Shown here: one piece after another, positions 1-64,000 of the stretch
Layout: each line of letters starts with the position of its first letter
Numbering within the stretch: the first letter of the stretch is position 1
NCBI RefSeq assembly: GCF_963664735.1
Contig: NZ_OY761553.1
Span: forward strand, 573,303 to 637,302
Reading direction: 5' to 3'
Length of the DNA stretch: 64,000 nucleotides
Origin: an uncultured Cohaesibacter sp.
GTDB taxonomy: Bacteria; Pseudomonadota; Alphaproteobacteria; Rhizobiales; Cohaesibacteraceae
Program-made: the position numbers and the translations under genes
Notes under the pieces: generated by a model
What the model was told of the DNA's origin: nothing
Databases searched by the model: none
Seen by the model: the letters and a program-made list of their open reading frames with translations, nothing else

Positions 1-1
1 C

Positions 2-115
2 TATGATGTCTATGAGGGTGTTACGCACGGATTTATTCATTTTAGCAACGTGTATGATCCGAGCTATAGGGCGCTACAGTCTGCTGTTCGGTTCATGGCC
101 ATGCTGGAAGACTGA
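2..115 (+). CDS. C-terminal end of an alpha/beta hydrolase (acetyl-esterase type), 5' truncated
   Basis: An open frame runs in from the window edge and stops with TGA at 113-115, giving 37 residues. It contains the block EGVTHGFIHFSN. A His-Gly-Phe after a short strand, followed by an amphipathic last helix, is the usual end of hormone-sensitive-lipase/Aes-type alpha/beta hydrolases, in which this His is the third member of the catalytic triad. The frame is followed by an intrinsic terminator. Only the tail is visible, so the substrate is unknown; the family call rests on a short motif. Confidence 0.55.
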   Translation, partial: YDVYEGVTHGFIHFSNVYDPSYRALQSAVRFMAMLED

Positions 116-141
116 TCGAGACGAGCATGTCTTGATGCTTC

Positions 142-169
142 AGGGATCATCGCAAGATGGTCCCTTTTT
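142..169 (+). terminator. Intrinsic terminator after the hydrolase gene
   Basis: A nine-base stem (AGGGATCAT / ATGGTCCCT, one G-T pair) with a six-base loop runs into five T residues. It lies 27 bases after the hydrolase stop and separates that gene from rseP. Confidence 0.75.
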
Positions 170-283
170 GATGCAGGTCATTTCATTCATGTGGACCCGT
201 TGATCTTACCATATTTTATCCCTATTTAAGCCTTCTTTAGAGGATCCACACTAAACTCGCGCCCAGGAAATTTGGAGAATTTG

Positions 284-1432
284 ATGGAAATCCTACAGAG
301 CGTCTTCTCAGCTGGTACCGGCTTGCTCGGATATGTTATTCCTGCGCTGTTTGTGCTTATGATAGTTGTGTTTTTTCATGAGCTTGGCCACTTTATGGTG
401 GCCAGGTGGTGTGGTGTCACAATTTCGGAATTCTCCATTGGTTTCGGCAAGGAACTGTTCGGTTTTTATGACAAACATGGCACGCGCTGGAAAATTTCAC
501 TGATTCCCTTGGGAGGGTTTGTGAAGTTTCTTGGCGATGAGAATGCGGCAAGTGTTCCCGATCAGGAGGCTCTCTCCAATGTTGGGCAAGACGATCGGGA
601 AGGGTCGTTGCACTCGAAGTCCCTCTGGGCAAGAGCTGCGATTGTTGCCGCAGGCCCCTTCGCCAACTTCCTTCTTTCCATTGTTATTTTCAGCTCGCTG
701 CTGTTCATTTACGGCAAACCGATGACGCCTGCTCGCGTTGATGCTGTGGTTCCTGATAGCGCCGCCGCTGAAGCTGGATTTGAAGTCGGAGACATCATGC
801 TCTCCGTCGATGGAACAAAAATAAAGTCTTTTGCCGATGTTCAGGGGATCATCGCCCTGAGCTCCGGTGACGCGCTGGATATTGTTGTGGAGAGAAATGG
901 TGAAACCATTACGCTCAAAACAACCCCGCGGCGCACTGAAGTTACGGACCAGTTCGGCAACAAGCAAAAAATCGGAGTGCTTGGCATTCGTCACGAAGCG
1001 CGGCCAGAGGATGTGGTTCGTGTGGAATATGGGCCTTTGCAGGCCGCTTGGGGCGGTGTTGAAGAGACCTATAGCATCGTTCACCGTACACTAGGGTATG
1101 TCGGTCGCATTTTCGTAGGCAAGGAAGATGCGGATCAACTGGGCGGCCCGATCCGTGTGGCGCAAGTTTCAGGGCAGGTCGCCACGTTGGGGATTGTTGC
1201 GTTGTTTAATCTTGCCGCGATCCTTTCCGTAAGCATTGGATTATTGAATTTGTTCCCTATCCCGATGCTTGATGGGGGGCATCTGGTGTTCTATGCTCTG
1301 GAAGGAATAAGAGGAAAGCCATTGTCGGCCAAAAGCCAGGAGTTGGGCTTCAGAATTGGGTTGGCGTTGGTTTTTTCTCTCATGATTTTTGCTACGTTCA
1401 ATGATATCACACATATTTTTCTGGCTGATTAA
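284..1432 (+). CDS. rseP: RseP-family site-2 (intramembrane) zinc metalloprotease
   Basis: The 382-residue product is a membrane zinc protease of the S2P family, which cuts transmembrane segments of anti-sigma factors or signal-peptide remnants in the inner membrane. The zinc motif HELGH sits in the first membrane segment, a single PDZ domain lies in the middle (around the stretch ending in ...VDGTKIKSF), and the second metal-ligand motif NLFPIPMLDGG lies near the C-terminus. I chose ATG 284 because GGAG stands seven bases upstream; the frame is also open from TTG 272. It precedes bamA, as in most proteobacteria, but the gene before it is a hydrolase rather than the usual dxr or cdsA. Confidence 0.95.
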   Translation: MEILQSVFSAGTGLLGYVIPALFVLMIVVFFHELGHFMVARWCGVTISEFSIGFGKELFGFYDKHGTRWKISLIPLGGFVKFLGDENAASVPDQEALSNVGQDDREGSLHSKSLWARAAIVAAGPFANFLLSIVIFSSLLFIYGKPMTPARVDAVVPDSAAAEAGFEVGDIMLSVDGTKIKSFADVQGIIALSSGDALDIVVERNGETITLKTTPRRTEVTDQFGNKQKIGVLGIRHEARPEDVVRVEYGPLQAAWGGVEETYSIVHRTLGYVGRIFVGKEDADQLGGPIRVAQVSGQVATLGIVALFNLAAILSVSIGLLNLFPIPMLDGGHLVFYALEGIRGKPLSAKSQELGFRIGLALVFSLMIFATFNDITHIFLAD

Positions 1433-1650
1433 GCATGTTAATGGATTTTATCCGAAACAAATATTATGGTGATTTTCGCAGAAATTTGTGGCTTAAAGGC
1501 AACTGGACGTAGTCTTTGTAGCAGTAAAGCGTCTTCAGGGGTTGATCCTTTCGCGATTCAAGGTAAAACCTTTTTAGGCATAGAGATTCCATTTCGTGGA
1601 CAATTTGTGTCCAAAACGAATGACGATTTAGAAAAAGAGTGTTTGGGCTG

Positions 1651-3972
1651 ATGAATAAATTAAAGACCATCGCTTGGAAAGCGGCACTGGCAACCGTAAT
1701 GTGTGCTGGTGCGCAGCTAGGTCCTGTAGATATTTTTGCAATCAGTCCGGCCTTCGCGCAAACGGTCAGTCAGATCGTTGTACGGGGTAACGCACGTGTG
1801 GCGGATGACACCATCCGTTCATACATCGTTATCAAGCCGGGGCAAAGATCGAGTGCATACGATATTGATGAGTCATTGAAGGCTCTATATCAGACTGGCC
1901 TTTTCAAGGATGTGGATATTCACATGAGCGGATCGACGCTTGTTGTGAATGTTCAGGAAAACGCAGTCATCAACCGCATTTCTTTCGAAGGCAATAAGCG
2001 CCTCAAGGATGCTGCTTTGACGACGGTTGTTACATCCAAGAGCCGCGGCATTCTGAGCCAGGACAAAATCCAGACAGATGTTCAGAGCATTTTGTCCGCT
2101 TATCGTCAGGCTGGTCGTTTCGGTGCGCGTGTAGAGCCGAAGATCATTGATCTTGGGCGTAACCGTGCTGATCTTGTTTTCGAAATCGTTGAAGGTGCCA
2201 AAACTTCAGTCGCAAAGATTTCAATTCTCGGCAACAAGGCATTCGGCGATTCCCGTTTGCAAAATGTGCTTACCACCAAAGAATCCGGTTGGTTGAGCTG
2301 GTTGTTGACGAATGACGTGTATGATTCCAACCGTCTTGCTGCAGACGAAGAGCGTTTGCGCAAGTTCTATCTGGATCATGGTTATGCCGACTTCCGCGTC
2401 GTGTCCTCGGTCGCCGATTTTGACCGTGACCGCAACAAGTTCTTTGTCACCATCACGGTTGATGAAGGCGAACAGTATCGCATCGGTGATGTTGAAGTTG
2501 ATAGCGCGGTTCCAGAAGTGAATGGGGATACGCTTAAAAAGCAGGTTCATACCGACAGCGGTGATATTTACAGCGTAACTGCGGTTTCGGAATCTCTTGA
2601 AGACATGACAATCGAGATCTCCAAGTCTGGTTACGCATTCGCCAGAGTGACGCCTCGCGCCGATCGCGATTATGAAAACAAGGTCATCAATCTGGTTTAT
2701 CAGGTTGACGAAGGCAACCGTGCCTATGTTGAGCGCATCAACATTATCGGCAACACACGTACTCGCGACTATGTTATCCGTCGTGAGTTCGATATGGCCG
2801 AGGGTGACGCTTTCAACCGGGTCATGCTTGATCGCGCAAAACGTCGTCTTGAAGCTCTTGGCTTCTTCGATAAGGTTGATATCACCACAGCTCGCGGTAG
2901 TTCCGCTGACCGTGTGGTTCTGAACGTCAATGTAACGGAGAAGGGCACCGGTGCAGTTACGCTTGGTGGTGGTTATTCTACCGCTGATGGCTTCATTGCT
3001 GACGTTTCGGTTTCTGAAAAGAACTTCATGGGCCGTGGTCAGTATCTGAAGGTGTCCGCTTCAGGTGGTACCTCCAAACAGTCTTACACTCTGTCCTTCA
3101 CCGAGCCATATTTCTTGGGACGTCGGTTGGCTGCAGGGTTTGATCTGTTCCATTCCGTATATGAAGATAACGACTATCGCGATTATGATTACAAGCGTGA
3201 CGGTGGTACTCTTCGCTTCGGCTTGCCAATTACCGAAGAGTTCTCTTTCAATCCATACTACACTTTGGAGCAGAAAGAGGTTTCCAACTACGAGAAGACC
3301 GGCGCCAGTGCGTCTCCAGCCATCGTGCAGGCTGAGGCAGAAGGCGCGACCATCAAGTCTGCGGTTGGTTACAGCTTCGTCTACAATTCTCTGGATAGCA
3401 CCGTCGCTCCGACAAATGGTATTTATGCGAACTTTACGCAGGAATTTGCAGGGCTTGGTGGCGATGTGAAATTCATCAAGTCTACCGTGGATGCTCGTTA
3501 TTATCATGAGCTTTATGCCGCTTGGAGCCTCGTTGGTATGCTTCGTGTTGGCGCTGGTCATGTGCAGGGTATCGGCGGTGATGATGTTCGGCTTCTGGAC
3601 GCCTTTAACCAGGGCGGTGAGACTGTTCGTGGTTTCGCTTCTTACGGTTATGGTCCAAGAGACAAGAATTCCGATGAAGCACTTGGTGGTAAGACCTATT
3701 TCAATGCTACTGCAGAGTTGCAGTTCCCACTGCCTTATCTGGATAGTGTCGGTCTTAGTGGCGCTGTCTTTGCTGATGCAGGTACGCTGTTTGATGCAGA
3801 TGCCACAAGCGGTTCATTCTACAACGATCACAGCATCCGTTCTTCGGTTGGTGCAAGCTTGATCTGGGCTAGCCCGTTCGGTCGACTTCGCCTCGATTAC
3901 GGTCATGCCGTGACCAAAGAATCTTATGATGAGACGCAGGTCATTCGTTTCGGCGCTGCATCTTCTTTCTAA
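1651..3972 (+). CDS. bamA: Outer membrane protein assembly factor BamA
   Basis: BamA is the essential outer-membrane barrel that inserts beta-barrel proteins. The product has a signal peptide ending near SPAFAQ, five POTRA-like repeats over roughly residues 40-440 (e.g. IVVRGNARV, ISFEGNKRL, ISILGNKAF, INIIGNTRT) and a C-terminal 16-strand barrel domain with the loop motif VRGF (ETVRGFASYG). It ends in Phe, as expected of a BAM substrate. I prefer ATG 1651, which gives a normal signal peptide; GTG 1639 adds four residues. A strong terminator follows directly and overlaps the ribosome-binding region of lpxD. Confidence 0.97.
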   Translation: MNKLKTIAWKAALATVMCAGAQLGPVDIFAISPAFAQTVSQIVVRGNARVADDTIRSYIVIKPGQRSSAYDIDESLKALYQTGLFKDVDIHMSGSTLVVNVQENAVINRISFEGNKRLKDAALTTVVTSKSRGILSQDKIQTDVQSILSAYRQAGRFGARVEPKIIDLGRNRADLVFEIVEGAKTSVAKISILGNKAFGDSRLQNVLTTKESGWLSWLLTNDVYDSNRLAADEERLRKFYLDHGYADFRVVSSVADFDRDRNKFFVTITVDEGEQYRIGDVEVDSAVPEVNGDTLKKQVHTDSGDIYSVTAVSESLEDMTIEISKSGYAFARVTPRADRDYENKVINLVYQVDEGNRAYVERINIIGNTRTRDYVIRREFDMAEGDAFNRVMLDRAKRRLEALGFFDKVDITTARGSSADRVVLNVNVTEKGTGAVTLGGGYSTADGFIADVSVSEKNFMGRGQYLKVSASGGTSKQSYTLSFTEPYFLGRRLAAGFDLFHSVYEDNDYRDYDYKRDGGTLRFGLPITEEFSFNPYYTLEQKEVSNYEKTGASASPAIVQAEAEGATIKSAVGYSFVYNSLDSTVAPTNGIYANFTQEFAGLGGDVKFIKSTVDARYYHELYAAWSLVGMLRVGAGHVQGIGGDDVRLLDAFNQGGETVRGFASYGYGPRDKNSDEALGGKTYFNATAELQFPLPYLDSVGLSGAVFADAGTLFDADATSGSFYNDHSIRSSVGASLIWASPFGRLRLDYGHAVTKESYDETQVIRFGAASSF

Positions 3973-3994
3973 GATTAACAAAAACACAGTTCAA

Positions 3995-4027
3995 AGCCGC
4001 TGCTCTTACGGGCGGCGGCTTTTTTTT
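3995..4027 (+). terminator. Intrinsic terminator between bamA and lpxD, abutting the lpxD ribosome-binding site
   Basis: AGCCGCTGC / GCGGCGGCT form a nine-pair GC-rich stem with an eight-base loop, followed by eight T residues. The lpxD Shine-Dalgarno GGAAG starts one base after the T-run (4028), so lpxD must either be read by read-through or start from a promoter inside bamA. Confidence 0.85.
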
Positions 4028-4037
4028 GGAAGCTCTC

Positions 4038-5078
4038 ATGACAGACGCAGCCTTTTTCTCCAAAGTCGAATCTCTCTCCCTTGCAGACATTGCCAGTTTG
4101 ATTGGTGCTGAGTTGCCTGAAGATGCAAACGCTGATTTGCAGATACAGGATGTCGCTCCAATCGATACGGCAACCGAGGGGCAACTTACCTTTCTTGATA
4201 ATCCCAAATATGTGGGCGTTCTTGAAAAGACACAGGCAAGTATTGTCATTTGTGCTAAGCGATATCGCGAGCGTGCCCCCAAGGGTGTAATCGTGTTGGA
4301 AACGTCCAATCCCTATCGCGCCTTTTCGCAAGTTTCAGCTGCATTCTATCCTGAAGCAGTTGTGCCCATGCCCTATTTTGAACCCAATGGGGGTATTTCC
4401 CAGGCCGCTCATATTCATCCGTCCGCCAAGATCGAGCCGGGCGTTTGCATTGAGCCCGGCGTTAGTGTCGGAGCCAACGCCGAGATCGGTTCCGGGACAA
4501 CGATTGGTGCTGGTGCGGTGATTGGTCAGGGTGTTCGTGTCGGTCGCAATTGCCATATCGGGGCCAACGCGGTTTTGCAGCACACGCTTGTTGGTGACCG
4601 GGTGATCATTCATCCCGGTGTATGCAGTGGTCAGGATGGCTTCGGTTTCTCCATGAGTGCTACGGGCCACCAGAAGGTGCCGCAGATTGGCCGCGTCATC
4701 ATTCAGGATAATGTTGAAATTGGTGCCAATAGCACGATTGATCGTGGGGCAAACCGCGATACGATTATCGGCGAAGGCACCAAGATCGACAATCAGGTTC
4801 AGATTGGGCACAATGTCGAAATCGGTCGCCATTGCGTTCTTGTTTCTCAGGTTGGGCTGTCAGGTTCTTCCAAGCTGGAAGATTTTGTCGCCATTGGTGG
4901 ACAAACCGGTGTTGCCGGGCATATCGTGATCGGAATGGGTGCGCAAATTGCCGCTGTTAGTGTGGTGAAGGATGACGTGCCTGCAGGTGGCCGATATGGT
5001 GGCGTTCCGGCAAAACCTGTAAAACAATGGTTCCGCGAAATGACTGCGCTGAGCCGTCTCGCAGAAAAAAACAAATAG
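4038..5078 (+). CDS. lpxD: UDP-3-O-(3-hydroxyacyl)glucosamine N-acyltransferase LpxD
   Basis: LpxD adds the N-linked acyl chain to UDP-3-O-acyl-glucosamine in lipid A synthesis, in the cytoplasm. The 346-residue product has an N-terminal uridine-binding domain (QLTFLDNPKY is typical) followed by many left-handed beta-helix hexapeptide repeats (HIHPSAKIEPGV, IGAGAVIGQGV) and the conserved QIGHNV block carrying the likely catalytic His. The start is ATG 4038 with GGAAG just upstream; TTG 4026 is also in frame but would lie in the terminator. It heads the cluster lpxD-fabZ-lpxA-lpxI-lpxB. Confidence 0.96.
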   Translation: MTDAAFFSKVESLSLADIASLIGAELPEDANADLQIQDVAPIDTATEGQLTFLDNPKYVGVLEKTQASIVICAKRYRERAPKGVIVLETSNPYRAFSQVSAAFYPEAVVPMPYFEPNGGISQAAHIHPSAKIEPGVCIEPGVSVGANAEIGSGTTIGAGAVIGQGVRVGRNCHIGANAVLQHTLVGDRVIIHPGVCSGQDGFGFSMSATGHQKVPQIGRVIIQDNVEIGANSTIDRGANRDTIIGEGTKIDNQVQIGHNVEIGRHCVLVSQVGLSGSSKLEDFVAIGGQTGVAGHIVIGMGAQIAAVSVVKDDVPAGGRYGGVPAKPVKQWFREMTALSRLAEKNK

Positions 5079-5202
5079 GCCTTACGGTCATAAGGTGAGC
5101 TGACGCCAACTTTTTTGAATGAACAAAGATTTGGCTGAAGAGCTCCAGTGGAGATCTTTCATACGGGGCAAAAGATCTCAAAGGTGTTGAAGGGAAAACA
5201 AA

Positions 5203-5670
5203 ATGAGTGAAAAGCAAACCCTTGATAGTGCTGATATCATGCGCGTATTGGAGCTGCTGCCGCATCGCTATCCGTTTTTGATGATTGATCGCATCATCGA
5301 GATGGATGGTGATGACAGTTGCATCGGCATTAAGAATGTGACCATCAACGAGCCGCATTTTCAGGGGCACTTTCCCGTTCAGCCTGTGATGCCGGGGGTC
5401 TTGTTGATCGAAGCAATGGCTCAGACGGCCGGTGCTCTTTGTGTGAACAGCCGAGAAGAGATGGGCACTCCCAGCCTTGTCTATTTCATGACCATTGAAA
5501 AGGCCAAGTTCCGCAAACCGGTTGTTCCTGGCGATGTGGTGCATATCCATGTTCAGAAGGTCAAGAACCGGGCCAATATCTGGAAGTTTGCCTGCGTTGC
5601 AAAAGTTGACGGAGCAAAAGTGGCTGAAGCCGAAGTTAGCGCAATGCTGATCGGAAATGAGCAGAAGTAA
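5203..5670 (+). CDS. fabZ: 3-hydroxyacyl-[ACP] dehydratase FabZ
   Basis: FabZ dehydrates 3-hydroxyacyl-ACP in fatty-acid elongation and competes with LpxA/LpxD for the same hydroxyacyl-ACP pool. The 155-residue hot-dog protein shows the substrate block [12 protein letters not shown] and the catalytic block [20 protein letters not shown] (His, then Glu on the central helix). Its stop overlaps the lpxA start by one base (TAATG), so the two are translationally coupled. Length and motifs are normal. Confidence 0.97.
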
Positions 5671-6467
5671 TGGCACAAATACACCCAACCGCAATTGTCG
5701 CTGACGGGGCTCAGCTCGCCGAAGACGTGGAAGTCGGTCCATATTGTGTCGTCGGCGCCAATGTCGTCATTGGTGAAGGTGGCAAGCTTCACTCTCACGT
5801 CGTGATCGAGGGTAACACCAAAATTGGGAAGAATGTTGAAGTCTTTCCTTTTGCATCGGTTGGGACCATTCCTCAGGATCTGAAGTTCGACGGTGAAGAT
5901 GTCGGCTGCGAAATTGGCGACAATGTGAATATCCGTGAATATGTCACCATCAATCCGGGCACGAAAGGTGGCGGTGGGCTTACCAAGATCGGCAATCACT
6001 GTCATATCATGGTTGGCGCTCACGTGGCTCATGACTGCATGATCGGTGACGATGTAATTCTGGTCAATCATGCGACCATTGCGGGCCATTGTGAAGTCGG
6101 TGATCATGCGATCGTGGCCGGCTTGTCTGCGGTCATCCAGTTCGCTCGTATCGGTGAGCATGCCTTTGTGGGTGGAATGACCGGTGTCGAGAATGACGTC
6201 ATCCCGTTTGGCTCTGTTTTGGGCAACCGGGCTCATCTTGGCGGGCTGAATATTGTCGGTCTCAAACGGCGTGGTTTTTCGCGTGAGGCCATTCACAATT
6301 TGCGCCATGCCTATCAAATGCTGTTTGAAGAAGAAGGCACACTGACCGAGCGTGTCGACAAGGTCGCTGAAGCATTTGGTGATGACGAGAATGTCATGAA
6401 GATTGTGAACTTCATTCGCAAAGACTCAAAGAAATCCCTTTGTACTCCGCGCAGCAGCAAGGATTGA
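5670..6467 (+). CDS. lpxA: Acyl-ACP:UDP-N-acetylglucosamine O-acyltransferase LpxA
   Basis: LpxA catalyses the first step of lipid A synthesis, 3-O-acylation of UDP-GlcNAc. The 265-residue product starts with IHPTAIV and is built of hexapeptide repeats forming a beta-helix. The catalytic His region reads VGAHVAHDCMIGD, and the C-terminal helical part starts after GLNIVGLKRRGFS, as in typical LpxA. The ATG overlaps the fabZ stop. lpxI follows three bases after its stop. Confidence 0.97.
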   Translation: MAQIHPTAIVADGAQLAEDVEVGPYCVVGANVVIGEGGKLHSHVVIEGNTKIGKNVEVFPFASVGTIPQDLKFDGEDVGCEIGDNVNIREYVTINPGTKGGGGLTKIGNHCHIMVGAHVAHDCMIGDDVILVNHATIAGHCEVGDHAIVAGLSAVIQFARIGEHAFVGGMTGVENDVIPFGSVLGNRAHLGGLNIVGLKRRGFSREAIHNLRHAYQMLFEEEGTLTERVDKVAEAFGDDENVMKIVNFIRKDSKKSLCTPRSSKD

Positions 6468-6470
6468 ACA

Positions 6471-7364
6471 ATGGTCGATTCTGGGGGCCTTTCTGGGGCC
6501 GTTTCTGGTGATGGACCAGTTGGGATCATCGCTGGCGGTCAGGATCTTCCCTTTGAAGTTATTGAGGCACTCAAGGCTTCTGGTCGACAATATTTCATTT
6601 TTGGTCTAACTGGTGAGGCGGATTCTCGCATTGAGGATCATCCTCATCTCTGGGTCAAATGGGGTGAAATCGGCCTATTATTCAAGACGCTGGACGTGAT
6701 GGGCATCAAGGAGCTGTTGTGCATTGGTTCCATTCAAAAGCGCCCTGATTTCAAAAGCATCAAATTAGACTTCGGAGCGGTCAAGGCGCTGCCTTCCATC
6801 TTGCGTATATTGGCCGCAGGGGGGGATGAAGGCGTTCTTCAAGGCGTCGCCCAGTTCATGGAAAATCGCGGTGTCCGGCTCGTTTCTGTGCCTGACGTGG
6901 CACCTGCGTTGGTGGTCGGGGCTGAGCTTTCAATCAACACGGCATCTCTGGAGGCGTCTGAGGACGATATCGCTCTTGCTGCACGCGCTGCGGGTGTTAT
7001 CGGGGCACTGGATGCAGGGCAGGGTGTTGTCGTCGCTGCGGGTCGCATTCTCGCTCTGGAAGGGCCTGAGGGGACGGACCAGATGCTTGGTCGTGTTGCC
7101 CAGATTCGCGAAGAGAACCGCGCTCGCTGGTCTTTTGGCAAGCAGGGGCTGTTGCTCAAACGCGCCAGACCTGGTCAGGATCTGCGCTTTGACATGCCGA
7201 CAATCGGACCTCGTACGGTAGAGAATGCCCAGAGAGCCGGCCTTGCGGGGATCGTGTGCGCCGACGGTGAGGTGCTCTGTGCCAATCGGGACAAGACTCT
7301 TGAATTGGCGCGTCAGGCGGGCCTTTTTTTGCATGCTCGCGTGCTCGGCGACATCACCCTTTAA
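6471..7364 (+). CDS. lpxI: UDP-2,3-diacylglucosamine pyrophosphatase LpxI
   Basis: LpxI hydrolyses UDP-2,3-diacylglucosamine to lipid X. It replaces LpxH in most alphaproteobacteria and was long annotated as DUF1009. The 297-residue product has the N-terminal GIIAGGQDLPFEV block and the C-terminal domain with VVVAAGRILALEGPEGTDQML and DMPTIGPRTVENA, both typical of the family. It lies between lpxA and lpxB with almost no spacing after lpxA, which supports the role. Confidence 0.93.
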   Translation: MVDSGGLSGAVSGDGPVGIIAGGQDLPFEVIEALKASGRQYFIFGLTGEADSRIEDHPHLWVKWGEIGLLFKTLDVMGIKELLCIGSIQKRPDFKSIKLDFGAVKALPSILRILAAGGDEGVLQGVAQFMENRGVRLVSVPDVAPALVVGAELSINTASLEASEDDIALAARAAGVIGALDAGQGVVVAAGRILALEGPEGTDQMLGRVAQIREENRARWSFGKQGLLLKRARPGQDLRFDMPTIGPRTVENAQRAGLAGIVCADGEVLCANRDKTLELARQAGLFLHARVLGDITL

Positions 7365-7446
7365 AAGTTGCCTGATAGTACAAAGATTGGCGAATTCTGA
7401 CACTGAGCGAATTGACGAATATCTGAGCTTCTTGGGAGGCTGCTAA

Positions 7447-8592
7447 ATGGATGCGAAAGATCCTCTGATTTATATTGTTATCGGAGAGGAATCCGGTGAT
7501 CAGCTCGGAGCCCGAGCTGTTCGTGCAATCAAGGCGGCTTGCGACGGGCGTGTTCGCTTTGCCGGGCTTGCAGGGGAGCGGATGCAAAAAGAAGGGCTGA
7601 CGTCGCTCTTTCCCCTGTCTGAGATTGCCGTGATGGGGCTGATCAACATCATCAAGCAATATCCTTCGCTTTATCGCAGGGGCTTGCAGGTTGTAGACGA
7701 TGTTTTGGATAAAAATCCGGATCTGTTGCTCATCATCGATAGTCCCGAATTTACTCATGCTGTTGCCAAGCGGGTTCGCAAGCGGAGGCCGGATTTACCG
7801 ATCGTGGACTATGTCTCGCCCAGCGTATGGGCTTGGAGGCCGGGGCGCGCCAAGAAGATGGCGCGTTATGTGGATCATGTACTCGCACTCTTGCCTTTTG
7901 AAGTCGCCGCTCACAAGGAGCTTTCCGGGCCGCCTTGCAGCTATGTTGGCCATCCGCTGATAGAGCGGCTCGATGTGTTGAGACCTGCAGAGGGAGAGCG
8001 AGGCAGCATCAGCGAGCCTGTTTTGCTTGTCTTGCCGGGGTCGCGACGCAGTGAGGTTTCTCGCCTGCTCGTTGAGTTTGGTACGGTTGTTTCTATTGCA
8101 AAGGAACGCCACCCCAATCTGCGCGTAATCTTGCCTGCGGTAAGTCATTTGCGGGGCTTGATTGACGAAGGGCTCAAGAGCTGGGCGTTTCAGCCAGAAG
8201 TGGTTGAGGGCGAGGACGCTAAATTTGCCGCATTCCGCAAGGCGCATGCCGCTCTGGCGGCCTCGGGTACGGTCACTTTGGAGCTTGGCCTTGCCGGTAT
8301 TCCCATGGTCGTTGCCTATAAGGTCGATTGGATTACCCGCCAATTCAAGTGGTTGCTGACGGCGCATTCCATCGTGCTTACAAATCTGGTGTTGGGGCAC
8401 AACGCCATTCCGGAGTTTCTGGATGATGCCGCTAATGCTGACACTTTAAGTGAACATCTTATGCCGCTGCTGGAGGATAGTCCTGAGCGTGCGGCTCAGG
8501 AAAGTGCTTTGCGTGAGCTTGATGAGAAAATGACGTTACCAGACGAAACACCCAGCCAGAGGGTGGCTCGTATTGTTCTGGGTTTCCTCTAG
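7447..8592 (+). CDS. lpxB: Lipid-A-disaccharide synthase LpxB
   Basis: LpxB (glycosyltransferase family 19) joins lipid X and UDP-diacylglucosamine to form the lipid A disaccharide at the inner face of the membrane. The 381-residue product contains IVIGEESGDQLGA near the N-terminus, DSPEFTHAVAKRVR, the YVSPSVWAWRPGRAKKM block, the GHPL motif and LPGSRRSEV. GGGAGG precedes the ATG at a normal distance. It is the last gene of the lipid A cluster and is followed by a strong terminator shared with the convergent gltA. Confidence 0.96.
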   Translation: MDAKDPLIYIVIGEESGDQLGARAVRAIKAACDGRVRFAGLAGERMQKEGLTSLFPLSEIAVMGLINIIKQYPSLYRRGLQVVDDVLDKNPDLLLIIDSPEFTHAVAKRVRKRRPDLPIVDYVSPSVWAWRPGRAKKMARYVDHVLALLPFEVAAHKELSGPPCSYVGHPLIERLDVLRPAEGERGSISEPVLLVLPGSRRSEVSRLLVEFGTVVSIAKERHPNLRVILPAVSHLRGLIDEGLKSWAFQPEVVEGEDAKFAAFRKAHAALAASGTVTLELGLAGIPMVVAYKVDWITRQFKWLLTAHSIVLTNLVLGHNAIPEFLDDAANADTLSEHLMPLLEDSPERAAQESALRELDEKMTLPDETPSQRVARIVLGFL

Positions 8593-8626
8593 GATTGGGT
8601 AATATTCCGCATTTTGTGTCCAAATA

Positions 8627-8652
8627 AAAAGGCTCCCGTTTGGGAGCCTTTT
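8627..8652. terminator. Bidirectional terminator between lpxB and gltA
   Basis: AAAAGGCTCCC and GGGAGCCTTTT form a perfect eleven-pair stem with the loop GTTT. The A-run and T-run on either side let it work for both convergent genes, lpxB (plus) and gltA (minus). Confidence 0.9.
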
Positions 8653-8679
8653 CTATATGGCGTGTCGTAAGCCAGGTGC

Positions 8680-9969
8680 TTACCGGTCTTCGATTTCCAC
8701 GTAATCGCGCATAGGAGCGCCGTTGAACAGCTGACGAGGGCGGCCGATACGCTGGGATGGATCTTCGACCATTTCTTTCCACTGGGCAATCCAGCCAACG
8801 CTACGGGCCAATGCGAAGAGCACCGTGAACATTTCAGCCGGGAAGCCGAGCGCACGAAGGGTGATGCCGGAATAGAAGTCGATATTTGGATAGAGTTTCT
8901 TCTCGATGAAATACTCATCGTTCAGAGCAATCTTTTCCAGTTCCATTGCGACCTGAAGGGTTGGGTCGTCCCCATGACCAAGCTCATTGAGCACCTCATG
9001 GCAGGTCTGCTGCATGATGCGCGCACGCGGGTCATAGTTTTTATAGACGCGGTGGCCGAAGCCCATCAGGCGGAACGGATCATCCTTGTCTTTTGCGCGG
9101 GCAACATATTCAGCCACGCGATCAACAGTGCCGATTTCATGCAGCATGTTGAGAGCCGCTTCGTTTGCACCGCCATGAGCAGGGCCCCAGAGGCAGGCGA
9201 TACCAGCCGCGATACAGCCAAACGGGTTTGCTCCAGAAGAACCGGCAAGACGTACGGTAGAGGTCGATGCGTTCTGCTCGTGGTCGGCATGCAGGATGAA
9301 AATTCGATCCATGGCACGCGCCAGCACCGGATTCACTTCATATGGTTCGGCAGGAACCGAGAAGCACATATGCAGGAAGTTTGCCGCATAGTCGAGATCG
9401 TTGCGTGGATACACAAATGGCTGGCCGATGGAATATTTGTAAGCCATGGCTGCCATTGTTGGCATTTTGGCAATCATCCGGAGAGATGCAACCATGCGCT
9501 GATGCGGATCGGCGATATCGGTGGAGTCGTGATAGAAGGCAGAGAGACCACCGACGATACCGACCATGACAGCCATAGGATGGGAGTCACGACGATAGCC
9601 AGTGTAGAACTTGCTCATCTGTTCATGCACCATGGTGTGGCGCGTTACGCGTGTGTCGAAATCTTTCTTTTCTTCCGCAGTTGGCAGGTGGCCATAAAGC
9701 AACAGATAGCAGGTTTCCAGAAAGTCCCCGTGCTCAGCGAGCTGCTCGATTGGGTAGCCACGATATAGCAGCGTGCCCTTCTCACCGTCGATGTAAGTAA
9801 TTTCAGACTCACAAGAGGCCGTGGAGGTAAAGCCCGGGTCATAGGTAAACATTCCGGTTTCTTTATAGAGGGACCCGATGTTGATGACGTCTGGCCCGAT
9901 TGTTCCGCTCATGATGGGGAACTCCCAGGTCTGATCACCAACAGTCAAAGTTGCTTTTTTGTCACTCAT
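8680..9969 (-). CDS. gltA: Citrate synthase GltA
   Basis: GltA condenses oxaloacetate and acetyl-CoA, the entry step of the TCA cycle. The 429-residue length and domains match the type II (hexameric, Gram-negative) enzyme. The active-site blocks are [21 protein letters not shown] and [15 protein letters not shown], with a further conserved Asp region in YPNIDFYSG. An N-terminal beta-rich extension ([17 protein letters not shown]) is typical of this type. It lies head to tail with gltX on the same strand. Confidence 0.98.
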
Positions 9970-10384
9970 TCGGATACTCCCAAATTTTGAAAACTATTTG
10001 CTGTTGCTCATGGGGGAGAGGTTTGCTTAGAGCGACACCAACCCCTTCCTGACAACATAGGAATTGCGCTTTCGGTATCTGATTTTTCGTTAGGTAGCAA
10101 GCAGTCTTAGGACTGAATATAGGTGTTCTCTGAGAAAAAATGTAGGTTTTTCAGTGCTTTATCCTACAAAAGTATGAGCGCTACAGTCGAAAAACATTCA
10201 TTTTTGGCGAAGTAATTATCGCGATAAGACTATGCTTATTCCGATTAGATTTGGCAAGTGAAGAATCAATTTTTTATTTGTTGCGTAATTTCGCAGAAAT
10301 CTTACCAATTATGCCTTTTATACGTAAAAAGCCGACACTTAGGCCGGCTTTTAATTAATTATTCCAAGAGGGCTGTGTAAAACT
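9970..10384. other. gltX-gltA intergenic stretch, AT-rich, no gene seen
   Basis: About 415 bases without a plausible reading frame. It holds the gltX terminator near its right end and must contain the gltA promoter (minus strand), but I cannot single out a convincing promoter by eye. Confidence 0.5.
10327..10352 (-). terminator. Terminator of gltX
   Basis: AAAAGCCG and CGGCTTTT pair as an eight-base stem; read on the minus strand the second arm runs straight into a T-run. It lies about 30 bases beyond the gltX stop codon. Confidence 0.75.
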
Positions 10385-11806
10385 CTACAGAGCCTGATCC
10401 TTTAGACGGGCAATTGATTCATCTTTACCCAAAATGATCAGCACATCAAAAATGCCTGGAGACGTTGCTCGGCCAGTCATCGCTGCGCGGAGCGGCTGAG
10501 CGATCTTACCCAGCTTGAGTTCTTTTTCCTCAGCAAAAGTCCGGACAACTGCATCAGTGCTTTCCTGTGTCCATTCTTCTAGACCTTCAAGACGTGGCAA
10601 AAGCTCGCCAAGCATTGCCTTGGTTTCGTCCGTTAGGTGTTTGGCTGCCTTTTCTTCCATGGCAAGCGGACGCTTGTCGAACAGGAAGGCCAGACCGTCT
10701 TTCAGTTCGAGCAGGGTTTTGGCGCGTTCTTTTACGCTTGGCATGGCGACCATGATCTGAGCTTTTTTTGCATCATCGATCTGGTCAAGCATGTCATGTC
10801 CGTTTTCGAGGTGAGGCAAAAGAGAGACTAGTTGGTCGTAAAGCTCTTTGTCGTCAGTGTGGCGCATGTGAATGCCGTTCAGATTTTCCAACTTTTTGAA
10901 ATCGAAACGGGATGCGGCCTTGTTCATGCCTTCAAAGCCAAACCACTCGACCATCTGTTCAGTGGTCATGACTTCGTCGTCACCGTGTGCCCAACCAAGA
11001 CGCACAAGATAGTTGCGCATGGCAGCAGGCAGGTAGCCCATGTCACGATAAGCTTCGACACCAAGGGCGCCGTGGCGCTTGGAAAGCTTGGCCCCATCCG
11101 GGCCATGGATTAGCGGGATATGCGCCATTGTAGGAACATCCCAACCCAAAGCCCGATAGACGAGTGTCTGACGGGCCGCGTTGGTCAAATGGTCATCGCC
11201 GCGCATGATATGCGTAACGCCCATGTCGTGGTCATCGACCACAACAGCAAGGTTATAGGTCGGGTTGCCATCGGAGCGCATGATGATCATGTCGTCCAGA
11301 TCTTTGTTCGGGAACGTGACTGTACCCTGAACCTGATCTTCGATGACTGTTGTCCCTTCCTGTGGTGCCTTGAGGCGAATAGCAGGCTTGACGCCTTCTG
11401 GCGCTTCGGATGGATCGCGATCGCGCCATGTGCCGTCATAGCGGGGTGGGCGTTTTTCTGCGCGGGCCTTTTCGCGCATTTCGGTGAGCTCTTCAGGTGT
11501 GCAATAGCAACGGTAGGCTTTTCCTTCAGCGAGGAGTTGCTCAACAACTTCGCGATGACGTTCTACACGTCCATATTGAGAAATCGGATCCCCATCATAG
11601 GAGAGCCCCATCCATTCCATGCCTGCGATAATTGCATCAATCGCTGCATCAGTAGAACGCTCGCGGTCGGTATCTTCGATGCGGAGCAGCATTTTGCCGC
11701 CATTAGCTTTGGCATAGAGCCAGTTGAAGAGAGCGGTGCGAGCCCCGCCGATATGGAGAAAACCTGTCGGGGAGGGGGCAAAGCGCGTTACAACCTGTGA
11801 ACACAT
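10385..11806 (-). CDS. gltX: Glutamyl-tRNA synthetase GltX
   Basis: The enzyme charges tRNA-Glu. The 473-residue product has the class I signature [20 protein letters not shown] (HIGH-like HIGG), the insertion-domain blocks [10 protein letters not shown] and [20 protein letters not shown], and the KMSKS-like loop KLSKRHG. The helical anticodon-binding domain follows. Alphaproteobacteria often have two GltX paralogues with different tRNA preference; I cannot tell from this gene alone whether a second exists elsewhere. Confidence 0.96.
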
Positions 11807-12010
11807 AATGCTATCAATAACCTGTTATTCGGGATATGGTGCACCGGTGGTTGAGGAAAGTTGTGTTCGCTAACCCACTTGTGGGCCTGCAATGATCTTT
11901 GCCTCAGAAACCGGCGATTGAAGTTGTCAAGGATCTAACACAGCTTGCGCCCAAGACGAAAGGCCTCATGACAGTCTGACTTGCTAAAAAAGGGTGCATA
12001 AGGACCAAAA

Positions 12011-14458
12011 GTGATGGAAAATGCCACTCAGTCGGGGGTGGATGACACGGAAATTGCTCGCTCGGCTCTCAAAAGACAAGCGCTAGAGGCTCCTGATTGG
12101 GGGCCAATTGCGGCGCGTCCCGGTTTGGGGCGGCGGTTCCGGTTCTTCATTGAAGATTGCTGGCTGACCATTTTGGAAAACTGGAACAATGATTGTTCCG
12201 AACAAAATGCCCGACTTCTTTGGGTGGCGGTTTTTCTGGGGGCGGGCGCCGCTCTTTATTATACATTGCCAGATGAGCCAAGCTTTTGGGTGTTGGCTAT
12301 TGTCTCGGTTTCAATTTGCAGCTGGTCTTTTCTCCGAGCGCGAAAAGGACTGGTTGTTTTTCCTCTGCTTCTTGTCAGTGCTGTCGTAGTCGGACTGTTC
12401 GTTGCAAGTGAGACAAGCAAGTTCAACACAACACCAGTTCTTGCGCATGCCTTTTCATCGACTGTGATTGGTCGGCTCGTGTCCGTCGAGCTTCGTGGCA
12501 CAGAGCAACAGCGCAGTGAACGATGGACGGTTGCCGTTGAATCCATCGGCAAAATGAAGCCCGAAAACACGCCCAAGAGGCTGTTGCTCGTCAGGAGAGC
12601 CGCCGGAGAGACATTCAAAGTCGGCGAGCGATTGAAAATGCGGGTTCATCTGACGCCGTTGCAACAGCCTGCATTTCCGGGTGGTTTCAATTATGGCCGT
12701 TATCTTTGGGCGCGGGCGATAGGCGGACAGGGTTATCTCGGGCGATCTATCGAACGCCTACCTGCGCTCAATCTTGTGGGGCTTGCCAGTTTCAAGCGGA
12801 CCCTTTCAGAAAAAATAGAACGTACCCGACAGGCTGTTGCAAAATATATCAAGCACCGGATTGACGGGGAGGCCGCAGGGCTGATTGTCGCTTTGGCAGT
12901 TGGCAAGCGGGATTATCTGTCGGACGACGTAGAGACTGCGCTCCGGCATAGCGGGCTGGCGCATATTCTGGCAATTTCCGGCCTCCATATGGCTCTGGTG
13001 GCAATGTCCGTGTTTTGGGGCGTTCGGGGGATTCTGGCTCTTTTGCCCCAGCTGGCCTTGCGTTATTCTATCAAGCAATGGGCTGCGGGGGCAGCGCTGT
13101 TTTGCGCGGCGGCCTATCTGGCTCTCTCGGGCGCTTCTGTTGCGACCATGAGGGCGTTTTGCATGACGGCGATCTTTCTTGTCGCTATTTTGCTCAAGAG
13201 ACCGGCTGTAACGATGCATAATCTGGCGCTCGTCTTTATTTTTTTGATTATCATTCAGCCTTACGGCGTTATTGAAGCTGGTATGCAAATGTCATTTGCA
13301 GCCACTGCGGCTCTCATCGCTTCCTATGATCGCTTGACCGGGGGGCGACTGAGAAAAATGGCGCTGGATGGGCATCCGGGTCAAAACTTGCCCGTGGCGG
13401 CATTGATTACAACGACAAAGTGGATTTTCGGAATTGGCCTGACGTCCTTTATCGCCAGTCTTGCCGTGTTGCCTTTCTCTGTATTCCATTTCCAGCAAAT
13501 GGCTCCCTATGGTCTACTCACCAATCTTTTGGCCATGCCGATTATCAGTCTGGTGCTGATGCCCATGGGGCTGGTATCTGTTTTCCTGACACCATTCGGA
13601 TTGCAGTCTTTCCCGTTGATGATCGTTGAGGCGGGAGCCGATTGGGTCATTTTTGTTGCCAAGATGATTGCTGATTGGTCCAATGCCGATCTTCTTGTGG
13701 TGAAGGCGGGGGGACCGTTCCTGCCCCTGGCTGCTTTGGCTTTGGCGATCTTTACGATACATCGAGGAGCCCTATCCCGATTGGCCATCATTCCTCTTGC
13801 CGTTGCTTTTTTTGTCTGGTGGGCATGGCCGCAACCAGATCTGTGGGTTTCGCAAAACGGAAACAGTCTTGCTGTGCGAGATGATCAAGGGCGTTGGCAA
13901 CGCTTGGGAAGCAGCAGAATGACGATGAATTTTAGAGCTTTGCTGCGCGCTGACGGGGATGCTAGCGCTCTTGCAAACAATGGTGGGGAGCAGATAGCAG
14001 GCAATAAAAACCGTTCGTCAGCGACAGGTAAGAGCAAGGACGGATGCGATGCAGAAGCCTGTTATATGACTGGGCTGAGGTCGTCTTCAGGAGACGAGAC
14101 CAACTTGTCTTTGGCGTTGATCAAAAAGCCGTCAGCCTTTGCGGAAGAATGTGCGATCAGAGATATTATTGTGTCTCGGGTGCCTATCCCCAGAACCTGC
14201 ATAGGCCCCTCTCTGCTCATGGGAGAAAAACAACTGGAGCAGAGCGGTGCTCGCTTTGTCTATTTCAAAAAAGCTGAGGCAAAAATTGATGGCGATGAGT
14301 TGGAAAAATTAGAACTCGCGCGAAAGTCTGCATCAGCCTCACAAAGGCCTTCCAATGCTACCAAACGGCAGCCCCTGCAAGTGGAACCTGAGCAGAGTTG
14401 GCGACTGCAGAACAGGGATGCGATAGCTGCAGGATGGCGCCCGTGGATGCCTCGCTAG
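12011..14458 (+). CDS. comEC: ComEC/Rec2-family DNA-uptake membrane channel
   Basis: ComEC is the inner-membrane channel for single-stranded DNA in natural transformation. The 815-residue product has an N-terminal pair of hydrophobic segments, an OB-like DUF4131 region (about residues 120-230), then the polytopic Competence domain with the conserved LAISGLHMALV block and LSGASVATMRAFCM. After the last membrane segment comes a hydrophilic tail of about 200 residues without the HxHxDH metallo-beta-lactamase motif, so the nuclease-like domain found in Bacillus ComEC is missing or degenerate, as in many alphaproteobacteria. The start is GTG 12011 or ATG 12014, with AAGGA upstream. It is convergent with lexA. 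Confidence 0.9.
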   Translation: MMENATQSGVDDTEIARSALKRQALEAPDWGPIAARPGLGRRFRFFIEDCWLTILENWNNDCSEQNARLLWVAVFLGAGAALYYTLPDEPSFWVLAIVSVSICSWSFLRARKGLVVFPLLLVSAVVVGLFVASETSKFNTTPVLAHAFSSTVIGRLVSVELRGTEQQRSERWTVAVESIGKMKPENTPKRLLLVRRAAGETFKVGERLKMRVHLTPLQQPAFPGGFNYGRYLWARAIGGQGYLGRSIERLPALNLVGLASFKRTLSEKIERTRQAVAKYIKHRIDGEAAGLIVALAVGKRDYLSDDVETALRHSGLAHILAISGLHMALVAMSVFWGVRGILALLPQLALRYSIKQWAAGAALFCAAAYLALSGASVATMRAFCMTAIFLVAILLKRPAVTMHNLALVFIFLIIIQPYGVIEAGMQMSFAATAALIASYDRLTGGRLRKMALDGHPGQNLPVAALITTTKWIFGIGLTSFIASLAVLPFSVFHFQQMAPYGLLTNLLAMPIISLVLMPMGLVSVFLTPFGLQSFPLMIVEAGADWVIFVAKMIADWSNADLLVVKAGGPFLPLAALALAIFTIHRGALSRLAIIPLAVAFFVWWAWPQPDLWVSQNGNSLAVRDDQGRWQRLGSSRMTMNFRALLRADGDASALANNGGEQIAGNKNRSSATGKSKDGCDAEACYMTGLRSSSGDETNLSLALIKKPSAFAEECAIRDIIVSRVPIPRTCIGPSLLMGEKQLEQSGARFVYFKKAEAKIDGDELEKLELARKSASASQRPSNATKRQPLQVEPEQSWRLQNRDAIAAGWRPWMPR

Positions 14459-14535
14459 GCCTGGAGTAGCTCCGATGCCAAGTTTTTGAAGGTAACCCAT
14501 GTCAAATTGGGCTCAAAAGTGAGCGCAAGTCCGAA

Positions 14536-14569
14536 AGCAAGCCGAATTGATCACCAAAAGCGGCTTGCT
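14536..14569. terminator. Hairpin between convergent comEC and lexA
   Basis: AGCAAGCCG and CGGCTTGCT form a perfect nine-pair stem around a 16-base loop. There is only a weak T-run on the minus side, so a terminator role for lexA is likely but not certain. Confidence 0.5.
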
Positions 14570-14590
14570 CTCACATGGAATGCTAAAAGA

Positions 14591-15307
14591 TCAATATTGT
14601 CGCATCAAGCCGACCAGCTTGCCCTGAACGCGAACTCGGTCCGGTCCGAAAATACGGGTTTCATAGGCAGGGTTCGCTGCTTCCAGAGCAATTGAAGCGC
14701 CTTTCTTGCGGATGCGCTTTAACGTGGCTTCTTCATCATCGACAAGGGCGACAACGATGTCGCCCGAAACCGCGTCATCAGACTTTTTGATCACGACGGT
14801 ATCGCCATCGAGAATGCCGGCTTCAATCATTGAGTCGCCGCGAACCTCAAGAGCAAAATGCTCGCCGCCGCGCAGCATTTCCATTGGAACGGAGATGGTG
14901 TGCGATTGATGCTGTATGGCGGAAATGGGAACCCCGGCGGCGATGCGGCCCATGACTGGAATTGCCACACCTGAAGAGCTATCGTTGACGGTTTCGGCTT
15001 CAGACTGCTTGCTTTGCCTTGGTTTGCCCAAACCACCTTCGACGACACTGGGAGAGAAGCCTCTGGAAGGGCTGCCCATGGTGGGTTTGTTGCCTTCAGG
15101 CAGTTTGAGGACTTCCAGCGCTCTTGCGCGGTTTGGCAGACGCCGAATGAAACCGCGCTCTTCCAAGGCGGTAATCAATCTGTGAATGCCTGACTTGGAT
15201 CTGAGATCAAGTGCGTCTTTCATTTCGTCAAAAGAGGGCGGAACACCAGATTCCTTGATACGTTCATGGATAAACATGAGTAGCTCATGTTGCTTGCGTG
15301 TTAGCAT
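14591..15307 (-). CDS. lexA: SOS repressor LexA
   Basis: LexA represses DNA-damage genes and cleaves itself when RecA is activated. The product from ATG 15307 (238 residues, GAGGG upstream) begins [17 protein letters not shown], has the winged-helix recognition region [18 protein letters not shown], a longer Gly/Ser/Pro linker than in E. coli (as in other Rhizobiales), the cleavage site AAGVP and the catalytic Ser-Lys pair in GDSMIEAG and ATLKRI. The open frame extends further upstream but the extension is not LexA-like. An SOS box stands upstream, which implies autoregulation. Confidence 0.96.
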
Positions 15308-15375
15308 TTCCCTCTCCAACTTCGGCTTTAGCGTTGTGAAACAACAGTGGCACAAATCACGAACAAACTATACAT

Positions 15376-15390
15376 GTTCTCGCTGTGTTC
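15376..15390. promoter_or_regulatory. SOS box (LexA operator), alphaproteobacterial type
   Basis: GTTC, seven bases (TCGCTGT), GTTC: an exact match to the direct-repeat LexA operator known for alphaproteobacteria. It lies about 70 bases upstream of the lexA start, where autorepression is expected. Confidence 0.85.
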
Positions 15391-16105
15391 TGCAAGTCAT
15401 TTGCCGGATGGCTCTCAAGAATGGAAATAGTGACGGGTGCGAGAAAATTTGTCGGACTGAAAAGATGAGTTGTTCTTGATCATAAATTGGGGCCTTCATT
15501 GAAATATTTAGTTTTTTTGCAATTACAGATGATTTTACAGCGACAACCAATATTCTGAAACTTTTAGAAGCGAGTTCTCGCGAAAGCGGGGGTGCAGATA
15601 TGGGAAATGCTTGTGGCCTTGTGGTGATTTGTCGCTGTTGGGTGCCTGATGGATTGGTATCAAGCATATGAGTCGCATCAATGGAGCGGCTGCTTTTGTC
15701 GTTTGTGACCTTTGAGTAAAATCTCGTCTTTTTGTGCTGGTTGATGGATTTTCTCGTCGATATTTCTGGATGTATTTTGTCGAGGATCCGCAGATCAAAT
15801 CGCCCACATATTTTGCCGTCAAAATACTTTGGAATTGTTCCAATTTGGCTTTGGTGTGCCATGGGGTGATACAACTACGGATTTTTTTCCTGTGTAAATA
15901 CTCTTGATCTTCAGTTCATTCTGCGTGGTTTTGTAAATTGTACTGATAAAACAAAATTTTTGAATCGGGTAACGTCTAAGTTAGTGCGTACTCAGGTGAC
16001 AACTTTTCGTCTGTGTGGTCTCAAGTGTCAGAGTTCAAGCATCTGCTCTGTTTAGTGGAGTAGGTGGAAGTGTGGCAATTTCTATCATAAATTGATCGGA
16101 TTATT
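15391..16105. other. Intergenic stretch between lexA and the tpsA adhesin gene, no gene seen
   Basis: About 700 bases with low GC and only small unconvincing reading frames on the minus strand. It marks the left edge of the accessory block and probably holds the tpsA promoter. I see no transfer RNA, integrase or clear repeat here. Confidence 0.5.
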
Positions 16106-19100
16106 ATGCTTGTTCGTGAAATCGTTTTGTGCCCGAAATCAAGTTCAAACACGAAGATCTCGAAAGGGCTTCTTGTTTCCCTTTTGGCATCTACATCTCT
16201 TGCTTTGAATACGGTCGCTTTTGCTGGGGCACTTCCCGTTGGGGCGAATGTTGCCGCTGGCAAGGTAAGGGTTTCGACTTCTGGCTCGGCCATGACGATA
16301 ACCCAAGGCACAGACAAGGCGATCGTGAACTGGAATGGCTTCTCGATAGGTCAGAATAATTCTGTAGAATTTGTCCAGCCGAGCCGTTCTTCTGCCATTC
16401 TGAACCGTGTGACCGGAACGACCTCGTCAACGATTGCTGGGTCTCTGAGTGCCAATGGACAGGTTTATTTGATCAACCCTAACGGTATCGCGATTACCTC
16501 AACTGGTACGGTTAAGGTCGGGGGCGGTTTTGTTGCCTCTACGCTGGATATTTTGGACGATGATTTTCTGGATGGAACTCTAAGCTTTAGTGGCGATGGG
16601 TCATCTGCTGGAGTTACCAACGAAGGCATTATTACGATCGGCCGTGGTGGTTACGCGGCGTTGATGGGTGGCACGGTCAAAAATGATGGCCTGATAGCAG
16701 TTCCTCTCGGGTCTATCGGGCTCGGCTCTGGAGAGCAGGCTACTCTCGATTTGTCCGGTGATGGCTTCATGCAGGTCTCCGTGCCGACAGCAGACGGCGC
16801 GGAGGGGGATGGCGCCCTTGTTGAGAATAGTGGCTCCATTTCAGCCAATGGCGGCACGGTCGTCATGAAGGCCGCGACTGCTCGCAACACGGCACGTCAG
16901 GCAATCAATATGGATGGCTTTGTTGAAGCCAATACGGTGAGCGGTCGTGATGGAGCGATCACGTTTGGTGGTGGTGCTGGCGGCACTGTGAAGGTTAGCG
17001 GTACTGTCAAGGCAACTGCCAAGGCGGAAACCGGTGGCTCTATCGAGATTACGGGTAATGAAGTTGCGCTTTCCGGAGCGACGATTGATGCTTCCGGCGC
17101 TGCAGGTGGCGGCTCCGTCAAGATTGGCGGAGACTGGCACGGAGAGGGCGATGTTCAAACGGCCTCTACAACCACAGTTGATGAGAATACAAGCATTTCC
17201 GCAGACGCCACAGTTGATGGAGATGGTGGCGACATTGTTGTTTGGTCCAATGATCTAACCAGTTTTTCCGGTACGATTTCAGCTCTTGGAGCCGGATCCG
17301 GTGACGGTGGTGATGCTGAGGTTTCTGGCAAAGCGGTGCTGGACTATCAGGGCTTTGCCGATCTGAGCTCCGAGAATGGAGCCTACGGCACGCTGCTTCT
17401 CGATCCATACAATATTACAATCACTGACGATGCGAGTGCAGGGTCATCTTTCACCGCATCGGAAGATGACAGTACCCTCTCGGTCGATACGTTGGAGTCT
17501 GCACTTGCCTCTGCCAATGTCGTTGTGAGCACAGGCTCCGAGGGTACGCAGGATGGCAACATCACGGTTGCCAGCGACGTCAGCTGGTCGGCGGATACCC
17601 GCCTGACTTTGAATGCTGAAAACAATATTTACATCAATGCCGATATCACCGCCTCAGGTGACGCCGCCAGTTTGTCGATGAACTATGGTGGTGATTATTC
17701 CATTGGTACTGGCGCCTCCATCACTTTGTCTGGAGCAAACGCATCACTGTACTTAAAGGGAACAGCCTATACGCTCATTCACTCTCTGGAAGATCTTGAT
17801 AACATTGACAATACCGGCCTTAGCGGCCGTTATGCTCTGGCGGAAGATCTCGATGCGACCGATGAAACTTATGACAACTCACTTGTAGGTGAAAATTATG
17901 GCACATTTACGGGCACATTTGCAGGTCTTGGGCACACAATCTCCAATCTGACCATAGATGCAGAGAACCGTTCCTATGTTGGCTTGTTCTACTTCACCAG
18001 TGGAGCAACAATTCGAGACTTTGGTCTGGTTGGTGGCACAATCAGCGCCTATGGCTATGGCGGAGGTCTGGTTGGCTGGGCTAGCTATGGAACTATTAGC
18101 AATAGCTATGTGACCAGCGCCATTAACAGTGGAGAGCATAGTGGTGGACTTGTTGGGTATGCTATTGGAGTGACCATTTCAAATAGCTATGCCACAGGCG
18201 ATGTCACTGGCGCTAACTACACCGGTGGCTTGGTTGGCTATGCTAAAGGAGCGACCATTACAGATAGCTATGCAACTGGCGATGTTACCGGCGCAGACTA
18301 CACCGGCGGTTTGGTTGGATATGCTTCGAATGGAACCATCACAGATAGCTATGCAACAGGCGATGTCACGTCGTCCGATGCTCAAGTCGGAGGTTTGGTC
18401 GGCCAAAGCAACGGCATAATTACCGGTAGTTATGCAACTGGCAATGTGACTGGAGGATATCAGGTCGGCGGTCTTGTCGGACGTCATGGGGTTGAGACTA
18501 TTTCTGACAGTTACGCAACAGGAACTGTTACAGCTACGTCGGACTATATCGGTGGGCTTGTCGGTTTTGAAGCTGGAGGAACTATAGAAACCAGCTTTGC
18601 TAACGGCGATGTTTCAGGCGGTGATCTAGTTGGTGGATTAGTCGGGTTCTTCTCAAATAACGGATCAATTGACAGAAGCTATGCTACCGGCGATGTATCA
18701 GGCGTAAAGGATGTTGGTGGGCTCGTTGGTAACGTGAGTGTGAGCACGATTAGTAACAGCTATGCGACGGGTGACGTGGATGGAACCGAGGAAGTCGGTG
18801 GGCTCATTGGCTATGTGTATGGAGAAGATTCGATTATATCCTATACATATGCGACGGGCGATGTTGATGGAACCACGAATGTCGGTGGATTAGTCGGTGA
18901 AGCCTATTATTATTCACCAATTTCATATAGCTATGCTTCTGGCGCGGTCACCGGAACTGAAAATGTCGGTGGATTGGTGGGCGAGCTCTCTCAATCCACT
19001 CTAAGCTATTCTTACTGGGATATGGATACGACCGGGCAATCCGGTGCGTTTGGCGAACAAATATATGGAACTGTCACCAGTGTTTACGGGCTTACAACAG

Positions 19101-21817
19101 CTGAAGCGCGCGCTAGTGCAAACTATGACGAATGGGACTTCACCAATACCTGGTATCAGACTGGCGACATGCGCCCGATCCTGCGCGCTGAAGCTAATGA
19201 AGCCTCGGATGGGGTTATTACCATTGCCAATATGCATCAGATGGCGCTGATCAATGAGGATCTGACCGCTGATTACCTGGTTACCGTTGATATCGACGCC
19301 AGTGAAACGGGGGAGGGCGATGACAGCTCCAGCGTTTGGGGATCCGAGGGCTTTGTTTCTGTTGGTACGAGCAGTTCTAACGCCTTTTCAGGCACCTTTG
19401 ACGGTGGTGGGCACACAATTTCCGACCTGACAATCAATGCGGGCTCTAGCAACACTGTAGGCCTCTTCGGCTATTCAACCGGAACCATTTCCAATATTGG
19501 CTTGATCGACGCTTCGGTTAAGGGAATGTATACTGTTGGTACTCTCGTGGGATATTCGACCGGGGGGGATATAATCAATTCCTATGCTACAGGGTCTGTA
19601 ACAGGATACCAGAATGTAGGTGGTCTTGTTGGCTATTTTGTCAATGGCAATGTCTCGAACAGCTATGCGGATGTGACCGTAACCGCTACGGATTTTTATG
19701 GTGGCGGGCTGGTCGGGTATAATCAAATCAGCACGATTTCTCAGAGTTACGCCTCGGGAGACGTGACGGGAGGATCTTCGCTTGGCGGGCTGGTCGGGAC
19801 TTCTGATACCGGCACGATTTCTCAGAGTTATGCTTCGGGGGACGTGACTGGAGAATATGATGTTGGCGGGCTGGTCGGATACGCAACAGGCATTGGGACA
19901 ATCAAGAATAGTTATGCCTCAGGCTCAGTAACCGCAACAGATTCTTACGGTTCTGCTGGCGGGTTGGTTGGCACGCTCTGGAGCGATGCTGTGATTCAGA
20001 CTAGCTACGCAGTCGGTTCGGTATCAAATACCTCCACACCCACCGCCGCAGGCGGGCTGGTCGGCACATTGCACGGGGGCACAATTCGTGATTCTGTCTG
20101 GGATAAGGAAACGACAGGTCAGTCTTCGTTTGTAGGGCTATTATATTCTGGTACTACCGCAGGCATTGTCGGTCTGACAACTTCCGAGTTTCAGGATACC
20201 GCAAGCTTTATGACCAGTGCTGCAAACTGGGATTTCAATTCGGTCTGGGCGCCATCCAGCAGCGGCTATTACCCTGAACTTTATGCCCTCACACCTGTGG
20301 TTTGGGTTTCGGAAATGGCGACGACCGGCATATATGGCAACTCTACCGGAACTGGCTCTGTGAAAACATCGGCCGGAGGTTCCGACAGTTATGTCTTTGA
20401 CGACGAAAATGATAGTCTCAAATTTGACAGTTACGAGGCTGCCATTGATTCAACTGCATCCGTTGGCACCACGGAAACGACGCTTACAACCGAGAACTCA
20501 ACTGCCAAAAGCTCCAACGGGATCAGCTATCGTGTCTTCTATTATGGAAGCAACGAAGAGACCATTACTCCACGCGCCATTACCGTCTCAGCTAACGACG
20601 TGTCTCGCTCTTACGGCGATGGCAACGGCACTCTGTCTTACACCGTGGGGGGCTTGGGCCTGGTGAATGGCGACACGCTTACCGGAAAGCTATCGTCGAC
20701 TGCCGACAGCACGTCAGGTGTTGGAGACTATGCAATCAAACAAGGCTCGCTTGAGGCGTCCAGCAACTACTCAGTGACCTATAGCGAAGGCACCCTGACC
20801 GTCACACCAAGAGCTATCACTGTCACGGCCGACGGTTTGACCCGAGCCTATGGTGATGGAAATGGAACGCTAACTTATACGGTCGGAGGGAACGGTCTGG
20901 TCAATGGGGATACGCTCACAGGTTCACTTCAGACGTCAGCCAATATTACGTCTGATGTTGGAGAATATGACATTGAAAAAGGATCGGTTCTGGCGTCCAG
21001 CAATTATGAATTGTCCTTTGTGACCGGCACGCTAACGATCCGCCAAAGAGCTATTACAATTACCGCTGATGACCAGCAACACACATACGGCGAGCGTAAT
21101 GATGCCCTATCTTTCTCGATCGGTGGAGAAGGCCGTGTCAAGGGTGATCGTTTTTCTGTGACATTGACAACATATGGTGGCAGTGTCGCCGATGTTGGAA
21201 CCTATTCGATTGATCTGGTAGATCAGTCGTTCTCCAGTAACTACAGTGTTACTTATATCTCAGGCACTGTGACGATCACGCCGCGGGTCATAACCATAAC
21301 GGCAGATGATAAGTCACGTACTTATGGCGAAGATAATGGCACTCTGACCTATACGATTGGTGGAGCTGGCCTCGTCTCTTGGGATAGGCTTTCAGGCTCT
21401 CTGTCAACGACCGCCGATAGTTCTTCAGATGTTGGAACCTATTCGATTGATCAGGGCTCGCTGGCTGCTTCCAGCAATTATCAAGTCGAATCTTATACTG
21501 CGGGCACCCTCACGGTTGTTGCCAGCTCCGTAGAGCCTGGCAAGGATAACGGTGGTGGATCTGATGAGGCCTTCGTCTCTGAGATAACACCTTGGGCTGG
21601 CATTATCCCGCACTTTGACACGTCAATGTCTGGTCCGTCTGGTCCTTCTCATCAGCAAGGCTTTGCCATTCAGCTTAATGGTGCTTCTGAAGGAGGAGAG
21701 CAGGGAGGCCGCACAAGTGATGCGGGCTCGTCTGGAGATGATTTCGAAGCGGATAGCGATCGATCATTTGGAGAAAGTGCCGTTTGTCTGATTAGTGCGG
21801 GCTGTCGCATTAACTAG
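16106..21817 (+). CDS. Large two-partner-secretion adhesin (filamentous-haemagglutinin type) with GLUG and MBG repeats
   Basis: The 1,903-residue protein is a TpsA exoprotein. A long signal region (to about residue 39, TVAFAG) is followed by the haemagglutination-activity/TPS domain with the hallmark NPNG motif (VYLINPNGI) and SAILNRVTG. A beta-helical body follows. Two blocks of GLUG repeats (GGLVGY...) lie at roughly residues 620-970 and 1130-1330, and four MBG-type repeats of about 77 residues (PRAITVSANDV..., each with YGDGNGTL or a variant) span about 1488-1808. The extreme C-terminus has two cysteines (CLISAGC), a feature known from cell-anchored HMW-type adhesins. The matching TpsB gene follows. 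The likely role is a surface adhesin; the ligand is unknown. The ribosome-binding site is weak. Confidence 0.9.
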   Translation: MLVREIVLCPKSSSNTKISKGLLVSLLASTSLALNTVAFAGALPVGANVAAGKVRVSTSGSAMTITQGTDKAIVNWNGFSIGQNNSVEFVQPSRSSAILNRVTGTTSSTIAGSLSANGQVYLINPNGIAITSTGTVKVGGGFVASTLDILDDDFLDGTLSFSGDGSSAGVTNEGIITIGRGGYAALMGGTVKNDGLIAVPLGSIGLGSGEQATLDLSGDGFMQVSVPTADGAEGDGALVENSGSISANGGTVVMKAATARNTARQAINMDGFVEANTVSGRDGAITFGGGAGGTVKVSGTVKATAKAETGGSIEITGNEVALSGATIDASGAAGGGSVKIGGDWHGEGDVQTASTTTVDENTSISADATVDGDGGDIVVWSNDLTSFSGTISALGAGSGDGGDAEVSGKAVLDYQGFADLSSENGAYGTLLLDPYNITITDDASAGSSFTASEDDSTLSVDTLESALASANVVVSTGSEGTQDGNITVASDVSWSADTRLTLNAENNIYINADITASGDAASLSMNYGGDYSIGTGASITLSGANASLYLKGTAYTLIHSLEDLDNIDNTGLSGRYALAEDLDATDETYDNSLVGENYGTFTGTFAGLGHTISNLTIDAENRSYVGLFYFTSGATIRDFGLVGGTISAYGYGGGLVGWASYGTISNSYVTSAINSGEHSGGLVGYAIGVTISNSYATGDVTGANYTGGLVGYAKGATITDSYATGDVTGADYTGGLVGYASNGTITDSYATGDVTSSDAQVGGLVGQSNGIITGSYATGNVTGGYQVGGLVGRHGVETISDSYATGTVTATSDYIGGLVGFEAGGTIETSFANGDVSGGDLVGGLVGFFSNNGSIDRSYATGDVSGVKDVGGLVGNVSVSTISNSYATGDVDGTEEVGGLIGYVYGEDSIISYTYATGDVDGTTNVGGLVGEAYYYSPISYSYASGAVTGTENVGGLVGELSQSTLSYSYWDMDTTGQSGAFGEQIYGTVTSVYGLTTAEARASANYDEWDFTNTWYQTGDMRPILRAEANEASDGVITIANMHQMALINEDLTADYLVTVDIDASETGEGDDSSSVWGSEGFVSVGTSSSNAFSGTFDGGGHTISDLTINAGSSNTVGLFGYSTGTISNIGLIDASVKGMYTVGTLVGYSTGGDIINSYATGSVTGYQNVGGLVGYFVNGNVSNSYADVTVTATDFYGGGLVGYNQISTISQSYASGDVTGGSSLGGLVGTSDTGTISQSYASGDVTGEYDVGGLVGYATGIGTIKNSYASGSVTATDSYGSAGGLVGTLWSDAVIQTSYAVGSVSNTSTPTAAGGLVGTLHGGTIRDSVWDKETTGQSSFVGLLYSGTTAGIVGLTTSEFQDTASFMTSAANWDFNSVWAPSSSGYYPELYALTPVVWVSEMATTGIYGNSTGTGSVKTSAGGSDSYVFDDENDSLKFDSYEAAIDSTASVGTTETTLTTENSTAKSSNGISYRVFYYGSNEETITPRAITVSANDVSRSYGDGNGTLSYTVGGLGLVNGDTLTGKLSSTADSTSGVGDYAIKQGSLEASSNYSVTYSEGTLTVTPRAITVTADGLTRAYGDGNGTLTYTVGGNGLVNGDTLTGSLQTSANITSDVGEYDIEKGSVLASSNYELSFVTGTLTIRQRAITITADDQQHTYGERNDALSFSIGGEGRVKGDRFSVTLTTYGGSVADVGTYSIDLVDQSFSSNYSVTYISGTVTITPRVITITADDKSRTYGEDNGTLTYTIGGAGLVSWDRLSGSLSTTADSSSDVGTYSIDQGSLAASSNYQVESYTAGTLTVVASSVEPGKDNGGGSDEAFVSEITPWAGIIPHFDTSMSGPSGPSHQQGFAIQLNGASEGGEQGGRTSDAGSSGDDFEADSDRSFGESAVCLISAGCRIN
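18060..20060 (+). repeat. Tandem GLUG-motif coding repeats inside the adhesin
   Basis: Repeats of roughly 25-27 codons, each encoding a GGLVG core and a SYATGDV-like strand, occur in two blocks (about 18060-19010 and 19555-20060) separated by a non-repetitive insert. They form part of the adhesin's solenoid; DNA identity between units is partial, so they are old protein repeats rather than a fresh array. Confidence 0.85.
20565..21525 (+). repeat. Four MBG-type coding repeats near the adhesin C-terminus
   Basis: Four successive units of about 77-80 codons start with (T)PRAITV/QRAITI/PRVITI, followed by a YGD/YGE turn, an LVNGD-like segment and a SSNYxV...GTLT(V/I) end. This pattern matches MBG domains of bacterial adhesins, which act as spacer modules between surface and tip. 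Confidence 0.85.
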
Positions 21818-21889
21818 GCTTTGGACCTCAATAGTGAATTTTTGATGTAATTATTCCGCTATGGCGCAAGAGAGTAGAAAGTTTTCTAA

Positions 21890-23635
21890 ATGTCTGATCG
21901 GGTTATGAAATACTCTTCGTTACTGGTATTTGGTTTTGGGCTTGCTTGCGCGGGTATAAGCCAGTCAGCTCAGGCGCAAACTGCGGGGCAGTTGGTGCGG
22001 AATAGTTATGCGCCTTCTGTTGTTCGATCAGTGCCGGGCGGCTTGCAGTTGATGGCGTCGACAGCGCATGAGGCACCAGAGGGGGCGGAGTTGCTCTCCG
22101 TGACACCCTCGGACCTTGAGGTCGAAGGCGGTTTGGCAACCATGCAGAAGGCGACCTCTGAGATTGCCGCGAGCATTAAAGGCAAACGTGTGACGGGGGC
22201 CGAGCTATTTGCCAAAGCGCATGAGTTGGAAGTTGCCTACGCGCGGGCCGGGTATCTTTTGGTTCGTGTGAGCATACCGCCGCAAACCGTCAGAAATGGA
22301 GCGCCTTTTAAACTCTCGGTGATCAATGGGCGCGTTTCCTCTATCGATACCTCTGCTGTTCCGGAAAAAGTGCGCGAGCGTGTTCGCTCTCTACTTGAAC
22401 CTCTTGTGGGCAAAACGAGTTTGAGCAGGCGTGAGCTGGAGCGTCGGTTGCTTCTGGCTGGCGATACAAGTGGTGTCCGTTTGAAATCTGCGCTCAAGGC
22501 GGGTGATGTCTTCGGTTCAACCAGCATCGTTGTTGAAGCGAAATATAGCCCTGTTCGCGTGATTTCTTCCGTCAATAATTCCTTGTCAGATGAGATGGGA
22601 ACATATTCGGTTGATCTGGGAGTGGATTTCAATTCGCTGTTCGGGTTGGGTGAAGTTGCCTATTTGCGACTTGGAGGGTATCCGGGCGGTGAGAACGGAT
22701 CTGTGTTTGACGAATATCCTCGAAACCGACAGGCTGTCGTAGGCGTTACCGTTCCCTTGGGGACCGATGGCTGGTGGGTGAATGCCGAAGCGGTTGATAG
22801 CCGGACCCATCCAACCTCCGATCTTGGCTATACGATGCTCGATCACTACCAAAAACTTACCGGTAGTGTGGGATATCACTGGGTCAGAGGTCGTCAATTC
22901 AATACCTCTTCCTTGCTGACTTTTGAAATGGCCTCCGAAAAGCAGACCATTGATGTCGCTGGAGCTAAATCTGCGTTCAGCGAAGATCAATTACGGATTA
23001 TCCGTTTCGGTCAATCTGCGAGCCTGTATGATCCTTGGGGGGGACTGTTCTCCGCCTCAGCGGTTGCATCCTTCGGCCTTGACGCTCTTGGTGCTAGACA
23101 GGGGACAACGGCTCTTCCTCTTTCCCGAGATGGCGCAGAGCCGGATTTCAGCAAGTTAGCTGTCGATGTTAACTATAAGAAAGCAGCTTTACAGAACAGG
23201 ATTAACTTTTCTTTTGCTGCTGCGGCTCAGACGTCTTTTGGAGAAGCCCTTGTTTCTTCAGAGCAGCTGACCCTGTCTGGTCGGGATTGGCTTTCGGCAT
23301 TTGATGCAGGTGATATCGTCGGTGATAGCGGCGTTGTTGCGCGAGGCGAAGTGTCTTACCCCGTCACTATGCCTTTGTTGTCAGGGCTAGAGGGTGTCCA
23401 AACGGTTGTTTCCCCTTATCTGCATGCTGAAGCAGGTGCCGCAAAACTTGAGCAGGCTACAGCTTTGGAAAACAAATGGACGCGCGCCTATTCCGTTGGG
23501 GCCGGTTTGCGTCTGGCTTTGGGTAAAATGGATAGCAATATCGCAACGTCGTTGGTTCTGGAATATGCTCACGGTGAGGCGACAGGACTGGATGAAAAAG
23601 ATCGGTTCAATTTTGCACTGACCTCCCAATTCTGA
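21890..23635 (+). CDS. TpsB outer-membrane transporter (ShlB/FhaC/HecB family)
   Basis: The 581-residue product has a signal peptide (ending near AQAQT), a polypeptide-transport POTRA region (about residues 75-225: ELEVAYARAGYLLVRVSIPPQ, FKLSVINGRV) and a C-terminal 16-strand barrel ending in Phe (FNFALTSQF). TpsB proteins recognise the TPS domain of their partner in the periplasm and pass it through the outer membrane. The gene begins 72 bases after the adhesin stop, so the pair is a canonical two-partner system. The typical VRGY motif is not clear to me, which slightly lowers certainty on subfamily. Confidence 0.9.
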   Translation: MSDRVMKYSSLLVFGFGLACAGISQSAQAQTAGQLVRNSYAPSVVRSVPGGLQLMASTAHEAPEGAELLSVTPSDLEVEGGLATMQKATSEIAASIKGKRVTGAELFAKAHELEVAYARAGYLLVRVSIPPQTVRNGAPFKLSVINGRVSSIDTSAVPEKVRERVRSLLEPLVGKTSLSRRELERRLLLAGDTSGVRLKSALKAGDVFGSTSIVVEAKYSPVRVISSVNNSLSDEMGTYSVDLGVDFNSLFGLGEVAYLRLGGYPGGENGSVFDEYPRNRQAVVGVTVPLGTDGWWVNAEAVDSRTHPTSDLGYTMLDHYQKLTGSVGYHWVRGRQFNTSSLLTFEMASEKQTIDVAGAKSAFSEDQLRIIRFGQSASLYDPWGGLFSASAVASFGLDALGARQGTTALPLSRDGAEPDFSKLAVDVNYKKAALQNRINFSFAAAAQTSFGEALVSSEQLTLSGRDWLSAFDAGDIVGDSGVVARGEVSYPVTMPLLSGLEGVQTVVSPYLHAEAGAAKLEQATALENKWTRAYSVGAGLRLALGKMDSNIATSLVLEYAHGEATGLDEKDRFNFALTSQF

Positions 23636-23727
23636 GCGCAGTTTTTACGATATTCAATCGTACAGATCCCCGCATTGCGGTGTCGTTACCGATGCCGTGG
23701 CGAAATGACAACTTAGGAAGTATTTTT

Positions 23728-24378
23728 ATGAATGGCCATTTTCTGAGTCTTTGCTCAGTAGAAAACAAAATTTCAGCTTTTTTGAAGCCGACCATGTTTG
23801 CCGCTGTTGCTGGCTTGTTGTTTGCATGTTTGGCTCCTGCCTCTTTTGCGGCTCAGCAAACACCAAAGGCCAAGCCTGAAATACCGAGCGATCCGGCAGA
23901 GACCACTGCAACATATGGCAATTGGGTTTTGCGCTGCGTATCCATTCCAACAAACGACGATGCTCCAAACAGCCAAGCGCAAAAGCTGAACAAATCCTGT
24001 GAGATTGTTCAAACGATTAAAGTGAAGGGGCATGCCGAACCCATTGCTCAGCTGGCGCTAGGTCGTCTGCCAAACAGTGATTCTTTGGTCATGACTGCTG
24101 TTCTGCCGGTCAATGTTTCTATTCCCGGCTCCGTCTCTGTTGCTTCTACAGAGGGCGCAGACAAGGCAAAGGAGCTGATTTTGCCATTGCAGTGGGCACG
24201 CTGTGCGGGGCCAGCTTGTTTTGCTGTTGCAACTCCAAAATCGGAAAAATTGGTTCAACTACGTAAGGCATCGGTAGGTAAGCTGGAATTCGTCGATGCA
24301 AATAGCCGTATCGTTGGTATTCCCCTTTCCTTCGCAGGACTGGATCAGGCGCTTAATGCGTTACAAAAGGCTGAGTAG
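23728..24378 (+). CDS. Invasion-associated locus B (IalB)-family periplasmic protein
   Basis: The 216-residue product from ATG 23728 (AGGAAG upstream) has a signal peptide ending near SFAAQ and the family pattern YGNWVLRC near residue 57, followed by C-x(n)-C pairs (CEIVQ, CAGPACF) as in IalB. IalB was named in Bartonella for erythrocyte invasion, but homologues are widespread in free-living Rhizobiales where the role is unknown. It lies less than 100 bases after tpsB and may be co-transcribed with the secretion pair. The frame is open further upstream but without a ribosome-binding site. Confidence 0.8.
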   Translation: MNGHFLSLCSVENKISAFLKPTMFAAVAGLLFACLAPASFAAQQTPKAKPEIPSDPAETTATYGNWVLRCVSIPTNDDAPNSQAQKLNKSCEIVQTIKVKGHAEPIAQLALGRLPNSDSLVMTAVLPVNVSIPGSVSVASTEGADKAKELILPLQWARCAGPACFAVATPKSEKLVQLRKASVGKLEFVDANSRIVGIPLSFAGLDQALNALQKAE

Positions 24379-24909
24379 ATTTTAGGCTTTTTGGTTTCAA
24401 ATTCGGGTCTTGTGGTTGATTGGGAACCCTTGAGGGGCGTTCTCTTATGGCCGCAACAGTTCTGTTTTTGCTGCCGTGCCTGTACGCCCAAACATGAGCA
24501 AGACACGGCTTTTCATAGGAAAATTTCCTCTTGAGAAGCCGTGGTCTGAAAATGATTGTTGGAGCTGGACTGGGTTTCGATACAGATCAGTGTAGCGGCT
24601 CTGGTGCTCGTTTTGCTCGGTAATGCAGTAGACCAGTCGTCTGGAAAATTCGCCCGTTCCGTCCGGGGTGCCCTTAAGAGTTGCCTCAGATCCAGACATG
24701 TCTTTGCGCTCATTTCCCGCTTCTATTGGGACGTCGATATATATCTTCGTCTACCGTTATTTTCCTTCGTAAGTTTTTGTGTGATACAGAGTTAGGCGCT
24801 TGAGGCGCATGCTCTTCCTGTTATCCTTGGGCAGAATTACGCTGAATTTATGCATTTATTTTCTGCTATATTGGCCAGTACCAGTTTATGAAATGAGGAA
24901 ATATTTTTT
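24379..24909. other. Intergenic stretch with one large inverted repeat, no convincing gene
   Basis: About 530 bases. Small overlapping frames on both strands lack ribosome-binding sites and family features. The main structure is an imperfect inverted repeat at 24504-24543. Confidence 0.5.
24504..24543. repeat. 40-base imperfect inverted repeat (hairpin)
   Basis: The arms begin CACGGCTTTTCA and end TTGAGAAGCCGTG, with an inner GGAAA/TTTCC stem, giving a long hairpin with few mismatches. No T-run follows, so it is not a normal terminator. Confidence 0.6.
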
Positions 24910-26808
24910 ATGAATTCTTCATTGTCGCTTTTTTCTGATGAGAATAATTCAATTACTGTCTATTTTGCCGATGTTGATACAACATCTGAAGAATGCTTCG
25001 TTCTTTTTTCGTTTAGAGATGAAAAGGCTCTCAACTCAAAAGTGGGAGGCACAGATCCCCTGCTCAGGGCGGGGTTTGATGTTATTTGTGTGCAATCGAG
25101 TTGTGACGATTGGCATCAAAATATCTATCCCAACGAAATCGAAAAAATCAGAATTTTCATCAATGAAAACTACTCTTCGGCAAAAGGATATGGCTCATCA
25201 ATGGGCGCTTTTGCTGCGATTTTATATGCGAAAGCGCTTAATCTAAAAGCTGTCCTGGCCCTTAGTCCTCAATATACCATCAGTGAATCTTTTGATCGGC
25301 GCTGGCGTTTATATGATGAGAAGATCGAATGGCGGTATCGGATGGATGCTGCGCTCCAATATGATGGAGAAATCAACATCATATATGATCCAGTTGATCT
25401 GGATGGAGTTCATTTTCAGCTTTTCAAAGAGAATTTCAAATCAGCAAATGTGTTTGGCTATGATATCAAATATGTTTCTCATGCAACGGTCTATTATTTC
25501 AAAGACAGCGGGAAGCTCAAGGAACTGCTTTTATCATTTGCTCATAACAAATTGACGATTCCGAAAGTCGACAGAAAGGTCAACAAGACGTATCGAAGGG
25601 CATTGTGTTTGCTGCTTGAAAAGAGAAACAAGCCGCGCATGGCCAAGGCTGTCATTCTTAAATCCATCGAATTGGGGGACGACAGTAATTCGACATATCG
25701 ACTCGCCTGCAATTTTTGTAATCGGTTGAAAGACTATGAGGGGGCCGTTTATTACGCGAGGCTCGCAGTCGATGCAAATGACAACAATGAATTTAGCCGA
25801 ATCAATCAAATAGAGAATTTGGCCAACATGCTGCGACTAGCCGGGAAACTGGATGCTGCCTGTGAGGTTATTGACGAGCTCTTGTCAAGTGATGAGTCGC
25901 TATTGACGGCTCATATAGTCAAGGCCAACATTTTGTTGGGCCAGCAGAAATTCGAGCAAGCCAAGACGACGGTTTTAAAATCCCTTGAATTGGGTGATGA
26001 ACGCTATCTTTCATATCAATTGGCGAGCAATATTTGCAGTCGGCTGAAAGATTATGAGGGGGCTGTTTTCTATGCAAAGCTTGCAGTTGAGGCAAACGAC
26101 AATAGTGCGGTAAGTCGCGACAATCAAAAAGAGAATCTGGCAAATATGCTTCGTTTGGCCGGGAGACCGGATGCTGCCAGTGAGGTAATCGACGAGCTCT
26201 TGTCTCGCGACGAGACACGATTGACGGCTCTCGTTGCGAAGGCAAATATTCTGTTTGGCAAGCAAGATTTTCAAGATGCAAAAGCTGCGATTCTAAGAGC
26301 CATTGAATTGGGTGACGAGCGTAATGGCACATATCGATTAGCCAGCAATGTCTGCAATCGGTTGCAAGATTATGAGGGGGCCATTTTCTTCGCTAAGCTC
26401 GCTGTCGATGCTCGTGACAATAGTGAATTAACGCGCTGTAATCACAAGGAGAATTTAGCTAACTCGCTTCGTTTGGCCGGGAGACCGGATGCTGCCAGTG
26501 AGGTAATCGACGAGCTCTTGTCCCGTGATGAGACGCGGTTGACGGCATATATAGCCAAGGCGAATATTTTATTTGGTCAGCAAAAACTCGAAGAAGCCAA
26601 GATAACTGTTTTAAAATCCATAGAACTGGGTGATGCCCGTCATCTTACTTACAGGTTGGCCAGCAATATTTGCAATCGAATGAAAGATTATGAGGGGGCC
26701 GTTTTCTACGCCAGGCTTGCTGTTGAAGCGAAGGATAATAGCGAAGCGAGTCGTAAGGGACATCAAGCTAATTTGGAAAATGTGAAAAGACTGGCAGGCC
26801 AGATTTAG
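24910..26808 (+). CDS. Protein with alpha/beta-hydrolase-like N-terminus and tandem TPR-like repeats
   Basis: I do not recognise a named family. The first 200 residues look like an alpha/beta-hydrolase fold with the nucleophile-elbow-like GSSMG (YGSSMGAFAAILYAKAL) and later D and H candidates (IIYDPVDLDGVHF, YVSHATVYY). From about residue 225 to the end come helical repeats of about 106 residues (LEL/IELGDxRxxTYRLASNxCNR..., DYEGAVFYAKLAVEA, ENLANMLRLAGRPDAASEVIDELLS), each resembling three TPR units. There is no signal peptide. It follows the adhesin block on the same strand. A role in modifying or handling surface polymers would be a guess. Confidence 0.65.
   Translation: MNSSLSLFSDENNSITVYFADVDTTSEECFVLFSFRDEKALNSKVGGTDPLLRAGFDVICVQSSCDDWHQNIYPNEIEKIRIFINENYSSAKGYGSSMGAFAAILYAKALNLKAVLALSPQYTISESFDRRWRLYDEKIEWRYRMDAALQYDGEINIIYDPVDLDGVHFQLFKENFKSANVFGYDIKYVSHATVYYFKDSGKLKELLLSFAHNKLTIPKVDRKVNKTYRRALCLLLEKRNKPRMAKAVILKSIELGDDSNSTYRLACNFCNRLKDYEGAVYYARLAVDANDNNEFSRINQIENLANMLRLAGKLDAACEVIDELLSSDESLLTAHIVKANILLGQQKFEQAKTTVLKSLELGDERYLSYQLASNICSRLKDYEGAVFYAKLAVEANDNSAVSRDNQKENLANMLRLAGRPDAASEVIDELLSRDETRLTALVAKANILFGKQDFQDAKAAILRAIELGDERNGTYRLASNVCNRLQDYEGAIFFAKLAVDARDNSELTRCNHKENLANSLRLAGRPDAASEVIDELLSRDETRLTAYIAKANILFGQQKLEEAKITVLKSIELGDARHLTYRLASNICNRMKDYEGAVFYARLAVEAKDNSEASRKGHQANLENVKRLAGQI
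25640..26800 (+). repeat. Direct coding repeats of about 318 bases
   Basis: About three and a half units. The last full units share over 50 consecutive identical bases (compare 26152 onward with 26470 onward, 318 bases apart), while the earlier unit is more diverged. This indicates recent unit duplication or gene conversion. Confidence 0.75.
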
Positions 26809-26920
26809 AAAACTACCGGTGCTGACTGAGGTGGTAATGGGCTTATCTCAGAGATCTACTCTGGGGCTTCTCTTTTCATCCGATGGTGGATGGCTTTAGG
26901 GGTGCTGCGTCCTGCAAAAT

Positions 26921-26946
26921 GGCGTGAAGATTGAGATCTTCACGCC
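26921..26946 (-). terminator. Hairpin downstream of the membrane-protein gene
   Basis: GGCGTGAAGAT and ATCTTCACGCC form a perfect eleven-pair stem with the loop TGAG. On the minus strand ATTTTG follows, so it is a probable terminator for the gene ending at 26979. Confidence 0.6.
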
Positions 26947-26978
26947 TTGTGTTATCCGTTTTGCTTTGTTGATGTGGC

Positions 26979-27920
26979 TCAAACCGGCAGCGGAATCAGA
27001 GCCCAGAAACCTAGCGCCGTGAGACCATTCAGGACGAAGGTCATGATGGCAATTGCAGTTGCCGGCGGGTCAATGTGGGTGTCGCCGTGAACAAGGAACA
27101 GGCGTGCACAGAGCTCTCCGACGAATGCGCAGATGATGCCGACGATCAAGCCCCAAAGGATGCTGCCGGATGCGGCACCAGCGATCGCAGAGGGAAGGGC
27201 GATGTGGTGGGTAACGGGAATAGCGAGCCCTAATGAGAGCAAGATCAAGCTTGCTGCGGCCAAACCAAAGGCAAGCAATACGCCTACGCCACCGTAGGTG
27301 ATGCCCATCCAGCCACCCAGAAGCCCTACGCCAGCGCCAATCAGAGCGATTTGCCCCTTGCTGCTCATGAAGGGTAGCCATTTGATTGCATCGCTTGGGT
27401 CGAAGAATGAGCGGCCTTCTTCAGCTTTGCCAAATACGCCGGTTTTGCCCCAAATCAGACGCACAATGATTGCCGAAATTACAACGCAGATGCCAGGATA
27501 GTCGGTCCAGGCCAGTCCCGGCCCGAAGTCCGGTATCATGTGGATAAGGCAGCACAGGACATAGCCGACAACGCCAAAAACGCCGCCCACCAAAAGGACG
27601 TCAGGGCGGTTGAGGCCCATTCCTGCAGTGATAATGTCGCGGCCGTTTTCAGTGTAACCTTTATTGGCTGCATAAGCTGCCGCCGCGACGCCAGAGGCAA
27701 AACCGCCTACATGGGGACCAAAAGCGCCAAATGGCAGGTCACCGAAGTAGGCTGCCGCTCCTTGCGCGACGCTTGCTGCATCAGGCGCTATACCAAGCGT
27801 GAGAGCAACCCCGATAAGGGTTAGAAATCCAACGAATGCAAAGGCTGAAAGCGCGCCTAATGCTGCGCCAAAAATGCCGCCACCAAAGGCGACAAGAAGA
27901 CTGATTATCGTAGCCGACAT
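26979..27920 (-). CDS. Polytopic inner-membrane protein of unknown function, divergent from the microcompartment operon
   Basis: The 313-residue product from ATG 27920 (AGGGAG upstream) has about nine to ten hydrophobic segments rich in Gly and Ala, with charged loops such as WGKTGVFGKAEEGRSFFDPSD between them. I recognise no transporter signature. It is divergent from the GRM operon across an AT-rich 760-base region, so an uptake or export role for the substrate or an end product is possible, but that is inference from position only. Confidence 0.6.
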   Translation of the reverse strand: MSATIISLLVAFGGGIFGAALGALSAFAFVGFLTLIGVALTLGIAPDAASVAQGAAAYFGDLPFGAFGPHVGGFASGVAAAAYAANKGYTENGRDIITAGMGLNRPDVLLVGGVFGVVGYVLCCLIHMIPDFGPGLAWTDYPGICVVISAIIVRLIWGKTGVFGKAEEGRSFFDPSDAIKWLPFMSSKGQIALIGAGVGLLGGWMGITYGGVGVLLAFGLAAASLILLSLGLAIPVTHHIALPSAIAGAASGSILWGLIVGIICAFVGELCARLFLVHGDTHIDPPATAIAIMTFVLNGLTALGFWALIPLPV

Positions 27921-28679
27921 ATTTAACTCCCTAGAGCTTCCCAAAACCGACATCGAGTGTGGTTCGACATCTTGCAGCAGCTGTCCGCGTCCACCTCCTT
28001 GTTGGTGGGAGGTGATTGTCTGTTCTCCTCCATCATTTGAAAATCAAATGATCGAACGACCGCTGTGAAACTTACTTTTGAAGAATTCAAATAAACTATA
28101 TTGAATTCATGATTATTACTTTGGATTTGCCTGTCTGATTTGGCAAATACTATACAAATGCATATTTTCAATGCTGCCCTTTGGTCAATTCGATTATTTT
28201 TACAAAAAGCAGGAAATATTTGCGTTCATAATGCTTGTCGTAACATATCGTTATTTGTAGTTTGCTTGTTTGAAATCGTAATAATTATAATAGATGGGAA
28301 TAAGGTATAAAAAACAATTGCATATGTGTGGTGTGGTGTATGAATTGTGGTTTTGAAGCATCGTGGCCGGGACGCTGAATTGTGTCTTTGTTTTGTTTGA
28401 TTTTATAGATTTGCAGGATAATTTTGACCATTTAAGGGACAAAAATTTCCTTGTGCAGATAACTTTAGTGTCAAACTTTCGTCTATTTAGTCATTTTAAG
28501 TTATTGAATTAATTGCATAATATTATGAATCCTCCGATGAGATTCACAATGTCAATTCTTTACCCTTCAATGACAAGCCTCTCCATTGATCGAAAATTGT
28601 GGTGAGGACTAATGTCGTGGTGCAAGCCGATTTGAAATCGGTGGGAGGCATTAGTATCTGTTTGGAGGAACAGCCTATA
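27921..28679. promoter_or_regulatory. AT-rich divergent regulatory region upstream of the GRM operon, with several dyads
   Basis: About 760 bases, clearly more AT-rich than the flanking genes and without a believable frame. It contains a perfect inverted repeat ATCATTTGA-AAA-TCAAATGAT (28032-28052), a spaced inverted repeat GAATTCAA-N10-TTGAATTC (28084-28109) and a palindrome CATAATATTATG (28516-28527). It must carry the promoters of both divergent units and the target of the AraC-type regulator encoded at 43965; which dyad is used is not visible. Confidence 0.5.
28084..28109. promoter_or_regulatory. Spaced inverted repeat, possible operator
   Basis: GAATTCAA, ten bases, TTGAATTC; arm centres are 18 bases apart, as expected for a dimeric regulator bound on one face of DNA. 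It lies about 165 bases upstream of the membrane-protein start and 570 bases upstream of the GRM operon. Confidence 0.35.
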
Positions 28680-29249
28680 ATGACAAGTATAATCATTATA
28701 GCGGGCGACTATACTGAAGATTATGAGGTGATGGTGCCCTTCCAGGCTTTGCTCATGCTTGGCTTTAAAGTGGATGTTGTCTGCCCGAATAAACGGAAGG
28801 GCGACTTCATCAAAACTGCAATTCATGATTTTGAAGGCGATCAGACATACTCGGAAAAACCGGGGCATTTGTTTTGTCTGAATGCCACTTTTGCGCTGGT
28901 TGAACCCGGTCAATATGACGGACTTTATGTGGCGGGCGGTCGCGCTTGCGAATATTTGCGCCTTGATGGAAAGGTGCTTGCATTTTGTCGTGACTTCATG
29001 AAGCGCGGGGCGCCGGTGGCTGCCATATGCCACGGAATTCAGATTTTAGCCGCAGCCAACGTCATCTCGGGGCGGAAGCTGACTGCCTATCCGGCAGTCG
29101 CTCCGGAAGTGGAAATGGCTGGCGGAGAATTTATCACAGTTGAACCGGATGAAGCCGTAGTGGACGGAAATTTGGTGACCTCGCCAGCCTGGCCAGGCCA
29201 TCCCGCGTTGCTACGCAACTTTGTCAGTTTAATCGGTTCTCAAACATAG
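28680..29249 (+). CDS. DJ-1/PfpI-family protein at the head of the microcompartment operon
   Basis: The 189-residue product has the class I glutamine-amidotransferase-like fold of the PfpI family, with the nucleophile elbow AAICHG (Cys) and the upstream acidic region [16 protein letters not shown]. Members act as glyoxalases, deglycases or chaperones. ATG 28680 is preceded by GGAGGA about eleven bases away; the upstream part of the frame is not conserved-looking. Position directly before the GRE gene suggests a part in coping with reactive aldehydes or protecting the enzyme. That job is inference. Confidence 0.8.
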
Positions 29250-29321
29250 CACTAAGGAAAAGGCGATGGGGTTGCGGGAAAAGTCGCAGGCCTCTTCGTG
29301 TCCTGCAGCCTGGAGGAAGTA

Positions 29322-31868
29322 ATGATAGAGAAGGGCTTTTCACAACCAACCGAGCGTGTTGTTCGGTTGAAAAACCAGATTCTGAACGCGACGCCTTTTG
29401 TAGAGTCCGAGCGTGCAGTTCTGGCTACTGAAGCCTACAAGGAAAGTGAACATCTTTCCCCGATCATGCGTCGCGCAAAAGTAGCCGAAAAGATTTTCAA
29501 TAATCTTCCGGTGACCATTCGCGACGATGAACTCATTGTAGGTGCCATCACCAAGAACCCGCGTTCAACCGAAATCTGCCCTGAATTCTCTTACGATTGG
29601 GTAGAAGCCGAGTTCGAAACCATGGCATCGCGCGTTGCCGATCCTTTCGAAATTCCGAAAGAAACCGCAGCTGAATTGCACGAAGCATTCAAATACTGGC
29701 CGAACAAAACCACCAGTTCCTATGCAGACTCCCTGATGTCTTCCGAGACAAAGGATTGCATTGCCAACGGCGTGTTTACGGTTGGCAACTACTTCTATGG
29801 CGGTGTTGGTCACGTTTGCGTTGACTATGGCAAGATCATGAAGATCGGCTTCCGCGGCATCATTGAAGAAGCCGTTAAGGCCATGGACGCAATGGACACC
29901 TGTGATCCGTCCTACATCAAGAAACGCCAGTTCTACGAAGCTGTTATCATCACCTACAATGCTGCAATCAACTTTGCACATCGTTATGCTGACAAGGCTC
30001 TGGAATTGTCCAGATCTGAAAGCAACCCGACCCGTAAGGCAGAACTGGAACAGATTGCCAAAAACTGTGCTCGCGTTCCTGAATATCCTGCTTCCAACTT
30101 CTGGGAAGCTTGCCAGACCTTCTGGTTCATTCAATCCATGATGCAGATTGAATCCTCAGGGCATTCCATTTCTCCGGGCCGTTTCGACCAGTATATGAAT
30201 GAGTATCTGCAGGCCGACAAATCTGTTGACCGCACCTTTGCTCAGGAACTGATTGACTGCATCTGGATCAAACTCAACGACGTCAACAAGACCCGTGACG
30301 AGATCTCTGCTCAGGCATTTGCCGGTTATGCAGTGTTCCAGAACCTCTGCGTTGGTGGTCAGACTTCAGATGGTCTGGATGCGACAAACGAAGTTTCCTA
30401 CATGTGCATGGAAGCTGTTTCTCATGTTCGTCTGCCAGCTCCGTCTTTCTCCATTCGCGTATGGCAGGGTACTCCTGACGAGTTCCTCTTCCGTGCTACC
30501 GAAGTGGTTCGTCTGGGCCTTGGCGTTCCGGCCATGTATAACGACGAAGTGATCATTCCGGCTCTGCAGAACCGCGGTGTTTCTCTTGCTGACGCTCGTG
30601 ATTACGGCATCGTCGGTTGCGTTGAGCCACAGCCAATTCATAAAGCTGAAGGCTGGCATGATGCTGCATTCTTCAACGTCGCCAAGATCCTCGAAATCAC
30701 CCTGCATGGTGGTAAAGTTGGCGAGAAACCAGGTCTGATCGGCAACAAGCAGCTCGGCCCGGTAACCCCTGACGTATCACAGTGGAAGTGCCTCGACGAT
30801 TTCTACGATGCTTTCGAAAAACAGATGGCTTACTTCGTTTACCATCTGGTTGAAGCTGATAACTGCGTTGACATTGCTCATGCCGAAATGGCTCCTCTGC
30901 CATTCCAGTCAGCCATGGTCGAAGATTGCCTTGGTCGCGGTATGTCTGTTCAGGAAGGTGGCGCACTGTACAACTTCACCGGCCCTCAGGCCTTTGGTGT
31001 TGCTGATACCGGTGACTCTGTCTATGCAATGAAGAAATTCGTCTTTGACGAAAAGAAAATCAGCCCGGCTGAACTGAAAGAAGCTCTGGTAAACAACTTT
31101 GGTCAGCCTGTCGGTGGTGCGGCTCCAGCAGCTGCCGAACTTACGGAAGACCAGGTCTATGCTGCTGTTCGCAAGGTTCTTGCCAACAACAACTCGACCG
31201 ATGTTTCTTCTCTGAAAGATCAGGTCTATCAGACGCTTGGTTCTGCTTCTGCGGCTCCTTCAGGCAAGTATGCTGAAATTCATCGTATGCTCGACAGTGC
31301 TGAATGCTTCGGTAACGACATTGATGAAGTCGACATGATCGCTCGCAAGTGCGCTGAGATCTACTGTAAGGAAGTCGAGAAATACACCAACCCACGCGGT
31401 GGCCAGTTCCAGGCAGGTATCTATCCTGTTTCTGCCAACGTTCTGTTCGGTAAAGATGTTGCTGCTCTGCCAGATGGACGTCTTGCAAAAGCTCCGCTTG
31501 CCGATGGTGTGTCTCCTCGTCAGGGCAAAGATACAAATGGTCCAACGGCTGCAGCAAACTCTGTTGCCAAGCTGAACCACTTCATCGCTTCCAACGGCAC
31601 GCTCTATAACCAGAAGTTCCTGCCTTCCGCTCTTGCTGGCGATAACGGCATCCTGAACTTCACTTCGGTTGTGCGTTCCTACTTCGATCACAAAGGCATG
31701 CATGTCCAGTTCAACGTTGTGAACAGGGATATTCTGCTTGCAGCTCAGCGTGAACCTGAAAAACACAGAGACCTCGTGGTCCGCGTGGCCGGGTATAGCG
31801 CTCAGTTCGTCGTGCTCGCCAAGGAAGTGCAAGACGACATTATCAGCCGTACTGAACAAACCCTCTAA
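29322..31868 (+). CDS. Glycyl radical diol dehydratase (1,2-propanediol/glycerol type), microcompartment signature enzyme, with internal insertion
   Basis: From ATG 29322 (GGAGG five bases upstream) the product has 848 residues. The thiyl Cys is C433 with E435 (GIVGCVEPQ), and D447 follows in GWHDAAFF; H164 is in GVGHV and H281-S282 in SSGHSIS. These numbers coincide with the residues known for the B12-independent glycerol dehydratase of Clostridium butyricum. Choline lyase instead has Thr and Tyr at positions +13 and +17 from the Cys; here they are His and Phe. The glycyl radical residue is G824 (RVAGYSAQF), 61 residues later than in that enzyme. The difference is a segment at about residues 594-654 with an Ala/Pro linker and amphipathic helices, resembling encapsulation peptides. 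The reaction is probably 1,2-propanediol to propionaldehyde, inside the shell. Confidence 0.93.
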   Translation: MIEKGFSQPTERVVRLKNQILNATPFVESERAVLATEAYKESEHLSPIMRRAKVAEKIFNNLPVTIRDDELIVGAITKNPRSTEICPEFSYDWVEAEFETMASRVADPFEIPKETAAELHEAFKYWPNKTTSSYADSLMSSETKDCIANGVFTVGNYFYGGVGHVCVDYGKIMKIGFRGIIEEAVKAMDAMDTCDPSYIKKRQFYEAVIITYNAAINFAHRYADKALELSRSESNPTRKAELEQIAKNCARVPEYPASNFWEACQTFWFIQSMMQIESSGHSISPGRFDQYMNEYLQADKSVDRTFAQELIDCIWIKLNDVNKTRDEISAQAFAGYAVFQNLCVGGQTSDGLDATNEVSYMCMEAVSHVRLPAPSFSIRVWQGTPDEFLFRATEVVRLGLGVPAMYNDEVIIPALQNRGVSLADARDYGIVGCVEPQPIHKAEGWHDAAFFNVAKILEITLHGGKVGEKPGLIGNKQLGPVTPDVSQWKCLDDFYDAFEKQMAYFVYHLVEADNCVDIAHAEMAPLPFQSAMVEDCLGRGMSVQEGGALYNFTGPQAFGVADTGDSVYAMKKFVFDEKKISPAELKEALVNNFGQPVGGAAPAAAELTEDQVYAAVRKVLANNNSTDVSSLKDQVYQTLGSASAAPSGKYAEIHRMLDSAECFGNDIDEVDMIARKCAEIYCKEVEKYTNPRGGQFQAGIYPVSANVLFGKDVAALPDGRLAKAPLADGVSPRQGKDTNGPTAAANSVAKLNHFIASNGTLYNQKFLPSALAGDNGILNFTSVVRSYFDHKGMHVQFNVVNRDILLAAQREPEKHRDLVVRVAGYSAQFVVLAKEVQDDIISRTEQTL

Positions 31869-31879
31869 GGGTGTTTCTG

Positions 31880-31908
31880 ACCTGCCAACATCGTTGGTGC
31901 TGGCAGGT
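31880..31908 (+). other. Hairpin between the GRE and alcohol dehydrogenase genes
   Basis: ACCTGCCA and TGGCAGGT pair over a 13-base loop that itself contains CCAACA...TTGG. It lies 12 bases after the GRE stop and has no long T-run. It could partly terminate or stabilise the upstream message, giving more GRE than downstream enzymes. Confidence 0.5.
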
Positions 31909-31997
31909 TTGTATGGTGAAAGCGGCTGTCGGGGTCTTTTGAGATTTTCCTCTCCGGCAGCATCACAATTGCTCTATGTGTCAAGGATTTCTGTTTT

Positions 31998-33137
31998 ATG
32001 TCTCGTTATCAGAGCTTCTTTTCAAAAACCGAAGTTGTTTTTGGAGCCGGGATGCTCGATCGACTGAACGCTTATAACGGTCAGAAGGTCGCGATCGTCA
32101 CCGACGCTTTCATGGTGAAATCCGGTGCTCTGGACAGGGTGCAGGCTCATCTCGGCGGATCTGAATGTCTTGTCTATGATGAGGCGATTCCTGAACCTCC
32201 TATTGAAACAGTGTCCAAAGGAGCTGGCATTCTTGCCGACTTTGAGCCGGATGCTATCGTTGCTTTGGGTGGCGGTTCTGCCATTGATGCTGCGAAAGCC
32301 ATTTTGGCAATCGTGCGGGAAGTCAAACCCCAACTCACTATCCAATTTGTTGCCATTCCTACCACCTCGGGAACGGGATCCGAAGTCACGTCTTATGCGG
32401 TCATTTCGGACCCTGAAAACAATCGTAAATTTCCTCTGGTCTCAAATTCACTGATACCGGATGTGGCGATACTTGATCCCGAGTTTGTCCGTACGGCTCC
32501 GGCCAATGTGACCGCGGACACGGGAATGGATGTCATTACCCACGCCATTGAAGCGCTCGCATCTTCTCGCTCTTCCTATTGTTCTGACGCGCTGGCAGCA
32601 AAGGCCCTTACTTTGGCTTTCGCAAGCTTGCCGGTTGCTTTTAAGAATGGGGACGATCTGAAAGCGCGTGCAGAGATGCATCAGGCTTCATGCATGGCGG
32701 GCATGGCGTTCAATTCATCAGGCCTCGGCCTGAGTCACGGTATGGCACATGCCATCGGCGGGCAGTTCCATGTTGCCCACGGACGTCTCAATGCGATGCT
32801 ACTGCCACTCGTCATTGAGTATAACGCGGGTCTTTGTGAAGGTGCTGCCTTCTGCGAGCAGGCTGCAGATGTTTATGCAACTGCTGCAACGAGCCTGGGG
32901 CTGCGGTTTCCGAGCCTCAAAATGGGTGTGTGGGCTCTCATTCATGCAATCGAAAAGCTGAATAAAGCCTTTGGCATTCCTGCAAGCCTTCGGGAGCAGG
33001 GGGTCGATATGCACGCCTATTCTCATGCCGAGCAATCTCTTGTGAAAGCGATTTTCGCGGATGCGTGTACTGCCACGAACCCGCGCGAGCCGGTCGCACA
33101 AGATCTGGTCAGGTTGCTGCGCCGTGTTGGTGGATAG
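31998..33137 (+). CDS. Iron-dependent alcohol dehydrogenase (PduQ/EutG-like)
   Basis: The 379-residue group III alcohol dehydrogenase has the nucleotide-binding block ALGGGSAIDAAKA, PTTSGTGSEVT, and the metal-ligand region DTGMDVITHAIEAL and LGLSHGMAHAIGGQFHVAHG (Asp and three His). In microcompartments this enzyme reduces the aldehyde to the alcohol and regenerates NAD+ for the aldehyde dehydrogenase. I see no obvious N-terminal encapsulation helix. AAGGA lies upstream of ATG 31998. Confidence 0.93.
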   Translation: MSRYQSFFSKTEVVFGAGMLDRLNAYNGQKVAIVTDAFMVKSGALDRVQAHLGGSECLVYDEAIPEPPIETVSKGAGILADFEPDAIVALGGGSAIDAAKAILAIVREVKPQLTIQFVAIPTTSGTGSEVTSYAVISDPENNRKFPLVSNSLIPDVAILDPEFVRTAPANVTADTGMDVITHAIEALASSRSSYCSDALAAKALTLAFASLPVAFKNGDDLKARAEMHQASCMAGMAFNSSGLGLSHGMAHAIGGQFHVAHGRLNAMLLPLVIEYNAGLCEGAAFCEQAADVYATAATSLGLRFPSLKMGVWALIHAIEKLNKAFGIPASLREQGVDMHAYSHAEQSLVKAIFADACTATNPREPVAQDLVRLLRRVGG

Positions 33138-33225
33138 GAGATGAGGGAGGACACCAATCAAACTACTTAAAAACTTGACGCCTCTAAAGGGCACATTCTG
33201 AACATCAAGAAAACTGGAGAGAAAA

Positions 33226-33507
33226 ATGCAACAAGAAGCATTGGGTATGGTTGAAACCAAAGGCCTCGTTGGCGCAATCGAAGCTGCTGATGCAATGGTC
33301 AAATCTGCAAATGTCGGCCTGATTGGCTATGAGAAAATCGGTTCTGGGTTCGTAACCGTTATGGTTCGCGGCGACGTTGGAGCCGTTAAGGCTGCTACAG
33401 ACGCTGGCGCTGTTGCTGCCGAGAAAGTCGGTACTGTGGTTTCCGTACATGTAATTCCACGTCCACATACCGAAGTTGAAAAAATCCTGCCTAAGTGCGC
33501 CGAATAA
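33226..33507 (+). CDS. pduA: Hexameric microcompartment shell protein (BMC-H, PduA type)
   Basis: The 93-residue single-BMC-domain protein reads [21 protein letters not shown], then [16 protein letters not shown] (pore loop) and [14 protein letters not shown], with an HVIPRPH C-terminus, matching PduA/PduJ. These hexamers tile the shell facets and have pores for the diol. GGAGAG precedes the start. It is the first of three consecutive shell genes. Confidence 0.96.
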
Positions 33508-33532
33508 TCCCTGATCAAAAGGAGTATCGACA

Positions 33533-34354
33533 ATGAATAACGATCTTGTCGAACAGATCATGGGCGAGGTTATGCGCAAAATGGGGTCGGAAAGCGCTTC
33601 CGCCCCCGCACAACCTGCAGCCCCTGAAGCCAGCTGTGCAGCAAAAGTGCCAGCAGCTTGTGGTCTGACAGAATTTGTTGGAACAGCCATCGGCCATACC
33701 ATTGGTCTGGTTATCGCAAACGTGGATTCAGCTCTGCATGAGCAGATGAAAATCGACAAAAAATACCGTTCCATCGGTATTGTCGGTGCCCGTACCGGTG
33801 CTGGTCCGCACATTTTTGCGGCTGATGAGGCCGTTAAGGCAACCAACAGTGAAATCATCTTGATCGAACTGCCTCGCGATACAGAAGGTGGTGCCGGTCA
33901 CGGTTCATTGATCCTGTTTGGTGCTGAAGACGTTTCTGATGCACGTCGTGCAGTGGAAGTTACTCTTAGCGAAGTAGAACGCACCTTTGGTGATGTTTAT
34001 GGCAACTCAGCAGGTCATCTGGAGTTCCAGTATACCGCACGTGCCAGCACTGCGCTTAACAAGGCATTTGGTGCGCCGATTGGTCAGTCCTTCGGTATCA
34101 CCGTAGGTGGCCCTGCTGCTATCGGCGTTCTGTTGGCTGATACCGCTGCGAAAGCTGCTACCGTTGATGCTGTTGGGTATTCTTCACCAGGCAATGGCGG
34201 CACCAGCTTCTCGAACGAAGTGATCTTCACCTTCAGCGGCGATTCAGGTGCTGTTCGTCAGGCCATCATTGCTGCTCGTGAAGTTGGCAAGCAGGTTCTC
34301 AAAGCCATGGAACCTAGTGAGGATCTTCCATCCAGCACCACCCCTTACATCTGA
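33533..34354 (+). CDS. pduB: Trimeric tandem-BMC shell protein (PduB type)
   Basis: The 273-residue product has an N-terminal extension MNNDLVEQIMGEVMRKM followed by an Ala/Pro linker, then SLTEFVGTAIGHTIGLVIA-like BMC domain 1 and the second BMC domain (FGDVYGNSAGHLEFQYTARAS, SSPGNGGTSFSNE). Overall it aligns well with Salmonella PduB, whose N-terminal peptide helps attach enzyme cargo to the shell. AAGGAG precedes the ATG, 25 bases after the PduA-type gene. Confidence 0.95.
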   Translation: MNNDLVEQIMGEVMRKMGSESASAPAQPAAPEASCAAKVPAACGLTEFVGTAIGHTIGLVIANVDSALHEQMKIDKKYRSIGIVGARTGAGPHIFAADEAVKATNSEIILIELPRDTEGGAGHGSLILFGAEDVSDARRAVEVTLSEVERTFGDVYGNSAGHLEFQYTARASTALNKAFGAPIGQSFGITVGGPAAIGVLLADTAAKAATVDAVGYSSPGNGGTSFSNEVIFTFSGDSGAVRQAIIAAREVGKQVLKAMEPSEDLPSSTTPYI

Positions 34355-34375
34355 TCGTAGGAAAGGAGGATCGTC

Positions 34376-35032
34376 ATGTCGCAAAAAAGCCTAGGCTTGA
34401 TTGAAACGACAGGTTTGACAGCTGCCATTGAAGCTGCCGACGCTGCTGTGAAATCTGCGAATGTCGAACTGATTGGCTACGAATTAGCCAAGGGAGGCGG
34501 CATGACGACCGTCAAACTTTACGGAGAAGTCGGGGCTGTGAATGCCGCGATTGATGCCGCGAAGGTCGCCGCCGCTAAAGTGAACAAGGTTGTATCAACC
34601 CGGGTCATTGCCAGACCTGCTGATGGCATGGAAGCAATTGTCATCACAAAAGAAACGGTTGGTGCTGACCTCCCAAAGCCTCCTGAGCCTCCTGAACCAA
34701 CTCCACCTACTGGTGGAGGCGACGGGCCGAAATCCGGTCCTGACAATTCTGGTGAAGGTGGCTCGGACAAGAGCGCTGAAGCAACTGGTGAAGACAGTGG
34801 AGACCCTCACCCTGCGCAAGAGCAGAGCGAGGGGGCCGCAACAGACATTGCAGCCGAACAAACTGAAGACGCCAAGTCGCAAGAAAGCGTAAAGGAGCCT
34901 GAAAAGACTGCAGAACTGGCTTTGGAGCCAGTCGCTGAGGTCAAGTCGATCGAGAGTGCGAAGCCTAAATCTTCGACTACTCAGCAGGCTGCGACGCGCA
35001 AAACGGGAAGAGGCAGACGCAGACGCGCCTGA
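34376..35032 (+). CDS. BMC-H shell protein with a long acidic disordered tail ending in an arginine cluster
   Basis: Residues 1-90 form a BMC domain (SLGLIETTGLTAAIEAADAA, YGEVGAVNAAID, RVIARPADGME). A Pro-rich linker (PKPPEPPEPTPP) then leads into about 100 low-complexity residues rich in Glu, Asp, Ser, Gly and Ala, and the chain ends TGRGRRRRA. Extended BMC-H proteins exist (PduK, EutK), but PduK ends in a cysteine motif and EutK in a helix-turn-helix; neither is seen here. The tail could face the lumen and bind cargo, or lie outside and contact nucleic acid or a positioning system. AAAGGAGG precedes the ATG. Confidence 0.88.
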   Translation: MSQKSLGLIETTGLTAAIEAADAAVKSANVELIGYELAKGGGMTTVKLYGEVGAVNAAIDAAKVAAAKVNKVVSTRVIARPADGMEAIVITKETVGADLPKPPEPPEPTPPTGGGDGPKSGPDNSGEGGSDKSAEATGEDSGDPHPAQEQSEGAATDIAAEQTEDAKSQESVKEPEKTAELALEPVAEVKSIESAKPKSSTTQQAATRKTGRGRRRRA

Positions 35033-35117
35033 CACAAATTCTTTCCCGAGCAACACAGACATTCATCTCGCGGCCGATGCGGCTGCGGGATGACAAGGAG
35101 AGATAGAAGAAAGAGCC

Positions 35118-35774
35118 ATGCAACTGACTGAGCAAATGATCGAAAAAGTTGTCGCCGATATTCTGGCGCAAGCAACGAGCAAAGCGGCATCAATGAGCGA
35201 TCCAGCCTTGGTACCGGTTGGGGTTTCAAACCGTCATATCCACCTTTCCAAAGAAGATATGGAAGTGCTGTTTGGCCCTGGGCAAAATTTGCGTCGCATG
35301 AAGGCGATGAAACAACCCGGTCAATTTGCAGCCGAGGAAACAGTTACTCTTAAAGGCCCCAAAGGCGAGCTACGGCGCGTGCGGGTTCTCGGGCCTTTTC
35401 GCAAGGATACACAAGTCGAGATTTCGGTATCAGACGGCTTTTCGTTGGGCATCAAGGCTCCAATGAGAATGTCTGGAGACCTAGATAACAGTGCCGGACT
35501 GGAAGTGGTCGGGCCACTCGGATCCGTCAAATTGGAGCAGGGCGTTATCGTTGCTCAAAGACATATTCACATGCATCCCGACGATGCCAAAAAGGCCTGC
35601 TTGTGCAATGGCGATATTGTCGATGTGGAAGCCCAAGGGCCGCGCGGTGGCATTCTCAAGAATGTGGCTGTGCGCGTGTCAGAAGCCTCGGCTTTGGAGA
35701 TACACATTGACGTCGAAGAAGCCAATGCCTTGGGGCTCAAGAACAATGACAATGTGCGGATTTGCAAATCCTGA
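35118..35774 (+). CDS. pduL: Phosphate acyltransferase PduL
   Basis: PduL turns acyl-CoA and phosphate into acyl phosphate and CoA, recycling CoA inside the compartment. The 218-residue product has an N-terminal amphipathic encapsulation-type helix (TEQMIEKVVADILAQA) and then the two beta-barrel halves with zinc-ligand motifs VSNRHIHLS and AQRHIHMHPDDA. DGFSLGIKAPMRMSGD is also typical. The product acyl phosphate would need an acyl kinase for ATP, and none lies in this window. Confidence 0.95.
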   Translation: MQLTEQMIEKVVADILAQATSKAASMSDPALVPVGVSNRHIHLSKEDMEVLFGPGQNLRRMKAMKQPGQFAAEETVTLKGPKGELRRVRVLGPFRKDTQVEISVSDGFSLGIKAPMRMSGDLDNSAGLEVVGPLGSVKLEQGVIVAQRHIHMHPDDAKKACLCNGDIVDVEAQGPRGGILKNVAVRVSEASALEIHIDVEEANALGLKNNDNVRICKS

Positions 35775-35822
35775 TTTTGTGAAACCGGAATAACGAAACG
35801 AACCAATTGAAGAACAGTCAAC

Positions 35823-36683
35823 ATGCGCAGTCCAGACGATATATTGCACGACTTTGGAGAGTTGATCAGACAGGAGGCGATTTTGCCGAAGTCTGAATGG
35901 GCCGCAGGTCCTCTCAAGGTTGGTGTGGATCTTGGAACGGCCAATATCGTGCTGTCTGTGGTCGATGCCAGTAATCGACCTGTAGCTGGCGCAAGTTACC
36001 GCTCAACGGTGGTTCGCGACGGGATCGTGGTTGACTATGTGGGGGCTGTTCAGGCCGTACGGTCCCTGAAAGCTAAATTGGAGGACCGCTTGGGGCAGCA
36101 ACTCGTTTGTGCTGCCACTGCCATTCCTCCGGGGATTCATGCTGGCAACGCCAAGGCTATCGGCAATGTGGTCGAAGCTGCCGACATGGAACTTGTTGAA
36201 ATTGTTGATGAACCGACAGCTGCATCGCGTGTTTTGATGGTGAGCGATGGTGCCGTCGTTGACGTGGGCGGCGGCACCACGGGGATCAGTATTCTAAAAG
36301 ATGGCAAGGTTCTGGGGTCCTTTGATGAGGCAACCGGGGGCACGCACATGACGCTCGTTTTAGCGGGAGCTTACGGCATGAGCTTTGACGAGGCCGAAGA
36401 GTTCAAGCTTGCCGGAGCCAATGAGCAAGATGTCTTTCCTGTCATTCGTCCTGTCGTTGATAAGATGGCAAGTATCGTCACGAAGTTTATCAATGGCAGT
36501 GATGTCGAGGATATTTATGTGGTGGGTGGTGCCTGCACTTTCTCGGATTTTGAAAAAGTGTTCGAAAAGCAGACGGGCATAAGGGTAATCAAGCCGGCGG
36601 AACCCCTGCTGGTAACGCCTCTCGGAATTGCAATGTACGACCAGAATATTCGTTCCGGTGTGCAGGCAGGGGGGGCGCAATGA
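35823..36683 (+). CDS. eutJ: EutJ-family actin/Hsp70-like ATPase of the microcompartment operon
   Basis: The 286-residue product has the phosphate-1 block VGVDLGTANIVLSVVD, phosphate-2 block VVDVGGGTTGISIL and adenosine block VVGGACTFSDFEKVF of the actin/Hsp70 superfamily, and the EutJ length. EutJ is common in ethanolamine and GRM loci and may act as a chaperone or reactivase-like factor; its function is not settled. Its stop overlaps the next start by four bases (ATGA). Confidence 0.9.
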   Translation: MRSPDDILHDFGELIRQEAILPKSEWAAGPLKVGVDLGTANIVLSVVDASNRPVAGASYRSTVVRDGIVVDYVGAVQAVRSLKAKLEDRLGQQLVCAATAIPPGIHAGNAKAIGNVVEAADMELVEIVDEPTAASRVLMVSDGAVVDVGGGTTGISILKDGKVLGSFDEATGGTHMTLVLAGAYGMSFDEAEEFKLAGANEQDVFPVIRPVVDKMASIVTKFINGSDVEDIYVVGGACTFSDFEKVFEKQTGIRVIKPAEPLLVTPLGIAMYDQNIRSGVQAGGAQ

Positions 36684-37513
36684 TCCCGGATCTGTCTCGC
36701 ATTATCACTTCCGTTCTGGTTGAGATTATTTCGGAAAAAATTGTGGAGCGACTGTCAGCAATGAAGCGTAAAGCTTTGGTTTTGTTTGATCTGTCGGACT
36801 ACGGGCTTGGAGATGCCATTCAACAACTGAACAAGCTGCATGGCGATGGTTGGTCACTGGAAATCGCAGGTACAAATGAAGCGCTTGGAGCCATACCCTC
36901 CACCTTCCCCGGCCAGGCGCTTGCCGTACCTCAGTTGACTTGGAACGTTGTTGATGCGGCATCTCCAATGTCCGCTCTTGCGCCGATGCTCTCGCGTAAC
37001 ACGCTGCTCATCCTTCCCAATCTGAGCCAGACTTCGGCCGCAAAAGTGGCAAATGGTATCGCTGATGATGTGCCTTCAAGAGCGATGGTGGCGGCTCTGG
37101 AAGCAGGCAAGAAAATCGTGGTTGGCAAAAATGGTTGTTGCCCGGCTTGTCGAGATCGGGATGGCAGCGTCTTTCTGGCGAATGATGCCTATCGGTCGAT
37201 GATGATTTCCAATCTGGAAAAACTTGATGCTTTTGGCGTTCAGCTCAGTCTTGCTCCGAAGCTTTCTGAAGTTGTCAATCGGTCTGTAAAGCCGCTTATG
37301 CTTGGTCCTCAATCCAAACAGTCGGCTCAAGGCCTTCCCGTTTTAAAGCCACAAACTCCAAAGATTGCCACTGCTGAAAGCAAGAGTGTTTTCGGCTGGA
37401 GGGACGCAAAGTTTGTGAGTGGCTCAACCGTTAACCTCGCACAGAGCGTAATCATCACGCCTCTTGCGCTTGAAGAGCTGAGGGCGCGGAACATAAGCGT
37501 CATCAGACATTGA
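36680..37513 (+). CDS. PduM-like microcompartment-associated protein
   Basis: The 277-residue product begins with a hydrophobic amphipathic helix (PDLSRIITSVLVEIISEKIV) and ends with a block (SVIITPLALEELRARNISVI) resembling the C-terminus of PduM; DAFGVQLSLAPKLSEVV also resembles a PduM segment. It is longer than PduM (about 160 residues) by a central part that contains CCPACRD and has some likeness to flavoprotein-type proteins found in other GRM loci. PduM is needed for normal shell formation in Salmonella. The assignment is by local resemblance and position, so it is moderate. Confidence 0.55.
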   Translation: MIPDLSRIITSVLVEIISEKIVERLSAMKRKALVLFDLSDYGLGDAIQQLNKLHGDGWSLEIAGTNEALGAIPSTFPGQALAVPQLTWNVVDAASPMSALAPMLSRNTLLILPNLSQTSAAKVANGIADDVPSRAMVAALEAGKKIVVGKNGCCPACRDRDGSVFLANDAYRSMMISNLEKLDAFGVQLSLAPKLSEVVNRSVKPLMLGPQSKQSAQGLPVLKPQTPKIATAESKSVFGWRDAKFVSGSTVNLAQSVIITPLALEELRARNISVIRH

Positions 37514-37525
37514 AAGGTCAAGACA

Positions 37526-37801
37526 ATGTATCTGGCTAAAGTCATTGGCACCGTGGTTTCTACCAGTAAGGACATGTCTCTTTCGGGGGCGAAACTATTG
37601 GTCGTGGCAAAGCTCAACGAAAAGCTGGAACCGACCGGAGAGACCGAAGTTACTGTCGATACGGTGGGGGCTGGTAACGATGAGATCGTGATTGTTACCC
37701 GCTACAGTTCTGCTCGGAAGGCTGCCATGCTTGAGGATTCCGTTACCGACGCTGCGATCGTTGGCATCGTGGATACCGTTGAAACCAAGCATAACTGGTA
37801 G
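37526..37801 (+). CDS. eutN: Pentameric vertex shell protein (EutN/CcmL/PduN family)
   Basis: The 91-residue product starts MYLAKVIGTVVSTSKDMSL and continues KLLVVAKLNE, VDTVGAGNDEIVIV and AAIVGIVDTVE, the normal pattern of BMC-P pentamers that cap the shell vertices. It is the only vertex protein in the locus. The gene starts 12 bases after the PduM-like stop. Confidence 0.95.
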   Translation: MYLAKVIGTVVSTSKDMSLSGAKLLVVAKLNEKLEPTGETEVTVDTVGAGNDEIVIVTRYSSARKAAMLEDSVTDAAIVGIVDTVETKHNW

Positions 37802-37812
37802 GGAAATGGAAA

Positions 37813-38337
37813 ATGTTGACGGCAGAAAACAGGGAGTTGATTGCGCAGCTGATCAATCGCGAGATTGCGCGAGTGAGCCCTGGTCTCCAGAACCAGACCC
37901 TGACTTTGCAGGAAGCCAAGCTTTTGGCGGACCTTGCGCAGAGGGAGTCTTTGAGGATTGGTGTGCCAATTGTTGTTTCGATTGCGGATCCCTCCGGTCA
38001 ACAAATCCTGTTTCATCGGATGGAAAACAGCCTGCCGGTGAGTTCTCAACTGGCGACCGACAAGGCCTATACAGCAGCGACCTTTCGCATGAGTACCGAG
38101 GCGTTGGGAAAACTGGCCCAACCCGGTGAAATGCTTTTTGGCGTGCAAGCCAACATTGGCGGGCGCGTCGTGATTTTCGGCGGTGGCGCTCCCTGCTACC
38201 GCGATGGTGCCGTGATCGGTGCCATTGGAGTGAGTGGAGGCACTGCATATGAGGATATGCAGATCGCCGAGCGCGCTCTGACCCAATTTTCGGATAAACC
38301 AGAGCCCGTCTCTGAGGAAGGAAGAAACCGTGAATGA
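37813..38337 (+). CDS. PduO C-terminal/GlcG (HbpS)-like protein with N-terminal targeting-like helix
   Basis: The 174-residue product has the GlcG/HbpS domain (GVPIVVSIADPSGQQILFHR, DKAYTAATFRMST, GGAPCYRDGAVIGAIGVSGG) found at the C-terminus of PduO and alone in many GRM loci. Its biochemical role there is unknown; haem or cobalamin binding has been described for relatives. The first 20 residues (ENRELIAQLINREIARV) form an amphipathic helix like an encapsulation peptide. It overlaps the aldehyde dehydrogenase start by eight bases, so translation is coupled. Confidence 0.85.
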   Translation: MLTAENRELIAQLINREIARVSPGLQNQTLTLQEAKLLADLAQRESLRIGVPIVVSIADPSGQQILFHRMENSLPVSSQLATDKAYTAATFRMSTEALGKLAQPGEMLFGVQANIGGRVVIFGGGAPCYRDGAVIGAIGVSGGTAYEDMQIAERALTQFSDKPEPVSEEGRNRE

Positions 38338-40027
38338 TCAACAGATCTCCGAAGCTGTAACAAGAGTGCTTAGCAGCTTTGGTGGAGCGAGTGCCGCGCC
38401 TGCGGTTCCTGCTCCGGTCAAAAATATTGCGGTGGCAAAAAAGACCCCCAATGAGGATCAGGTGACCAATCTTGTCGCTCAGATTCTTGGTGAAAGCAAA
38501 AATGTCAGCGGCGCGAAAAATGCGGAATATGTTCCAAGTCCGACAAAATGTGGCTGGGAACGGTCTGATAAGTCTGCCGCCAAAGATGACTGCATGGTTT
38601 CCGATGTGATCGCCAAAGTGCTTACAGAAACGATGAGCCAAAAGCCATGCGCTAATGCAAAACCTGCTTGTGCTTCTTTGGACATTTCCGATGCTGAAGC
38701 AACCGAGCTTGGTGACGGTGTTTTTGCAACGATGGATGAAGCCGTCGAAGCGGCCGCAGTTGCTCAGAAGCAATATCTCTTCTGCTCGATGGAAGAACGC
38801 CAGACCTTTATTGATGGTATCCGTGAAGTGATCTTGCAGCCCGACATTCTGGACCGGATTTCCCGTATGGGAGCTGAGCAGACTGGCATGGGCAAATATG
38901 AACACAAGATCATCAAAAATCGTCTCGCTGCCGAAAAGACGCCGGGCACCGAAGACCTGACGACCGAGGCTTGCAGTGGTGACGGCGGGCTGACTTTGGT
39001 GGAATATTCGGCCTTTGGTGTCATAGGTTCCATTACACCGACCACGAACCCGACGGAAACCATCATTTGTAACTCGATCGGCATGTTGGCCGCAGGCAAC
39101 TCTGTCGTTTATAGCCCGCATCCACGCGCTCGGGTGGTTTCCTTGCTGACGATCAAACTGATCAACCGCAAGCTGGCTACCCTCGGGGCTCCGGCCAACC
39201 TGATTACCACGGTGCAGGAACCATCCATCGACAACACCAATGCAATGATGCAGCATCCGAAAATCCGCATGCTGGTTGCCACCGGTGGGCCGGGTATTGT
39301 TAAAACGGTCATGTCCACCGGCAAAAAGGCCATCGGCGCCGGTGCAGGCAACCCTCCGGTCGTGGTTGATGAAACTGCTGATATTGAGAAGGCTGCGGTT
39401 GATATCATCAATGGATGCAGCTTTGACAATAACCTGCCATGCATCGCAGAAAAGGAAATTGTCGCGGTCAATCAGATTGCTGACTATCTGATTTCCTGCA
39501 TGACCAAATGCGGTGCTTATCTGGTGGAAGATCCTGCAGTGGTCAAGAAACTGGAGGAGCTGGTTATCAGTGATAAGGGCGGGCCGCAGACCTCTTGCGT
39601 GGGTAAAAGTGCCGTCTACCTACTCGACAAGGTTGGTATCAAGGTCGGGGAAGACATCAAGGTCATTCTCATCGATCTGCCCAAGGACCATCCTTTTGTG
39701 CAAGTCGAGTTGATGATGCCAATCCTGCCATTGGTTCGGGTGCCAGATGTGGACGAAGCGATTGATTTCGCCGTTGAGGTTGAGCATGGCAATCGCCACA
39801 CAGCGATGATGCATTCTACCAATGTTCGTAAGCTGACCAAGATGGCCAAGCTCATCCAGACAACAATCTTCGTTAAAAACGGTCCGTCTTATGCGGGTAT
39901 CGGTGTCGGCGGTGAAGGATATACGACCTTTACCATCGCCGGGCCAACCGGAGAGGGGCTGACTGGGCCGAAGGCCTTTGCTCGCAAACGCCGGTGCGTG
40001 ATGGTTGAGTCTCTCAATGTTCGATAG
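38330..40027 (+). CDS. CoA-acylating aldehyde dehydrogenase (PduP/EutE-like) with three encapsulation-peptide-like helices
   Basis: The enzyme converts the aldehyde to acyl-CoA with NAD+. The core from about residue 120 has VIGSITPTTNPTETIICNS, the NAD-binding region VATGGPGIVKTVMSTG and the catalytic Cys (C371 in FDNNLPCIAEKE). The 565-residue length is about 100 more than PduP. The extra sequence is at the N-terminus and holds three short amphipathic helices at residues 4-17 (QQISEAVTRVL), 42-55 (EDQVTNLVAQIL) and 88-102 (CMVSDVIAKVL), separated by Ala/Pro/Lys-rich linkers. One such helix is the norm. The start is GTG 38330 with GGAAGG upstream; no ATG is in frame nearby. Confidence 0.94.
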   Translation: MNDQQISEAVTRVLSSFGGASAAPAVPAPVKNIAVAKKTPNEDQVTNLVAQILGESKNVSGAKNAEYVPSPTKCGWERSDKSAAKDDCMVSDVIAKVLTETMSQKPCANAKPACASLDISDAEATELGDGVFATMDEAVEAAAVAQKQYLFCSMEERQTFIDGIREVILQPDILDRISRMGAEQTGMGKYEHKIIKNRLAAEKTPGTEDLTTEACSGDGGLTLVEYSAFGVIGSITPTTNPTETIICNSIGMLAAGNSVVYSPHPRARVVSLLTIKLINRKLATLGAPANLITTVQEPSIDNTNAMMQHPKIRMLVATGGPGIVKTVMSTGKKAIGAGAGNPPVVVDETADIEKAAVDIINGCSFDNNLPCIAEKEIVAVNQIADYLISCMTKCGAYLVEDPAVVKKLEELVISDKGGPQTSCVGKSAVYLLDKVGIKVGEDIKVILIDLPKDHPFVQVELMMPILPLVRVPDVDEAIDFAVEVEHGNRHTAMMHSTNVRKLTKMAKLIQTTIFVKNGPSYAGIGVGGEGYTTFTIAGPTGEGLTGPKAFARKRRCVMVESLNVR

Positions 40028-40056
40028 AGTAGCAATTCCCTTTGCTGCTCTCCAAG

Positions 40057-40118
40057 GGTCAGGCGTTCGCGCCTGGCCACTCTAATCAAATGGCTTTTGG
40101 GCTATTTCCAAGAAGCCA
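40057..40118 (+). other. Two hairpins between the aldehyde dehydrogenase and grpU genes
   Basis: The first (40057-40078) is a nine-pair stem with one G-T pair closing a TTCG tetraloop. The second (40091-40118) pairs TGGCTTTTGG with CCAAGAAGCCA with one bulge. Neither has a T-run, so message processing or stability is as likely as termination. Confidence 0.5.
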
Positions 40119-40154
40119 AAAATAAGAATGAAGTTCTAAGGGGGAGACTGCGCC

Positions 40155-40457
40155 ATGAATGCAAGGATCATCAATGCGCCGCAACCAGATGTGCTGCTGA
40201 TGCTTCAACGCCGCATGCCTCCGCATGGCCGGACATGGGTCAAGGAACATAGCGTCGGCTCCATCGGTCTCATGCAGGTCAGTGTTACGGATCTGTTTTT
40301 CTTCTCAGATCTTGCTCTTAAGGCAGCAGACGTATTCACCGTCGAAATATATGGCACATGCCCTCAGCATGTAACGACCTTGGCAGTTTTGGGTGAGACC
40401 TCTGCCGTGAAAGCTGCAATGGAAGCGATCGAGATTGCAGGACAAACCAGCTTCTGA
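40155..40457 (+). CDS. grpU: GrpU-type BMC-H shell protein with an iron-sulfur pore motif
   Basis: The 100-residue product is a permuted BMC-H protein of the EutS/PduU/GrpU group: RIINAPQPDVLLMLQRRMP at the start, SIGLMQVSVTDLFFFSDLALKAADV, then LGETSAVKAAMEAIEIA. It carries YGTCPQH. The motif G-x-C-P-Q was described for GrpU shell proteins of GRE microcompartments, where three or more Cys from neighbouring subunits hold an Fe-S cluster in the pore. Electron transfer across the shell has been suggested for that cluster. GGGGAG precedes the ATG. Confidence 0.88.
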   Translation: MNARIINAPQPDVLLMLQRRMPPHGRTWVKEHSVGSIGLMQVSVTDLFFFSDLALKAADVFTVEIYGTCPQHVTTLAVLGETSAVKAAMEAIEIAGQTSF

Positions 40458-40497
40458 CCGGGATCGAGGCATAAAAAGGACTAAGTGGGAAAGAACA

Positions 40498-41418
40498 ATG
40501 GCCCCAATTAATTACGATCAGGAAGGTGTCGTTTTCGACATCCAGCGCTACTCAATTCATGACGGCCCCGGGGTCCGCACGATTGTCTTCCTAAAGGGAT
40601 GTCCGTTGCGTTGCCGCTGGTGCAGCAATCCAGAATCCCATGATCCCACTCCGGAGCTTTTTTACAAAGATTCCAGCTGCATCCATTGTGGCAAATGCGT
40701 CCCTGTCTGTCCGGTTGGGGCTCTGTCTCGCGACAATCCCGGTTTCGTGGATCGCGATAAGTGCATTCGCTGCGGTGCTTGTGCAGCTGTTTGTCCGACC
40801 GATGCCCTTACCCGGTCCGGCAAGGTCATGACTGTCAATCAGGTCATTCAGGAAGTGCGCAAGGATGCGACCCATTACCGGCGTTCTGGCGGCGGGGTCA
40901 CGCTTTCCGGTGGTGAGCCTTTGATGCAGAGTGATTTTTCGAGAGAGCTGCTCAAGGCCTGTCATGAACAGGGCTGGAACACCGCAATGGAAACGACGGC
41001 GTTCACGACACCCGAAATTATTGCTGACGTGATGCCTCACGTTGACAATGTACTGTTGGATATCAAGGCGATTGATCCTGCCGTGCATTTGGCTAACACG
41101 GGCGTTGATAATCGCATCATTCTGGAAAATGCAATCCGTACGGCAATGATCGGCAATTCGGTCGTCGTTCGTGTGCCTGTGGTTCCCGGTGTCAATGATA
41201 CTGAAAAGGCCATATCCGATATTGGCAATTTCGCCAAGATGTTGCCTGGCGTGGAAACGGTTCATTTGCTCGGATACCACTCTTATGGTGAGAACAAATA
41301 CGAGCTGCTCAATAAACCTTACCCTATGGGTGATATCCCGGATTTGCCCAAAGATGCTTTGCCTCCTCTCGTGAAGGTTATCGAAAATCTGGGGCTGAAT
41401 TGCGTCGTTGGCGGTTGA
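40498..41418 (+). CDS. Glycyl radical enzyme activase (radical SAM)
   Basis: The 306-residue product from ATG 40498 (GGAAAG upstream) has the radical-SAM cluster motif C-x3-C-x2-C in GCPLRCRWCSNP, two inserted [4Fe-4S] ferredoxin motifs (CIHCGKCVPVCP and CIRCGACAAVCP), typical of activases of diol dehydratase and related GREs, and the GGEP SAM-binding motif in LSGGEPLM. It abstracts a hydrogen from G824 of the GRE using SAM and an electron donor. The upstream part of the frame overlaps grpU and is probably not translated. Confidence 0.95.
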   Translation: MAPINYDQEGVVFDIQRYSIHDGPGVRTIVFLKGCPLRCRWCSNPESHDPTPELFYKDSSCIHCGKCVPVCPVGALSRDNPGFVDRDKCIRCGACAAVCPTDALTRSGKVMTVNQVIQEVRKDATHYRRSGGGVTLSGGEPLMQSDFSRELLKACHEQGWNTAMETTAFTTPEIIADVMPHVDNVLLDIKAIDPAVHLANTGVDNRIILENAIRTAMIGNSVVVRVPVVPGVNDTEKAISDIGNFAKMLPGVETVHLLGYHSYGENKYELLNKPYPMGDIPDLPKDALPPLVKVIENLGLNCVVGG

Positions 41419-41455
41419 TCAGAAGACCGTAACGTGAAGATGAGAGGAGAGCAGC

Positions 41456-42604
41456 ATGCGTAGACGGCTCGTAAGTGCAGAGTCGGTAACCGAGGGGCAT
41501 CCGGACAAGGTCTGTGATCAGATTTCCGATGCCATATTGGATGCCTATCTCGAACAGGACAAGAATGCGCGGGTTGCTGCAGAGACCGTAGCTGCTGGTG
41601 ACACGGTCTTTGTCGCTGGCGAAATTACGTCTCATGCTCATCTTGAAGTGACGCCGATTGTTCGGAAAACGATCCGGGAGATTGGCTATACAGATTCTGA
41701 AATTGGCTTTGATGCCGATCATTGTTTCCTGATTACCGACCTTAGAGAACAATCCCCAGACATCGCTCAGGGGGTTTCTCTTAACGGCGATATAGGCGCT
41801 GGTGATCAGGGAATTTTCTATGGGTTTGCTTGCGATGAAACGCCAACTTTCATGCCGGCACCCATTTACTATGCTCATCAATTGACCCGATCCTTGGCAA
41901 AGGCGCGCCACGATGGTTCGCTTCAATGGTTGCGTCCGGACGGTAAGGCTCAAGTGACATTCGTCTATGACGAAAATGGCCAGCCGGCTGAGGTGAGCAG
42001 TATCGTTGTTTCGACTCAACATGCTCCTGAAGTTGATAATAATTCTATTGTGCGTGGGGTGTTGGAACAGGTTGTTTGTCCAGTTTTGCAGCAATGGATT
42101 CGTTCTACGACCAGAGTGCACATAAATCCCACAGGACGATTTGTGGAAGGTGGTCCAAAAGCGGATACGGGCTTGACCGGGCGTAAGCTGATGGTTGATA
42201 CTTATGGAGGAATTGCCAGACATGGAGGCGGAGCTTTTTCTGGCAAAGATCCTACAAAAGTCGACAGATCAGCAGCCTATTACGCTCGCTATATCGCCAA
42301 GAATATCGTAGCTGCAGGTCTGGCAAGAAAATGCGAAGTTTCTCTAGCTTTTGCTATTGGGCAGACGGAACCTGAGATGGTTGATGTTGAGACATTTGGT
42401 ACATCAGTCGTCGACACGGACAAGTTGGTCAATGCTGTTAAGGACGCGTTTCCTCTTACGGTTTCCGGGATGATCGGTACACTGGATTTGCGTCGGCCAA
42501 TTTACAGGCAAACCGCAGCTTACGGGCATTTTGGCAGAGAAACCGAAGCGTTTCCATGGGAGGGAGTGGAACGTGCAGCAATCTTACGAAGGTTCTGCGA
42601 ATGA
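41456..42604 (+). CDS. metK: S-adenosylmethionine synthetase (MetK) encoded in the microcompartment operon
   Basis: The 382-residue product has all hallmarks of bacterial methionine adenosyltransferase: SVTEGHPDKVCDQISDA, GDIGAGDQGIFYGFACDE, the P-loop-like GGGAFSGKDPTKVDRSAAY and the C-terminal GHFGRE. It makes SAM from methionine and ATP. GAGAGGAG precedes the ATG 38 bases after the activase stop, and the sensor-kinase start overlaps its end by 32 bases, so it is a true operon member. A local SAM source for the activase is the natural reading; whether it is the only metK of the genome is unknown. Confidence 0.93.
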   Translation: MRRRLVSAESVTEGHPDKVCDQISDAILDAYLEQDKNARVAAETVAAGDTVFVAGEITSHAHLEVTPIVRKTIREIGYTDSEIGFDADHCFLITDLREQSPDIAQGVSLNGDIGAGDQGIFYGFACDETPTFMPAPIYYAHQLTRSLAKARHDGSLQWLRPDGKAQVTFVYDENGQPAEVSSIVVSTQHAPEVDNNSIVRGVLEQVVCPVLQQWIRSTTRVHINPTGRFVEGGPKADTGLTGRKLMVDTYGGIARHGGGAFSGKDPTKVDRSAAYYARYIAKNIVAAGLARKCEVSLAFAIGQTEPEMVDVETFGTSVVDTDKLVNAVKDAFPLTVSGMIGTLDLRRPIYRQTAAYGHFGRETEAFPWEGVERAAILRRFCE

Positions 42605-43931
42605 GGAGATAATTAGCTGGGGAGGAGAACAGGAAGAACTATCAGGAAAAGGTGATAAGGGCGCCCATATCGCTCGCAAGAAACTGTCCGATCTTATCAG
42701 CGTGGAGGTGCTGCAGAAGGTTCAGGATGATTTCAGTGCGGCAGTCGGTGTTGCTATCGTTATAGTTGATCCTGATGGTGTGCCTGTTACGCGTCCAAGT
42801 GGCTTTACTCCTTTTTGCAATACTGTGCGCAAGATGGATAAATTGCGCGAGCGGTGTTTTCATTGTGACGCAGTGGGCGGGCGTATTGCCTTGTCGACAG
42901 GTGAGCCGTCCATCTATAAGTGCCATTGTGGGCTGGTGGATTTTGCAGCGCCGATCATCATGAAAGATCAATATATTGGGGCGGTTATCGGTGGTCAGGT
43001 TCATTTGACGGATTTGCATGAAGGGGCAGATTTGGAGGACATGTCCAATCTGTTTGCCTCTGGAGATGCATGGGATGTAGACAAGCAGCTTGTCGAGTTG
43101 CATGAGGGTGCTTGGCAGCTGCCATATGATCGGCTTAGAAGTGCGGCTTACTCCCTGCTCAATATTGCGTCTCATTTGGCTGAAGAGAGCTACTCCAACG
43201 TTGTTTCTCAAGAGCTCTACGTCAAGAATATGCGCTTGATGGAAGAGTCAAAGAAACGCGCCGAGCTGGAGCGGTCTTTGCGAGAGGCGGAATTGCAGGC
43301 CTTGTCCTATCAGGTCAATCCGCATTTTCTTTTCAATGTTCTCAACACGATTTCCCGTTTGGCGCTGATTGAAGAAGCCGAAGAAACCGAAAAGACGGTG
43401 CATGCTTTTGCCGATATGATGCGCTACATCCTGAAAAAGAGCGGCAGCCAGTTTGCTCCTTTGGGAACCGAGGTGGAGCATGTCAAAAACTATCTTTATT
43501 TACAGAAACTTCGCTTAGGCGATCGGTTTGAAGTCTCTTTCGATGTGCCCGCGCAATTTAGTGAAGTGCTTTGTCCCTTCATGATCTTGCAGCCCATCGT
43601 CGAAAACTGCATCAACTACGCAGTGGAGCCCAGAGAGAGCGGAGGCCTTATCAAGATCAATGCCTATTCTGATGACCATGATCTGATCGTGGATATCGAA
43701 GATAATGGCGAGGGCATTTCTCAGAAGAGAAAACAATCTGTTCTTAAAGGTGAATCCGAGCACGGTAATCGCAAAAGCATTGGTATTTTCAATGTCGGGA
43801 GCAGGTTGCGTCACTTTTTCGGCGAGGAATATGCTCTGGAAATTGTGAGCCCTTACCGGCAAGGCAAGGGGACGCTTGTACGCATCAGGTTACCTTTGGA
43901 ATTCGATCCCTGTTCTGTTCAGATCAAGTAA
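42573..43931 (+). CDS. Soluble PocR-domain sensor histidine kinase (LytS-type)
   Basis: The 452-residue product from GTG 42573 (GGGAG upstream) has no membrane segment. Residues about 40-190 form a PocR-type ligand-binding domain (VGVAIVIVDPDGVPVTRPSGF, CxxC-like RCFHCDAVGG, YKCHCGLVDFAAPI), known from regulators of propanediol use. A short coiled coil leads to a His_kinase/LytS-type dimerisation region with H251 in SYQVNPHFLFNVLNTISRL and an ATPase domain (VENCINYAVEPRESGG, IEDNGEGIS). It probably senses the diol, or an intermediate, in the cytoplasm and controls the AraC-type regulator encoded next. Confidence 0.9.
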   Translation: MQQSYEGSANEEIISWGGEQEELSGKGDKGAHIARKKLSDLISVEVLQKVQDDFSAAVGVAIVIVDPDGVPVTRPSGFTPFCNTVRKMDKLRERCFHCDAVGGRIALSTGEPSIYKCHCGLVDFAAPIIMKDQYIGAVIGGQVHLTDLHEGADLEDMSNLFASGDAWDVDKQLVELHEGAWQLPYDRLRSAAYSLLNIASHLAEESYSNVVSQELYVKNMRLMEESKKRAELERSLREAELQALSYQVNPHFLFNVLNTISRLALIEEAEETEKTVHAFADMMRYILKKSGSQFAPLGTEVEHVKNYLYLQKLRLGDRFEVSFDVPAQFSEVLCPFMILQPIVENCINYAVEPRESGGLIKINAYSDDHDLIVDIEDNGEGISQKRKQSVLKGESEHGNRKSIGIFNVGSRLRHFFGEEYALEIVSPYRQGKGTLVRIRLPLEFDPCSVQIK

Positions 43932-43964
43932 AGACGTTCCTCGTCATCTGTTAGGAGTTAAGTC

Positions 43965-44990
43965 ATGTATGATGTTGTCATCGTCGAAGACGAAGAATTG
44001 GAACGTCGCGCCTTGCGAACAATTTTGAGCAAGAAAGTTGATGGCATCAATATCGTTGGCGAGGCCCGTAACGGTACTGAAGCAATGAACCTGATCAATA
44101 ACAATTCTATTGATCTGATGCTCGTTGATATCAATATTCCCAAGCCAAATGGGCTGGAAATCATTCAGTCGTTACGCCAACGAAACATGAATACCAAGGT
44201 CGTTATCCTGACCGCATATGACTATTTCGAGATCATGCAAAAGGCCATCCATTTGAAAGCGGACAGCTTTTTGTTAAAGCCGGTAAAGACCGATGAACTG
44301 TTGGGGGTGGTAAACGGTTGCCTGAGTGATTTGGGCTCCCGTCGCACGCACAATGCTATCGCCGATCAGATCTGGGATTTGATGGAGCGTCGGGAGTATC
44401 GGGATTGTCTTACTCTGGTTCGAAAGCATCTGGAGTCGATCTATGCTCGCAAGGATGAGGCTCCGCGGCAGGCTGTTTTGGAGTTTTCTGACGAGCTTCT
44501 ATTGCTATCGGAAAAGCGTCAGGTTGACCTATCTACGGACCTATTGGTTCAGATCGCCAATCTGAAAAAGGAGCGTCTTGATGCTCGTAGTCGTAACCGA
44601 ATCCATAGCCTGTTCTGTCAAATCGTCGATGCCTTGTTTCTGGTTACCGAGGAGCATTTCGGGCGCTCTCCAGAGCGTATGCAAAATGTATTGAACTTTA
44701 TCGAGCGCAACATAGGCAAGGATATCACTCTGGAGGATGCCGCGAGTTGCGCAAGCGTTAGTCCTTGTTATTTCTCGCGATTATTTAAAAAGACCATAGG
44801 GGAGACCTTCGTTGCCTATGTGAAACAAAGACGCATGGAGCATGCGAAGAATATGCTTGAGAGCAGTGATATGCCGATCATGAATATCGCGCTCGACTTG
44901 TCGTTTCACGATATCAACTATTTTGCCAAGGTATTCAAAAAGGAGGTCGGCTTGACGCCTAGTGAATTCAGGCGCCAAAACCGGAAATGA
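43965..44990 (+). CDS. AraC-type response regulator (REC plus helix-turn-helix)
   Basis: The 341-residue product has an N-terminal receiver domain with acidic pocket E8-D9, phospho-acceptor D55 (LMLVDINIPKPNG) and K in LLKPVKT, a helical linker, and two C-terminal AraC helix-turn-helix motifs (TLEDAASCASVSPCYFSRLFKKTIGE and MNIALDLSFHDINYFAKVFKKEVG regions). This YesN-like type pairs with LytS/YesM-like kinases. It sits 33 bases after the kinase gene with AGGAG upstream. A two-component system downstream of the cluster was shown to control the GRM3 genes of Rhodobacter capsulatus. Confidence 0.92.
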   Translation: MYDVVIVEDEELERRALRTILSKKVDGINIVGEARNGTEAMNLINNNSIDLMLVDINIPKPNGLEIIQSLRQRNMNTKVVILTAYDYFEIMQKAIHLKADSFLLKPVKTDELLGVVNGCLSDLGSRRTHNAIADQIWDLMERREYRDCLTLVRKHLESIYARKDEAPRQAVLEFSDELLLLSEKRQVDLSTDLLVQIANLKKERLDARSRNRIHSLFCQIVDALFLVTEEHFGRSPERMQNVLNFIERNIGKDITLEDAASCASVSPCYFSRLFKKTIGETFVAYVKQRRMEHAKNMLESSDMPIMNIALDLSFHDINYFAKVFKKEVGLTPSEFRRQNRK

Positions 44991-44999
44991 TGTTTCTTG

Positions 45000-45022
45000 T
45001 GCGATAGGTCCCTGATATCGCA
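45000..45022. terminator. Hairpin between the response regulator and ugpQ genes
   Basis: TGCGATA and TATCGCA form a seven-pair stem with a nine-base loop, followed by AT-rich sequence. It lies between convergent genes and could serve both. Confidence 0.4.
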
Positions 45023-45037
45023 ATATAATTAATGCGC

Positions 45038-45994
45038 TCAGGCTTCTTCTTCGAGCCAGTGCATTTGATGTTCGAGCAATCGGCGCTGCACTCTGGATGG
45101 ATAATCTGAGATGATAGCATCAACGCCCAGCTCAATCATTCGGTCAATGTCTGCCACTTCATTGACGGTCCAAACGAAAATGCCAACACCTTGTGACCGA
45201 GCATCTGCGGCCGATTTTTCGTCCAGATCTTTATGAAAGCTGGACCAATTGTCTCCGCCAGCCTTTTTGATCAGTCCGGCAATACTGTCGTCGTTCGATG
45301 AGCATTCTGTTCTTCCCAACCAGGGCGAGTCTTTGTAAACGGTGGCGTGCTCGCCATTCTGCGCTGCCATGGTCAGATATGAGCGCTTCAGCTGCGGGGC
45401 CTTGTCCAGCACAAGATCCATAATCGCCCAGTCAAACGACTGGATTATGGAGTGGTTTGCAAAATTGTGTTTTTCAATCAGGGCCAGCATTGCATCAACG
45501 GTGGCTTCCGCCCGTTCGACGTGAGATGGACGGCGCGGGTCTGACTTTATTTCAATGTTGAGGGTAATGGGGGTAGAGCCCGTTTTCGCTTCATGGTCGT
45601 GACAAAATTCCATGACTTCTTCAAGTGTTGGTATTCTGACACCGCTCAGGAAAGCCTGGTCGGGGAATTTTGCCCCATATTCGCTGCCAGCTTTCAGACC
45701 GCCGATATCATAGCTTTTTAGCTCTCTCGAAGTTAGCGTCGCGGTTTCGGGGCCAGTATCAGTGAACCAGTTTCCTTGTTCATCTCTCGTTTGCGCTGTT
45801 GATAGGGTCAAATCGTGGGTTACGACCAGAACCCCGTCTGCGGCCAACTGAATGTCTAATTCTATTGCCTTGATGCCTGTTGATAGCGCATAGGCGTAGC
45901 CTTCAAGCGTATTTTCAGGAAAAAGGCCCCGAGCTCCGCGGTGTCCATGGATTGGGATCACGCGGCGTTGCAAGCGCGATGAATTGGTCGGCAT
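45038..45994 (-). CDS. ugpQ: Glycerophosphodiester phosphodiesterase (UgpQ/GlpQ family)
   Basis: The 318-residue product hydrolyses glycerophosphodiesters to glycerol-3-phosphate and an alcohol. It has the GDPD block HGHRGARGLFPENTLEGY (catalytic His), IELDIQLAADGVLVVTHD (metal ligands and second His) and the late FVWTVNEVADIDRMIELGVDAI. There is no signal peptide, so it is cytoplasmic like UgpQ. I chose ATG 45994 with GAGGA five bases upstream; ATG 46006 is also in frame. It is the last gene of the ugpBAEC operon. Confidence 0.93.
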   Translation of the reverse strand: MPTNSSRLQRRVIPIHGHRGARGLFPENTLEGYAYALSTGIKAIELDIQLAADGVLVVTHDLTLSTAQTRDEQGNWFTDTGPETATLTSRELKSYDIGGLKAGSEYGAKFPDQAFLSGVRIPTLEEVMEFCHDHEAKTGSTPITLNIEIKSDPRRPSHVERAEATVDAMLALIEKHNFANHSIIQSFDWAIMDLVLDKAPQLKRSYLTMAAQNGEHATVYKDSPWLGRTECSSNDDSIAGLIKKAGGDNWSSFHKDLDEKSAADARSQGVGIFVWTVNEVADIDRMIELGVDAIISDYPSRVQRRLLEHQMHWLEEEA

Positions 45995-46008
45995 TGAATT
46001 CCTCATTA

Positions 46009-47085
46009 TTAGTTGATGCGCTTTCCGCTTTCTGGGTCGAAAATATGCAGGTTTTGCGGATCAATTTTCAAGTCGAAACTTGTCCCGCTTTTCACCCGGT
46101 GTATACCATCAAGGCGAACTGCCATGGGGCTTGATGTGCTGCCGAAGTTGGCATGAATGATGGTATCTGCACCCAATTCTTCAATCACATCAGATTTCAG
46201 TGAGAAAAGCTTGTCGCCGTCAGTGGCGAGCTTTATGTGCTCAGGGCGCATTCCCACCTTTATGGATGATCCTGCTGGTGCTTTCAGCTTTTCTGACAGG
46301 GGAATGACCTCGCCATCAATCAGTAGGACCGAACGCATATCTTCAGCCACTGTGCCATCGAGAATATTCATTGAGGGGGAGCCGATGAAGGTTGCAACGA
46401 ACAAAGTTGCGGGCTTGTCATATAGATCAATCGGCGTGCCGAATTGTTCAACATGGCCAGCATTGAGCACCATGAGCCGGTGGCCCAGCGTCATGGCTTC
46501 GACCTGATCGTGGGTGACATAAACCGATGTGATGCCCAGCCGCTCCTGAAGCTTTTTGATCTCAAGGCGCATTTGAACGCGTAGCTTGGCATCAAGGTTT
46601 GACAAGGGTTCATCAAACAGGAACACGTCTGGCTCACGCACGATTGCCCGACCCATGGCAACGCGTTGGCGCTGTCCACCAGAGAGTTGTCGTGGCGACC
46701 GCTTGAGATAGGGAGTAAGCTCTAAAATTTCAGCAGTTGCTTCGACACGACGACGAATTTCATCTTTCGGAACCTTCTTGATCTTCAACCCGTAGGACAT
46801 ATTGTCGAACACGGTCATGTGCGGATAAAGCGCGTAGTTTTGGAACACCATGGCGATGTTGCGCTGAGCGGGCTCAAGGTTGTTGACGACCCGTTTGCCA
46901 ATCTGGATTTCCCCTCCGGAGATGCTTTCCAGACCTGCTATCATGCGCAACAGGGTGGATTTGCCACAGCCGGACGGACCGACAATTACCACAAACTCAC
47001 CTTGCTCAATGGTGCCGTTGATCCCGTGAATGACTTCGTTGGGACCATAGGATTTGCGTACAAAATCAAGAGAAATATTGGACAT
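46009..47085 (-). CDS. ugpC: ABC transporter ATPase UgpC
   Basis: The 358-residue ATPase has Walker [10 protein letters not shown], the Q-loop [18 protein letters not shown], signature [14 protein letters not shown] and Walker [16 protein letters not shown], followed by an OB-fold TOBE/MalK-type regulatory domain ([13 protein letters not shown]). It drives glycerol-3-phosphate or glycerophosphodiester import with UgpA/UgpE. MalK-type ATPases are similar across sugar systems; the ugp assignment rests on the neighbours. Confidence 0.9.
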
Positions 47086-47106
47086 GTGTTTTACCTTTGG
47101 GGCCCG

Positions 47107-47958
47107 TTATTTTTCGGTTTCCGTCAAGCCTTTGACGAATAGCCGTTGCATGGTCACGACAACCAGAACCGGCGGGAGCATGGCCAGCAATGCTGACATC
47201 AAGAGTATGTTCCATTCCGGAGTGGAATCGACCGCCTGAAGCATCCGTTTGATGCTTACGACGATCGTTGTCATCGAGCTGTCTGTGGTGATGAGCAACG
47301 GCCACAGATATTGGTTCCATCCATAAATGAAGAGTATGACAAACAGTGCTGCGATGTTCGTTCTGGATAGGGGCAGGAGAATGTCTTTGAAAAAGCGAAT
47401 GGGCCCCGCTCCGTCCACGCGCGCACTTTCTAGCAATTCATCCGGGATGGTCAGAAAGACCTGACGGAACATGAATGTGGCTGTGGCAGAGGCGATGAGA
47501 GGGACAGACAAGCCCCAATAGTTGTTGAGCAGTCCCAGATTGGCTACTACTTCGAATGTGGGCAGGATGCGGACCTCAACAGGCAGCATCAGCGTAATAA
47601 AAATCATCCAGAAAAAGCCCATGCGGAAGGGGAATTTAAAGTAGACGATTGCATAGGCCGATAGGATGGAAATTACGATTTTTCCGCTGGTGATCATCAG
47701 TGCGATGACAAGACTGTTCAGCATCATGCGCCAGACAGGGGCGATGGTCATACTGCCTATGCCGCTGCTGAATAGGGTCGCTTTGAGATTAATCCAGAAT
47801 TGATCGCCGGGCAGGAGCGGCAAAGGGGCTTGCATCATTCTGGTCGCTTCGTGGGTCGCGCCTACAAATGTTATCCAAATTGGAAATGCGACAATGGCGA
47901 TGCCGATGATCAGTACCAAATGCGTGATGATATCCAGAATTGGTCGGTTCTCAACCAT
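47107..47958 (-). CDS. ugpE: ABC transporter permease UgpE
   Basis: The 283-residue permease has six predicted membrane segments and the EAA loop ELLESARVDGAGPIRFFKDILLP that contacts the ATPase. ESARVDGAGP followed by SRTNIAALFVILFIYGWNQYLWPLL is typical of UgpE. Its ATG shares one base with the ugpA stop (TGATG), so the two permeases are coupled. Confidence 0.92.
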   Translation of the reverse strand: MVENRPILDIITHLVLIIGIAIVAFPIWITFVGATHEATRMMQAPLPLLPGDQFWINLKATLFSSGIGSMTIAPVWRMMLNSLVIALMITSGKIVISILSAYAIVYFKFPFRMGFFWMIFITLMLPVEVRILPTFEVVANLGLLNNYWGLSVPLIASATATFMFRQVFLTIPDELLESARVDGAGPIRFFKDILLPLSRTNIAALFVILFIYGWNQYLWPLLITTDSSMTTIVVSIKRMLQAVDSTPEWNILLMSALLAMLPPVLVVVTMQRLFVKGLTETEK

Positions 47959-48839
47959 CAGTATTCAACCTTCTTTTCAATGAAACCGAACTGCACGACG
48001 GTCAGCGAAATAACCATCACCATCAGTATGACTGATTGAGCGGCTGATCCTCCAAGGTCCAATCCGATGAAGCCATCGTTGAAAACCTTGTAAACCAGTG
48101 TCGTTGTTGCTCCTGCTGGGCCACCTGCCGTGATGGCATGGATAATGCCGAATGTGTCAAAGAAGGCGTAGACCGTGTTGATGACGAGCAGGAAGAATGT
48201 CGTTGGAGAAATGAGCGGGAATATGATGGTTGCAAAGCGTTTTATCGGGCCTGCACCATCAATCGCTGCCGCTTCAATAACCGAGCGCGGAATGGACTGC
48301 ATACCGGCCAGATAGAACAGGAAATTGTAGGCTATCTGCTTCCAGGATGATGCCAGAATGACAAGCAGCATTGCTTGATCGCCATTTACAAGATGGTTCC
48401 AGTCAACCCCCATGCTCTTCAAGAGGTTCGACAAGATGCCTATGGTTGGGTTGAACATGAAGGCCCAAAGCGCGCCGGCCAGAACAGGGGCAATGGCATA
48501 TGGCCAAATCAGCAGGGTTTTGTAGAAAGTGGCCCCTTTGACGACACGATCTGCAAAAGTGGCGAGCACTAGGGCTGTTGCCATCGAAATGAAGGTGACT
48601 GCAACCGAGAAGAATATCGTTCTGATGAAGGATTCGAGGTAAAGCGGATCCTGGAAAAGCACCTCGAAATTTTCAAACCAGACAAATTCCGTACTCAACC
48701 CGAAGGCATCTTCAATAAGGAATGACTGATAGAGCGCTTGGCCGGCAGGCCACAGAAAGAAAATGATCGTGATGATGACCTGTGGAGCGACCAGCAAATA
48801 TGGCAATGGAGATGTTGGAAAATGGACGCGCTTTAGCAT
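47958..48839 (-). CDS. ugpA: ABC transporter permease UgpA
   Basis: The 293-residue product from ATG 48839 has six membrane segments, the start [21 protein letters not shown], and the EAA loop [20 protein letters not shown]. The length matches UgpA (about 295). The frame is open for nine codons more upstream, but these lack a better ribosome-binding site. It pairs with UgpE to form the membrane channel. Confidence 0.92.
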
Positions 48840-48918
48840 CTTTGTTCCCCGAATTGGCAAAACCATGCCGCCTGAGCGGCATGGCCTATTTGTTTATGGA
48901 GAGTCTGAAACAACGTGA

Positions 48919-50223
48919 TTATTTTGCGCTGCGTTCAAATTTGCGTAGCAGAGCGTCGCCGCGTTTCTTGGCATCGTCCATTGCTGTTTTTGCGTCTTTT
49001 TCACCAGACCACAAAGCTTCCATTTCCTCGTTGATCACTTCACGGATCTGGACATAGTTGCCGAAACGGATGCCGCGGGAGTTCGGGGTCGGGGTATTCA
49101 GAGAAAGCTGTTTAATGGCCGTATCTGTGCCAGGATTCTCTTTGTAGTAACCCTGCTCTTTGGAAAGCTCATAAGCTGCCGTTGTGATTGGCACATAACC
49201 GGTCTGCTGGTGCCACCATGCCTGAACCTCTGGTTTGGAGAGGTAGGTCATGAATTTGGCAACGCCCTTATATTCTTCAGATTTGTGACCCTGCAGAACC
49301 CACAAAGTTGCACCACCGATGATGGAGTTCTGTGGTTTTTCAGCTGCGTTGGTGTCCAATGGCATCATGGTTTCGCCAAACTTGAAGTTCGAGTTTTTGG
49401 CGATAGATCCGTAAGAAGCGGAAGAGTTGAGCATCATGCCGCATTTGGCGTTTACAAACAGGGTGCTTGCGTCGCCGCCGCGTCCACCATAAACAAAGCT
49501 GTGGTCTTTGGTCATTGTGGCAATGTCAGCAAGACGTGCTTCAACTTTGTCGTTGTTGAAGGTGAATTCTGTGTCGAAACCGGCAAAGCCGTTTTCTTTC
49601 GTGCCCATTGGCAGGTTGTGCCAAGCGGAGAAGTTTTCAACCAGAACCCAAGACTGCCAGCCAGAGGTGAAGCCGCATTCCATGCCGCTGTCTACCAGTT
49701 TTTTGGAAGCGTCTTTCATTTCAGCCCAAGTGGTAGGAACTGCGACGCCAGCTTTATCAAGCGCGTCTTTGTTATACCACAGAACAGGAGTGGAGCTGTT
49801 GAAAGGCATGGAGAGCAGTTCGCCTTCTGGTGTCTGATAATAGGACACAACAGCGGGCAGGTAGGACGCGCCGTCAAATGGTTCGCCAGCATCTTTCATC
49901 ATCTGTTCAACAGGATAGATAGCGCCTTTTGCAGCCATCATGCTGGCGGTGCCAACTTCAAAAACCTGTACAATGTGTGGCTGCTCATGAGCGCGGAAAG
50001 CCGCGATGGCAGCTGTCATTGTTTCGGTGTAGTTGCCTTTGTAAACAGGAACAATTTTGTAATCGGACTGAGAAGCGTTGAAGTCTTCTGCGATTTTGTT
50101 GACGCGTTCACCATTGGCGCCGCCCATTGCGTGCCACCACTGGATTTCAGTTGCGGCCATTGCCGGAGCCGTCAGGCCAGCAACGATGGTTGCTGCCAAA
50201 AGAGCTTTGCGAGACAGTTTCAT
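48919..50223 (-). CDS. ugpB: Periplasmic glycerol-3-phosphate-binding protein UgpB
   Basis: The 434-residue family 1 solute-binding protein has a signal peptide (to about residue 23, APAMAATE) and the UgpB-like start TEIQWWHAMGGANGERVNKIAEDFN, with YKIVPVYKGNYTETMTAAIAA and GFTSGWQSWVLVENFSAWHN also matching UgpB. It delivers glycerol-3-phosphate or glycerophosphodiesters to UgpAE. It is the first gene of the operon and divergent from a LysR regulator. Confidence 0.95.
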   Translation of the reverse strand: MKLSRKALLAATIVAGLTAPAMAATEIQWWHAMGGANGERVNKIAEDFNASQSDYKIVPVYKGNYTETMTAAIAAFRAHEQPHIVQVFEVGTASMMAAKGAIYPVEQMMKDAGEPFDGASYLPAVVSYYQTPEGELLSMPFNSSTPVLWYNKDALDKAGVAVPTTWAEMKDASKKLVDSGMECGFTSGWQSWVLVENFSAWHNLPMGTKENGFAGFDTEFTFNNDKVEARLADIATMTKDHSFVYGGRGGDASTLFVNAKCGMMLNSSASYGSIAKNSNFKFGETMMPLDTNAAEKPQNSIIGGATLWVLQGHKSEEYKGVAKFMTYLSKPEVQAWWHQQTGYVPITTAAYELSKEQGYYKENPGTDTAIKQLSLNTPTPNSRGIRFGNYVQIREVINEEMEALWSGEKDAKTAMDDAKKRGDALLRKFERSAK

Positions 50224-50435
50224 TTGAGTTTTCCCTTGCTCAAAACAGAGACAATATGAATTCGTTCCTCCAAGTCCTCAGCTTCCTGATTTGGAAGTGG
50301 CTTCTTCTTCTCTTTTGGAGGAGGGAAGCCAGATTGGTCTTTCCTGTCTCGATTAAAATTCACTTCAGACAAGAACAGCCAAATTCGGACAGCAGCAAAA
50401 TGATGGGTGAGCGACAATAATTCAAATGAACTTTT

Positions 50436-50465
50436 TTGTTATTTGTCATAACATGATGTTATAAT
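50436..50465 (+). promoter_or_regulatory. Promoter of the LysR gene overlapping a perfect palindrome
   Basis: TTGTTA (50436), 18 bases, TATAAT (50460) make a good housekeeping-type promoter. A perfect dyad ATAACAT-G-ATGTTAT (50448-50462) fills the spacer and enters the -10 box. LysR proteins bind such T-N11-A dyads, so this is a likely autoregulatory and ugpB-control site. Confidence 0.6.
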
Positions 50466-50503
50466 TTCCCCGCAATTGGGTTTCATTCTTAGGCTTACAA
50501 TCA

Positions 50504-51418
50504 ATGATTCAGTTAAGACAACTTGAGGCTTTTCGCGCTGTGGCGACCACCGGCAATGTGACCGCCGCTGCGCGGCAATTGGACATTTCCCAACCGGCGG
50601 TGTCTCGCTTGATTTCGAGCCTGACCCAGCGCGTGGGATTTGAGGTCTTCATGCGAAATGACGGCAAGCTTGTCCCAACCCAGGAGGCTCGCTTCTTGCT
50701 GGGTGAGGTGGATCGCGTCCTGGCTGGATTGGGTAATATCGAGAAGCTTGTCTCTGAAATTCATGACATGCAGGTCGGTCATCTGCGAATAACCTGTCTT
50801 CCGGGCTTTGCAACGACCCATTTGCCTAAGGTTGTCGCTGAATTCATGAAAGAAAGACCCGGTGTGACAATGGCGATTGAACCTGATCGGCCAGAGCGCA
50901 TTCTGGACTGGATCATTTCCCATCAATATGACGTCGGGATTTCTTCCCACCACGAACCGCATCCGGCGCTCGAAATCATTCCGATCATGATGAACAGCGT
51001 TTGTATTCTGCCACCCGGTCATCGGCTCAAAGACAAGGAAATCATAACGCCGCACGATCTGGACAATGAGCCCTTTATTCATGCCAGACGTGGCAGTGAT
51101 TATTTCAATTTGGTGAATGCTGCGTTCGAAGCCAGTGGAGCGCGGCTCAATCCGATTATCGAGTCGCGTCAGTTCGGGCTCGCTTGTCGCATAGTTGCCG
51201 GAGGCGTAGGCGTGAGCGTTGTCAGCGTTATTGATGCTTTGGAATATGAAAAAGACGGGCTTATTATCAAGCCTTTCAAGCCGGTGGTGCCGCACCGGCT
51301 GAGCATTCTATTTCCCACCCATACGCCCAGATCTGTCATAACCATGGAATTCATCGACAAGTTCATGAAGAGTCTGGAGCCTTATCACATGACAAGTCGC
51401 ACGAGGGGGTACAAGTGA
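50504..51418 (+). CDS. LysR-family transcriptional regulator, divergent from ugpB
   Basis: The 304-residue product has the N-terminal winged helix-turn-helix (LEAFRAVATTGNVTAAARQLDISQPAVSRLIS) and a C-terminal co-inducer-binding domain of periplasmic-binding-protein fold (LRITCLPGFATTHLPKVVAEF, VCILPPGHRLKD). It is transcribed away from ugpB over about 280 bases. By the usual rule for divergent LysR genes it controls ugpBAEC-ugpQ, perhaps in response to a transported phosphodiester. The ligand is not deducible. Confidence 0.9.
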   Translation: MIQLRQLEAFRAVATTGNVTAAARQLDISQPAVSRLISSLTQRVGFEVFMRNDGKLVPTQEARFLLGEVDRVLAGLGNIEKLVSEIHDMQVGHLRITCLPGFATTHLPKVVAEFMKERPGVTMAIEPDRPERILDWIISHQYDVGISSHHEPHPALEIIPIMMNSVCILPPGHRLKDKEIITPHDLDNEPFIHARRGSDYFNLVNAAFEASGARLNPIIESRQFGLACRIVAGGVGVSVVSVIDALEYEKDGLIIKPFKPVVPHRLSILFPTHTPRSVITMEFIDKFMKSLEPYHMTSRTRGYK

Positions 51419-51521
51419 GTGACTGGCATCGGAAGTAATCGCTCGCCGCATGATTTATCCATAACGGCGAGTCGCGATTTTCTGACCCACTTGCACGCAG
51501 ATGCCTTCACTCAGGCTGTTT

Positions 51522-52247
51522 TTATGAGCAGCCGTTCTTAAAGGTAATGACTGGCCATCTTTGTTGGCGCACGGTTTGCTTTTTAATCCATGCATCGCCG
51601 TTTTCTGTTTTCACCTTGCACCACAGTCCATCGGAAGCGACGGTGCAGACTTCGGCGCTGACACAAGCGTTTGGCTTTAGCACGGTCTTAATAGAGGCGT
51701 TATTGCGCGGCTCCATTCTGGCATTCAGATTGACCAGTATCTGGATCGGCGAAGGATTGCCAATTGTAGCTGCTGGCGGCGTGAAATCCCGTGGTTCGGC
51801 GCAAGCTTGGCTATATCCGATGTAAGAGCACTTTATGGACTTTCTTGCTGCTTCAATTTTCTGAGCGACTTCCTTTCGCTCAAAAATGACCGGCAACTTG
51901 CTTTGCAGGATCATGCCGCTTAGCCGCTCCTGGTTCCCGCCGACAAGGGCCACGGCACTATTCTCTTTCGAGATGAAAACGAGTTGATTGTTTTGAATGC
52001 GCCAGCCAATGATATTTGCAAGGGCGCCGATGCAACCGGTCTGTTTTATAGGATATACTTCGCCGGCATTCTTGTCGGAGAAGCTAAATTCGCAGCTCTT
52101 TTGATCTGCAAAGTTCCGGTCATAGGTTATCCAGTCACCCGCAAATGCCTTGGCTACGGCGTTGGATGTCTGGGCCACAGCTGATCCTTCAGCAAATGTG
52201 GCAAGCCCCAAAAGAGTTGATGCGATAATTGCAAATTTCTTGATCAT
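51522..52247 (-). CDS. Secreted AprI/Inh-like and SH3b-domain protein at the end of the curli cluster
   Basis: The 241-residue product has a signal peptide (ending near AVAQT), then a beta-barrel domain resembling AprI/Inh metalloprotease inhibitors (AKAFAGDWITYDR, FSFSD, GWRIQNNQLVFISKENSAVALVGG; about residues 30-125), and a C-terminal bacterial SH3 domain (LVNLNARMEPRNNASIKTVL, GLWCKVKTENGDAWIKKQTV). ATG 52247 has GGTGA upstream. It follows csgH by under 60 bases. It might protect the extracellular fibre from proteases or bind the cell wall; this is inference. Confidence 0.7.
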   Translation of the reverse strand: MIKKFAIIASTLLGLATFAEGSAVAQTSNAVAKAFAGDWITYDRNFADQKSCEFSFSDKNAGEVYPIKQTGCIGALANIIGWRIQNNQLVFISKENSAVALVGGNQERLSGMILQSKLPVIFERKEVAQKIEAARKSIKCSYIGYSQACAEPRDFTPPAATIGNPSPIQILVNLNARMEPRNNASIKTVLKPNACVSAEVCTVASDGLWCKVKTENGDAWIKKQTVRQQRWPVITFKNGCS

Positions 52248-52304
52248 TGAAGTCACCGGTAAGATATGGTCTGTGATTGTTGGGTAGAGGTCTCTGCATT
52301 GGCG

Positions 52305-52724
52305 CTAAAAATTAAAGTTTCGACTGGAAGATATAAGCGGTTCACCGTCAGAATAGAGGATGAGTGTTGCTTCAACACGATCTCCCTTGTTCAGTTTCAG
52401 TGAGACATGATTGCTGTGATAGCTCTTGCCCTTAGTCCCTTCTATCAGGTTCCCCTGGCTGGTCGTTGTGCGACCGCTTGTGCCAATCTTTGTGACTTTA
52501 AGCAGGGTGCTATAGGCTCCATTCGACGCAACGTTGATTTCGTCAGAAATGTTCAGTTGATTACCGGACAGATCGAAAATTATGTCTGCCTTCGCTTGTT
52601 GAGCTTGAGCCATGCAGGCACTGTCCAATCCGAAAAGCAGACATATTCCAACGAGAATGTTCTGAAGGCGCACGGTGTTTAGCAACGCTATTCTCCCAAG
52701 AGCAATTTGTTGCGCAAAGGCCAT
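52305..52724 (-). CDS. csgH: Curli assembly protein CsgH (periplasmic amyloid inhibitor type)
   Basis: The 139-residue product from ATG 52724 has a hydrophobic signal region (ILVGICLLFGLDSACMAQA) and a small all-beta domain: YSTLLKVTKIGTSGRTTTSQGN, then VSLKLNKGDRVEATLILYSDGEPLISSS. This resembles the immunoglobulin-like CsgC/CsgH proteins that stop curlin from forming amyloid in the periplasm; CsgH is the alphaproteobacterial form. It starts ten bases after the preceding curlin stop. The short length makes the call moderate, but position supports it. Confidence 0.7.
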   Translation of the reverse strand: MAFAQQIALGRIALLNTVRLQNILVGICLLFGLDSACMAQAQQAKADIIFDLSGNQLNISDEINVASNGAYSTLLKVTKIGTSGRTTTSQGNLIEGTKGKSYHSNHVSLKLNKGDRVEATLILYSDGEPLISSSRNFNF

Positions 52725-52734
52725 TTGCTCGTCG

Positions 52735-53457
52735 TTAGAATTGCGTCTGCGTGATGCTAACTGATGCACCGTTTGTCGTGACGGTCACGGGTTGGGTGGT
52801 CGTTACGCCGTTGGCATAAAGGGTGTAGCTGACATTCGCGCCAGTGTCGCTTGAAGAGGCTGAGCTCTGTACCGACAATTGCCCTTCGTTGCTAGAGCCA
52901 ACCTGGGTCAGTTCGGCATTGATATTGTTTCCGTCAATCGTAACCGCACCATCATTGTTGTTGCCGCGCTGAAGAACTGTGCCGTTTGAGAGGCTGCCGT
53001 CTATGCTGACCGATGCATTGTTGTTGGCGCCTTCCTGCACGACAGCCGCAAAGGAGGGGTCTCCGGTTCCAGAGTTGACATAAATATCTGCCGTGTTACC
53101 TGTGGCCTGCCCTTGACTATTCTGCTGCAAGTAAACGACATCGTCATTGCCTTCAATTGTGATTTCAGCACTGTTGCCGTCTCCCAATTGCAGAATGGGA
53201 TTGTCCAATCCTTCGGATGCCAACAGCGGATCCGACATGTCAAGAATTTCAAATTCTGATTGTTCAAGATTTGAATTCTCTTCGAACCTGACTCCACCGA
53301 TCTGGCTTCCGTAAGCATTTTGTTGATCAATTGAGATCGTGTTGCCCGCGCCTTCCTGCTTGAGGACCAACGTATTTTCATTTCCTGCAAGCGCAGGAGA
53401 TAGCGATAGCCCCGCCAATGCGAAGGCGAGAATTGCTGAGTGAAAAGTAATTTTCAT
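52735..53457 (-). CDS. Curlin-repeat amyloid subunit, small (240 residues)
   Basis: A signal peptide (ending SPALAGN) is followed by curlin-type repeats with spaced Gln-Gly-Asn motifs (LKQEGAGNTISIDQQN, LQLGDGNSAEITIEGND, VQEGANNNASVSIDG, LTQVGSSNEGQLSVQ). The C-terminus leaves the repeat pattern (VSYTLYANGVTTTQPVTV) and ends in Phe. It could be the CsgA-like or the nucleator (CsgB-like) subunit; the divergent tail might be the functional tip. GAGGAG precedes the ATG. Confidence 0.8.
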   Translation of the reverse strand: MKITFHSAILAFALAGLSLSPALAGNENTLVLKQEGAGNTISIDQQNAYGSQIGGVRFEENSNLEQSEFEILDMSDPLLASEGLDNPILQLGDGNSAEITIEGNDDVVYLQQNSQGQATGNTADIYVNSGTGDPSFAAVVQEGANNNASVSIDGSLSNGTVLQRGNNNDGAVTIDGNNINAELTQVGSSNEGQLSVQSSASSSDTGANVSYTLYANGVTTTQPVTVTTNGASVSITQTQF

Positions 53458-53492
53458 GTGCCAGTCTCCTCATTCATTGGCACAGAACAATC

Positions 53493-54002
53493 CTAGAATG
53501 ATCTTTGCGAGATGCTGATGCTGTTATTGCTTCCCATCTGGCTGAAACTAACGTGATTATTCTGTCCATATTGCTGTACAGCGGCCTGATTACCTGTGCC
53601 CTCAATTGAGGCTTGTAACGAGTTTTGGCTTCCGTTCTGAAGGAAGGCAAACAGATTGCTTGTGCCGCTTACATCTACAATCATGCTGTTGTTGAACCCT
53701 TCTTGAATCAGGTTACCTGGTTGCAGGCCGCTGTTTAGAGCAACACCCGAGAAGCTCGATCCGGCAGACCCGCCATTGTCGTTTCCGTCAATCGTGATGT
53801 TCATCAAGTTTCCACCAGAGGCGCCAAAAGCGAAGTCCTGAGAAATACTCAGACTATTGCTGTCGCCTGTGATACTTAGCTCGATCACGTTTCCTTCCAA
53901 ATTTGCGTCATTAAGTAATTCAATGACGTTGGTTTCCGCTTTTACCTCAGTTGCAGCGCCTGCTAAAAGGATTGCTGCCAGTATGTTAAGTTGTTTTTTC
54001 AT
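53493..54002 (-). CDS. Curlin-repeat amyloid subunit, CsgA/CsgB-sized (169 residues)
   Basis: The size matches CsgA and CsgB (about 151). After the signal peptide (GAATEVKA) come about five strand-loop-strand repeats with S/N-x-Q and G-x-N spacing (ISITGDSNSLSISQ, QNGSQNSLQASIEGTGNQ, VQQYGQNNHVSFSQMGSNNSISISQ). It ends in a repeat and Phe. It lies between the large curlins and the 240-residue subunit and probably forms the main fibre or its nucleator. Confidence 0.82.
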   Translation of the reverse strand: MKKQLNILAAILLAGAATEVKAETNVIELLNDANLEGNVIELSITGDSNSLSISQDFAFGASGGNLMNITIDGNDNGGSAGSSFSGVALNSGLQPGNLIQEGFNNSMIVDVSGTSNLFAFLQNGSQNSLQASIEGTGNQAAVQQYGQNNHVSFSQMGSNNSISISQRSF

Positions 54003-54162
54003 GTCCCTGCTCCAATGCTTTCTTTGAAGCCATTAGAACAGGGAATTCTTTAATTGATTTTTATCTCAGCTCTTGGGAGCCTGCCGAGATAACTTTTCTT
54101 GGTTTCTAAGTAAATCTTGTATTAAACCCTGTGGTAGAAATGCAACTCACCACAACCTAAAA

Positions 54163-55716
54163 TTACTGCAGAATGACAAGTTGGTTGTTATTTCCTGACT
54201 GGCGGTAGTAGGCGTAGTTTTCACCATCCGTTTGGACGACTGCCGACTGGTTGCCCGTGCCGCTTATTTGACCATCGATTGCGTTCGCAATTCCCGTTTG
54301 CGAGAAAGCAAACTTGTTGAAGCTTCCCGCAAAAATCTGGATTGATGCAACATTGAGAGATCCGTCCTGAATGGCCTGCCCGGGCGTCAGAGTTCCGGCC
54401 TTCTCCAGAACCAGTTCCGTAAAGCCACCGATGGCCGTGTCATTGTTTTGATTGCTGCGGGAGAGGGGGGCGACATCACCGTCGAAGGAAATGGACATGG
54501 TGTTTTCTTCCCCAATCTGCGTTGCATCAAGTTCATTATCCTTGCCGCGATAGGAAACGGCCAATGCGTTTTGTTCGCCCGTCTGGGTAAAGTTGAGCCG
54601 GTTTCCATCGCCTATTTGTGAAACTGCAACCTCATTTTCCGTGCCGTCTACAGTGCCGCTCAACCAGTTGCCATCCCCATCCTGAACAAAGCCGTAGACA
54701 TTCATTAGTGAAGCGGCTGATGTTACGAAGTTGAGCGTGTTGTCGTCTCCGAGCTGCTTGATCTCGGCTTGGGCGACATCAAGCAACTTTGTGTTCTCTT
54801 TCGAAAACTGCCCCCAACCACCGAAGCCGTCGCCACCGTTGTCGTCGCCTCCAAGAGAGAGGGTCATGAGATTGCCGGTCACGCTGACGAGGTCATTATT
54901 CTGGATCATGGAAAGCAGGAGGTTGCGCGAGCCGATCATGAATATTGACGAGCGGTTCGAGGTGCCTATCTGGCTGAAGTTGGCAACCTCATTATCCATT
55001 CCAGAATATTGTGTAATGGCCGCTTCGTTTGCTGAGCCATATTGCAGGAAGCTATTAATGCTATTGCGACGGTAGCGCTGGGTAATGCTTGCGTAGTTGC
55101 CGCTGCCGCGTTGCGTGAATGCGTCAATGCTATTGCCGTCGTCGGCATCCGCGCCGCCATCATATTGGCGAATGACTGCGGTGTTTGGTCGGGTGGTCTC
55201 TTCGGTCTGTATTTGCTGCAATTCACCGATGAAATGATTGCCCTGACCGTCTCCGGAACCGTCTGTTCCATCAATCGCGTTATGAGATTGGATGATCGAC
55301 AGGCTGTTGCTTACACTCGCAGGAAATGTATCGGAAGACTGTTGCAGAATGGCGCCAACTATGTTGGTTCCGGATGCATTGTCATTTTCTTGCGTGATGT
55401 CGATGGTGTTGTTTGAACCACGCTGGTAAAGCCCATTTAATCCCAATGCGCCCGTTGTGACGCTGGCTCCGATTTCGTTGGCATATCCTGTCTGGGAAAT
55501 CGTCAAGTCATTGCTGGTTCCCTGTTGGGAAATGAAGATTGAAATATCATCTGATCCCACCTTGTTGGAAGAGCCAAGCTGATTGATGTCGATCACATTC
55601 GTCACACCTGTCTGTCCCAGATAAACTTCGTTTTCATCTGCCTTTGCGGTGGTGGCGCATGCGGACATGATGAGCGCAATAGTGGTGCCAACGGAAAAAT
55701 AACTGACGTGTGCCAT
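54163..55716 (-). CDS. Large curlin-repeat protein (517 residues)
   Basis: From ATG 55716 (AAGG upstream) the product has a signal peptide with a Cys-containing end (LIMSACATTAKA) and about 20 curlin-type units such as LGQTGVTNVIDINQLGSSN, ISQQGTSNDLTISQTGYANE, VSQIGDGNRLNFTQTGEQN. It is more than three times the length of E. coli CsgA. The Cys could mark a lipobox but the fit is poor. A ten-pair hairpin lies between this gene and the upstream 639-residue curlin gene. Confidence 0.8.
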   Translation of the reverse strand: MAHVSYFSVGTTIALIMSACATTAKADENEVYLGQTGVTNVIDINQLGSSNKVGSDDISIFISQQGTSNDLTISQTGYANEIGASVTTGALGLNGLYQRGSNNTIDITQENDNASGTNIVGAILQQSSDTFPASVSNSLSIIQSHNAIDGTDGSGDGQGNHFIGELQQIQTEETTRPNTAVIRQYDGGADADDGNSIDAFTQRGSGNYASITQRYRRNSINSFLQYGSANEAAITQYSGMDNEVANFSQIGTSNRSSIFMIGSRNLLLSMIQNNDLVSVTGNLMTLSLGGDDNGGDGFGGWGQFSKENTKLLDVAQAEIKQLGDDNTLNFVTSAASLMNVYGFVQDGDGNWLSGTVDGTENEVAVSQIGDGNRLNFTQTGEQNALAVSYRGKDNELDATQIGEENTMSISFDGDVAPLSRSNQNNDTAIGGFTELVLEKAGTLTPGQAIQDGSLNVASIQIFAGSFNKFAFSQTGIANAIDGQISGTGNQSAVVQTDGENYAYYRQSGNNNQLVILQ

Positions 55717-55760
55717 GGGGCTGCCTTCGTGGCTAAATAAATGCATTTAGGACAAATGAT

Positions 55761-55783
55761 GGATGGGCGAGTGTCGCCCATCC
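55761..55783 (-). other. Hairpin between the two large curlin genes
   Basis: GGATGGGCGA and TCGCCCATCC form a perfect ten-pair stem with the loop GTG, 25 bases after the stop of the first curlin gene. There is no T-run on the minus strand; it could stabilise the upstream message or cause partial termination, favouring the first subunit. Confidence 0.6.
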
Positions 55784-55808
55784 GGATTTTGATACTGGAC
55801 TGGGTTTC

Positions 55809-57728
55809 TTACTGTGAGATGCCCACAATGTTAGAAGAGCCAGTCTGGGTAACGACTGAGGTGTTGAAGCTGCCGCTCTGGCGAATTGCTACTTCATTGT
55901 TGTCACCTTCAGTGATGCTGACATCAATCGAGTTGCTCAGGCCACCCTGCCAGGTTGCAACAACGTTGTTGGAGCTGGGCGCGCCGAGTTCACCGATCAT
56001 CAGGTTCAGGGAGTTGCCTGCACCAGTTTGAGTGAGGTAACCGCTATTCAAGCCGATATCTGCAGCGCCGCCTGTGGTCCAGGAGCCTCTGCCATTGTTG
56101 TCGCCGTAGATTGTGGCGGTCATCTCATCGCTAGCGCTGAACAGTTGGGTTGCATCAAAGGTGTTGTTGCTTCCGGTGATGTCGAATGTAACAGAGCTGA
56201 AGCCAGCCGCAGTTTGCGTGGATGTCAGCGTGTTGTCTGAACCCTCAATATCGATATCCAGGCTGTTGGCTCCACCCCAAGACTGGAGATTTTCGATTGA
56301 GTTGCCATTGCCCGCAATGTCGATATCAGCACTATTGGAGGTGCTGAAAGCTTCCTGATTGCTGATGATGGTGTTCTTGTTGCCGGTGATGTCGAATTCA
56401 CTCGTGTTATCGTCACTGGAAGACTGCTGGTTGCCACGAACATAGTTTTCGTTACCAGTGACATTCACAGTCGCAACGTTGTCATCACTATATGGAGACT
56501 GATAGGTGAAGTTCTTGTTGCTATCGCCGATGATTGTGACGGTAGCTTCGTTGCCGCTTGCTTTCTGCTGGATGCTTGAATAGTTGAAGTCACCCGTTAC
56601 ATAAGTTCTAGCGGTCTCACCATTGCCCCACTGATTGATATAGACGTTGTTGTTTCCGCGCGTCTGGTCAGTCGAGGTGATTTCGATTGCGGCATCGTTT
56701 TGAGTTGTTGATGCAGCATGCTGCTCGATAGAAGCACGGTTGTAGTCACCGGTGTGGATGGTAATGCTACCGATTGCGCCGTGTTGCTGGGTCAGACGAG
56801 CGCGGTTGCCATCGCTGCTTGCACCGAGATTGATTGTACCAATGTTCTCGCCGTAGCCTTCCTGACGCACACCGATATTGTTGTCGCTACCTATAACGCG
56901 TTCGATGGTCAGTGAGTTAACATCAGTTGACGAGTGCGCAGATTGGGTAACACCCAGTTCGTTGTTGTCACCTCTGATTTTCAGAGTGTTGATGACGTTT
57001 GATCCGCCAGCTTCGTTGGTCTGTGTTGCACCAAACTGGTTGTTGTCACCAGTGATGTACAGTTTGAGATCGTTGTTGCTACCAGATTGAATGATTTCAC
57101 TGCCGTTTACACGACTGTCAGCTGCGAAATTGGTCAGGGCGTCAGCAGTGCCGTTATTGTTGCCTTCCAGTTTAATAACGATGTTGTTGAGGTCATCGCC
57201 ATTGTTGTACTGGGAAACGGACTTAATGCGGTTGCCAGTGCCGCTTTCGTTCAGAATCGCGCTGTTTCGGCCACTTGCTGTGGTTTCCTGAGAAACGCTG
57301 GACACAGTGTTGTTGTTGCCAACAAGCTGCTTCACACGGAGGTAGTTGCTGCCAGCTGCGCCTGCGTCTGTGCTTTCAATCTGCTGGACGGAGCCGATTG
57401 TGTTGCCGTTGGTTTCCTGTAGCGCATAAAAGGCGTTGTTTGCTCCAGTCTGATCAACACCATCGCCCTCAAGGCCAATCTCGTTCTCGTTGCCGCTCTG
57501 GGTAATGTCCAGAGAGTTGCTCGTGCCATCCTGCAGGACAATATTGGATGCACTGCCGAATTTGTTGCTAAGGGTTGACGCTCCTGACTTGGTTTGGTCA
57601 ACCGAGGCTGAGTTGCTTTCCCCTTTTTGTTCAACATAAGCTTCGTTGCTTGCCGCATAGGCCAAGCCAGCCAATGAAAGAACGCCTGTTGCTGCGGTCG
57701 CAAGCAGTGCCAAACGAATTTTAGTCAT
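55809..57728 (-). CDS. Giant curlin-repeat protein (639 residues), first subunit gene
   Basis: A signal peptide (SLAGLAYAAS) is followed by more than 20 repeats with curlin spacing: VEQKGESNSASVDQ, LTQQHGAIGSITIHTGDYN, INQWGNGETARTYVTGDFN, IRQSGSFNTSVVTQTGSSN. The repeat pattern drifts (many Asn/Asp-rich IxGxxN turns), giving about 25 strands. It is preceded by GGAG and an untranslated leader with direct and inverted repeats. As the gene closest to the operon promoter it may be the most abundant subunit. Whether it forms an independent fibre or decorates a CsgA-like core is unknown. Confidence 0.8.
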   Translation of the reverse strand: MTKIRLALLATAATGVLSLAGLAYAASNEAYVEQKGESNSASVDQTKSGASTLSNKFGSASNIVLQDGTSNSLDITQSGNENEIGLEGDGVDQTGANNAFYALQETNGNTIGSVQQIESTDAGAAGSNYLRVKQLVGNNNTVSSVSQETTASGRNSAILNESGTGNRIKSVSQYNNGDDLNNIVIKLEGNNNGTADALTNFAADSRVNGSEIIQSGSNNDLKLYITGDNNQFGATQTNEAGGSNVINTLKIRGDNNELGVTQSAHSSTDVNSLTIERVIGSDNNIGVRQEGYGENIGTINLGASSDGNRARLTQQHGAIGSITIHTGDYNRASIEQHAASTTQNDAAIEITSTDQTRGNNNVYINQWGNGETARTYVTGDFNYSSIQQKASGNEATVTIIGDSNKNFTYQSPYSDDNVATVNVTGNENYVRGNQQSSSDDNTSEFDITGNKNTIISNQEAFSTSNSADIDIAGNGNSIENLQSWGGANSLDIDIEGSDNTLTSTQTAAGFSSVTFDITGSNNTFDATQLFSASDEMTATIYGDNNGRGSWTTGGAADIGLNSGYLTQTGAGNSLNLMIGELGAPSSNNVVATWQGGLSNSIDVSITEGDNNEVAIRQSGSFNTSVVTQTGSSNIVGISQ

Positions 57729-57808
57729 TTGTAGTCTCCAATATGAATCTCAAATTTTTTTTGCTCAAACATGCCACCACCTGAGTGTTAGCTCCCCGCA
57801 ACTCTGAA

Positions 57809-57856
57809 GTAATAAGAGATTGCAACCTGAGATTATTACATAGCGGCATTGCAACC
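57809..57856 (-). promoter_or_regulatory. Repeat-containing leader of the curlin operon (possible operator)
   Basis: On the plus strand GTAATAA (57809) and TTATTAC (57833) are inverted with 17 bases between. ATTGCAACC occurs twice as a direct repeat (57819 and 57848), 29 bases apart, close to three helical turns. The region lies 80-130 bases upstream of the first curlin start and after the csgG terminator, where a promoter is needed. Confidence 0.4.
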
Positions 57857-57973
57857 CATTTACCTCTGCTTAACTTTGAAAGTCAATATGGAAGAAAGAA
57901 TTTAATTAAAATTATAATGGATATTGAATTGTTTGGTAAATTCAGTTGGTTAATCCGTAATATGAAATAAAAA

Positions 57974-58000
57974 GGCTGAGAATTATTCAAATTCTCAGCC
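57974..58000 (-). terminator. Intrinsic terminator of csgFG
   Basis: GGCTGAGAATT and AATTCTCAGCC form a perfect eleven-pair stem with a five-base loop; read on the minus strand it is followed by TTTTTATTT. It lies 38 bases beyond the csgG stop and separates csgFG from the curlin genes. Confidence 0.9.
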
Positions 58001-58038
58001 AAATACAACCTGATACATCTATTGGTAGTTGATATTTG

Positions 58039-59115
58039 CTAACCAAGCGGCTTTTCATTGTTTGAATATGGCGGTGGAAGCCTTCTTGTTGTTTGCTTTA
58101 CTGGTGGTAGTTCTTGTTTTTTCTTAGCAATAACAATTCGTGGAACTGTCGAAGAAATCGTCGTGGCATCTTTTGTTTCAGGAGGCAACATTGATTGGTT
58201 CGCGCCTTCTTTTGCCCCTTCGAACTGTTGTTGCGTGAGATTTTGAACGTATGCTGAGCCTTTTTCAGGATCTGCGAATTTCCAAATATCAAGTTTCACG
58301 CCGTCAATGATCAACGCCTCGACCGCCTTTTCGACGGCAGCTTCCAGCGCAATCTGGCTAGGCTCGTTATGTGTGAAGCCACCTTCTGCCTGCAATAGCT
58401 CGTCCAGCTTCACATAACGGAATACAGAAGCTTGCAGGCCAACCGATACGACGGTCTTTCTGGCCGTGACCGTTGTTAGGACTTCGCCTGTCTTCGTCGA
58501 AATGGCGCGCAGTGAAACGGTGATTTCGTCTTTGCTATAGTCACTATCGCCCGTTATGCCGAGATATGACGCCCCAAGGCCTCCGGTTTGAACGTTGTGA
58601 TTATAGCCGATAATGCCGCCCTCAATGATGATGGCTGCGTGCTTGAGAGGCGGAAGGATTTTGGCGTTGACATTCTCTTCCCCTCTATATAGGCGGCGCA
58701 TCTCTGTGATGATCTGGCGTTCTTTCAAAAGGTCGGCCAGCTTGTTACGCTCCATCACTGTAAACCAGCGCCGATTGCCAGCATCCTGAAGTGCCTTGAT
58801 CAAAACTGCGACACCACCTTGAGTGACAACGCGAGACAGTTGCTGATAGCTCGCGGCTTCCCGATACTGACCGGTTTCGTCCTTGAAATCATAAACCGCA
58901 ATGGGGATGCGTCGCTTCGGAGCAGGAATATTTCGTAAATGCAAATTGGCCTCGTTGACTTCAGCGACCCGTGGGGCTTCCGTCATCAGGGTCTTGTTTG
59001 AGGCACAGCCAGTGAGCGCGACCAAAGCCAAAGCCAGGGAAGCGCTGATCGCTTTTGCTTTTCGCGTCATGGGGAAGGTATGAACTGAAGATCTATAATG
59101 CATATTCCTGGCCAT
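58039..59115 (-). CDS. csgG: Curli secretion channel lipoprotein CsgG
   Basis: CsgG forms the nonameric outer-membrane pore for curlin export. The product has a lipobox (LVALTGC) and the CsgG domain: KRRIPIAVYDFKDETGQYR, FTVMERNKLADLLKERQII, IIEGGIIGYNHNVQTGGLGASYLGI, and TVTARKTVVSVGLQASVFRYV. The tail is Pro/Lys-rich and about 60 residues longer than in E. coli. The start is uncertain: ATG 59115 is the longest, while ATG 59070 gives a normal 20-residue lipoprotein signal. It starts right after csgF. Confidence 0.93.
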   Translation of the reverse strand: MARNMHYRSSVHTFPMTRKAKAISASLALALVALTGCASNKTLMTEAPRVAEVNEANLHLRNIPAPKRRIPIAVYDFKDETGQYREAASYQQLSRVVTQGGVAVLIKALQDAGNRRWFTVMERNKLADLLKERQIITEMRRLYRGEENVNAKILPPLKHAAIIIEGGIIGYNHNVQTGGLGASYLGITGDSDYSKDEITVSLRAISTKTGEVLTTVTARKTVVSVGLQASVFRYVKLDELLQAEGGFTHNEPSQIALEAAVEKAVEALIIDGVKLDIWKFADPEKGSAYVQNLTQQQFEGAKEGANQSMLPPETKDATTISSTVPRIVIAKKKQELPPVKQTTRRLPPPYSNNEKPLG

Positions 59116-59118
59116 GAA

Positions 59119-59565
59119 TTAGTTGGTTACCAATTGAGGAACAACGATGTTGGTCACGGTGCCGTCGGTAAAATCGGTAATGGTTAAGTTGATTGAACTA
59201 CCTGATTGATCAAAGTTAATTTCAGTGTCACCGAAAGTGATCGTGCCGCTCTCTTGCGGATCGTCTCCGAAGATGGCTTCAGTAACCTGACTGGCCAAGG
59301 CTGAGAGCAACCGGCTTTGCAACTGACTGACGAAAAGATCAACCGTTGAATCCTCGCTCGAACTTGAGCTGCTACTGCTCGAAGAGGAGCTGCTGCTTGC
59401 ATCACTGGCTGTCGCCGAGCGTTGGGCGCTGGCAATGGATAATAGATGTGATGAATTATAAGGGCTGCCGCCAAATGTCGGATTTACGGGGGTGTAAACA
59501 AGCTCGGATGCTTGAGCTGCGCTTGCAAACAGAATGAGGCAAGTCAAAATGGTTGCTTTTTTCAA
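59119..59565 (-). CDS. csgF: Curli coupling protein CsgF with a polyserine tract
   Basis: The product from TTG 59565 (GGAG seven bases upstream) has 148 residues: a signal peptide (ASAAQASE), then the CsgF start ELVYTPVNPTFGGSPYNSSHLLSIA, whose PVNPxFGG segment is the part known to plug and extend the CsgG pore, and a C-terminal beta domain (GTITFGDTEINFDQSGSSINLTITD). Between the two lies an uninterrupted stretch of about 14 serines, an unusual low-complexity linker. The long frame has upstream codons without a ribosome-binding site. It is the first gene of csgFG. Confidence 0.9.
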   Translation of the reverse strand: MKKATILTCLILFASAAQASELVYTPVNPTFGGSPYNSSHLLSIASAQRSATASDASSSSSSSSSSSSSSEDSTVDLFVSQLQSRLLSALASQVTEAIFGDDPQESGTITFGDTEINFDQSGSSINLTITDFTDGTVTNIVVPQLVTN

Positions 59566-60595
59566 TTGTATTCTCCTGAGCCAATGCTTGCTTACTCTTG
59601 GAAGGCCTATAAATGGACCTACGTTGAGATCAACAATCCGATGATACAACCTTTAAGTGTTTTAAATTAATTTGCAATTAAATGGTATTATACAAGCAAA
59701 TTGCATTAGTCAAATGCACAACCCAAGGTAATATTCATCTTGCGGCCAAGCCATTGGACAGAGGATGCGGTTTGAAATATGTTTTTATCTATGCATAACT
59801 AATTGGAATAATTGATATAATTATATCGGCCCGTGGCGACACCCTGATGGTAGAAAGACCCTGAAACGGCAATGTTCAGGTTACGATTCCGATTGTGGAA
59901 GAGGCTGCCTATTGCTGGGTAGCCTGTAAAATCTGCCTGGTGGATTTGTCGAAATTGCTTGTTTGCTAACCGTTGCAGCTCGGAGAAATTATATTAAGTT
60001 ATTGAAATGTAGGTATTAAATTTAATCTCGGCGAAGCTGGTAAATTTTGCTTCCGTTTTTGATCTTGCTTTGTTTTGAGGAGTTATCAAAAATTGTGTTG
60101 TTTGCTTGCAACAATCATAAATAGTTTTTCTGTTGGTGTGGTTTTCGGTGGAAATTCCCAACAGGCTGCATCTGACTGGACAATATGGAAGAAACTCACT
60201 GACTATTTGGTCTCTAACATCAACCAACTGTTTTAGGGATTATCCTTGATATTTCGTGGTCATGCTTTTAACACTCTTCAGACCTTAGCTGCTGCAGCTT
60301 GCGTTCTGTTTTGTCGACATGTTTCGTCTCCATGTGAGAAACCTGTAACAAATGATGCAGATGCGGAGAATTTTTACATTCGGAGTGGTGACGCGGCTTG
60401 CAAATCGTAGTTAGATAGCCGCAACATCTTAGACTGCCCTGATGAGATTGTCGTTTCCTTGAAAAGCAAGACAACGCTCATTGATTGTCCCTCTTCGTGA
60501 TGTTTCGGATGAGAAAGTCACGGTAATGGACGAAGGGAAACTCAATGACTTCGTCTTTGGCGGCGAACATTGAATAGTGATTGAAGGAGTAAGCA
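59566..60595. other. Intergenic stretch between the curli cluster and fpr, no gene seen
   Basis: About 1 kb without a convincing frame on either strand. csgE and a csgD-like regulator, which stand next to csgF in many species, are not here. It probably holds the csgFG promoter (minus) and the fpr promoter (plus), and it marks the right part of the accessory block. Confidence 0.5.
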
Positions 60596-61432
60596 ATGAC
60601 GCAGCCCGATGAGGTTTCTCACGCTAGCGCCAGTGCCGCCAGTAAGTCGGCCTTTCCAATTCCGGCAAATGTGTTTGCTGAAACTGTTACGGAAGTGAAG
60701 CATTATACGGATCGCTTGTTCAAATTCAGGATAACGCGTCCGGCGAGTTTCCGCTTCCGCTCTGGCGAGTTTGTGATGATTGGGCTTCCCAATGCAGAAC
60801 GTCCGGTTTTCAGAGCCTATTCTGTTGCCAGCCCTTCATGGGATGAAGAGGTTGAATTCTACTCTATTAAAGTGCCAGATGGTCCCTTGACCGAGCATTT
60901 ACAGAAGATCAAGGTCGGCGATACCGTTCTCATGCGTAAAAAGCCAACCGGGACGCTCGTCAATGATGCTCTGATTCCGGGTAAACGGGTTTACATGTTT
61001 TCGACCGGTACGGGCATTGCCCCATTTGCGTCTCTCATTCGTGATCCTGAAACATACGAGAAATTCGATCAGGTTATTCTCACGCATACTTGCCGCGAGA
61101 TTGACGAATTGAAATATGGCGAAGAGCTGGTAGAGCTTTGCAACAATGATCCGTTGGTTGGAGAATTCGCCAAAGGGCGGCTTATTCATTACACATCGGT
61201 TACGCGCCAGGACTTTCCGCGGATGGGTCGTATCACCGACCTGATGGAATCGGGCAAGTTGTTCGAAGATTTGGGTGTGCCGCCGATTGATCCGGAAGTG
61301 GATCGGGCCATGATTTGTGGTTCCATGGCCATGCTGAATGACACCAAAGATCTGCTTGAAAAGTTCAAACTGGTGGAAGGGTCCAATGCACGCCCTGCAA
61401 GCTATGTGGTTGAGCGCGCATTTGTGGACTGA
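60596..61432 (+). CDS. fpr: Ferredoxin/flavodoxin-NADP+ reductase (Fpr)
   Basis: The 278-residue flavoenzyme moves electrons between NADPH and ferredoxin or flavodoxin. It has the FAD-binding block RPVFRAYSVASPSWDEEVEFYSIKVPDGPLT (in parts: RAYSVASP and FYSIKVPDGPLT), the NADP-binding FSTGTGIAPFASLIRDPE and the C-terminal ASYVVERAFVD typical of bacterial subclass enzymes. AAGGAG precedes the ATG. It could also supply electrons to the glycyl-radical activase, but it is in a separate unit and is a common housekeeping gene. Confidence 0.94.
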   Translation: MTQPDEVSHASASAASKSAFPIPANVFAETVTEVKHYTDRLFKFRITRPASFRFRSGEFVMIGLPNAERPVFRAYSVASPSWDEEVEFYSIKVPDGPLTEHLQKIKVGDTVLMRKKPTGTLVNDALIPGKRVYMFSTGTGIAPFASLIRDPETYEKFDQVILTHTCREIDELKYGEELVELCNNDPLVGEFAKGRLIHYTSVTRQDFPRMGRITDLMESGKLFEDLGVPPIDPEVDRAMICGSMAMLNDTKDLLEKFKLVEGSNARPASYVVERAFVD

Positions 61433-61484
61433 TCGGGATATGGCCTGAGTTAGACTACATTCAATCAATTCGATTTTGAAATTT

Positions 61485-61513
61485 GGGCCGGTGTTCTTTG
61501 AGAATACCGGCCC
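61485..61513. terminator. Bidirectional hairpin between fpr and moeA
   Basis: GGGCCGGT and ACCGGCCC form an eight-pair GC-rich stem, with partial inner pairing, between the convergent genes. The minus side is followed by AAATTT, the plus side by TGTTATTAC, so tails are weak but position and stability fit a terminator. Confidence 0.65.
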
Positions 61514-61518
61514 TGTTA

Positions 61519-62721
61519 TTACAATTTTATGATGGTGCAAAGTTCGCCAATTTTAGCGGCCGGAGCATCTGGCGGGCGGACAATGACACAATCAGCTTCA
61601 GCGAAGCTGGCCATTTTGGAACTGTCCTGATCGGAAAAGAGAGAAGCAACAGTGCGTCCAGATTCGTCGATATGGGTGCGTGCACGCATATAGCTCTGGC
61701 GATAGTCATTCTGCGGCAGTGCGTTTGCCAGAATAGCCTGACCCGTATTGAAGTGTCCCTCTTTGCCGAGCATCTTCCGTATGATCGGCTGGAGGAAGAG
61801 CAGGGCGCATGTCATGGATGAAACGGGATTGCCTGGCAATCCCAGTACATGTGTTGATCCCAGTTTGCCCGCCAGAAGTGGTTTGCCCGGACGCATGGCG
61901 ATACGCCAGAATTTGAGATCCATTCCGGCCTTCTTCAGGGCGTCTTGAACCAGATCATGATCGCCAACCGAAACTCCGCCGATTGTGACCAGGCAATCAA
62001 CTTGAGCCGCAACGGCTTTTTCAATTGTCGTGGAGATTTCCGACAAGTCGTCCCGTGCGATGCCAAGATCCATGATGTCTGCGCCAATGGTCTGGGCAAA
62101 GGATGCAATGGCAAAATTGTTGGCAGCGATGATCTGGCTTTCGGTCGGACTTTCTCCGGGCAGAACCAATTCATCACCGGTACTCAGGATCGCAATGACA
62201 GGGCGTTTGTAAACGGGCAGAACTGCGTGGTTCATTGCTGCAGCGAGGGCCAGATGGCGATATGTCAGTTCCGTTCCTTTGCGGAGCAAGATATCTCCGT
62301 TTTTGAAATCCTGACCCATGTCGCGAATGTTCGCGCCCTTGTCCGTTTCCTTGAGGATTGTGACAAAGGCTCCGTCACGTTCAGTCTTTTCCTGCATGAC
62401 GACGGTATCTGCGCCTTCAGGGACCGGAGCTCCGGTAAAGATGCGCACGGCTTCCCAGTTGTGAAGAGCATCCGGGAAATGGTAGCCAGCAGGCACTTCG
62501 CCGATGATCTGTAGCTTTGTTGGCAAGTCTTTCACATTGTCGGATTTGATCGCATAGCCGTCCATTGCAGACGCTCTGAATGGGGGCTGATCCCGCTTGG
62601 CGACAAGATCAGCGGCCAGTATCCGCCCTGTTGCGTGGTGCAAGGAAACAGTCTCTACTTCCGTGACGGATACATCCGAGAGAAGTTGTCTCAATGCATC
62701 TTGAACACTCAAAAGGGCCAT
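61519..62721 (-). CDS. moeA: Molybdopterin molybdotransferase MoeA
   Basis: MoeA inserts molybdate into adenylylated molybdopterin. The 400-residue product has PPFRASAMDGYAIKS, GEVPAGYHFPD, FTGAPVPEGADTVVMQE, the MoCF_biosynth block STGDELV...SQIIAANNFAI, and ITIGGVSVGDHDLV and LPGNPVSSM. AGGAGC precedes the ATG. It is the third gene of trpC-moaC-moeA; in many Rhizobiales lexA follows directly, but here it is more than 46 kb away. Confidence 0.96.
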   Translation of the reverse strand: MALLSVQDALRQLLSDVSVTEVETVSLHHATGRILAADLVAKRDQPPFRASAMDGYAIKSDNVKDLPTKLQIIGEVPAGYHFPDALHNWEAVRIFTGAPVPEGADTVVMQEKTERDGAFVTILKETDKGANIRDMGQDFKNGDILLRKGTELTYRHLALAAAMNHAVLPVYKRPVIAILSTGDELVLPGESPTESQIIAANNFAIASFAQTIGADIMDLGIARDDLSEISTTIEKAVAAQVDCLVTIGGVSVGDHDLVQDALKKAGMDLKFWRIAMRPGKPLLAGKLGSTHVLGLPGNPVSSMTCALLFLQPIIRKMLGKEGHFNTGQAILANALPQNDYRQSYMRARTHIDESGRTVASLFSDQDSSKMASFAEADCVIVRPPDAPAAKIGELCTIIKL

Positions 62722-62735
62722 GCTCGTTGCTCCTG

Positions 62736-63227
<492 letters not shown>

Positions 63228-63272
63228 ATGATGCCTCTTCAATCAGGACGTTACTGGTCGCTTCTGCTGACT

Positions 63273-64000
63273 TTATCGAGTGAGCAGATCGCGCGTTGCT
63301 GCGGCGACATCATCCTGTCTCATCAGGGCTTCCCCGATCAGGAAGGCATGAATATTGGCCTGAGCAGCCAACATCGCCAGATCCTGCGGTGTGAAGATAC
63401 CGCTTTCTCCAACCAGAAGCTTGTCGTCAGGCACCAGCGGAGCCAGATCCAGCGAGGTCTGCAGTGTGATTTCGAAGGTTTTCAGATTGCGATTGTTGAC
63501 GCCGAGCAACGGAGAGGTGAGATGTTCCAGAGCGCGTTCCAACTCTTCCTTGTTGTGAACTTCAACTAGTACATCAAGACCCAGCCCAAGGGCGGTTTCT
63601 TCCAGCTCCTTTGCTGCGTCATCGGAAATGGCGGCCATGATAATCAGAATGCAGTCCGCCCCCCAGGCTCGGGCTTCGAAGACCTGATAGGGCTCGAACA
63701 GGAAGTCTTTGCGCAGAACTGGCAGAGAAACCGCGTTGCGCGCAGCGACCAGAAAATCAGGATGGCCCTGAAAGGACGGATTGTCTGTCAATACGGAGAG
63801 ACAGGCCGCGCCGCCGTCTTCATAGGCCTTGGCCAATTTGGGCGGATTAAAATCCGCCCGGATGAGGCCCTTTGACGGGCTCGCCTTTTTAACTTCAGCA
63901 ATGAGGCCGTAATGGCCATGATCCACCTTGGACTTAAGAGCATTATAAAAACCACGAACAGGTGCCTGCTCTGCGATTTTTGCCTTGAGATCGGCAACGG
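63273..64000 (-). CDS. trpC: Indole-3-glycerol phosphate synthase TrpC, 5' end beyond the window
   Basis: TrpC closes the indole ring in tryptophan synthesis. The visible 242 residues include [19 protein letters not shown] (catalytic Lys and Glu region), [44 protein letters not shown] and [15 protein letters not shown], all standard. The frame stays open to the window edge ([20 protein letters not shown]), so the start lies outside; the internal GTG 63926 is not the start. It is followed by moaC, as in other Rhizobiales. Confidence 0.96.

Follow-up and report, generated by a model that had tools for sequence, protein, structure and literature searches.

Three encapsulation-peptide-like segments in series at the N-terminus of a GRM3-type aldehyde dehydrogenase from Cohaesibacter

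Introduction

PduP-type aldehyde dehydrogenases are said to carry a single N-terminal encapsulation peptide (EP), reportedly since the work of Fan in 2010. In carboxysomes, CsoS2 and CcmM present repeated binding elements in a disordered chain, which network cargo. These two are dedicated scaffold or scaffold-fused proteins, whereas the protein described here is an enzyme, and the likeness is only one of how they work.

The EP of EutE drives targeting, and EP-deleted EutE spreads through the cytosol (PMC12487888); EPs may bind between shell tiles (PMC11157265). PduP EPs drive condensation, favour trimers and have a described E/R salt bridge (PMC12339742). In the papers cited here, EP copy number was probed with artificial serial EPs, in which up to three linked PduP EPs (constructs EP1, EP2 and EP3) were placed on mNeonGreen (PMC12339742). 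In vitro the engineered EP3 was no better than EP2, for which the authors blame self-quenching, and simulated serial EP3 closed all binding sites on itself. In vivo, in contrast, more copies gave more partitioning, as much as ninefold with EP3, and serial EPs were inferred to associate between molecules; one EP on a tetramer gave far better partitioning than serial EP3 (PMC12339742).

The closest described system is the GRM3 aldehyde dehydrogenase of R. palustris BisB18 (5JFL/5JFM/5JFN), for which a two-helix EP was published in 2017 (PMC5311937). The enzyme is a tetramer with disordered N-termini that point in various directions; it is soluble and does not aggregate, and its authors proposed contact with shell proteins only (PMC5311937). 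The GRE of GRM3 loci likewise has an intramolecular EP of two helices (PMC5311937, PMC6325248). Multi-helix EPs, with two helices, are thus already known in GRM3 aldehyde dehydrogenases, and the original prediction's premise of a single such peptide in PduP-type enzymes fails for GRM3. Here we analyse a window of 64,000 nucleotides from an uncultured Cohaesibacter sp., in which three EP-like helices in series had been proposed for the aldehyde dehydrogenase.

Results

A GRM3 locus with a long N-terminal extension

The window contains a GRM3 locus with a GRE that has an internal EP insertion, an activase, PduL, PduB, BMC-H and BMC-P proteins and aldehyde and alcohol dehydrogenases. Its gene order is GRE, Fe-alcohol dehydrogenase, BMC-H, PduB, a second BMC-H with a long tail, PduL, an EutJ-like protein, a weakly PduM-like protein, EutN/BMC-P, a GlcG-like protein, the aldehyde dehydrogenase, GrpU and the activase, followed by MetK, a sensor kinase and an AraC-type regulator. 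The GTG start of the aldehyde dehydrogenase overlaps the last codons of the GlcG/HbpS-like gene, which ends at 38337. The first thirteen genes and their order are the same in all eight intact three-EP alphaproteobacterial loci inspected, with two exceptions: in L009 the best match to the second BMC-H lands on the first, and in L012 the best GlcG match sits elsewhere, so that these genes were not separately placed. L113 and L114, which belong to the genomes of L110 and L111 in the order of L012, have matches to all thirteen genes. By analogy with R. palustris, the GRE would serve a B12-independent 1,2-propanediol compartment.

The aldehyde dehydrogenase belongs to the PduP/EutE-type family, with 716 bits against NCBIfam NF011927 (cut-off 403). 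Its nearest solved relative is the R. palustris BisB18 GRM3 enzyme (5jfl/5jfn; phmmer E 8e-229 for 5jfl), and its C371 aligns with the position printed as X in 5jfn, the modified active-site Cys (PMC5311937). The catalytic domain is preceded by an extension of 127 residues. Searches of this extension against Pfam and structures gave no worthwhile match, the best structure match being a flavodoxin entry (E 1.4), and the Pfam search gave none linking it to CsoS2 or CcmM.

The enzyme is 90% identical to its C. marisflavi counterpart; within the genus it occurs in four other genomes at 89-92% identity and is absent from six more listed. Counted at E 1e-150 or better and with the centre genome included, it is rare: 7 of 297 genomes in the window's order, 1 of 394 in the Rhodovulum family, 4 of 297 in the Telmatospirillum order and 15 of 295 in the Raoultella family. 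A class-wide sample at E 1e-120 yielded 1 of 385, the window's own.

Table 1. Features of the GRM3 locus in the window. EP-like helices are predicted; where an aldehyde dehydrogenase segment has two profile scores, they are those of the first and second profile.
Feature	Positions	Strand	Evidence
Two EP-like helices in an insertion within GRE (its residues 615-651)	31140..31250	+	scores 11.3, 5.1
PduB N-terminal EP-like helix	33533..33586	+	score 19.0; NF011944
PduL N-terminal EP-like helix	35124..35177	+	score 13.9; NF011652
GlcG/HbpS-like N-terminal EP-like helix, upstream of the aldehyde dehydrogenase	37825..37878	+	score 11.4; PF03928
GRM3-type CoA-acylating aldehyde dehydrogenase ORF	38330-40027	+	GTG start 38330, 565 residues
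EP1, residues 1-18 (MNDQQISEAVTRVLSSFG)	38330..38383	+	profile scores 12.4 and 14.6; dN/dS 0.039
Linker 1, residues 19-39, Ala/Pro-rich	38384..38446	+	sequence; pooled linkers dN/dS 0.43
EP2, residues 40-57 (PNEDQVTNLVAQILGESK)	38447..38500	+	profile scores 9.3 and 8.0; dN/dS 0.11
Conserved linker motif, residues 66-78, core P69-x4-C74-x-W76	38525..38563	+	invariance 9/9; dN/dS 0.061
EP3, residues 85-102 (KDDCMVSDVIAKVLTETM)	38582..38635	+	profile scores 8.1 and 8.2; dN/dS 0.108
Catalytic domain (PduP/EutE type) and stop codon	38711..40027	+	NF011927, PDB 5jfl/5jfn, dN/dS 0.021

Three EP-like segments in the extension

Three nonamers of the form h-x-x-h-h-x-x-h-h, ISEAVTRVL (residues 6-14), VTNLVAQIL (45-53) and VSDVIAKVL (90-98), lie inside the stretches in which the original prediction had placed its helices (4-17, 42-55 and 88-102). 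A first profile, built from 33 single-EP peptides of orthologous aldehyde dehydrogenases, finds exactly three sites scoring above 2 in the extension, namely EP1, EP2 and EP3 (Table 1); among 2000 shuffles of residues 1-125 the scores of the first, second and third ranks were reached in 0.2%, 0 and 0. In the catalytic domain it finds two such sites (3.0 and 8.7), and because one catalytic-domain helix scores 8.7 the first-profile score alone is not specific for EPs.

A second profile, built to lessen circularity through orthology, used N-terminal windows of PduL (42 of 62 used), PduB (20 of 44) and GlcG-like proteins (19 of 52), with alphaproteobacteria left out; these windows were themselves chosen via the first profile, and among the 68 distinct peptides some are probably other helices rather than EPs. 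With this profile the same three segments are the top three of the entire protein, the next site in the extension scoring -7.1 and the best in the catalytic domain 6.3, and of 2000 shuffles of residues 1-127 only 1, 0 and 0 attained the scores of the three ranks. Each segment thus has the sequence type of an EP, an amphipathic stretch of about 15-20 residues, and the proposed series of three is borne out. All three are putatively alpha-helical; the measures computed for this were hydrophobic moments and summed helix propensities. Read by eye, the register of the E/R salt bridge of the PduP EP is not kept.

Hydrophobic moments alone would leave room for a chance origin, in which the extension is low-complexity disordered chain with accidental amphipathic stretches. 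EP1 has the strongest moment among the three helices, but outside EP1 the best 11-mer lies within the range of shuffles (p 0.23, with 0.02 for the second rank and 0.0015 for the third), and EP2 is equalled by a non-EP site near residue 75. The hydrophobic moment was thus rejected as sole evidence for EPs. The shuffle tests of both profiles, together with purifying selection in Cohaesibacter and recurrence across families (see below), make a chance origin extremely improbable.

Applied to eight other intact alphaproteobacterial extensions, the first profile ranks EP1 top in seven and EP3 top in L012. Second and third ranks beat shuffles in these eight (p 0.033 or less), several with low scores; in L009 and L010 the top three sites miss EP3, and one top site is not a helix by eye.

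EP-like helices are not confined to the aldehyde dehydrogenase. Besides those listed in Table 1 for GRE, PduB, PduL and the GlcG-like protein, the profile finds one in the PduM-like protein, and all of these are candidate partners on sequence grounds.

Conservation of helices, linkers and a linker motif

We compared six Cohaesibacter sequences, three of which are near-identical, so that the 15 pairs behind the dN/dS values are non-independent. In this set dN/dS is lowest in the catalytic domain and, among the helices, in EP1, and reaches about 0.11 in EP2 and EP3 versus 0.43 in the pooled linkers (Table 1). Variable columns number 2 of 18 in EP1, 5 of 18 in EP2, 6 of 18 in EP3 and 3 of 13 in the motif block, whose boundaries were set from conservation, against 39 of 60 in the linkers (Fisher p versus linkers 5e-5, 0.006, 0.018 and 0.007, respectively). 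The connecting segments had been described as flexible linkers; they are indeed poorly conserved and Ala/Pro-rich, a composition that suggests flexibility.

For conservation beyond the first helix the outcome is divided. In Cohaesibacter purifying selection acts on all three helices when they are set against the linkers, which suggests that EP2 and EP3 are maintained; conservation of the first helix alone, which would have refuted the original prediction, does not hold in this genus. In a Rhodovulum pair and a Rhodobium pair, however, EP2 and EP3 together do not differ significantly from the linkers (p 0.09 and 0.28, respectively); the Rhodobium EP3 is as variable as the linkers (5/18 vs 20/85). 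Invariance across nine alphaproteobacterial proteins is limited, within the extension, to M1, D3, I6, V10, L14, P69, C74 and W76. EP1 is therefore the sole helix with invariant residues, and in EP2 and EP3 the pattern persists rather than the sequence. The natural EPs are diverged rather than identical repeats: mean BLOSUM scores between EP positions are 0.97-1.34 and those within EP1, EP2 and EP3 are 2.50, 1.09 and 1.73, so that similarity within the EP2 position is no greater than that between positions.

These data could also mean that EP1 alone targets the enzyme and that EP2 and EP3 are weak redundant copies for shell avidity, with no role in cross-linking or as a scaffold. Such a division of labour would fit the invariant residues, low dN/dS and strong hydrophobic moment of EP1, its persistence where the others are lost (L112), and the R. 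palustris two-EP enzyme, which did not aggregate (PMC5311937). It accounts less well for the apparent upkeep of EP2 and EP3 relative to the linkers, for the retention of the three-helix form across several families and for L012, in which EP3 outscores EP1 with the first profile. We regard it as a tentative option, somewhat on the unlikely side.

The motif P-x4-C-x-W lies between EP2 and EP3 in 15 of 15 three-EP sequences. Besides the window, 17 of 106 loci carry it in frame and ahead of the catalytic core; all of these are three-EP and 14 are distinct (L092, L093 and L109 repeat L010, L008 and L012). None of the 89 remaining loci, L110, L112 and the frame-broken L014 among them, has it. The R. 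palustris extension lacks it, as do two-EP relatives. In a scan of 1363 locus proteins with crude ORF picking, which missed some aldehyde dehydrogenases, aldehyde dehydrogenases were the only proteins to show the longer form [YFW]-x-P-x4-C-x-W, and the short form occurred 11 times, 4 times in aldehyde dehydrogenases and 7 times, scattered, in other proteins.

Its invariance raises the idea that the extension is mainly a carrier of this motif, which would bind a partner (shell protein, GRE or activase) or form a redox-sensitive Cys link, the helices serving to position it. In the nine proteins no residue of the extension is invariant apart from P69, C74, W76 and five EP1 positions, and the longer form is exclusive to aldehyde dehydrogenases in the scan. 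Against this stand the seven scattered occurrences of the short form, the want of a worthwhile domain or structure match for the extension and the absence of the motif from two-EP relatives; moreover, no gene separating motif bearers from two-EP loci was found among the 13 window genes compared. We consider this very unlikely. GrpU is not favoured as a partner of the motif, since all 8 three-EP loci and all 7 two-EP loci have it.

EP number across relatives

Of 18 distinct intact sequences compared from alphaproteobacteria, 15 have three EPs, six of the 15 being from Cohaesibacter: the window, L007 and L087-L090, and further Rhodovulum L008 and L011, Breoghania L009, Rhodobium L010 and its congener L091, Telmatospirillum L012, Salipiger L013, Aliiruegeria L015, and L111. 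The exceptions are R. palustris with two EPs, L112 with one, and L110 with two (or three crowded), and all three are without the motif. The series of three seen in the window therefore holds for most alphaproteobacterial GRM3 enzymes compared and not beyond them: gammaproteobacterial enzymes have two EPs by reading, and 60 of 64 non-proteobacterial loci, mostly Firmicutes, show a one-helix pattern in a short extension. The one-EP label of these 64 loci was assigned by exclusion, and L071 has no EP by eye. The scan for relatives kept 80 of 129, with patterns that included the window's own N-terminus and are thus biased to close relatives. L014, frame-broken within the extension, was left out of the helix counts, entered both trees as three-EP and counts as motif-free.

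EP-number labels are partly by-eye reading, since counts with a strict Pro-free pattern differ from them. In the 15 motif-bearing sequences this pattern gives at least three helices in 11 and two in L008, L011, L091 and L111, where by eye a Pro beside the pattern or a stricter position defeats the match. It gives one helix in the gammaproteobacterial L094 and L095 (read as two-EP) and three in L110 (called two-EP), an extra match in L007, and second matches in five of six Firmicutes, by eye in the catalytic domain. It was rejected as a helix counter, disagreeing with by-eye reading in several loci.

In a first tree, built on the catalytic domain, R. palustris (two EPs) was sister to L012 (three EPs; support 100/97). 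With three new genomes added, R. palustris groups with L110 (98/91) and L012 with L112 (98/93), while L111, with three EPs and the motif, stands apart in an unresolved fork; the nearest tree rows of R. palustris thus carry two, three and one EPs. The extensions of R. palustris and L110 are shortened and lack the motif block. The simplest reading of the trees would be that three EPs plus motif are old in alphaproteobacteria and were shortened at least twice, and EP gains in place of shortenings are also compatible with them. The single EP of L112 may reflect a different kind of compartment, because 19 kb of its locus yielded no GRE, activase, PduB or GrpU.

Mean BLOSUM scores do not tell which helix was added, the gammaproteobacterial EP2 giving 1.20 with the alphaproteobacterial EP2 and 1.28 with EP3. 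A tie of multiple EPs to the presence of GRE was rejected as a rule, as 7 of the 64 one-EP loci also have a GRE match. Those seven have one EP-like match each before the GRE radical domain, and the partner enzyme of GRE is ambiguous there because six of them encode a second, more distant aldehyde dehydrogenase.

Discussion

The aldehyde dehydrogenase of the window shares with the R. palustris BisB18 enzyme its family, serial N-terminal amphipathic helices, disordered linkers and a GRM3 locus. It differs in having three helices instead of two, and the P-x4-C-x-W block; the published two-helix EP, with two helices in about 75 residues, does not describe its three segments and motif in 127 residues. 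The single-EP PduP and EutE enzymes are alike in helix class, position and enzyme family, with one helix against three. The GRM3 GRE is likewise a cargo protein of the same locus with more than one EP helix, but its helices are nearly contiguous and lie inside the enzyme (PMC5311937, PMC6325248). The engineered chains resemble the extension in linking three EPs in a single chain; they are, however, artificial identical repeats on a monomer (PMC12339742), whereas the window has natural, diverged helices, a presumed tetramer and a linker motif. The three-EP enzyme enlarges a known design and founds no new one. What appears new is that three EPs are the commoner alphaproteobacterial form in our sample, together with the conserved P-x4-C-x-W block; in the openly licensed papers searched we found no report of three serial natural EPs, their alphaproteobacterial prevalence or this motif. 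The original prediction mentions neither the motif nor the series of one, two and three EPs across relatives.

Judged from the sequence, its conservation, its distribution and its locus, multivalent docking would be the likeliest role of the extension. With moderate confidence we propose a tandem of three EPs, with EP1 as the main docking helix, EP2 and EP3 as accessory stickers and the motif as an extra binding site. The enzyme that bears the three EPs on flexible linkers would be the propionaldehyde dehydrogenase, a tetramer, of a B12-independent 1,2-propanediol (GRM3) microcompartment, so that each tetramer could present up to 12 EPs. EP1, retained in every alphaproteobacterial form seen, would be the canonical docking helix, and EP2 and EP3 would give further points of contact with shell proteins, with other EPs (GRE, PduL, PduB, GlcG-like) or with both. 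More contacts would recruit the enzyme more firmly; three EPs probably make it stickier during assembly. The P-x4-C-x-W between EP2 and EP3 would be a further short binding motif specific to the three-EP form. As a speculation, EP divergence could lessen self-closure or assign separate partners.

Several observations run against this explanation. EP2 and EP3 appear evolutionarily dispensable, L112 having one EP and R. palustris and L110 shortened extensions. The R. palustris two-EP enzyme is described as soluble (PMC5311937) and the engineered EP3 as no better than EP2 in vitro (PMC12339742). The non-significant Rhodovulum and Rhodobium pairs, the missed EP3 of L009 and L010 and the salt bridge out of register belong here too.

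The helices of one chain could, instead of reaching out, form an intramolecular three-helix bundle that hides the EPs until it is opened by the shell or by partner EPs, as a built-in brake on premature aggregation. The trimer preference of PduP EPs and the self-closure of simulated serial EP3 (PMC12339742) point that way, the linkers of 21 and 27 residues would permit closure, and the related R. palustris enzyme is soluble (PMC5311937). Yet serial EPs were inferred to associate between molecules in vivo (PMC12339742), and self-masking leaves P-x4-C-x-W unexplained; we hold it to be distinctly unlikely.

Tandem docking could be taken further, to a natural enzyme-scaffold in which three EPs with different partners plus the motif, 12 EPs and four motifs per tetramer, nucleate the core before shell closure, and in which the series of one, two and three EPs reflects evolutionary tuning of condensate valency. 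We think this doubtful, and rather unlikely as a whole. The scaffold idea, including the multivalent cross-linking scaffold suggested in the original prediction, is tempered by the R. palustris two-EP enzyme, which did not aggregate (PMC5311937), and by the lack of gain with the engineered EP3 in vitro; the gain in vivo points the opposite way (PMC12339742).

For the family, R. palustris lacks the motif block, and conclusions drawn from its enzyme, such as the lack of aggregation, may therefore not hold for the three-EP form. In P-x4-C-x-W there is a specific candidate for another type of docking signal. Moreover, since natural orthologues with one, two and three EPs exist, real cargo is available on which to test what EP copy number does.

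Extension of the aldehyde dehydrogenase and neighbouring genes

Features around the aldehyde dehydrogenase gene (positions in the window)
Feature	Position	Remark
BMC-H protein with tail	34376-35032	
GlcG/HbpS-like protein	37813-38337	N-terminus EP-like, score 11.4
P-x4-C-x-W motif	38534-38557 (residues 69-76)	in EP2-EP3 linker of aldehyde dehydrogenase
GrpU-type shell protein	40155-40457	PDB 4olp, E 3e-24
metK, second copy in genome	41456-42604	directly after activase gene
PocR-like sensor histidine kinase, then AraC-type response regulator	42531-44990	kinase part read from sequence

The P-x4-C-x-W motif goes with the form of the aldehyde dehydrogenase that carries three encapsulation peptides (EPs). 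The reading frame of the extension is disrupted around 10000-10430 of L014, a locus from a Breoghania MAG: EP1 and the catalytic domain lie in one frame and EP2, the motif and EP3 in another. This break may be either an assembly error or real. The last 8 bases of the GlcG/HbpS-like gene are also the first 8 of the aldehyde dehydrogenase gene, and the GlcG/HbpS-like product is possibly an encapsulated protein.

When the loci are grouped by EP number, an assignment made partly by eye, GrpU matches (E 1e-5) are found in 8 of 8 three-EP loci, 7 of 7 two-EP loci and none of the 64 non-proteobacterial one-EP loci compared. Fe-S binding is ascribed to the GrpU-type shell protein in PMC6325248. The alphaproteobacterial microcompartment locus L115 contains PduL, an EutJ-like protein, BMC-H and a one-EP aldehyde dehydrogenase; neither the glycyl radical enzyme nor its activase, PduB or GrpU was found within 19 kb. 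The tail of the Cohaesibacter BMC-H protein comprises approximately 130 residues, is rich in Pro, Glu and Ser and has the basic stretch GRGRRRRA at its end. Its counterparts in L007 (Cohaesibacter, three-EP), L013 (Salipiger) and L015 (Aliiruegeria) likewise have a basic stretch at or near the end.

Matches to the sensor kinase/regulator pair are present in each of the eight intact alphaproteobacterial three-EP loci. The same eight contain a MetK match inside the locus, as do many other loci. The window's metK is 51% identical to the other genomic copy and perhaps provides a dedicated supply of SAM to the radical-SAM activase.
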